This document shows, one piece after another, positions 1 through 64,000 of a stretch of 64,000 nucleotides of DNA. This stretch comes from Apteryx mantelli. Its lineage: Eukaryota > Chordata > Aves > Apterygiformes > Apterygidae. The notes below the pieces were generated by a model that worked only from the letters and a program-made list of their open reading frames with translations, was not told where the DNA came from and did no database searches. The stretch is taken from positions 20,540,458-20,604,457 of the forward strand of contig NC_089979.1 of assembly GCF_036417845.1 (NCBI RefSeq), read 5' to 3'. Both the position numbers and the translations under genes were made by a program. Each line of letters starts with the position of its first letter. The first letter of the stretch is position 1.

Positions 1-779
1 AGCTGAGTCACAAAAATGTTAAGTACAGTTGCTGGGATCATTATTCCTTATAGTATAAGTAGTACTGTTATGACATAATGTCCCTTACAGATGGGGACCT
101 TCCTTTTGTTTTCCAGACTTTATACATTCTTCTGGCAGGAACGAAAAGCCTGAACAGAAAACAAGTAACTGCCAATTTCCTCCAGAAATGCTCTAGGAGG
201 AATGACATAATGCCCTGTCTGCTCTGAAGGAACAGACTCTAAAAGAAGTTTTCCATGCATTTTCTGCCTTCAGTAATGTTTTGTATTGTCAGCTTTTGTC
301 AGCTATGACATAACTACACAAGAGAGCTTTTTGAATTCAGACACAAATCGTAACAGGAGACAAATGAAGACAGAAAATAAAAACAGGTGTTCATCAATGA
401 AAAAGGACAGTGACTGTCAGGAATTTTCAATACCTGAATCCCAGATACTTTCATTATTTAATGATGTGTAGTTATATTCTGAATTTTTTCCATTCTATTT
501 TAAGAAATTCTTAAAATAACAAAGCAAATAAAAAAACCCTCCCCTTCAGCAGTGAAAACTAAGTGTTAACCCTCAGCTTCTACAGCTGTGCTCAGCTAAC
601 AACCAGGTCCACTTGTCCCTCAGCAGGAAAAAGATCAAGGGTCCTTTTTATTCACTACTTTTATAAAGATGAAAGCAAGATTCTCCAGCATATCACAATT
701 TGAACATTAGCTGAAAAACTGATACAGAAGAGCACAGTAAAGTCAAAATAATGTGAGGACATTCAATGCAACCAAATAC
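1..779. other. RMDN1 intron 3 (partial)
   Basis: This is the intron following exon 3, running off the left edge. I looked for the next RMDN1 exon (human SEDAELLWRLARA) on the minus strand and did not see it, so it should lie further left. No repeat or other gene is recognised here. Confidence 0.6.
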
Positions 780-867
780 CTATTTTTATGTTGAACCAGC
801 AAACGATACAGTTTTTCAGTTTCTCCACTCCCATACAGGTAGTCTGCTTGCTCTATAACTTCTTCAA
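780..867 (-). CDS. RMDN1: RMDN1 coding exon 3
   Basis: The acceptor is CTTAAG|TTGAAG and the donor is ATAG|GTATTT. The 88-nt exon encodes (V)[19 protein letters not shown] followed by YRLLVQHKN, almost identical to the human sequence after exon 2. It is the start of the TPR-like helical region. It is too short to stand out as an ORF and was found by matching the expected protein continuation. Confidence 0.9.
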
Positions 868-3800
868 CTTAAGAGAGAAGGAGGATCATGGAAACAGGAG
901 AACAAATTACACGTAAATGGTATATTACAGCATAAACAAAACATTAAGAGCAAGATGTTCTAGCTGAAACACAAAGAACAAATTAACTAGTTCCTTTTTA
1001 GGCCATCGTTCCTAAAGATCAAATCAAACAACAACTTTCATGCAAGGCAGAATTGGATAAGTTACATTTACAACAGCTAAGAGATACAGTGGCGGTAGCT
1101 CTTCTCTCTCATGGAACTATAAAACAGCCTTTGGCAACAGGCAGCTTTGGAAGCTTAATGGATTTACGTTAAGTGTCTTTCTCAAAGCATCAAACACTAG
1201 AAGCAATTTTTCTTCTAGGTGAGCGACTGAAAAGCAAAAGAAATAGTAAGAAAAAAAAAGACCAGGAAGGCAAGTGCAACAGACTGCAAGGAGCGAGACT
1301 CCCTCATTAGTACATGTACAGAATTTACAGATAATAATGAAAAAAGAAAAACAAACAAAATAAAATAAATCCAAAAGGTTTTGTTAAAATAATAAAAAAA
1401 AAGTTTTGTTAAAATATTCTTGATTCTCAGGATGATTCTATAGTTTGGCCAAAATAGTGCTGCAGATGCAGGCCCATATCTTATTCAATAAACCAAAATT
1501 AAACATTACTTGAAGTTTTGCCTATTGAAGCGCTTAAGATTTTCACAAATACATGACTCTAAAAAATAAAGTTCATCTACAGAAACATTTATTTTTAAAA
1601 ATACTAAAAACAAAAATAGACAAAGCGGAACCTGAAAAAAAAAAAAAAGCTGGCTTTCTAGAATATTAATGATATGAAGTATACATTGTTCTTACAATTT
1701 TTAATTCTTTTTCTAGAGAATATTTTAAAACACTGACAACAGAAATAGTGGAGTAAGATTTTCACAATTAGCTGAATATATATATACACACACACATATA
1801 TATACACCATATAAATATACATACACACGCATATAAAACTGTGTTCCACAAGCAGAAATATTGAGTAACGTGCAGTACAGTATTCTAGCATGGCATTAGA
1901 TGGAATTAGGAGAAAAGAAATACCCAAATAGAAGCAGGTAGATAACTCCATTAAGTATATAACTGTATAGGAGAAAGAATCCCAAGGTTATTAAATGTAA
2001 TTTTTTAATGCTTTAGTGTTGGCAGAAGAGTATTTTAATAAGTCAAAAGCCTTGCTTAGTTTCTTTTAGACTTTTCAGTGCTTAGTTTCTTTTAGACTTT
2101 TCAGTAATGCTTATCACTATGTTTATCATTTCCTGTGCATTACTCCTTCATCTGTGATTAAACTTTGGAGTCAAACATCATAGGGTCTATTCCTCCTTTG
2201 TAAAAATCCCCCCTCTTTATTTTTTTTAAGTTATTACTGAATATTGTAGTTTCATAGCAGTGCAGTTTTATTTACAGAACAACAATCCACCAAAGGCTGC
2301 TAAATACAAAACCCCCATTTCCAGCTAAAAAGCTTTACAAATCACACCTGTATAAAAAGTACAAATCACTGAAGATTAGGAGAGCATTCTGGGCAATTTT
2401 TTACCCCGTCAGCTCTAAACATCTTCTGTCAGCCACTTCAAAGATAAGATAATGGTCTATCTTGACTTTGGCACAGCCATTATTACAATTGATTCACTGA
2501 AGTAAAGATGCAGAGTTATTTAAGTCTTTAAGATTAGCTCCAAAGTATATCTTCAGTTTTACCTTCGCTGAACTGTTTTATTTGCTCCCTAAGACACACT
2601 GAACATTAACATATCTAATGAAACATATCTAATACAGAAGAAGTTCCATCTGAACATAAGGAATAAATTTTTTACTGTGAGGGTGACTGAGCACTGGAAC
2701 AGGTTGCCCAGAGAGGTTGTGGAGTCTTCTTCCCTCCATATTGAAAAGCCGTCTGGACACGATCCTGGGCAACATGATTTAGGTGACCCTGCTTGAGCAG
2801 GGGGGTTAGACTAGATGATCTCAAGAGGCTCCTTCCAACCTCAGCCGCTCTGTAAATGCTCAGAACTTGAACTTCTGAAAACATTACCCACCAGATGTTT
2901 CACCTAAATTATTAGGCATTTATTTCTTCAAGAGTATTTTTGAAGTATTTCTTTTTTCTCTCTTATTTTGACCATATCTTGTCTTGCATGGAAAGCACAG
3001 CAATACCGCTGTTCTTAGTACTCCAAATGTCAGATCACGTGAGAGTTAAAGCACTAGAAGCCACAGCCAACTTAATAACATTATTTATGTCCCTCATGTT
3101 CAAACTAAATTTTCCTGTTTGTATACAGGCATTCCTCGGAGATATTGCGGGTTCGGTTCCAGACCACTGCAATAAAGCGAATATCACAATACAGCGAGTC
3201 ACACGAATTTTTTGGTTTCCCAGTGCATATAAAAGTTATGTTTACACTATACTGTAGTCTATTACATGTGCAATAGCATTATGTCTAAAAAAACAATGTA
3301 TATAGCTTAATTAAAAAATACTTTATTGCTAAAAAAAATGCTAACCATCATTGAGCCTTCAGCAAGTCGTAATCTTTTTGCTGATGCAGGGTCTTGCCTC
3401 GATGTTGATGGCTGCTGACTGATCAGGGTGGTGGTTGCTGAAGGTTGCGGTGGCTGTGGCAATTTCTTAAAATAAGACAGCAATGAAGTCTGCCACATCA
3501 GTTGAATCTTCCTTTCACGAAGGATTTCTCTGTAGCATGCAATGCTGTTTGACAGCATTTTACCCACAATAGAACTTCTTTCAAAATTGGAGTCAGTCCT
3601 CTCAAACCCTGCTGCTGCTTTATCAACTAAGTTTACGTAATATTCTAAATCCTTTGTTGTCACTTCAACAATGTTCCCAGCATCTTCATCAGGAGTAGAT
3701 TCCATCTCAAGAAGCCACTTTCTTTGCTCCTCCATTAGAAGCAACTCCTCATCCGTTAAAGTTTCATCATGAGATTGCAGCAATTCAGTCACCTCTTCAG

Positions 3801-6800
3801 GCTCCGCTTCTAATTCTAGTTTTCTTGCTATTTCCACCACATCTGCAGTTACTTCCTCCACTGAAGTCCTGAAGCCCTCAAAGTCATCTATGAAGGCTGG
3901 AATCAACTTCTTCCAAACTCCTGTTAATGTTGATATTTTAACCTCCTCCCATAAATGATGAATGTTCTTAATGGCATCTAGAATGGTGAATCCTTTCCAG
4001 AAGGGTTTCAATTTACTCTGCCCAGATCCATCAGAGGAATCACTATCTATGGCAGCTCTAGCCTTACGAAATGTATTTCTTAAATAATAAGACTTGAAAG
4101 TCGAAATTAGTCCTTGATCCCTGGGCTGCAGAATGGATGTTGTGTTAGCAGGCATGAAAACAACATTCATCTTGTTGTACATCTCCATCAGAGCTCTTGG
4201 GTGACCAGGTGCATTGTCAATGAGCCGTAATATTTTGAAAGGAATCTTTTTTTCTGAGCAGCAGGTCCAACACAGGGCTTAAAATAGTCAGCAAACCAAG
4301 TTGTAAACAGATGTGCTGTCATCCAGGCTTTGTTGCTCCATTTACAGAGCACAGGCAGAGCAGATTTAGCATAATTCTTAAGGATTCCTAGGATTTTCAG
4401 AATGGTAAATGAGCACTGGCTTCAACTTAAAGTCACCAGCTGCATTAGCCCCTAACAAGAGAGTCAGCCTGTCCTTTGAAGCCAGGCATTGACTTCTCCT
4501 CTCTAGCTATGAAAGTCCTAGATGGCATCTTCTTCCAATATAAGGCTGTTTCATCTACATTGAAAATCTGTTGTTTAGTGTAGCCACCTTCATCAATTCT
4601 CTTAGCTAGATCTTCTGGATAACTTGCTGCTTCACCTAGCACTTTTATGTTATGGAGACAGCTTCTTTCCTTAAACCTCATGAACCAACCTCTGCTAGCT
4701 TCAAACTTTTCTTCTGCAGCTTCCTCACCTCTCTCAGCCTTCACAGAACTGAAGAGATTTAGGGCCTTGCTCTGGATTAGGCTTTGGCTTAAGGGAATGT
4801 CGTGGCTGGTTTGATCTTCTGTCCAAACCACTAAAACTTTCTCCGTATCAGCAGTAAGGCCGTTTTGCTTTCTTAGCATTTGTGTGTTCACTGGAGTAGC
4901 ACTTTGAATTTCCTTCAAGAACTTTTCCTTTGCATTCACAACTTGGCTCACTGTTTGGCGCAAGAGGCCCAGCTTTCGGCCTATCTCGGCTGTTGACACA
5001 CCTTCCTCACTAAGCTTCATCATTTCTAGCTTTTGATTTAAAGTGAGTGACGTGTAACTCTTCCTTTCACTTGAACACTTAGAGGCCGTTGTAGGGTTAT
5101 TAACTGCCCTAATTTCAATATTGTTGTGTCTCAGAGAATAGGGAGGCCCGAGGAAAGGGAGAGAGACGGGGGAACGGCCGGTTGGTGGAGCAGTCAGAAC
5201 ACATGCAACATTTATCGATTAAGTTTGCTGTCTTACCTGGGCACAGTTCGTGGTGCCCCAAAACAATTACAGTAGTAACATCAAAGATCACTGATCACAG
5301 ATCACCATAACAGATATCATAATAATGAAAAAGTTTGAAATATTGTGAGAATTAGCAAAATGTGACAGAGACACGAAGTGAGCACATGCTGTTGGAAAAA
5401 CGGTGCTGACAGACTTGCTCGACACAGGGTTGCCACCAACCTTCAATGTGTACAAAACACAATATCTGTGAAGTGCAATAAAGCGAAGCGCAATAAAATG
5501 AGGTATGCCTGTAGTGAGTAGCCATCTTAAATCTGTTCACTAAAGCTCCCTCTATTATGGCTCAATATCCTTTCAAAAGTCAATTATCTACATTTTTATT
5601 TCTAAAAGCATAAGTGATTCAGGATGTTCCTTTCTTTGAAATCTACACAAAGAGGCTGTCAGAACTGACTATTATCTACACGGTTTGTGTTTCAGTTAGG
5701 CTCCATTCTCTGTAACACCTTTAATTTACCACATGATAGGCAAGTTTTAAGAAATTTAAGTCTGTGACAAAATCTTCTTAAAATAACAATATTTTTCTTC
5801 CATTAGAGAGACTATCTTTATTCAGATCTTGAAAAGAACATTTTACCACTTGCTCTATTCTTTTTCTGGTAGGTAAAGCACTGCTTTTGCTCCTATTTTT
5901 TTTTTAAAGTGACCAAAAAAAAGTTATTTCTCATTTTTGTTTGAGACATGATCACAGTGCCGCTCAACAACACTAAATGAGAACTCCACTGTGTTCATAT
6001 TAAAAATTTAAATTAAGGAGTCTAAAAATTGATTAAAGTTTGGACTGCACTCCCAACTGAACTGTATTGTTCTCAAAAAGAGTTATTTAAAGTGTGGGCC
6101 ACAAAATGGCTTGTGCACATATCCTGTCCTACACAGGACAGGATGCTGGACATTTCAGTGACATTTGAAAGAACTGCCTATTAAACCACCACTAAGCTTT
6201 AAAACTCTGACCTAATTCAAAATCATCCTACTCATGGAAATGCACTGAACACAATAGAGAAACTTAAAAGCATTATGCTGTTTTCCTATATGATCCTGGC
6301 ACTAAAAGTGACAAGCTTTGCCTTGGAATGACCTGCACACTGCAGAATTTGAAAATATTACCTTTGAAGCTTGCATGAACCTCAGCAAAGCGAGAAATCA
6401 GTCTGTAAGTTTCATAAACTAGAAAGGACCCTGCTGACAGAGCAATCCCCCTTTTAAAGTCTTTTCCAAGCACCTGCAAGGGATTATAAAATGTGTATTA
6501 ATAAATATTGTTACACTGAATTAAAAAAAATGTTTTTCTGGTCTCCAAAACTTTCGAATCTGGTTTATAGAAAACTACAATTATATTTCAGACTTAGAAC
6601 ACAGAAAGGGCTTTTTTAAGTCAAAAGAAAAAATAACAAGATTCCCCCCCCCACACACACACACAATATCAACAGGAATGTTTCTTTCCAAGCTTTCCAC
6701 CAGGGAAACTTGATAATTATGCTTTAAAATATAAACTGAGCACTAGACTGCAAATAAATAAATAAGCAGTAAACACAGGGTAAGAAACAGAAAAAAACCA

Positions 6801-7002
6801 AAACTTGTGTTTTTCAAAAGCACACAAGGATCCTAGATTTTGAAATAATACGTCTCACACAGTACGCGCTCCTTCTACCAGCAGGCACGATTAGCGCCAC
6901 CAGCGCAGCCTGACGCCTGTACCCGCCGTGCCTGAAGAAGCCGGCTGCCACCCCCGCCCCGTTCCGCAGCACCCCCGTCCCGCTGCCGCGCCCCAGCGCC
7001 AT
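780..7002 (-). CDS. RMDN1: RMDN1, regulator of microtubule dynamics 1 (5' exons 1-3, gene continues past left edge)
   Basis: The known family (RMDN1/FAM82B) is a small TPR-repeat protein associated with mitochondria and spindle microtubules. Three coding exons read on the minus strand: 7002-6859, 6473-6362 and 867-780. The phases fit exactly: 144 nt, 112 nt and 88 nt, ending in phase 0, 1 and 2. Joined, they give an Arg-rich, Ala/Gly-rich N terminus, a hydrophobic segment containing [20 protein letters not shown], then [20 protein letters not shown], which matches the human protein where its helical/TPR region begins. About 115 of the usual roughly 310 residues are present. The start codon is the ATG at 7002-7000; upstream is GC-rich promoter. 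The gene is head-to-head with CPNE3, as in human. The exon 1 sequence is poorly conserved, as expected for this N terminus. Confidence is high for identity and good for the splice sites. Confidence 0.93.
1775..1838. repeat. TA/CA microsatellite
   Basis: Alternating TATA and CACA blocks form imperfect purine-pyrimidine alternation within RMDN1 intron 2. It is a simple repeat prone to length change. Confidence 0.8.
2054..2105. repeat. Perfect 26-bp tandem duplication (2 copies)
   Basis: The unit beginning GCTTAGTTTCTTTTAGACTT and ending TTCAGT occurs at 2054-2079 and again at 2080-2105 without a mismatch. Identity between the copies points to a recent duplication or gene conversion. Confidence 0.95.
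2636..2856 (+). mobile_element. CR1 LINE, 3' end fragment
   Basis: The stretch contains the hallmark avian CR1 3' region: the actgtgagggtgactgagca motif, then gaacaggttgcccagagagg, then cctgcttgagcagg, ending in the conserved ttccaacctcag tail just before 2856. The orientation is plus. It is heavily 5'-truncated with no coding capacity, typical of old CR1 copies. Edges are approximate. Confidence 0.9.
3126..5511 (-). mobile_element. Tigger1-like (pogo, Tc1/mariner superfamily) DNA transposon, near full length
   Basis: The termini are inverted repeats beginning CAGGCAT (3126) and, on the other strand, CAGGCATACCTC (5511), with further TIR similarity around the CAATAAAGCGAA blocks. A TA duplicate lies directly outside each end (3124-3125 and 5512-5513), the target duplication expected for this superfamily. 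The element is 2386 bp, close to the roughly 2.4 kb I recall for Tigger1. It lies antisense to the window and sense to RMDN1. The interior carries a broken transposase with strong similarity to the mammalian Tigger1/TIGD1 protein. Similarity runs continuously from end to end, so this is one insertion and not a mosaic. Confidence 0.95.
3307..5089 (-). pseudogene. Tigger1-type transposase (TIGD1-like), disrupted
   Basis: The open segments are 5089-4445 (N-terminal part, including the [21 protein letters not shown] and the CENP-B-like DNA-binding region) and a second frame from about 4275 to 3307 (C-terminal half). They are in different frames and the sequence between is shifted. At 5089-5087 the expected start reads ACG instead of ATG; the frame from there into the ATG at 5023 is open. 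The first frame breaks near 4465, where a short deletion is apparent against the family protein. The three catalytic Asp codons are all still readable: NVDET at 4555-4553, LIDN at 4218-4216 and QPRDQG at 4119-4117. No intact transposase can be made from this copy. Confidence 0.92.
6362..6473 (-). CDS. RMDN1: RMDN1 coding exon 2
   Basis: The acceptor is CTTGCAG|GTG and the donor is CAAAG|GTAATA. It encodes 37 codons plus one base, including [20 protein letters not shown], which aligns with human FKRGLLLSALSYLGFETYQV. The segment is hydrophobic and likely membrane-associated. Compared with human, a few residues before FKRG are missing. Confidence 0.92.
6474..6858. other. RMDN1 intron 1
   Basis: This short intron lies between the GTGAGA donor at 6858 and the TTGCAG acceptor at 6474. 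It contains a C-run followed by a CA repeat (6644-6664). Nothing else is recognised. Confidence 0.75.
6644..6664. repeat. C-run plus CA microsatellite
   Basis: A run of C followed by (CA)n lies in RMDN1 intron 1. It is simple sequence only. Confidence 0.8.
6859..7002 (-). CDS. RMDN1: RMDN1 coding exon 1
   Basis: The ATG at 7002 opens 48 codons beginning [15 protein letters not shown] and ending SAYC. The donor is TGT|GTGAGA at 6858. The exon ends in phase 0, which fits exon 2. The N terminus has many Arg and Ala residues and no Asp or Glu, consistent with a mitochondrial or membrane-targeting leader; that is inference. It lies inside the CpG island. Confidence 0.85.
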
Positions 7003-7499
7003 CTCACGCTGCGCCTGTGGCCACGGCCCGCGCCGCGCGGGTGCCGGGCGGCGGCGCCCTCCGCTCGCCGCCTCCGCCCTGGCGGAGCGGGCCCCGGCGC
7101 GGGGGTCGCGCGTCCCGCCCGCCGCGCCACTCACTGGCTACCTGGCTGCCACCGGCCCCGCGGCGGGCGCCGGGCCCCCCTCGGCGGGCCGCGGCGCCTC
7201 CCGCCTCCCGCAGCAGCGGCCTCCCCAGGCAGGCGGGGCCGCAGCGGAAAGGCTGCGCCCGCGCCAGCGCCGCCATGACAGCAGCCGCCCCCGCTGGGCA
7301 CCGCCCCCGCGGCCGCAGGAAGCGGTCCGGCTCCCAACGGCGCCGCGGCGAGGGGGAAACAGGGGCGGCAGCCGCTCGTTCCGTCCGTCAGCACGCGGCT
7401 GCGCTGCTCGTCGGCCCTCGCGCGACACTGCGCTCAGTCGTACCGCGGCCGCGACAGACGCGTCGGGGGTTGGGGGTGCTCCCAACGGCTGCGAGAAGA

Positions 7500-7590
7500 T
7501 GGGGGGGCGAGAACGCTCTGCGCATGCGCTCCGGGCGTGGCCGCCAGCGGGCGGGTCCAGCGCCTGCGCGCTCCCTGCGGCCTCGGGCAG
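7500..7590 (+). other. CPNE3: CPNE3 untranslated exon 1 (candidate)
   Basis: The first coding exon of CPNE3 has a clear acceptor only 8 bases before the ATG, so an upstream non-coding exon must exist. The best donor in the CpG island is GGGCAG|GTGAGG at 7590/7591. The 5' edge given here is arbitrary, since the transcription start cannot be read from sequence. A weaker alternative donor is CTCAG|GTAGCT near 8150. Confidence 0.5.
7520..7529. promoter_or_regulatory. NRF1 binding palindrome
   Basis: GCGCATGCGC is a perfect palindrome and the core of the NRF1 consensus. It lies about 60 bp upstream of the CPNE3 exon 1 donor, between the two divergent genes, where NRF1 sites are common in bidirectional promoters. 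Function is inferred. Confidence 0.7.
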
Positions 7591-7943
7591 GTGAGGGGGC
7601 GGCGGGGCCCCGCCGCGGCGGCTGCCGCCGGGGCGGGCGGGAGGGTGCGGCCTGAGGCGAGGCACCCTGCTGGCGACTGGGGCTCCGCGCGGCGCGGCGC
7701 GGGCCCGCCCCGCTGAGGGGGCGTTGATGCGGCTGCCGCCGCCGCCGCCCGGCCCTTCTCGCGCTGCTCCCCGCGCGGGGCGCCCGGTGCTCCCGGGGAC
7801 TGCGGGCGGGCCTGGGGCGCCGCCCGGCGTGCCGCCCGGCGTGGCCTCGCCGGGGCACCGCTGCCCGCCCTTCGCCTCTGCTGCGGCAGCGCGGCGGGCG
7901 AGTGCTGGCCTCGCTTCGCGGTGAAAAACCTGTGTTAACTGCC

Positions 7944-7967
7944 GCGGGGCGGGGCGGGGCGGGGGCG
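7944..7967 (+). promoter_or_regulatory. GC-box (Sp1/KLF) cluster
   Basis: Four overlapping GGGGCGG units lie in a row within the CpG island, in the start of CPNE3 intron 1. Such clusters bind Sp1/KLF factors in general, and can also form G-quadruplexes on this strand. Confidence 0.6.
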
Positions 7968-10900
7968 GCCGCTGCCGTGAGCGCCGGGTCGCCCGGCGGG
8001 GCGAGACCGGCCTAACTGTCCGCTTTTGCGAAACGGCCCCGCCGGTGGCGGCGAGCTTCCTGCGTCACGACTGCGCGGTGGGCCGAGAGCATTTGGGAAC
8101 CAACTTCTGCGAGCCCCGGGGGGCAAGTCGCCTCGCTCGTGGTCGCTCAGGTAGCTCAGCTAGGTGAAGTCGGACTTAACCTGCCTCCACTAGAGCCTAA
8201 CGGCGCTCTGAGAATTAGGCTCACCCTTCAGAAACTACTGTCATTTCCAGGAAAGCATGCTGTTTTTACTGAGCTGTTAGAGTGTTTTAAGACAAAACTT
8301 AGTTGATGTACGCATTGTCAAAATTTATTCTTCTGCTAGGGTAAAGGTAAAATATGAAAGCTCTTCACTTTTCTTTCGTTCTTGTATCTTCAAAGTGCAT
8401 TAGGAATCTGCATGATAATGTATCCCTCTCTTCAGAACTGGATATTACATTTGCTTTCATAGGAGCTTTACGTTCCTAAAAGCTGAATGTTAAAGATATT
8501 TCTGTGGTGGTACAAAAATGTGTATTTAGTGCCAAGTAACTAGATTCAACCTTAATGTTACTCCTGTTTTCTTTTTTCTTTTTTTTTAACTGAGGTTTTA
8601 AATTTTAAATTTGGATATATAATCAAGATGAGATTTTTCAAAGAGCGTGCAGTGTTCTGCTCTAAGCAAGTATTATTTGTTAGAAGAAGAAAAAACGAGC
8701 AAGAAAGACGTACAGAGAAGCAAGAGGAACAAGACAGAAGTATTTTTTTGTGTGTTGTGATGTCAGGGAAAACTCAGTGGTTGTCCAATAAGTATAATTT
8801 ATTTGTGTTAAATATGTCAGAATTAATCTATACAAATTCACTATAAGTGATTGTTAGACTAATTTTATTTCAGCTGTTGAAAACGGAAGGCCTCTTCCAG
8901 TATGTCAAATAACTAAGCTGTTACTGCTGTGATCTGCCAGAACTCCAAAGCTTTTTACACCTGCATTTTCTAGAACTGTATTTTTACTGGCTTGTGTTAT
9001 ACCTAAGACGCTAGTGTTTCTCCAGAATTTAAGGCTAAAGAGAAGCCATAGTAATGTGTACAGTAATAGCTGTTTTGTGCAAATGACACTGAAGATCTGT
9101 CTTTAGGGGTAAATGTGAAATAATTAACCTAAAACTAAAATGTCAACTTGACAGCTCAGTGAATGTTATTGCCTGGGCTGGAATTTGGTATTTTTCCTTA
9201 TTCTAATTTAAAGTTATTCTGGCAAGGTAGATATCATTATTACCATAATTTCTTTTAGGAAATACCTGTTACTTAGGGACAAAATTAATTGGTGAGATAT
9301 GTTTTTTCCATCCTTAATCTGTTTATTTTTCAGTGAAAGTTAGGACTCTCTTCATATATAAATAATACTTGATGGAGTTAGTAGTTGTGAGTATTAGTTC
9401 CTGTTAAATCCTGCAAAGTTATTTGTATTCTTGGATCAATATAGATTAAGACAAATAATAGCCCCTTCTACATTTGAATTTGTGGTGTGGCCTGTTGAAA
9501 CAAGTAGACAAATAAAAATTATGGTTCTCGTTATTGTTTTATGTTTAACATCTTTGCTTTATTTTTTATACTGCCTTATATGAGATGCTGTTGTTCTGAG
9601 ATTTAAAAACGGCATTATTAAGTGTTCGAAGGGCTCCTGCGTGTAGGAGCTTTGGGGCTGGGTTGCTGGGTCTGAGATTCTGTTTAAGAAATTGTCTTAA
9701 TGATTTGGATTATTTGCTCCATACTTTCTTCCACTGTTGAAAGAAGGTTGTATCCTGTAGATCCTTCCATCCTGTGACCGGGTCTAGTGTACCTGTTCAC
9801 TTTGCTCTGAGAGGTGGTTAGGAGTCTGCTGGATAAGTTGTTCTGGTGGTGGCAGCTTGCTTGTGGTGCTTCTCAGACCCAGGAGGGTCTATTAGCAAAT
9901 CCTTGTGGTAGTTGATTAGCACATGTGCAATGATATGATGGTTCTAGGAAGTGGCAGAATTGCTGTGTGTGTGTTCAGAGCCACTGCATATGTATACGCA
10001 GAGTATGTATGATACCTCCCAGGAACAGTCAATGAAGTCTGCAAGTACTTGGTACAATCTGGAATTCAAGGACAGCTGAGTGGAGAGCTGTTTGTTAGGC
10101 TATAGGAAGGTCTGAAATGCATTCATGCTATTGGAAAGTGTGAATTTGTGATTCTCAGTCTGAAGGTAGCTTTGTGGTTTGTACTGAATGATATGCTGGA
10201 CCAGCGTGGTGTAGTGTTTTTACTGTATCATCTTAGAGAACCTTTAATAGCATATGAAGGCATAGGTTTCTTAGTGCAAAGGCCAAGGTGGGAGCTTGCA
10301 AGCTACTGATTTTAGTCTACTTAATGTAAAACACTGTCAACTTTTGAAAAAAGTATTGAATGGGGAGGGGAAAGTAATCTGATTTTTGTTCTTAAACACT
10401 TGGGAGTTTTTCTTTTTGAGCTCTTTTTTTTTTAAATGACTGAATTACATTGTACTTTGTTCTCTAACAATAAATGACTCTAGGTTTCTTATAAATTTTC
10501 ATTACAGGGACGTGTACAATGTTGAACAGATTATTCATTTTAATAAGAACAAGGGTGTATTTGGCCCTGTTGCTTTGATAGCTATATGGGAATAGCAATT
10601 CTTGGTTTTAATTTCCTTTTCTTTCACATTTTTATGCTTCTATTGAACCTTTAGTCTTCTGCTGAGAGGTGCCCTGGCAGACCTCTGCAGTAAGTTACCA
10701 TAAATTCACTCTTAAGAACTGGTATTTTTAACAATGAAGTGTGGTCACAACATGCCAGACTTAAAATGGACTGTAAGAAGGATTAGTCTAAAACATGTGA
10801 TCACTTGCATCTTGTTTACGCAATAAAACTCAGCAAGTTGTAGTTATATATTCTCTTTTCTTTCTTCCAGCCACCATTGATTATATAAAGTAAGTCAGTG

Positions 10901-12058
10901 CCTTTGCACGTAGACACTGCAATAAAAAGACATGGTTTAAGATACTGTTCAGGTTGCATGATTTTGTTTTCAGTAAGGAATTGACTGATAAAACACATGT
11001 ACAAGAAATCCATTTTTCCCCTGCTTGAATGCTGTCTATTTAATACAATAAAATATATTTAGAAGTCAGGAGATCTGTGTTTCTTAATTGTCTTGTTCAG
11101 GGCCAGACATTAACTTTTATAGTTCAGCTAGCTCGGATCAAAAAGTCACCCAAATTTATTAAAAGCTTTTGTGTGGAAAGGATGTTGATGCTGGAAAGAA
11201 CACTCAGCATTAAATATATACTTAATAGTTGAACACATGTATTCAGGAATAAAAGGGTCAACAAAGGGGTGTTCAGAAATGGCTATTTCTAAGTCATTGT
11301 GTGGACAGGAGTCCTGGAAGTCAAATTAATAGTTTCTGGTCTATACAATGGGATTTTTTTAAATATAATTCTAAATATATTATTTGGCAGAATAACTTAA
11401 TGATAGATTTTTTTATATAGAATCTATCTATAAATAGTTGCCTGACTTGTTACTCCGGTGTCGCTACCAATCTACTAGATAAATATTTGAACAGCAGGAA
11501 TACGATGAAGCCTATGTAAATAGATGATTCATTGCCCACAGAGAAAAATTCTACCTTCTCACACACTCATATGCCTCAGATTTCTTAAATGCTTGCTCTT
11601 ACTTTTGCTGGGCATATTCCACAATAAAATGGGTTGTGTGGTCAGAGGGTCTTATATTTATCAGCGTAATTCCACTTGTTCAACTAAAAACAATATAGTT
11701 CCTTAATACATACAGGATTGTGAATGTGATGAGATATAACTTATACTGAAGGTTCTGTGTGATTCTTAGAATACATGGGGAACAATTCAAGTTGAGACAT
11801 GTTACTTCAGCTGCTTCAATTAATCAGTTTGTCATCTCATCAGCTAAAGCAAGAGGAGAGTTTATCAGCTGTGTTACCTGTAAGGAGAGAGAAAAAGAGG
11901 AGCCAGAATTATTTGAAGGTATGATTTTTAGAGAAGCCTCTAACATTCAAATGCAGTGATGAAATTAGGTTATAAACTTATCTTGCCATTTTTAACTTTA
12001 TATGAAATGGTAGATCTTGTGAAGTAGTCTCCCTCCTTAGGAATTGAAGGGTTGAGCC

Positions 12059-12132
12059 TTTTTTTTTTCTTTTTCTTTTTCTTTTTTTTTTTTTGGAAAT
12101 ATACATTTTATACACACACACACATACATATA
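12059..12132. repeat. Polypyrimidine tract followed by CA/TA microsatellite
   Basis: An interrupted T-run with CTTTTT units, then ACACACACACATACATATATA. It is simple sequence inside CPNE3 intron 1. Confidence 0.75.
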
Positions 12133-14261
12133 TAGTCCAGTGCCATAATTGTCACTACTAGCCCCTTCAGTGGAGGAAAGCATCCTTGTTTGTCACAGCT
12201 TGATTGTCTGCTTCTCACAGCGGCAATGACATTTTCCAGGCATATGTTATTGTTCTCTGCTTGTGCATGGTTAGCTTCTTTGCATATGCAGCAGTTACAA
12301 AGAGATGGTAGAAGCCAATGCTGAGATTATGTATTGAGCATTGTTGCAGGTTTTATTTGTTAGATGGTGTTGTCTCACAGGTTATTTTCTTTAATTCCTG
12401 TTTTGTCTACCTTTGTCTTATCTCCTCACTGGAACCCTTCTTGTGAAAGGCTGTTGCAAGAAGTCCTGTGGTTGCTTTTTCTGAGAGGCTGTAGAAGAGG
12501 TTCTAAGGAGTACAGACCTAGACATGTTTACCACAAAAATACCTATTTGCAAGAAGTGGTGTCTTAGTCCTATCTGAAAGAGTAGAGACTGAACACTTGC
12601 ATTCGTTTTGCACTCAGGACAGTAAAGCTTCACCTTTATTATTTCAAGATTAGAATTGGTTCAAGACTTTCATTTTTATAGTATATCTACATAATTTATT
12701 TATTTCCATGTTGTCATCTGTCCAGGTTCATGGGAAATGCTTAATATTTCTGGGAGAATCAGACCACTACTTGTGTATGGTACTGTCTTTTTCAGTCTGG
12801 TACGCAGTTTGCATAACACATTTAAATGTTGTAGCATCTGTAGCTGGAAGATTAGCTGATCAGAAACATACTGCATTAGCAAGTTCCAAAGTGTTTCCCC
12901 TACTTTTTCTCTGTCCATCAGGGCTCCGTGGTGAATACAGAATACAGATTATTGCTCTATTGTCATTTGTAGTTTACAGGAGACAGGAAATGTCTTATGA
13001 CAGCAACAGCTTCCTTACATCAGAACAGGTTTGAAACTTGTTACTGAAGGCGGTGATGCCAAACCCAGCTAGAGCAGTGCTCACATTATTAGGCCTTTTG
13101 TCTTTATGTAATTATGTATTTCTGCTTGTCAAATTGACTTAAGCAGCTGTAACTGTGAACATATAATTGTACTACCCTGGAGAGTCATCTGGGCAAGCCT
13201 GTACTCTCCTGTGGTATTGCAGCATTGACATGATTGTTACAGTCTGGCAGTTCCTAAGTGCTCTGTTAGAAGAAGATGCTGATAATAGATCTGTTCCCTT
13301 CCAAGCAGAATGCTATGCGTTTACAGTTGCTGTTTAAAAGCTGACATAGGCCAGGTTATTTGGTGGATACTGCTTGTCTTCAACAGAATCATTAGTAGAA
13401 TTCAGAGAACGTTGTGATCAGGATAACTGCAAGACAAGACTAATCCTTGATTTACAGTTTCCCTTTGATAATGACAGCCGAAGCAGAAGGACCTGTAATA
13501 TGTTTAGTAGACCTAATCATGCTCTTGAATGCCCCAGATGTGTCACAGGATCAGGTCAGAGTACTTCCTTTGTGACCATACATGACTGCTGTTGAGAGTC
13601 TGGATGCTATCTGCTCTTCCATACTCTTTATATAGTAATTGTCAGTCTTATCCAGAATTGTCAATGTTTTTTAAGAGCCTGATACATTCCCGTGATCATA
13701 AAAGCTATTCCAATTAAAAAATATATAAAGTTGTCATCTGGCTCCGATTTGGCATACTTTAGCTTACTTTTTAAGTGTACCCTGTCTGGAGAACAAACAG
13801 TTGAACGACTGGGAAAAGCAGAGGTTTTGGATGTATCTAGCCAGTGGGAAGCACAGGTTACTTTCATGATAAGACCTAACTGAATAAATAAATTATTGTC
13901 TTGTTATGTGATATATCTTCCCTACTTGAAGTCAAGGCTTATCCTGCCAGAACCCAGGCAACACAATCTGTCTATCTAAAATTATTCCAGTATCCCAAAT
14001 CTGCAAATAATCCAGTCATGTATCTGAAACATTTTGCATCTGGTATTGTGTTTTGTAGAATGGTATTTCAAGAGCTAATATACTAGTGCAGCTGGGATTT
14101 TTTATCTCCACTATCCTGAAAAGTTTACAGTTTGCCACATGTTGTGTTCCATGTCTTCAAAAGAGGATGCCTACTTACCTGACAGTGTCTTTGATTCTTG
14201 AAAATGTTTATCGTCTTTGGACATCCTACCACCCAACCTCCAAATCTTCTTTGGGAGTTTT

Positions 14262-15540
14262 TTCACAGACTAGTTGAGGCTGGAAGGGACTTTGGAGATC
14301 ATCTGGTCCAACCCACCTGCCATAACAGGTCAGCTACAGCAGGTTGTCCAGGACCGTGTCCAGTCAGGTTCTGAATGTCTCCAAGGATGGAGAATCCATA
14401 ACTTCTCTGTTCAACCTGTACCAGTGGTCAACAACCCTTACAGTGAAAAAGTGCTTTTTTTATATTCGGACAGAATTTCTTGTGTTTCTGTTTGTGCCCA
14501 TTCCCTCTTGTCCTGTCACTGGGCACCACTCAGAAGAATCTGGCTCTGTCTTCTTTAAACACTCCCACCACATTTATAAACACTGATAAGAGCCCCCTGT
14601 GCCTTCTCTTCTGTAGGCTGAACAGTCCCAGCTCTCGCAGCCTCTCCTCATATGAGAGATGCTCCAGTCCCATAACCATCTTTGTGGCCCTTCACTGGAC
14701 TTGCTCCAGTATGTCCATGTCTTTCTTGTACTGGGGACCCCAGCACTGGAGCCAGTACTCCAGATGCAGCCTCACCAGGGCTGAGTAGAGGGAAAGGATC
14801 ATTTCCCTCGACCTGCTGACAGCACTTTTCCTAATGCAGTCCAGGATACTGTTGGCCTTCTTTGCCCTCAGGGTGCATTACTGGCTCCTATTCAACTTGT
14901 TGTCCACCAGGGTTCCTAGGTCCTTCTCTGCAAAGCTGCTCTCCAGCTGATTGACCCCCAGCCTGTATTTGTGCATGAGGTTATTCCTTCCCAGAAGGGG
15001 AGGACTTTGCATTTCCCTTTGCTCAGCTTCATGAGATCCCTGTTAGACCATTTCTCCAGCCTGTCGAGGTCCCTCTGAATGGCAGCACAACCATCTGGTG
15101 TATCAGCCACTTCTCCCCATTTTTTTATTGTTTGCAAACTTGCTGAGGGTGCATTCAGTCCCATCATCCAGGTCATTAATGAAAGTGCTGAACAGTATTG
15201 GCCTCAGTACCATCCCCTGGGGTATGCCATTAGTGACCAGCCTCCAGCTGGGCTTTGTGTTGCTGATCACAACCCTTGGAGCCCCAAATATCAGCTAATT
15301 TTCAGTCCATCTCTCTGTCTGCTTATGTAGCCTGTACTTAATCAGTTTGTCTATGAGGATGTTATGGACACTATCAAAAACCTTGCTGAAGCAGAGATAA
15401 ACGATATCCTCTGCTCTCCTGTCATTTGCCAAGCCAGTCATCTTGTCGTAGAAGGCTATCAGGTTGGTTAAGCACGATTTTCCCTTCATAAATCCACACT
15501 AACTATTTCCAGTCTCCTTTCTTGTCCTTCATGTGTCAGC
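14262..15540 (-). mobile_element. CR1 LINE, 5'-truncated, with reverse-transcriptase remnants
   Basis: Read on the minus strand, the element ends at about 14262 with the CR1 3' motif (plus-strand ggctggaagggactttggag followed by atcatctggtccaaccc). Further in it encodes pieces of the CR1 ORF2 reverse transcriptase, such as GKSCLTNLIAFYDKMTGLAN and FSKVFDSVHNILIDKL near 15489-15295, then WSNRDLMKLSKGKCKVL near 15060. Frames are broken in several places, so it is a dead copy. The 5' truncation lies near 15540. Confidence 0.93.
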
Positions 15541-16576
15541 TAACACAGGCTTTCAAACATGAGAAGAATTGGGTGGAGCTGTGGTCATTCTCTCCTTTAT
15601 GCATTTTTTATGAGGGATTTTGAGGTTTTATACAGTATGTGCAGAGCTCCAACAGCTACTGCTGTTTAAAAGACTTCTGATTTTGCACATGTGCAGTGTC
15701 TGCATGATGCCAGCAAGTTCTGTAATGACTGCAATGTTGTGAGAGAAATATCTGTTGTTTATACCTGTGTTTAAAGTTTCGTTACCATAAATACTGTATT
15801 TTGGGTTAATGAAGTATGACTTTTTCTCACTGGTAAGTATATTATCTTTTAATGTTTATTTTATTAAAAGTCAGGTTGTATACAGCCATATACTATAAAA
15901 GCATCAGTCTTGCATTATTATGGAGAAACATATTGTCTTTTATTCAAGTATAATAAAATTATTTCTTCAAATACTTTAAAAATATTACAGACCTCTTCAA
16001 TTATATAAGTATTCATTCCTAATATTTTCAAAACCTCTGAGGAAAATAATTTGCATTATTTTCATCTTGCATTTTACAAAACTGGAGATGGACAGAGTAA
16101 AGGACCATCTCAGGACTTGGCAGGTTTTGCTTTTATATCTGGATTTCAAATTCAGTATCCTCTACTCAGATAAATGCATGTTCTTATAAGTAGTTCTGTC
16201 TTTTAGCTGCTATCAACCTAATTATTATGTCTCAAACAGCAGCATTTGTATTTCAGTGAAGGGATATTGAGCAGTTTGTTCATTCCTTCTTTCTGTGTTA
16301 AAGGATGCTGTTTGCACACACCTCTTGCTAAATCTGCTGTCTTCCCAAATTAGATGTATAGTGGGAGAGACAGTGAAATGTGGAGGAGAGGAAGTCACAA
16401 AATATTCATATGAAAAAGAGCTTGTAGCATAAGAGAAATGGGGAGGAGAGGGATGCGCAAAGGCTAAATAGAAAAACTGATCAAATTTTTAGGTTGGCTG
16501 GTTGCTGTCCATTTACTAGTGATGTTGGAAGCAGTACTTAACAAAAGAAATGTGACTAAGCATCTTTTCACAAGCT

Positions 16577-16606
16577 TAAGGTAAACCTCATTTAAGGTTT
16601 ACCTTA
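16577..16606. repeat. Inverted repeat, 12-bp perfect stem, 6-nt loop
   Basis: The arm TAAGGTAAACCT at 16577-16588 pairs perfectly with AGGTTTACCTTA at 16595-16606. It is short for a microRNA precursor. It could be a chance or mutational palindrome. Confidence 0.7.
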
Positions 16607-18576
16607 CTCTTTAGAGTTCGGTGAAATTAGAGCAAGAAAATTTTGACTGTTTTGAGAATCTGTCCTAGTCCAAGTTTGAATTCTCTTTCATTTCAGGAAA
16701 GCCCTTTGTGCATGCTGTTGTAGCATCACTGGAGATTACAACAGCATTTTGTCAGCATAACGTTGCTTTTCTGGAAAGAGCCGTTAAGGAGTCATGCTCT
16801 GCTCTGCACTGGATCCTATGGACAAGGCCACTAGCCTTTAATGAGTTCTGTCTGGCAGCCAGAGAAGGAATAGGAATGGAAAATACCTATATGAAAAGAG
16901 AACCAGGAAAAAGGGAGCAGACTGCTTTTTAAAGATATGCTTTCTAAGGCTCAAAAACATTGGCTTAGAAACAACTTAGAAACTTGGAGCTTCACTTTTT
17001 TTTCCCCCCAAATACTGTGACCAAAACTTGGTAAAGTCAGAGGAGAAAAGGATGCTCAAAGATGGAATCACATTTAGGTGCTTGGGAGGTATAGGAGGAT
17101 TTCTGTAAATCTGCTGTGCTTCTTATAAGTAGTGCATGTGCATGGATGTTTCAGTGGTTGCATTACAAATTATTCATATTCTATTAGCAGTCCCAAAGGG
17201 TCCATCTCTAAGTCAGCAAAACAGAGAGAGGCAAGATATGAAACATGAGCAAGTGAAATATAAGAAACTTCAGGAAACTCCGATTGCAGTGTTTTCTTTT
17301 CCGCATTTACAGTTCGTTGTTCCTCTTTCTTGTCTTTTTCTTTCTCTCTCATTTTGCCTCTAAAATAAATTTATTTTCACTGAAAGTTGTATAAATACAG
17401 TGAAGAGAAGGGAGAGAGGTTGTGTTAAATATAATTTCAGGTTCAGATACAACACAATGGTGTGATGGAAGTGAACTGGCTAGATAGAATCAGATGCCTT
17501 TTCTTCCTTGTTCCTTTTTGCCTCTCATGCATTTTCAAGGTCAGTTGATCCAGAAGGATCCTGCATCTAGACTGTGGGCTATTACTGTAGAGAAGGAGAA
17601 CGTGAAGATAAAGAGGTTTGGGGACTTCCGAGACAGGTTCCCAAAGAGGTATCGGGAAAGATCAGCTGTATTCCTCTGGAGTATAGTTGAGAGGCTGGAT
17701 GTAAAGAAAGTATCTGTCTGCTGCTCAGACCTGGTCTGGCTTGAAAATGCCTGTTATCCCAGGGTGGGATTCATACTTGATAATGAAGCTGTTTTATAGG
17801 CTTGTAATTATCTGCTAGTATAATCTTAGTTCCAGTAGAGAATGACTGAGATACTTCAGAGGAAATGTGAGAAAGTCTTTATTTATTCTATTTTTTTAAT
17901 GAGTCCCCAGAAAGAACACTTCCTCCTAATTTGTTACTTGACTTCAGAGTTCTTTATCCCTATTACAAAAATTATATTTCATCTGGAAGATTTATTAAGG
18001 CAAGATCATCTATTCCTGTTACCCACAATAAACATTTAACTACTTTTCCAGTCCTGCCAAACTCCTGGCTTGTTACAGAGCATTGGTGGGAGAGTATTTC
18101 ATGTGATCTCTTTCTAATTCATTGAGTTTTTATTAATAGCTATGTTGTAAGATACTGGCGTTCATGTGTATTTTACAGGATGTAATTTAAAGTTTACTCG
18201 GTATTCTAAAAACCTTGGCATGAAATGCGTGACAAACTTTATTGTCAACAGTTTGAACCACTGTACTTTCTTGGCGGTGTATCCCGTTTTCCATTTGGGT
18301 CCTCAGGCATTCTAAGAAACCTGATCTTGTTTCTTATATGCAAATTTTGAAATGAAGTTTTATCCCTATGTGGTGAAGTCAAGAGCGTGACAGTTTTCTT
18401 GATAATGTCAGTATATCATAAATCTTTAAGATGGCGTTTTAGAGTCTCAGATCTCACTCTGACAAGCTAATGATTCTAATGATCAGTCAGAGAAATAATG
18501 CATTGTATAGTTTCCAATGTTTCCTTTTTTATCCATTTTTTAATGATGATTTTTTTATTGCTACTTTCTAGCTTAG

Positions 18577-38134
<19,558 letters not shown>

Positions 38135-39163
38135 AGGGCTTGAGCAGGGGGGCTAAGACTTTGTGCCTTCTTTTCTTGGTGTACCTACAGGCTTTGGTTC
38201 TTGAGCTACTTTTATTTACATGTATATACACACACCTGTGTGGTAATGTCTATTAGCTTTTGCCCGCAAATCAGTACTTTGCCAAAAAATTATAGTTGTT
38301 CTAACTATTGATTTGTGGAATAGGAATTATGTGGGTGCATTTTATTTTAAAAAGTAACAGTGAAAAGAAAGAAAGAAGTTATATACTGAGGGAGAACAAT
38401 TGAGAGTGTAATGGCTGCCTTTTACATTTGTTGGATAAATATGTCCAGTGAGATGGTTCAGATACTTTAGTGGGGATCTCCACAGAGTACTGCTGTTTCT
38501 CAGTGATTATAAATGAGGCTGATGTGCAGAAGAGGGTATATCTACACCAAGCAGATAAAAGTATGTATGTGCTTCGACAAATCTGGAATGCTTCATGCTT
38601 CTGTGTCTATTAAGCTACCATAATAGAATCTTGTCACAGTAGTGGCAGAATTAGACGAGTGCCAGAACAGGGTGTAAAAGCCGTCCTTGCTTGCATGCTT
38701 CACATTTGCGGCTTTAGTGCCTTTTGCCAGTGCCTGGGATTCAGGGCCATGTGAATATTAGCCAAACAAGTCCTTAAGTGTAACTCCTTTGTAGTACATG
38801 GTCTCTCAGTGTATTACAGGAATAACCAAGGTGAATCGAGGTAAACCTCAGACATGTCAGAAACATGCTATTGGCCTTCAAGGCTAACGCTGTAGAGGCT
38901 GTAAGATATGTTTGAGTGTGTACTATGCTGGAAATGGGAACTTCAGGTTGTCCTTTGTCCTTTTTTCTTCTGTAAAACAATCACATATGACTATTGAACT
39001 TCAGAGGAGCTTATTGTGAAGTGGGAATTCACTTTACGATTAAAAATTTGTTTTCTCAGTTTTATAACTGTATATTACCCAGCAAAGGTGGTTCTTGAAG
39101 GTGGTACATATTTTTTACCAGTTTATCGTATTTTGAATCATGCAGCTTTTTGATTAGCTCACT

Positions 39164-39169
39164 AATAAA
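39164..39169 (+). promoter_or_regulatory. CPNE3: CPNE3 candidate proximal poly(A) signal
   Basis: A canonical AATAAA lies about 1 kb after the CPNE3 stop codon. Confidence 0.45.
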
Positions 39170-40126
39170 AAGTGCCTGCAAAAAACAGTCTTCCCTCCTT
39201 GCCCACAAAAGGAAGATTTAAGAAAGTCTCTAAACTCTAATCTTATAATCATGCTGTTTTTCTCTAGGGCAGACAACTTCTTTTTTTTTTTTTTTATTTT
39301 CTTGCTTTAAGTTTTCTCTTCACCATTTTTGTCTTGCAGAATAGAACAAAAGAAAGTGTACGTCATGATGTATTTGCTTAGTGAGCAGACCAAATTTTCG
39401 TGTCTCCCAGTGGCATTACTGCTTGCTGTTGTAAGCAGTCTTTTCTGATCCTGTCAGTGCAGGTAACATACTTGGATGTAAAGGTCTGATTTATCACTTC
39501 AAAATGCCCATCCTAAACATTCATTTTGCATTTAAGCATTTGAAGTGTTTTAGAATTAGGCATCATCTGACTGATCTGATTTTGAATGGTTTAGCTGTAG
39601 CATGTTAGAACAAAGTGAACTAACGCTAAATTTAACCTCTTTGTGGGCAGTCGAGGTTGCACCAGAACGTAGCGTATGTGCCTTTTTTTAGTTGCTGGAG
39701 CTGCTCTGGTTTTATTCTTATTTTTTTCCATATGAGTATAATCCTGTCAAAAGTCTGAATTCACATTAATATTGATGGCTGAAAGATACGTATTGTGATT
39801 GCCTTACACATCCTGTAAAGCACACCAAATGGTTTGTAGACAGTTGCCTCATTATCAATCATGAATTAATATATTATTCCCCACTCTCTCTTTCCGTGGG
39901 GGCTCCCAAATAGTTTTGATAGTGAAATACTGAGGAAGAGATTTTGTTTCATATTAAGCCAAGCTTATTTTCTTTTTTTTAATCTCATTTATGTTTTTGT
40001 TTTTTATAAAAATCTGCAGTCATCCTTTATTGGTGAAGTGCAAATATGTTATTACTTTATACATGAAATGTAATGAATTGTCATGTCAGAGATGGAATGA
40101 AATATTAAGATCAAGGAAGTAGTTAT

Positions 40127-40132
40127 AATAAA
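40127..40132 (+). promoter_or_regulatory. CPNE3: CPNE3 candidate distal poly(A) signal
   Basis: A canonical AATAAA lies about 2 kb after the stop. Which signal is used cannot be told from sequence. Confidence 0.45.
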
Positions 40133-40788
40133 CCTGAATCACAGCTGCAAATTGATATAATACAGTTTTGGAGCTGTAAACTGTTTCATAGCTAGGTGTT
40201 CCATTTGGAGAGAGAATTAGATGCTTTGCCCAGATTCATTGTAGTGGACACATACTACTGATAGGAATACAGAATACTACTGAAGTTTCTCTAAGCTGTC
40301 TGCCAAAAAAATGATGCTGCATCTGAGTTACCTTACCAATTCTGTCTTAGGTTGCAGTGGAAGTGGATTTAAATGCAGTTGATGATGGTAATAGGTATTT
40401 TATATCAAAGTTCTGCTGCATATAAAATACACAAAACTTTTTAGTTTGGTATTCTATACGTAAATTCTGAGTTTCTGGAGTAGACAGTTAATTTGGATTA
40501 TTTGGAGTATTTGGAAAGTGCCCCCTTACTCCTCATGCTTAGGGAATTAAGCAGACAGTGTATCAGTGACACCTGCTTCTCGAAGTGCTCAATTATATGT
40601 AAAAGAAGAGTTTCAGAACTGAGAGCAGCAAGAACCGTTTTTCAGATGATACCTCTCTTAGAGGTATACAGCTAACAGCCTGTTGAAAAGTTTGGAGACT
40701 TCCAAGTTAGGAAGGTTAGGTATCCTGAGGCAAGAAATGCACCAATTTGTGAGTCGAGGGGTGGAGGGTATTATTCTGTTGTTTTTCC

Positions 40789-40850
40789 TTTTTTTTTTCT
40801 TTTTTTTTTTTTTTTAATATGAAACTAATTCTTTATTAGCTTGATGGTGA
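40789..40850 (-). other. Possible poly(A)-tailed insert on the minus strand
   Basis: Read on the minus strand, AATAAA at 40837-40832 is followed after about 16 bases by an A-rich run (40815-40789, one interruption). This is the spacing of a processed mRNA end. I could not identify a parent gene in the sequence preceding it (40840-41000). It may equally be a chance T-tract in the CPNE3 3' UTR. Confidence 0.25.
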
Positions 40851-41299
40851 CAAAGCAAGTGCTGTCAAAGTTCTTTGCAAAGTGAATGTGCTTGTAGGTC
40901 ACTTGCACCACCTTGTGATAAAAATGATGTATAGCAATCTTCATAATCAGATGCTTTTTGCCATTTAATGGTCTTAATATGTGCATATGTACAGCAGAGA
41001 AATAACCATGACCAGAATTTTTTTAAGTACTTTCTATATGTATTTCAGTTCTGATTAACTGATTTATAATGCCTATGCATTAAAACTGTACTTTTAGTAT
41101 ACTGATGAGCTTTCTTATTCAGCATTTTCTATGAAACAGTAAACAATGCTTTTGCAGTTGCTATAATTAGTATTCCACAGGCTGCAGATGGCTCAGATAT
41201 ATAACAAATATTACCAGATGAGAGGGGAAATGCCTTTTTTGCTCAGTTTTTACAAATGTGCACTGTATATTTTATAAAGCATAAGATACTGGCTTTAAA

Positions 41300-43597
41300 C
41301 AAAAAAATGTTCTGAAGTCAGTTTAGCAGTGAGTTTTTCTTGCCCTTGCCACATTAGAGTTTCCCCATTCAGGCTGCTCCATAAGGTTATGGTCAATTTT
41401 TCAAGTCCTTTTTCAGAGAGGCACTCTAAGTAGAGAGGCATGAGGATTTGTATGTTTATTTTTAGTTTTCAAATATACTGTCCTACTTTACCCTTCATAA
41501 TTTCTTGGCATTTAAGTACAATCAAGTCTGAGATACTTTATAGGGAAGCTGAGAGGTACTAGAGACACAGCACAGTGTGGTACCATAGAGAACCTGAGCT
41601 TTGATACTGCAAGTTGCATCATCTAAGCACTCTGCAGTAATTCACTCAACTTCTTCACAAGTCAGGAATCCATAGGGTAGAATTAGTTTCTGGAACAGCT
41701 TAATGTATCTTATGTCAAGACCTACTCCATGCATTTCTTTAAAGCATCTGGCCTACAATTTAAGCTATGCATGATGCTTGCACACAGGTGAGTTTCTCTT
41801 CACTCCCACTTTGTCACTGGGATGAAGAACAAATTGCTCCACCAAAACAAGGAGGGTAGCCTATTCGCATGTTGAATGGCTCCTTAGTAGCAGGCTATAA
41901 AATGGATAAAATGTCCTGCACCTAGCCATCATCTTTCCCATGAGGCCTTTTTTCTCTGTTCTGTTATATGACTGCTTATGAGCCTTCCATGTGAAGGAGT
42001 TCGGCACATATGATCCTAGAGATGGAGGGCACTGAGGAGGGAGAGAAGGAAAGCATGTCTGCTACAGACAGGGTGGCTTCTGATGAGCTGCTTAGAGTCT
42101 GCTAGTAACTGGCAGAACACCTTTGCTCTCACATATACATGATTTGTTTTACTCAGTAATGGATGCTTGATTACTTTCTGTAAAAGCTCAGACTGTGAAA
42201 GGCTGTGGTTCAGCTGTGTCTCTCTCGTGTAAGGATGAGATTGAATACTCCTCACCTGATCTCTCGCTGGTTCAAAGCAGGGGTATATTACTCCTTAGCA
42301 GTTTTTAAAGAGGCTGAAACTTATATACGTTGCCTTTTCAGTAGTGTCTGATGAACCAAGGGGAGGTATCTAGGTCTGCAGGAGAATGGAAGACAGTGCT
42401 CAGTTGGGAAAACTAATCCTAACTAGGCTACTGCTATCCTAAGGTGGTATCAATTTAAGCAGGAACAGTGTTCACATATATTCACCTGTGTACTCATGCT
42501 CTTAGACCTAAAGAGGTTGTTACAAAGATGATTCTGCTGTGTTAGAAGGTTCCTTTGTCCTGGCTACCTTGTGCTGTGTGTTATTTCTTTTGGTGAAGAC
42601 CCTACAAATAGTTAGATTGTAGGCCCCTTCCTGCCTCTCCTGCCCTACCCCCAAAAACAAACGAAAACAAAAAAAACAACAAAACCTGGAGGAATTCTGG
42701 GTAGTAAAGGGAAAAATACTCCATCTACAGAAAAGTAGAAAGTCGGAAGAAACCAGATGGGTGCTAATTCTGTGTAGCCGTGATCTTATGCAAACACTGA
42801 CATTTCTCCTCTTTTTGGGTCTAAAGAACTTGAGAGCTGTGCATAAGTTGATAATTCTGAAGACAGAACTGACAGCCTTTTCTGCTAACCTGAACTGTTG
42901 AGAGCTGTAGCAGAGCAGTAACTCATGTGGGATGCTCTACTGCTGCAGTGTAACTCTGCTGCAGACTCAGCCCTTACTTTGTAATATGTCAGTGTATGAC
43001 TGATGAACATCAATATGCCAACAGCAAAAATATTTGTTTTGAAGTTACCTAGCAGCATTTGTGCAGGCAGAAGGGGGTCAGATCTCTTGCAATAAGAGCT
43101 CCACTTACCAATACCAAAATCTTAAAATCTGGGGGATTATATACTTTTCTCCCCTTCCATAATGATTTGCCATCTGCCTCAAAAAGTGATGTAAGAACCA
43201 TATATTGTAATGAATTCATAGATCCTTACTCTCAGAAGGCCTTGTTTGTGAAGCAAGCGTTCTGCACTATTTCTAATTTTGTTATTGTATCTAGATGTTC
43301 CTGGATGTGCAATAGATGAATAATTCTTTATGATGTCTCTTATCATTTTCTACTTCTGTTATGAGATACTTTTTTATTTTTACATACCAAATAACAAGTA
43401 TTATGCAAATAAAGATGGATCTTATCATGTAGCAGTTAAACCTTGACCTTATTGTTAATGAAGCAGAACTTTTTTTTTGAGAGAGTGTTGTTTTTTAGTC
43501 ACCCCAGAGAACATGTGGAATATATAACATACAAAATTCGGTCATCTAGCTTTTATTCAGGCAAAGTTCCCACTGATTTTAGTTGGGTTGCCACCTT
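41300..43597. other. CPNE3-CNGB3 intergenic or distal 3' UTR
   Basis: Between the convergent genes I see no coding exon or recognised repeat. An AATAAA at 43408 (plus) and a TTTATT at 43552 (AATAAA on minus) could serve as distal poly(A) signals for CPNE3 and CNGB3. Confidence 0.5.
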
Positions 43598-43990
43598 TCA
43601 TGGAATCACAGACTAGTTGGGGTTGGAAGGTACCTCTGGAGATCCTCTGGTCCAATCCCCCTGCTTGAGCAGGGTCAGCTACAGCAGGTTGCCCTGGACT
43701 GTGTCCAGGCGGGTTTTGAGTATGTCCCAAGGATGGAGACTCCACAGTCTCTCTGGGCAACCTGTTCCTGTATTCAACCACCCTCACACTCAAGAAATGT
43801 TTTCTTGTATTCAAGTGGAATTTTCTGTGTTTGAGTTTGTGCCCATTGCCTCTTGTCCTGTCAGTGGGAACCGCTGAGAAGAGTCTGGCCCTGTCCTCCC
43901 CTGCCAAACCTTCTCTTCTCCAGGCTGAACAGTCCCAGCTCTCTCAGCCTCTCCTTGTATGAGATGCTCCAGTCCCTTAATCACTTTGCC
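43598..43990 (-). mobile_element. CR1 LINE, 3' end fragment
   Basis: On the plus strand it starts at the CR1 3' tail (acagactagttggggttgga, then tctggagatcctctggtcca) and continues through cagcaggttgccctggac and caggctgaacagtcccagct, the usual CR1 3' UTR and ORF2-end order. The element therefore points left. It is 5'-truncated near 43990 and non-coding. It looks less diverged than the CR1 at 2636. Confidence 0.93.
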
Positions 43991-44820
43991 TTTGACTAGA
44001 GAAGCTCAAGGGCTTTATAGAACAGACCTGCATAATATATAGCCCATAGGGTCATATATAGCCTGCACAGTGAATTGTTTCATTTCCCCATTATGCTTTC
44101 CTTGTATCTTGCTCAGCTGGACAGCTGAGCAGCTGTGAAGCCTGCCCTTACAATGTCTGGCTGGTCTCTGAAAAACAGCTTTTGTTCCTGGAACTATCCT
44201 TCCAGTAGGAACTGAAAGTGGATGGGGAGAGGAGGCATGAACTTGTGGAAGAGAAGGATTTGAAGGGTTACTGGGGTTTTGGGGGTGGCTTTCTCTTGTT
44301 TTACCTTAGTAGTTAGTGTTTCTTTAGATGCATGTGTGTATTGTTGTTACCATCTGTAAGTGAACAAAGCAAAAGTAATTGATGATTTGATGTAGAATGC
44401 TGACAGTGGGGGAGCCTCTTGTTAGAAAGCTGTAGTCCTCTCAGCCGTGGCCCTGGTAAGGGTTTACTTCAGTTTACAGATATGATATAGCCCAGTCCTT
44501 GTAAAGCACAGGTCTCGCTCACACCGTGTGATGGAGGTGAACAATTGTAGCAGTCAACACATTGGCTGGAGCTGTTGCACCAGAGACAAAATGTTAAATC
44601 CTGCTTTCTGTAAACAACCTTAATGGTTGCCATGGTGGCCACTTCAGATACAGGTTTGTTCAAAAAGTTAACCAGTTATCAACTGCTTGCACTGTCTTCA
44701 GAGAGCATTATTAATGCCCAATGATCTCTTAAGGAGATCAAACACATAAGTCAGCAACCCGAAGTTATAGGTCACTTCTGGGGAAAGCAAACAAACAAAC
44801 AAACAAAACCTTATGTCAGT

Positions 44821-44826
44821 TTTATT
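44821..44826 (-). promoter_or_regulatory. CNGB3: CNGB3 candidate poly(A) signal
   Basis: TTTATT on the plus strand is AATAAA for the leftward CNGB3 transcript, about 715 nt beyond its stop. An alternative lies at 43557-43552. Confidence 0.5.
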
Positions 44827-44918
44827 CACCAGAGTCAACAGAGACAACTGGAGCAGAGGCTTCTACTTTCAAAAAGTTGGCAGTAATTCTGCAGTCTGCT
44901 TGCCCTTTGTGGTTTTGT

Positions 44919-44946
44919 GGGGGGGGGGGGGTTGGGGGGGGAGGGG
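44919..44946 (+). repeat. G-run cluster, strong G-quadruplex candidate
   Basis: Thirteen G, TT, eight G, A, four G in a row on the plus strand. The CNGB3 transcript would carry the C-rich complement. Confidence 0.85.
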
Positions 44947-45538
44947 TGATGGTCAATTTAGCCCTCTCTCCCAAGCTAATACACATAGCACACACAGTTT
45001 TCGGCACTGTGCCATGCTGGTCACAAAGCAAGTCACCGATTAGAAGTATAAGAGGAGGAAAGAGAAGGATGGAGAGAAACATGGCCAACCTCAGCAACAG
45101 TAATGCAGTAACAAGAAAAAGGATAACTATGGGAAACCAGAAAAGAAAATAGAAAAGAACACATATGAGAATTAGAAGCAAACTGAGCAATAGGAAGAGC
45201 AGCAGGAAAGAGAGAATAAGAGGAGAAGGAAAAGGAGAAGCAGGAACAAGACAGAGTAATAGGTAATGGAAAGCATGGACAAAACAAGAAACAAACAGTC
45301 CCGAAATACAGTCTGACCTCTAATTCCTACCACACCAGAAGTTCTCTCTTCAGGATCAAGGTCAAAAGGTAAGTATACAATAATTTGTCCAGTTGTCTTG
45401 GGAGAGGAGGAAGGGAAGAAAAGGAGCTGGGGTAGATGATCACTTGAGCAGTCTCTACTTTTGTACCTGAAAGCAAGGTCACGCTAGCCCTCTGATTTCA
45501 GCAAGACGTTAGATAGTGTCTCAGCCCAAAGCACCCAT

Positions 45539-45784
45539 CTATACCTCTTTCTTCTCTTCAACTTCAACTTTAAGGATCTCTCTTTCTCCTGCTATGGGGG
45601 AAGGAGACATACTAATGATTAGAGACTTGTTAGTGATTTCTCTGTGCGTAACTGCGCTTGGTGTGAGCTTAGTGTCTGCATTCGGCTTTTCCTTTTGTGC
45701 AGGGGGTGCAGATGAGACAACAGGCTCCAGAGGTTTCTTAGCCTCTTGTTCAGGGTTCTTCCCATCTGCTTTAGCTTGATTTTC
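45539..45784 (-). CDS. CNGB3: CNGB3 last coding exon
   Basis: 246 nt including the TAG. It encodes 81 residues from [20 protein letters not shown] to VEVEEKKEV. The motif SLIISMSPS matches human SLIISMAPS and confirms the frame. Acceptor TTTCTAG|GAA. The human protein has a long run of KENEDK-type repeats here, and this copy does not. Confidence 0.94.
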   Translation of the reverse strand, partial: ENQAKADGKNPEQEAKKPLEPVVSSAPPAQKEKPNADTKLTPSAVTHREITNKSLIISMSPSPIAGEREILKVEVEEKKEV

Positions 45785-47748
45785 CTAGAAATGAGAAGTT
45801 ACACATTTCCAATTGCTGCAGAGGAAATTCAAGCAGTTCTATTTTGTATATGTAGTGGTAAGTCACAGCGTGGGTACTGTGATTAAGATCATGCAGGGTA
45901 CATAAATTTGCGTTCAGCTGCTGAAATTCAATTTCTAAGTGAAAAATGCTATTTCAAAATGAAGATGTCAAAATAAAACCTAGGAAATTTTGTGGGTAGT
46001 GATAGTATCTGCTTCTCCTTAATACAGCAGGATGAAATAGACAAGTTTTGGGGCACACAAACCTTCAGGAAGATTTGAGACAAATTTTAGAACCAGTGTT
46101 TACAGAGATTAGGTACAATGATTAATATCACACCTACTGGGAGCTTTTGCCATTGATTACATTGATAAGGCTACATTTTCTTCTACTCTTTCCAAGTTTT
46201 CCCACTAGCTTCTCCCTGGAGGAATCTATTCTGCTTTCTGTGGCATTACCTGAACTTCTTGTTCTCTCTTCAGCTTCAGCAGCACAGCGAGGCCTGTTTT
46301 TCCTTTCTCTCCGAGCATTGCCTTGAACAATTTTGGAGTTTCCTGTTTCTGCCCAAATAGACTGGCCAAGCACCGGGGCTGTGGCGGTCCAGGAGCAACT
46401 TTCCCCTTCTCCTTCAGCAGCATCCTGGAGACAGGAAAGAAAGAGAGCACACAGCAGTGCAGTGAAACTGGGAAAAGTTCATACAAAACTTAAGTTCAAG
46501 GATGAAGATCTGACAAGTTTTCTAGCCAATTTTTTATTCCAGTTCCAGTGGCCAAGAACAAGCTGGAAAGAGCAAGGCTTTTATCCTGGTACACTACTCT
46601 GGTAGAGCTTATTGTAAATTGGAGGCTGCTGTTCTAATCTAATCTGGAATTTCCTACCTATGTCCTATAGAATAAAGAAATACAAACTCTGATTAAGGTA
46701 TCATAAAGCAGATAGGAGCTTTATAAGGTGCAAAATAGTTGTGTGTGTTGGGCCAGAGTGGGGGAGAGATGCCTTGTACCTGGTGTACATCTCTCCTGTC
46801 TGGCCTTCTGGATACAAATTCAGAGCATGTTTACTGCTCTATTTGGAGTCCGGCTGATGCTTGTGGAGGTAACAGTTCACTAACTTTCAGCATGGCTCAA
46901 CTCTCACGGCTCTGGTTAGAGAGTGGCATTTATTTTGGTCTTCCTCCATACATTACCTTTAAGATATTAAAATTACTAGTGCTGCCAATCATGGGGCAGA
47001 CTAGATTTTCATAGCCTTCCATCACAGTCCTGATTTGCAGTCATAACAGCAGCAAGTAAAGAACCATGAAGGTGAGGATTAGATGAGAGTTTCAAGATAG
47101 ATAGAACCAGTGAAAAGCAGCAGACTCCCCTGCTTTCAGTTTCTATTAGGTTATGGTACAGTTTTCAAAGCAACTTTTCTATCCTTGCAAAAGTCCTGAC
47201 TTGAGTTTTTTTGTGAGCCAGGACTATTCTGGCAGCCTAAAATACAGTAAATCCCATAATATTGCTACTTTTTTTGAGTGTTTTGTACTTTGCAACTTCA
47301 GGAATTTCAGCAGTGAAGATTTTACTTTATTTATTTATTTATTTTTGTCAAATTAAGAAGGTACGCTTTAGCAGCTTCCATGGATTAATTACTTAAGCAC
47401 CATACAGTGAATATCAGGTAGGTGATAACAGAACAAATTTATTGCTTGAATAACTCCTTTGAGTTATATCAGGTAGTTTATTCCAAGAGGTCTTTTACAG
47501 GTCCAGGAGGGCCAATATAATTCCACAGAGATCTTCACTGTAAACTTTTCAGGACAGAGCAACTAATGGTGCGATTCCAAAATTGAACATAACTGCAAAT
47601 CTCTATCAAAACTGCGCAAATATCCTATTTGTGCCTGGTTTTTCAGGACACATGGCTGCCATACACAGAGCATGGGAGCTTTGGGATGAATTAATGGATG
47701 CCCAGACAGGCGAGCAGAGTACACGGCCTCCAGCACAGGATACCATGC

Positions 47749-47780
<32 letters not shown>

Positions 47781-50700
47781 TGCGTATTTTGTAAATTACA
47801 CATGATATCCTTAGGTAAGGCTGATATCTAGAAAGGGCTTTGGGCCCAAATGTGAATATATACATGGAGGGTGGCTAATGATTAAGCTCCTGCAGTTGGG
47901 AAAGGCTATCTAGAATTTAATGGCTTGGCAGGGTAAGGTGGGGGTGGGCAAGGAGACAGGAGAAAGTGGTGTGAGACAGAAGCTGAAATAACAAGTAGTG
48001 TTGGTCATACCACTATTAGAAAGAAGCTGGAGACAAGGTAGGAAGAATAATTGCTGGGGGGCTATCAGTCAGTGGCTTTCTTCTACCTTCCCACCAGTTG
48101 ATGCTGGTTTTGAAAATCAGCCTCTCTGAAGACCATCAGTGTGAAAACACTTACCAAATGGGCAAGATCTGTGTATTTCCTACTCCCATGTTTGGTGCCA
48201 TGGACATCACATCAACCTTCCTGTCTCATTCAGGGATCCATCGTTGAGTCTGGAGTATATAAGCTCCCTTCAGTTCACCTGGGCACCAGTGTTGTTGAGA
48301 GACTAGCTTTTCCTGACATTTTTTGTCACAGGCTCCCTGTCAATAAGCTCCCAGTGACTGGCTGACGTGTGTGGTTCTGCTTGCATTCACCTAGAATCTA
48401 AGCTCCTCAATGTTTTTGGGTATTAGGCTTCATTATACTGTCTTGGATTCAGGTTTCCTTTCTCTCTTGCTAAACCTTATACCACGAACAGGAAGTGCCA
48501 TGGGCAAGAGTCCAACAGACCGTTTTGGGAAACACCCTACGGACTAGGCACTTACGCTTTTCAGGTGGCAATAAGCCCATTCTGCGTCTGCGTTTCTTGC
48601 TCCTCAGGAAAGTGATTCTTAAGATACTACTATTTGATAACCAGGATTGTTGAAACATGCCTAATGCAACTGTTTACCGGCACTTCCACTAAATATGTTG
48701 CTCCTGTACTATGTTTCGTCTCCTCTGGTGGAATTTCAGATCTGGGAGGTTTTCCACCTTTTGATATCAATGCAAGGCAACAGTTCAGAACAGTAGAGTG
48801 CCAAAGTATGCTAATAATGAAAAACTGTTTCACATGTTTAGGCCTTTTAGATTTAGAAGGTAGCAAAACACTTTCATAATTTTGTTTTGACAAAATCTGG
48901 CGATATTTTGCCCTTACAAAGCCTGGGGAAACTCACCCCAGCAAACTACAGCCAAAGCAAAGTAAAAAACAGTTTCAATGTGAAATCCTGTTCCAGAATC
49001 CCTTTGCACAAAATGCACACTTCTCAGATGGGTGTACGTATCTCCGATCTTGTGAGGCCTTACTTCAAATGCATTCCTATCTACTCTTTAGGATTTTGGA
49101 AATGTATTCAAGTCTGTGGGTACGTTAAAGCTCATATCTATAGAGTTAATTGCAAGGGCTCAGTTGCACCTTTGAAAACCTGCTCCTTGCCTGACATCTG
49201 TCTTGCAATATCTATCTTTCTTGGGTATATAAGGAGTCCTGATATGTATCTGTACCTCCTATTTTTTTTGTTACCTTAAATATATTTTGGAGAAGACAAC
49301 TGCATTCAGAACTTCATTGTATTTACCACATTTCCACAGCCCTTGTCATCCCCGCCAAGACCATGGCTTCCACTAAATGCTATCAGAAAAAAATTGACAT
49401 CTAAATACAAATGTGTTTATATTTGTTGCTATTCCAGGAAATGAGTGCAAATCTGTCTAGAAGCTACAACTGTTCATTCCACAGCTAAACAATGTGATTT
49501 AAAAATTATTATTAGGACATACTTTGCTTTCTTCATCAGAATCTTTTCTGAGTCAGGATAGTGTACCAAGATTTCATTGAGGGTGGTCTTGTCTAAAACG
49601 AAAAGGTTGGCAAAACCATGAGCCACCACGTTGGCAGTCCTCCGATTTCCTCCACCCGCTGCTAATAGGCTGGAATGAAAATAAACATGGACAGTCAGGT
49701 TGTTACTTGCCATCGTGAGGAGTCTCTTTGCTGGTGTTCGCCACTAAAGTCATCACAAGGTTCACTTACCCAACTGTTATCTCTGGTATTCTGCAAACTC
49801 TTTTTGCAGGTAGGATAGAAAATATTTTTTTGCCTCAAGAAGGCAAATTGTCGCTACTGGTCAGGACTGTGCTGATGCTAAGGACTGAGAGAGGTCTTGC
49901 TGGATAGACACATTTCAGTGCAAGGACTGCATTTGTTTTAGTCTTCATGTGAACTTAGAATTCCCTCAATTTTATTGTTGAAAGTGATTTACATAAGAAG
50001 TAGAGCAGCACACCTCTGATATTATTGAAAAAGTTATTTACAGTGAGTGAATTATTCTCCATCCCAAGAATTTTAATTTTCCTGAGCAAATAATTTTTGT
50101 GGGTCTCTGGTTTTCAGTCTTCTCACATATCTCATCTAATGTTTGCATGTTGGCAAACTGAATAATATGGATTGAGAAGGTCTTTCAACCTGACAGTTAA
50201 AAGTGTGTCTGTGTGAGAAGGCAGCTGTTTTGTTTTAAAAATAAGGCCTTAGGCCATCTTAGCAAACAGTAGTTGAGCATAGGAATGATATCCACATAAA
50301 AATATGTTGTACAAATAACAGTTAAGTTGCTCATCTTGCGTTAAACAAACAAAAGGAAGAGACCTCACTTCTCAGCTGTGGTGTTAAGCAAGAGAAGTTG
50401 CATTTTATTCTTAGTGTTAAAATTTGCTTTATCCCTGTATTAAAGGAGATCCACCATAGAAAATTGTTCCTTAACTGTTTCTCTGAGAGTTTATAAAGAA
50501 TATTCAATAATATCCAAATTTAAAGGTTATTAGTAAAGGATAATGTGGATCCTATCTTCTATTAAGCATGATTTAATATTTATCCTTAATTAAGGATATA
50601 CTAATATTTATTTTTAATTTTAAGGATGTTTATACAAGGTATTTATAAATATTAGATTATACTGATTATACTTGATTTATAAAGCATAACATGAGACCTC

Positions 50701-53700
50701 TGCAATTGTGTGTATAAGATTATTTTTACACACATGCAAACACACATGTTTTTGTGACCTAAGACAGCAATCAATATATGAACTCAAGTTGAAAATGCAG
50801 TGTATCAGGTTCTTTTTAAAACAATTATGTACAATTCCTCAAATAGAAAAATAAGCACCTGCACAATAAGGAGAGCAGCTAACGAAAATTCCAACCAACT
50901 TTGTTCTGATGAATCGCTTTGTAGCAAATCATTGAACAATCATTTTCAGGCTCTTCCAAGAGAAAGCCCATTTCATTGAGGCAGACTAGGACTAAAGAAA
51001 TCATTTTTTTTCCTTATAGTAATGATATGAGGTGAATTTTACAAGTAAGGCCTTGCTCAAACAAAATCATCTTTGACTAAGGACAACATTATGGACTTCA
51101 TGACTGGGTCTGTTTTGGCCAGTATGCTAAAAGTTAGGTGGTAGACTAAATCTTTAAAAATAACTACATTCATCTTACAGTAGTCCTTGATGCTATAAGA
51201 TCCATATTAATAGAGACATTGCTTTTTCTGCCTTACATTTTTTCCTCCAGTTATTAGCCTAAAATGCTGTAATATTAGTGTGAAAGGTTATCTTTTGAAT
51301 TCTCATGGTAGCAATTTTAATTTAGAAGTATCAAGCTGTCAGGGTGATGAGTCAACTTATCAGTTTGTCTTTTATAACTGATCTCTGTAGGAAGCTGCCC
51401 TTTGCTGAAATTAGCAAACCTGATGCAGGAAATGGTGTGCTCATCTGCTGAGCGCCCAGGGCTGCGGCTCCCCAACCCAGCCCTAGCATGTGTATGGAGA
51501 GAGCTGGTAAGTCAGAAAAAGAGAAATAGATCAGGATCTTGCTTCTGAGCAGAATGTCAAATGCTAAAGCTCACTGAGAAGCAGCAGCTGCTGCCTCATG
51601 GGAAGTTCTGGGCCAGAGCTGAAAATTTAATTTTTCAGAACACTAAATATTCTATTGAACTTTAGCTTGTTTTATAGATGATAAAATAACATAGCTGTTG
51701 AAAGGCTAAAGCTGAAACCAAACTTTTGCAGAAAATCCTGTCAAAAATTTACACATAATAGAGAAATGTTTTAATTTTTCCAGAATTACTGTTTTCTGAT
51801 GGGAAATTGTGCTAGTGTAATAACTGACAAAATGGATGAATGAAGACATCTGGTTTAAAGTGTAAACTTCTCTGGGCTGATGAAGTATTTTGTTATAGTT
51901 TTCCTCTCCTGAATTTCTCAATTATCTGTGCAGACAGGCTCCCATTAAGACAGCAATCTGTTTGCCTCTGATTCTAAGATTATTTTGCATCCCCAAACTG
52001 ATATTATCTATACAAAAAAGTAGTAATGAGTGTAAGACATTAAATGGAAGGCAGCTTCTATTACTTAGTCTGTTTCTATAATGATTTTCAAGAATGAAAT
52101 TCGCAAAGAACTGGTTTGAACATTAAACTTGCTTTGGTCTTCTAGTGTAATTCAGGAAAAATGCAAACACATTTTGAACATTGGTAAATTTTTGAAATAC
52201 ATGAAAATTCTTTGTTTTCTTCAACTCCTTTTCCGATAGAGACATTTTAAGGATGATTTACATGCATTTTGAACAGAGTAAGACTAAATAGCAAGTATCT
52301 TATATACTGAGAAAGAAGCTGACATATTTCTCTAAACAAATATTGAATCAGAAGTCAGAAGAAAATCATGACAGTCTGATACCATGGTGATAACCATGCT
52401 ATGAATACTGGGGTAGAAGCTTGGATGTGCTAAATGAAGCAGTATTTCATCCCTTAAAGAGTTTTTTTTTTTTCATTTTCTTCTGCTGTATGGTATTCAG
52501 AAGACCTTGACAGACCTTATATAGAGAAGTGCTATATAAACTCATTATTTTCTAATGTACCGCCACAAGGAGGATAAATCTCTACTGATATACTTAATGG
52601 TTCAGGTCTTTGTTTTTCTTCAGTTTTGTAGACTGTTGTGTATTTTCTGTGTATCCCAGTTGTTGTGTATTTTCTGCTCAAGTTTATCCTCAAGATTAGG
52701 CTATTTATATCCAAAGTGCCTGTGTCTGTACTGGTACTCTTGTAAGGATGTCATGTTGTCTTCGCCAACATGGTAGGTCAATGATGAATAAAACAAGACT
52801 AGAAGTGTAGGCTTATAGCATTGCTGAGGGTTTTACTGACATATTGCCAGTATTGACCATATTGGCAATTATATGCAGAGTAAAATATATTGTGTAATGA
52901 AACTTTGGTCATTGTGTGGGTCTCATGTAGAAAGAAGCGCTCACTTTTATTAGATTAAAAGTTTGAAAATCCCTTCCTTGCATTAAAATCAATCATTATC
53001 ATTTCTCGTGTTTTTTAAAAAAATATCCTCACTCCAAATCCAGAACTCAGAAATAATTGAAAACTTTATGTGGGTTATGTATCTAGGCTGCTTTAGCTTT
53101 TTTCTTTTATATTTTCAGTATCCAGCCCTTATTGAAAACCAGTGCATTCTCAGCCTTTCCACATAGATTACAACACAGCATTTTGTTTTGGAGCTTTGCT
53201 CTAATATTATATTGTCACACAGAGGAATACTTTTAAAATAACCTTCTCTCAAACAGCTGATATAATTTCATTTTCTCACTCAATGGAAAAGGCCTGTATC
53301 TATGGGATAGATCAGGTGTTTTCTGCTTGAAGGTCTGAGCAAGTTCTGTACACAACATCACTGCATAAACTGGCATGTTTCCACTACCACAAAGGCAGAG
53401 GCAAGTAGAAGATAAATGTAAACCTGGCACAGTGCTGATTACCACTTTTCAAAAGGCAGATTAAAGCTACCAGCAAGAGGATTAACTGTAACAGGGCAGC
53501 AGCTGGAAGGAATCAAGGATCCCAGTTTATCACATGCAGCAGCACTTGTATTTTATTACTTTTTCCTCAGGCCAACCTCAGCAGGGGATGCTGTGCCTAA
53601 AATCTAGCACTTGCTTGGCTAATTGGTGAACATGGCACATAAGAGTTAATGGATTTTGCATAGCAACTATGTGGAGAACAGGAAAAACATTTGTAGCGAC

Positions 53701-56700
53701 CTGAGAAAAGTTTTCTCCTCCAGAAAAACTTAGACCCAAAAATCTGATCCGTCAGTCTTTTTCTTTCTCTTAAATGCATTTCTCTTAAACAAATGCATTT
53801 TCATATATGGGTGCCTGATTTTCAGTGACTTAGTCCCTACATCAGCCCTTAAATGAACTAGTCTCATTTGCTATTTTAGGTATCTTCTCTCCCTTGTTAA
53901 AAATTACTTATCACTTTTAGTAGCTGCTGTGTATCTAGGCATCCAGGGCATCTAGTCTCACTACACAAGCAATAAAAAGACATGTGGTCCTGCCATATTG
54001 AGACCTTGGAGCAGGAAGATGTATTAAATCTTCTCAATGGTGAAGGTGAATTCTGTCTGTATAACCCTGAGTGCCTTGCCCAAAACACTTATTACACATT
54101 ATTTGCCATTCAGAAATCTCAAATCTTTCTAAATTAGTCTGTGATGTTTCACTTAAATTTTCTTCAGCTTGTCTACAGCTCTTTGCTCGGTATCCTCTTG
54201 GTTAATGCTACTCAACTTTCTAGCCTCTCCCTGGTACCTGTCATGCTTACCAGTGAGAAGTTAAACAATCATTAATTATTTGACCAGTTCTAAAGAAAGC
54301 ATTAAAATAGTGATAGATGTACCTGATCTCTCCAAATACAGCTCCTGCTCTTAGCGTAACCAGGACTTTTGTACCATCAGGGCCTCCAAGAACTTGAACT
54401 TCCCCTTGTTTGATGATGTACATCTCTCTGCCAATCTCTCCCTGGGCATACAAACATATAAAGATCCCACATTTTAGCAAGGCAGGGGTTTTTTTTAGTA
54501 GAATAATCTGACAAACTCCTCTTTGAATATCTTTCTACTTTCTCATACACAGATTTATCAGTGTTATGGAGAAATAAATGTTTGTTTGCACTACCCTTCC
54601 TAGCATCAAGGACAAGCATGAGGTCTGACTTTGGCAGATCTAATTGTGACGTGAGGCAGGAGTAAGACTCTACAGGCCAGCTTAAAACAAGAAGACTAGA
54701 TAATAATCGGGATTGTATCAGTTGTTTCCATGGACTACTCTGGTGGTAACTGAAGTAATTCAGAAGTATATTTAATAACAGGTGCAAACCTCCCCCCGTG
54801 CTAGTTTTCACACTATTTCTTCTAATTGTCCCTTACCTAATTTTAAAGGAAAAATAGGAATAATGAACCATTCAAAAGTTTGTCTATTTTTATGTAATCA
54901 CTTGATGGTTTAAGAGATTCTTAGCTTATTTATTATCCTCCACGTTAGAGATGATCTGCCAGGATTCAAAAGGGTGACATGTCAGTATAAATGCAAACTT
55001 GTCTGCAAAAAGCAGAAAAGTTGGGGTAACCTGCAAACCTGATGGGACTTTACAAAGGTAATAATCAATAGTTCTCCCAACATCTCAATAAGACAGGCAA
55101 GTAAATACTATTCCACTTGTGCAGCTGGAGTAACTGAGGTAAATCAGGAACTTGGCCTTAAAAGTGAATAGGCAACAGCAGCACAACCAGGGCTGAAAAC
55201 GTGGGGCTTGTTCTTTCTGTCCCTTAGCTTGCTCCTCCAAGCCTGCATGCTGGACCCTTCTAGGTAAAGTATGATGAGCCCAGCGTACAGCCAGGTAGGA
55301 TGTACTCACAGCTCTCAAGTTCTGGCAAGGGTTTTTTCACTACTGCATGATACAGCATTAATAGGATTACAGTACTATGGTGGTTGACCACATAGTAGCT
55401 CTGCGTGGCCTTTTATGGAATGAGTGGAATTAATCAAGCTGAAATAAAATGATTTTTCCATTTCTTGGAACCCATCATTGCCAAGAACTATTTGCCTCTG
55501 ACTGCAGGATCAAGACCTTAAATCTGTTGCTGTCATCTTTTACCTCTGTTGGGGCACAGTCCCAGCCACAGGGGCGGTGTGCAGCTAATTACATATTCAG
55601 TTTGCTCTTTGGAGATGGCTCAGAGGTCCAAGTGTAGGTACATCAAGGTCAGACTCTGCTGTACAGAGCTGTGTGGGATGCCTTGTGTTTTCCTGCGGAT
55701 AATTCTATTTAGAGCTTCTGGGTACACAGTGAAGCACTGTGTATTCACAAGCATCATAGCTTGAGCTCTGTAGGCTAAGTTCGTATGTATATACGTATAA
55801 AAAAATTGAAATTTCCCAATTTTTTATATATTCAGACTTAATGATGTGTCACTAGATATGCTGTATTTACATAAAATGCTTCCCCAGGCTTTCCCAGGCT
55901 ACCACAGTTTTGTTTGATAACGTAAGTAATAAAATCCATATAGTCTTGCTCTAGCTTGAAACTTGAGAGTTTATTGTTATTATTACACATAATACCATAA
56001 TTATTTTTTATGCTATATAATTCTCTCAGGATTAATTTTATTTAAAGTATACTGGTGACCTATATCTGGACTCTTGTTCTAAAATGCATATTATCTTGCA
56101 TTTGAAAGGGATAGTAATGCTCACCTTTTTGCAGACAAAGTCACCAGGTAAATACACGATGGATTTCAACCGTAGCAGCATGTCATATATCATCTGAGTA
56201 TCACACCCCTGTTGAAATAATTATAATTGTGCTGTATTGATTCAGTAACTGAAGTTATTATTAGTGCTTACACTAGACAGCAAAACCCAACAGTACATGA
56301 GTGTACTGAGAGAACCCCAACAGGGGTTCGTAAGTGGAATGCAAACTAACAACATCATAAAGATCACTTTTTAAAGCAGAGAAAATACTTGAAGGAACTG
56401 TCTTTCCAGATACTTATAAAGTGCTCTACTCTCTTGGTTGAACATGTCTTTCTACAAGCTTCTGTACATCTAAATCTGATTGCTGTGGAAGTTCATTTAC
56501 TGCTAGGTTCAGGGCTTTATGGGTCTTTTCTGTGAAACAATTTTTACTGATCCAGGGAAAAAAACAGATCATGCCCAGTGTTGGTATGAATCTATGAATT
56601 TCATGTCTTCAGCAAATGTTGCAAAAACAGTGAAGCTATGTATGTTTCTACAAATGGGATTTCTTGCAATTACCCTGACAAGCAAATTAGTGTTAAGACA

Positions 56701-59700
56701 ACTGTATGTCAAGACTATTTCTAAAAGTACAGCCTTTCCTCATTTTTGACATGGTAGGCTATATTTTTTTGGTGGCAAAAATATAGTCTTAGGTATCAGC
56801 TTTTAATTTATGTCTCTGGAAACCAACCTGACAGCAAAGAAAGTTCCTTTGCACAAGAGGTAACCAAACTGTAACATTCACTATAACGAAGTTAAATTCT
56901 CAGAACAGATAGTATTAGTGATCTCTCAGGCTGTGCTAGGTTGTAGACAGCAATGTAGACTGTACTAAAAAATATTTTTTCTATACCTGATTCCTGAGGT
57001 CAGTTATACTCTGAAATCCATTACAGCCTGTCCATAACATCAGCTTTAACATGTTGACATTATCAGACAGTATCTTAATCTCATTCACTCTTTTTTTATC
57101 TCTACTTCAAAAATGTCAAAGACAGGCATTTGGCTTAGTCCAAACATGTCTCCATTGACCTAGACATCTCTTAGACTTATTTTGCCTTGAATATTAATAA
57201 ACATGTTCTTAAGTGTTGCAAAATGCACCAAACTAGGTTTCTGTCTCACGAGTACCACACATTGCTGCATTCTCCTGTAAAAGTACTTGCTTTGAATAAG
57301 TCAACTTTATTGACAATGGCAAAGTTCACATCAATCGCAATGGCTAGCTGCATTGTGGTTGGCATCTGCTCCAATAATTCTGATTCATCTGCAAAATAAA
57401 TAACAAAAAAGATTCAAAGCCTGTTAGTTAGAAAATATAAAGGAAGAATGAAAGAATGTTCATAAAAATGAGTATTATATAGAAAAATAACTCAGTAGAG
57501 TAATTCTAGCATTTATGAATTCTAATGAGGAAAATGCTAATATACGTTTGCCATAAGAGATTGTGGTTTAAAGTTGCATACTGTCTAATGTTATAACCAG
57601 AACATTATATGCATTAGTAGAATTTGTGAAGTAATAAGCATCATACTGCTCTGGAGTTTTTTGCTTCTCTGAAGTAAATTGAATACCCTTCTCTCACCCT
57701 CTCCCATGAAATTCAGCAGAGAAGAAATGTGAATTTCTCCTTATATCTATAGAGAGCGTTCTTCCTTTTGAGTTTCTGTGCGACTAGTGTTTGAAAGACT
57801 TACCTAGCATTCCTTGCGAGTCCCGTGTGTATTCATACCAAGTTCGAACACGATTTTGAACCACTTTTGGAATTGAATAAGTGTTCATGTAGGAGACTGT
57901 GTTGTCCATGCAGGAACGGTAGAAGTTCTGTCCTGCTGTAGCTGCTCCAATTACATCTTGCATCTGCAAACATCATTCGTTGTTACTACACATTTCACCA
58001 GCAACAGTCTGGATTTGAATATCTTTTCAACAACTTATAAAAAGAATAAAACACTTGTTTGCAAAATAGCTGATTCATTATATATTCAGCTGTATGTTTT
58101 GAGCAGTTGCTTCATCTGCTTTTTCAGAAACATTAATGACTTAATCTAGTTATGTTAGAAGCAGTCTATATTTGTGATTTTTAAAGGAATTGCTGGTGTT
58201 TTTCAGCTTATTCTCTGTCTCATATTTCTGCACTTGGATGAAAAATACAGATAATGATTTCTTAAAAATTCATAATAAAGCTGCTCTGCATTTGGTATGC
58301 AATGCAAATCAGAAATAAAATAAACTGGGTTAAATTTCTGCAATAAAATCAGCTGGCACCACTAGAACTAAGATCCTGCCAATGTTTAAATTGTTGAGTG
58401 AGTCTAGATCAGTCATAAAAATCCAGCCTGGGCTGAAAGTTGATCTTAAAGATTTTAGTGCAGGAACATTATTTAACATGTCAACACAGTTTAATTAATG
58501 TCAGCTAATTTTTAAAAAGCAGGATGAGTTAATATTCATAGATATGCCTGCTTCATAAGCATAACTATATAGATATATTTTTAGTAGAATGGCTTAATAT
58601 TGCAATGGCCAAAGTTTAGTATGTGAGTAGGCTAAATTCTGCTCCTTATTACAGAGATGCAATTGATTGCAGAGTGAATAACAGTTTTTACATAAGTGTG
58701 CTAAAGCAGTACTAATAATTTTAGTAATTTTAGGACTTAGAACACTACAGAAAAGCAGCTGATTGCACAAGGAATAACAGTTTTTAGATAAGTGTGCTAA
58801 AGCAGGACTAATAATTTTAGTAATTTTAAGAGCTCTTTGTAAACAGGAGTTGTACACAAGCTGCAATGAATCTGTGTATTGATATATAAGTTTTGATTCT
58901 GCAATTGACTCTACTGGTTGTAAAAGCTAATTTGCAGAAGCTAGTGGTAGAATGGTGATTTCATAGACTGTTAGAACAAATTAGAAAAAAACAGACTTAT
59001 AAATATGTAAACTCCAAAGTTTAACCCAATATCCTTGAATTCAATAATCTGCCAGAAAAAATATCTTCTATGAAGAAGTACTTTGCTGTATTTTTGGTGA
59101 TTCTTGATTGCGGACTAATTTTAAATTCTATAGGAAGGGTCTGTTTCATGGTAGTAGAATATCTCCTCTTGCACTTTTAAACAGCAAGAGGCATACGCAT
59201 ATTTTAGCTGTTTGACTGAACTTTTTCGAATCCTGTACTCAGAATAAACATGAAATGTTACCAGTTTTTGTGTTTATCTTTTCATATTAATTTTCCCAGT
59301 AACATACATGTACAAATCCAAAGGTCTGGAAGGATTTCTATAGGAATCTGAGATGCAATCTCATGGAGGATATATGACATTTGTTTTTCTGTTGGCAAAG
59401 TATTTTAAAACCTATGGATCTAAAGCCTAAGTCTAATAGTTACAAGCTGGAAATAGTTCATGCTGAGTTTTGGAAATAAAACTGATTTGCTTTGCTATGG
59501 GCTTTTTTTTTACTCTTGCCAAATGAGAACCAAGAGGAATGGAAAACAGTTAATTTTCAGGTTAACAAATATTGTGTAACCTATGGAAGCAAGCAGAAAT
59601 CTTGGCAAAGATCATCGCATTTCCATTAACAATACTTTATTGCCAGTAGTATCAAGCATGATTTATTCAATAATTTGTAAATATTAATGTAACTATATCT

Positions 59701-60192
59701 ACAGTTATAAGTTTCATACCAGATTTAACAGTATAGTGTGAATATTAAGGAGCTGTTTCCTTGGCTATGAGGAAAAAAGGAATTATATATAGTTTAAAGA
59801 ATCATGTGTGTCCTGCAATCTTGGCTTTAAATCAGCTTGCGTGCAAGTTTGGAGACATGGTCTACAAAACTGGGAACTGGTTGAACACATTTATTTGTCA
59901 GAAGAATAAATATGGATGATAGTTAAAAACAGGGACATTCATATGGAAGCTAGTCTTTTTTCGCAGAAGAACTAAACCACACTAAACTGAATACATTATC
60001 ACTGAATTACAGTAATTTGAACATATCTAGCTATTGATTTCTCTATGTACCTGACCAAGTAAGCTGGAGAAGACAAAGACACCCAAGAAAAAATTCGGCA
60101 GTTGAAAAACTATCTCAAACATGGTTTGCGGTTCTGGAAGACCACCGATGGTGATTAAAGTACGAACTGCCCAGTAGTAACACCTCAGATAC
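45539..60192 (-). CDS. CNGB3: CNGB3, cone cyclic nucleotide-gated channel beta-3 subunit (C-terminal 8 exons, gene continues past right edge)
   Basis: CNGB3 is the beta subunit that assembles with CNGA3 in cone outer segments to form the cGMP-gated cation channel; human loss causes achromatopsia. Eight minus-strand exons join in frame to about 389 residues: pore helix and selectivity region ([13 protein letters not shown]), S6, C-linker ([27 protein letters not shown]), the cyclic-nucleotide-binding domain with FGEISLL and NRRTANV phosphate-binding motifs, then a C-terminal helix ([12 protein letters not shown]) and tail ending in SLIISMSPS and a TAG at 45541-45539. The C-terminal segments match CNGB3, not CNGB1. 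The expected preceding exon (human RWVYDGEGNE) was not seen up to 64000. Odd points: one GC-AG intron, substitutions at conserved sites and a short tail without the Glu/Lys repeats seen in human. Confidence 0.96.
46250..46424 (-). CDS. CNGB3: CNGB3 exon: post-CNBD region
   Basis: 175 nt. It completes Lys and reads [40 protein letters not shown] and [18 protein letters not shown]. It aligns with human CNGB3 PPKEETPKLFKTLLGG. Acceptor CTCCAG|GAT, donor TTCAG|GTAATG. Confidence 0.95.
46425..49522. other. CNGB3 intron with A27 tract
   Basis: The 3.1 kb intron between the post-CNBD exon and the phosphate-binding exon. It includes a pure A27 run (47751-47777). Open frames at 48470-49279 do not fit the CNGB3 frame. 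Confidence 0.6.
47751..47777 (+). repeat. A27 mononucleotide tract
   Basis: Twenty-seven consecutive A. No AATAAA lies just upstream and no parent gene is recognised, so it may be a simple slippage tract. Confidence 0.9.
49523..49669 (-). CDS. CNGB3: CNGB3 exon: phosphate-binding cassette and C-helix
   Basis: 147 nt. It completes Ser and reads [40 protein letters not shown] and [13 protein letters not shown] supplies the Arg and Thr that contact the cyclic phosphate. Acceptor TTCCAG|CCT, donor CAAA|GTATGT. Confidence 0.97.
49670..54322. other. CNGB3 intron within the cNMP-binding domain
   Basis: A 4.7 kb AT-rich intron. A 15-bp direct repeat (GTTGTGTATTTTCTG, near 52635 and 52662) is the only structure noted. 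Confidence 0.6.
54323..54441 (-). CDS. CNGB3: CNGB3 exon: cNMP-binding beta-roll
   Basis: 119 nt, ends in phase 2. It encodes [20 protein letters not shown], then [19 protein letters not shown]. The terminal FGEI is the start of the phosphate-binding cassette. Acceptor GCCCAG|GGA, donor TCAG|GTACAT. Confidence 0.97.
54442..57290. other. CNGB3 introns around the 56125-56208 exon
   Basis: Two introns (54442-56124 and 56209-57290). The second begins with the GC donor. Nothing else is recognised. Confidence 0.6.
56125..56208 (-). CDS. CNGB3: CNGB3 exon: start of cyclic-nucleotide-binding domain
   Basis: 84 nt, phase 0 at both ends. It encodes [20 protein letters not shown] and PGDFVCKK, the linker helix into the cNMP-binding domain. 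Acceptor CAACAG|GGG, donor AAAAAG|GTGAGC. Confidence 0.96.
57291..57388 (-). CDS. CNGB3: CNGB3 exon: C-linker, GC donor
   Basis: 98 nt. It completes the split Asp and reads [20 protein letters not shown] then [12 protein letters not shown]. Acceptor TTTGCAG|ATG. The donor is AAA|GCAAGT at 57290, a GC rather than GT. Using the GT four bases later would shift the frame into a stop in the next exon. Confidence 0.94.
57804..57963 (-). CDS. CNGB3: CNGB3 exon: end of S6 and C-linker
   Basis: 160 nt, phase 0 to phase 1. It encodes [20 protein letters not shown] through [16 protein letters not shown]. Acceptor TTGCAG|ATG, donor CTAG|GTAAGT. Gln replaces the usual Arg in the QMRDV motif and Arg replaces Trp in YEYTW. 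Confidence 0.96.
57964..60050. other. CNGB3 intron with 96-bp duplication
   Basis: A 2.1 kb intron containing the tandem duplication at 58664-58828. No other repeat or exon is seen. Confidence 0.65.
58664..58828. repeat. Tandem duplication, 96-bp period, two copies
   Basis: Copy 1 starts TGATTGCAGAGTGAATAACA at 58664; copy 2 starts TGATTGCACAAGGAATAACA at 58760. About 70 bp of each are nearly identical through AAGTGTGCTAAAGCAG and TAATAATTTTAGTAATTTTA, with a diverged spacer. Confidence 0.9.
60051..60192 (-). CDS. CNGB3: CNGB3 exon: pore helix and S6
   Basis: 142 nt, entering in phase 2. It encodes [30 protein letters not shown] and [25 protein letters not shown] is the beta-subunit selectivity region. 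Acceptor CCACAG|GTA, donor CAG|GTACAT. A Pro occupies a position that is Leu in the human protein as I recall it. Confidence 0.95.
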
Positions 60193-63100
60193 CTGTGGAT
60201 ACAGACAGCATTTGTGTTATTGACTGTAGGTACCTACGTGGTTGAAGCTAAGCAGATACATGCCTGGATTGTGCCTTTCAGTGAGGCCTTTTTGGTCCAA
60301 AAGCTCTCAAATCTTTTATAAATTGTTATGATTTTACAACTGATCCAATCTTGTAAATCATATTGAGGTGAATGTTCTCACTGACATCAAATTAAGAATA
60401 TATAGAAAATGCCGCAGTTAGTGTTTACTGTTGTCTAGTAATGTTACATAGCACTATGGAAGAATATGGAATTGAAATTGCCAGGATGGACATTAGAGCA
60501 TTAGGATGCTACCTGTGAAGATCCAGTGATGCTGAAAGCAGTGTAAAAATTGTTAGAGACTTCCCAGACCATATTTGTAGTATACTAGATAAACACATGT
60601 TTGAAAGTCTCTTTCATGGTTTTACTTCTTGATGATGGCAGTATCAAGTATTTTGCTGGCCATGACAGATGCAGCCTTGTCCCTCTCATCTCCATTCAGA
60701 AAATTGCTGCAAAGCATTATTTTCCTACCCCACTAACCATGTTGTGCTCCCTCCCAACTTTGCTTCTGAGCACTCTTCATTGGCTCTATTTCCAGAGTTA
60801 TATCAAGGAGAAGGTACATGTTTTCACAAGCTACAGGCTAATTTAGCTTCTCCATAACACTCCTCTCTTATTCAGCACTGAAGGGCTTACTCCAGTATTC
60901 TTCTTCGGTGGCTGGTCTCCTCTACCCCTTCTATTACCTTAACAAAAAAACATTTTTTTGCCTTCTTCACTGCTTTTCCTCATGTCTGGGAAGATCTTTC
61001 CATGAATAGCTAAAAAGCACCTTGTCAACATCCTTCTACGCTTTTCTCAGAGTTCTCTTGTTCTAGAGGTCAAATACAGTAGTGAGCAATGGTCAGTCAT
61101 CAAGACTCTGCTCCATCGTATGGCCCTATGTGGACTCCTACCCTGTATCCTTCTGCTGCTCATCACTGCTCATCCTTGAAATGTGAGGTCTTCGGCCCAG
61201 AGTCTTTCTGCTCTGTAAGTACAGCCCTTTGCATGTCAGAGCCCATTTAGTGGTGTATTTCTATTAGTGTCATAACATAAGCTTAGAAAAACAACAAAGG
61301 ACCTGGATAGAATGAATTTTTCAAATTTGGTGAGGATAATCATACAAACTACCCTATTTTTTACATTAAGTGCCTTAGCATCTCTAAGATTCTGCTTTAA
61401 ATTCCATTGTAAAACATGGCACCACTAGTAATGTGGTATCCCCCATACTGTGCAGCTGGGATTAATTAGTTTTAATCATTGTCATGAATGTGCTATTGTT
61501 TCCTTTGTTTCTGAGCTAACAAGTAATTGGTTTAGGAATATTTTTAAAGCCCCCTATTAATTAGAATTTGACTTTCTGAGTGTCTGAACAATCACACTTC
61601 AGCTTCACGTATGATTTGGAATGGAAGTTCATTTCCCCCAATTGTACAAGGAGAATTTCTATTTCATTTATGACCACAGCTTCTGATGCAATGCAGATTC
61701 ATTCTATTTATTGAATTTTATTGAATTTGAAATAAAAAACAGAACAAATGCTTTCTGAGATGCTTGTTTTGAAATAGACAGTCTAGGATACGTCTTCTCA
61801 TGTCTGCCCTGAATTTGAGGCCACTGGATTTGCTTGCAGGCTTGAGGCCTACATTTTAATTTGCTGACCCCTCACTTTTAGCTTTCTCTCATTTTCAGAT
61901 AGGAATTCCACTCCTGTTAATAAATGGTGCAAGTAACAGTACAATTGGAACATCAGTTTTTATTGCAAATATAAGAAAATGAACTCCCAGTAACAACTAA
62001 TTCAAATGGGGAATTTTGCATTTTAAACCACTTCAAAGTGATTCCAAATCTTCCATTTAAAGTATCAGGCTTTACCAAACAATTGATTTGAGCAATTTAC
62101 CAAGCTTTTCCCTAGGAAGTCACTTTTCTCCTGCTTTCAGACTCATGAAATGCAGTAATAATGATCACTTTTACTATAGTTATCTGCCTTTAAATTTTAA
62201 CAGCTAGAACTGGCAGTTTTATTCAGAGTCCTTCAGAAGTCAAAAATTTCGTTGCATGTGTGCCATCATATCATTTTTCCCTATGGGGTTGCAAAATGAA
62301 CAGCTGGATTACACCACTATAATACTTTCCCTCAGATTTGAAAACAAATCATCACCTATGCATGTTTCCAGCAAAGGATGCATAGGTGGTGGCTTTCTCT
62401 CAGAGTTCCATAGCATAAAAAAATAGCAAGAAAAAGCCTCAGATCTGTTTAAGAAGAATTGCAGATTTAAGCATAAAATTATGTCCCTACTGTGTCTGAG
62501 GGGAATCATCATATAAAGCATATTAATATCATATTCATTCACCATAACTGAGAATGCTGTGGCACTTGAAACATATAGACTTTATGAATATAAAGTATAA
62601 AGAAATTAGCATTAGTTCTGAGCTAGTAACTGTAGGAAATAAAAGTAATTAACAAAGTGCCTCACTCCCAGCATCCCAAGATGGCAACCTTGTTAAGTTC
62701 ACCATGATAGACAATATAATCTTGGCTCTGGGAACACCTACAAGGAATGAAAGCAGCTCCTCAAAGAACTTCAGGGGTTATATTCTTCTCTGCAGCCATG
62801 CATGAGTAAAATGTGCGGGTTTTCCCAGAACTGCCCACCCGTTCTAAAGATACAGTTGATACAGTGCATTCATCTGTGATTTTACTTCAAAGGAAACTTT
62901 CTACTGGCAAAGTCACAGGATGTTCACTACCTCTTAGGCACAGGTCTTATATTTTCTCCATTTACTCATTTTATTGTTTTTATTTTAATCTGAAATAAGA
63001 GTTACACAGTTGAAATATAAGACAGCTTTTTTTTCTAAGAAGTGAAGAAATTAGATGATTGCAAATTTTGTTTACGGAAAGCCAGAAAAAAACAGATTCC

Positions 63101-64000
63101 AATTTCAGTGGTATTAGCAGCTCTGATTCCTACAGTTAAAGTGTCTAGAAACCATCATTGCTTGCCATACAGCTTACTAGCCTGCTATAAAATTACCGTT
63201 GAAGCAAACAACATGAGACAAGAAAGGGATTTTCCCTCTGTACAACATAAGCAGTATGTTTATCCTTCAGGCAATCAAACTACCAGATTTTTCCCTGAAA
63301 TAAGTCTGAGGTAGGGAAAAAAACACTTGCTAATAAGATACTTGTAATGCTATGCCAATGAAAATATCTTTTTCATAAAAGTCCATTTCAGAATAAGCTA
63401 AATTTCTTACACAGTTTTGGTTAGTACAGTTAAAACAAATCTTTATGCATATGGTTCTCAGATTTTAAGGTGATATGCACACATTAGTTTCATCCCAGTG
63501 AAGCATTAATTCAGGGCTGTCACATTAGACTCCTCTCTGGTTACAACTGGGATGGTTATGAAGTGGAGTAAAGAGGAGGCTTTTATAAACTTGTATTCTA
63601 ATTCCTTCCATTTGATATCTTTTTTCCTTGAGTGACTTATTCATCAGTTGATTGCGAGTGTGATGGTCTCAAACAGTACAGTGTGAACTACAAAGTTTTG
63701 ATATAAAAAAATGTGGCCACAAGTAGCAGGTTTGAAACAATTAGGTCTGACATATCTGTGGGCTGGGCTGGGCGTTCACAGTTGTTCTGCAGGCACAAAA
63801 CTGCCTCTGTATAGCAAGCACTGTGAGCGCGACACATCAGACCTATTGCAAGTACGATGCATAGCTGGTATGCACATATGCATGTATGAGACACCTTTAA
63901 GATACACCAGTCTTACTGAGTATTGGGCAATGTATGCCAAAGAAGTACAGTTGCTCTAGGCATGTACAGCGACCATCTTTGGGGATTTCCAGATGTCTGC
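60193..64000. other. CNGB3 intron (partial) to the right edge
   Basis: At least 3.8 kb of intron. I searched the minus strand for the preceding CNGB3 exon ([20 protein letters not shown] in human) without finding it. ORFs here are short and unrelated to known families. Confidence 0.6.

Follow-up and report, generated by a model that had tools for sequence, protein, structure and literature searches.

A dead copy of the DNA transposon family Tigger1 is present in the window (the whole stretch of 64,000 nucleotides analysed here), and in all probability the family reached the lineage of kiwi (Apteryx) by horizontal transfer, spread in a single burst of copies, and has since decayed. Bird genomes have few DNA transposons, and to our knowledge few are shared by birds and mammals. 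The link between kiwi and Tigger1 has been known since 2016 (PMC4971623). New here are the integration, age structure, and decay of the kiwi family, which answer the contamination doubt of that year. The features of the locus were (window positions):

3126..5511: inactive Tigger1-type DNA transposon of full length (2,386 bp); its transposase reads on the minus strand, in the direction of RMDN1
3124..3125: left TA target-site duplication
5512..5513: right TA target-site duplication
3126..3137, plus strand: left terminal inverted repeat, 11/12 match
5500..5511, minus strand: right terminal inverted repeat
3342..5090, minus strand: broken transposase gene, approximate span, defects scored against the family majority
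4445..5023, minus strand: open piece with CENP-B_N and HTH_Tnp_Tc5
3307..4188, minus strand: open piece with the latter half of the catalytic domain DDE_1
780..868, minus strand: presumed RMDN1 exon 3 (by eye), lying downstream of the element in gene sense
6362..6473, minus strand: presumed RMDN1 exon 2 (by eye), lying upstream of the element in gene sense
2640..2860, no strand assigned: presumed CR1 fragment in the same RMDN1 intron (by eye)

The element is a complete but dead pogo element of the Tigger1 type. The outer 12 bases of its inverted repeats agreed at 11 positions, with TA on either side, and a repeat search of the window returned 14-base arms (3124–3137 and 5500–5513, 93%). The minus-strand pogo-type transposase was recognised by Pfam with HTH_Tnp_Tc5 (49.5 bits), CENP-B_N (41.1), and DDE_1 (61.7), each score exceeding its Pfam cut-off. 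Compared with the family majority, it carried four frameshifts and one in-frame indel, and its start Met was changed to Thr (codon 5088–5090, read by eye). The other 39 of 40 long copies in the host genome were 88–91% identical to the window copy, so the element is not a chance resemblance. In the cut-and-paste cycle known for pogo transposons, the CENP-B_N and HTH domains would bind the short inverted repeats, and the DD32D catalytic core would excise the element and insert it at TA sites, duplicating the TA; the domains, the DD32D spacing, and TA were observed in the kiwi family.

The element lies in what we take to be intron 2 of RMDN1; the gene, its two exons, and the CR1 were recognised by eye. 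The window also contained a Copine-domain exon, presumably of CPNE3. The best PDB matches of the host beta-globin were 3wtg and 3a59/3fs4, leading further haemoglobins by a few bits; we take 3wtg to be emu and 3a59 ostrich haemoglobin. The host RH2 exon read LAIKRY in place of the LAIERY of the chicken probe. This is the Glu3.49Lys change described for the kiwi RH2 opsin (PMC4511969), which identifies the host as kiwi. A first-pass annotation had claimed Tigger1-type termini with TA duplications in an avian host: its coordinates for the termini were exact, and the Copine exon, the beta-globin matches, and the kiwi-type RH2 bear out the bird.

That annotation had also proposed that the copies be counted, and favoured an independent invasion. 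The count is now at least 40 long Tigger1-type copies in the kiwi genome, the window copy included (a lower bound), and the invasion is upheld by a star-like burst at about 5% divergence, by measured copies close to their majority, and by the published kiwi–bat similarity given below. For the detailed set, 30 of the 40 copies, chosen as best-scoring, were fetched and aligned. Their majority was 2,419 bp long. The mean K2P distance to the column majority was 5.05% (SD 0.5%), or 3.9% outside CpG, and the mean pairwise K2P was 9.1%. In a tree of 34 kiwi copies, also star-like, internal branches made up 17% of the total length, and all 37 copies measured in DNA were at most about 6% from the majority. 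The kiwi copies are the product of one burst. A candidate older Tigger1 layer was rejected: the lowest-identity long protein match (C3:63.55 Mb, 76%, 16 stops) was only 5.7% diverged in DNA, which among the low protein matches was determined for this copy and L007.

The examined copies, pooled and with copy L004 (see below) set apart, decayed neutrally. Summed over 30 frames there were 608 synonymous and 1,631 nonsynonymous changes, 80 stops, and 48 frameshifts; the neutral expectation per copy was 21.0 synonymous changes, 53.8 nonsynonymous changes, and 3.1 stops. Outside CpG, divergence was 3.85% in the ORF and 3.83% elsewhere (29 copies, L004 left out).

Platt et al. (PMC4971623) could not rule out that the early kiwi draft was contaminated, and left the choice between this and horizontal transfer undecided. 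Mammalian DNA in the assembly, or a junction artefact, is now barely conceivable as the source: the 30 fetched copies sit in contigs of 20–223 Mb, the window copy is flanked by bird exons, and the copies differ from one another by the pairwise distance given above, with TA beside many of them. Taken at BLAST-defined ends, TA was present at the left in 24 of the 30 copies, at the right in 22, and at both in 17. When the joined flanks of 17 of the 30 copies were compared with the window and the fetched loci for a paralogous empty site, no junction-spanning match was obtained.

The burst was dated with a kiwi rate of 8.0e-10 substitutions per site per year (PMC9550048), itself an estimate, by which 3.9% corresponds to 49 My. 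An alternative rate in the same source, 1.34e-8 per 25-year generation, gives 73 My; this would predate the split of kiwi and elephant birds, in which case the family might also be present in emu or elephant birds. The age may be underestimated, since best-scoring copies were examined. We infer a date of about 50 My, range 30–75; the kiwi family offers an invasion that can be dated, close to the root of the kiwi branch. A single burst of roughly that age fits neither contamination nor descent from the amniote ancestor.

With its divergence of about 5%, the burst is far younger than the bird–mammal split of about 320 My ago. Platt et al. (2016) reported more than 20 kiwi hits at least 97% similar to the bat element Tigger1_MNa, most likely the same kiwi family, and a bat Tigger1 consensus almost 97.5% similar to the human one (PMC4971623); these values are too high for descent across that split. 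Kiwi–mammal identity is here a matter of these published figures, the link to mammals otherwise being one 18-base primate TIGD1 primer (PMC2777200), which matched the kiwi majority at 16 of 18 bases and the window copy at 15. Vertical inheritance of the family since the amniote ancestor, with survival in kiwi, is very improbable. TIGD genes including TIGD1 have been described as syntenic across vertebrates, birds among them, with an ancient insertion inferred (PMC7325037), and the spotted owl was listed with 528 TcMar-Tigger pieces, short and 39,074 bp in total (PMC5629816); in both papers, these bird sequences come without a figure for closeness to Tigger1. Against such descent stand the low divergence of the 37 measured copies, the star-like tree, and the kiwi–bat similarity. 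A survey reported Tigger in only one bird species, with no intact copy (PMC9219625), TIGD1 is placed only in primates (PMC2777200), and TIGD1 sequences are handled as multi-copy and resembling pseudogenes, which speaks against an ancient gene (PMC7386202).

For horizontal entry, the donor would have been either a placental mammal or some third host from which mammals, too, received the family. The kiwi family resembles placental Tigger1 in its size of about 2.4 kb (the dolphin element is 2,419 bp, the same as the kiwi majority; published mammalian lengths are 2,408–2,419 bp, PMC3517439), in its TA sites, in its CENP-B_N, HTH, and DDE_1 domains with DD32D (kiwi: Pfam and L004; TIGD1 is DD32D, PMC7325037), and in the published near-identity to the bat consensus (PMC4971623). 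TIGGER1 is reported as multi-copy in eutherians, marsupials having only one or two copies, which are degenerate (PMC3517439). The kiwi family differs in its bird host and in age: about 5% divergence, as against 12–28% for Tigger1 copies in the four mammals tabulated (PMC3517439), so the kiwi burst was apparently separate and younger. The same figures, with about 14% in bats (PMC4971623), favour a parasite, an insect, or another vertebrate as the source of both invasions, since mammals with older copies may have held no active ones when kiwi was invaded. Tigger elements have also been reported to pass between eutherians and other animals, namely arthropods, turtles, and crocodilians (PMC9219625). 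Such a non-mammalian donor is a serious possibility, towards which we lean slightly less than away from it. No relative of the kiwi element was found in the viral, genome-contig, plasmid, and phage collections searched, which are microbial and viral and hold no animals as such, and we know of no third host with a Tigger1 as close as the kiwi family. Two other bird cases are comparable. A pogo-like element found in both a butterfly and the manakin Corapipo altera (PMC7325037) has likewise been reported as a possible horizontal transfer, in another bird and with an insect partner; AviRTE, shared by birds and filarial nematodes (PMC4844689), is likewise a horizontally transferred element with bird lineages among its hosts, but is a retrotransposon with nematode partners.

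Some neighbouring copies were nearly identical. Four same-contig pairs were 0.6–2.9% apart, separated by about 95–308 kb, with unrelated flanks. Segmental duplication was rejected for these pairs, as the flanks had no match, and so was local hopping of dead copies, as differences clustered towards one end of the element or both, the interiors being near-identical. The latter pattern fits gene conversion, and the neighbours look like old insertions converted in this way, not new jumps. End-clustering was clear in L055/L056 and L016/L017, and less marked in L006/L012, where the outer eighths contained 11 of 15 differences. L024/L054 had 58 differences in the last eighth, denser than usual between copies, and misalignment around a deletion may account for part of them. 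Over its first 2,311 bp, the fifth pair (L057/L058) showed one mismatch, and over the final 116 bp or so about 16.

One copy departs from the general decay. L004 (C5:50.32 Mb) has an uninterrupted 593-aa DD32D frame with catalytic residues D187, D302, and D335 (spacing 32), and adjoins a WWC-family (KIBRA-like) CpG-island gene. It had 24 synonymous and 18 nonsynonymous changes, compared with 584 and 1,693 in the other 29 copies (Fisher p = 2.1e-5). When each converted pair was reduced to one member and L053 and L055 were included, the counts were 24:17 and 591:1,670 (p = 1.7e-5); changes private to one copy gave 9:4 and 226:647 (p = 0.0014). The ratio for L004 was 1.41, well clear of the next value, 0.62. 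In this one genome, L004 combines an open frame with the signature of purifying selection. From these substitution counts it may be a domesticated host gene, spared decay because the host would make use of its protein.

The frame could instead be open by chance, or stem from a lineage that stayed active longer, and this we consider well possible, if somewhat less so than the contrary. L024 also has a frame free of stops, and its changes look neutral (16 synonymous, 57 nonsynonymous), so open frames can outlast decay by chance. L004 is the least diverged of the 30 copies and its ends are nearly intact, the left end being seen to differ at its first base only and the right end matching; gene conversion is present in the family. 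Its nearest relative, L053, has the next-highest synonymous to nonsynonymous ratio (0.62), and the ratio of coding to non-coding divergence is similarly low in L025 (0.52, compared with 0.46 in L004). Yet L025 itself has 19 synonymous and 49 nonsynonymous changes. The non-coding part of L004 is as diverged as elsewhere (4.6%, other copies 3.8%), the nearest copy is 6.4% away, and its synonymous excess persists after dropping converted pairs and among private changes.

We give about even chances to the fuller account, in which a family shared with mammals reached the ancestors of kiwi and L004 independently became a host gene, in parallel to TIGD1 beside EIF4E2. Should L004 be a gene, primates and kiwi would have recruited the same transposase independently, and it becomes testable whether CpG-island promoters preserve transposon genes generally. 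Like L004, primate TIGD1 (PMC2777200) is a Tigger1 copy whose frame has stayed open and retained its catalytic residues, and each has a CpG-island neighbour head to head: EIF4E2 for TIGD1 and the WWC-family gene for L004. The two differ in being independent insertions beside different genes, and of the terminal repeats primate TIGD1 is described as lacking one, while in L004 both ends are present bar the first base.

The Tigger1-type DNA transposon described in the first-pass annotation was recovered in full, with TA on both sides, matching termini and a three-domain transposase.

window 3126-5511, transposase on the minus strand: full-length Tigger1-type element flanked by TA at either end, 11 matches between the outer 12-base termini

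The transposase contained CENP-B_N, HTH_Tnp_Tc5 and DDE_1 domains (minus strand). Compared with the family majority (column-majority sequence of 30 aligned copies), the window copy had 17 synonymous and 60 nonsynonymous changes, four frameshifts and one in-frame indel, and Thr in place of the start Met. The element lies between two minus-strand exons (780-868 and 6362-6473) that we take to be RMDN1, and thus in RMDN1 intron 2, in the same sense as that gene. Further along, the plus strand carries an exon that encodes a Copine domain and is presumably CPNE3. Fragments at about 14240-15560 and 2640-2860 were taken by eye to be bird-typical CR1. At 45542-54534 (minus strand), open stretches resembled cone-channel exons (cNMP_binding match at 54250-54534, others by eye), presumably of CNGB3. 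Cone opsin function has been lost in kiwi, yet these CNGB3-like exons are open.

The avian identity of the host held, on beta-globin and RH2 opsin evidence from its genome. The best PDB matches of the beta-globin were 3wtg (306 bits) and 3a59/3fs4 (305), which we assume to be emu and ostrich, respectively. Other haemoglobins scored 302 or less, and the result is a weak pointer to a palaeognath. RH2 read LAIKRY, vs LAIERY in the chicken probe (Glu3.49Lys), a change that, among the ratites sequenced in PMC4511969 (excerpt), is reported for kiwi alone. The host is accordingly taken to be a kiwi (Apteryx). The RH2 opsin (loci L043 and L048; G000 C25:7346-7350 kb) also had a premature stop in the first exon, of which no mention was found in the available part of PMC4511969.

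The host genome (1.504 Gb, 408 contigs), in which the window occupies C2:20,540,458-20,604,457, was searched at the DNA and protein levels. The DNA search yielded 913 first-look candidates; the best 40 scored were all long copies (1,914-2,386 of 2,386 bases), comprising the window copy and 39 others of 88-91% identity, and three further hits were fragments. The protein search yielded 1,270 candidates, 74 of which were scored. Thirty of the 40 long copies were aligned, and the majority was 2,419 bp long. K2P divergence from it was 3.8-5.9% (mean 5.05%; 3.9% outside CpG sites), the mean pairwise K2P was 9.1%, and internal branches made up 17% of total length in a tree of 34 kiwi copies. Among seven extra copies (L053-L058 and L060), six had 93.9-95.9% BLAST identity to the majority over the main stretch, and the lowest-identity protein match had a DNA divergence of 5.7%. 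All 37 measured copies, best-scoring or chosen pairs and so biased towards the young side, were alike in divergence and therefore compatible with one burst. Summed over the 30 copies, the frames decay like neutral DNA (608 synonymous and 1,631 nonsynonymous changes, 80 stops, 48 frameshifts; neutral expectation per copy 21.0, 53.8 and 3.1 stops). Non-CpG divergence was equal in coding (3.85%) and non-coding (3.83%) parts of 29 copies.

Five same-contig pairs of copies, 76-308 kb apart, were inspected (L006/L012, L016/L017, L024/L054, L055/L056 and L057/L058), and all five had near-identical interiors, differences at one or both ends, and unrelated flanks. Two pairs were at first read as recent hops; this was withdrawn, since near-identical interiors with divergent ends point to conversion. 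Judged from these sequences, old insertions were apparently homogenised by interlocus gene conversion with long tracts. L006/L012 offered the weakest evidence, and misalignment may account for part of the signal in L024/L054. Other pairs with near-equal protein scores, at C1:26.03/26.45 Mb, C23:10.63/10.93 Mb, C13:8.472/8.485 Mb and C5:63.31/63.57 Mb, possibly also reflect conversion.

Birds and mammals separated some 320 My ago. According to the excerpts available, TIGGER1 is multi-copy in eutherians (2,408-2,419 bp, 12-28% diverged in four mammals) and present as one or two degenerate copies in marsupials (PMC3517439). Platt et al. 2016 (PMC4971623, excerpt) listed more than 20 kiwi insertions at least 97% like bat Tigger1_MNa, which in turn is nearly 97.5% similar to human TIGGER1; that paper settled neither the neutral expectation nor contamination. 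Mammalian contamination was rejected here: the 30 aligned copies are embedded in contigs between 20 and 223 Mb long, their flanks are mostly unrelated, and many have TA on both sides. Two sources could count against transfer: 528 TcMar-Tigger pieces (39,074 bp) in an owl genome (PMC5629816), and the placing of TIGD1 among genes spread over tetrapods, birds included (PMC7325037). The latter contrasts with excerpts finding TIGD1 in primates only (PMC2777200) or viewing its sequences as multi-copy and pseudogene-like (PMC7386202). A 2022 survey, as excerpted, recorded Tigger in one bird species, without an intact copy (PMC9219625). Literature listings on Tigger or DNA-transposon transfer in kiwi or Apteryx gave PMC4971623, beside the owl paper (PMC5629816) and a Maverick paper; for paleognath DNA transposons and horizontal transfer, no paper was on the subject by title or start of abstract. 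With one burst in 37/37 measured copies, contamination removed and the published kiwi-bat similarity of at least 97%, the kiwi family was most likely acquired horizontally, as the first-pass annotation had proposed. This was foreshadowed in 2016; new are the demonstration that the family is genomic and its rough date.

Non-CpG divergence corresponds to 49 My at 8.0e-10 per site per year (PMC9550048, excerpt), 73 My at 1.34e-8 per generation of 25 years (also cited there) and 33 My at an assumed faster neutral rate of 1.2e-9. As the kiwi-elephant bird separation is put at about 50 My (PMC4511969, PMC9550048; excerpts), the invasion is placed close to where the kiwi branch begins; the family may or may not be common to elephant birds or emu.

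More novel than the invasion itself is one copy, L004, a candidate domesticated transposase.

C5:50,322,891-50,325,291: L004 copy, with a 593-aa uninterrupted frame
G000 C5:50323106-50324884 (L004:1716-3494, minus strand): L004 frame, candidate domesticated transposase
C3:112.38 Mb: stop-free protein match (L054, partner of L024)
C5:20.50 Mb: stop-free protein match
C1:26.03 and 26.45 Mb: pair of stop-free protein matches

The full frame was open in two of 30 copies, L004 and the neutral-looking L024 (16 synonymous:57 nonsynonymous); the four further stop-free matches among the 74 scored, short fragments set aside, were not full-length. L004 retains catalytic residues D187, D302 and D335 (spacing 32). 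Selected for its open frame before counting, it had 24:18 changes vs 584:1,693 (stops included) summed over the other 29 copies (Fisher p=2.1e-5), and 21:16 vs 476:1,316 outside CpG (p=1.3e-4). When only changes confined to a single copy were counted, the figures were 9:4 vs 226:647 (p=0.0014; L012 and L017 left out). The test was repeated after removing one copy from each of four converted pairs and including L053 and L055; this gave 24:17 vs 591:1,670 for all changes (p=1.7e-5) and 9:4 vs 222:663 for those confined to a single copy (p=0.0011). The synonymous/nonsynonymous ratio was 1.41, the next highest of 30 being 0.62 (L053). By region, L004 had 5:2 in the DDE_1 part (mean 5.7:15.7) and 5:2 in the CENP-B_N part (mean 3.3:8.6); residues 62-215 had 5:8 (4.7:16.2), with no clear excess. 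Divergence of its non-coding part is on a par with that of other copies (4.6% vs 3.8% outside CpG), so L004 is not simply young. The coding/non-coding divergence ratio of L025 (0.52) was near that of L004 (0.46), but L025 was neutral at 19:49. The L004 frame is apparently under purifying selection, and its sequence makes it a candidate domesticated transposase gene of kiwi.

A CpG island lies about 1.4 kb from the start of the frame. The gene of this island is oriented oppositely (head to head) and begins with a WW exon of KIBRA/WWC type; we take it to be WWC2. In primates, TIGD1 is similarly an open Tigger copy beside a CpG-island gene, here EIF4E2, with which it shares the CpG-island promoter; neither tree shrew nor little brown bat had it (PMC2777200, excerpt). 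The parallel is suggestive.
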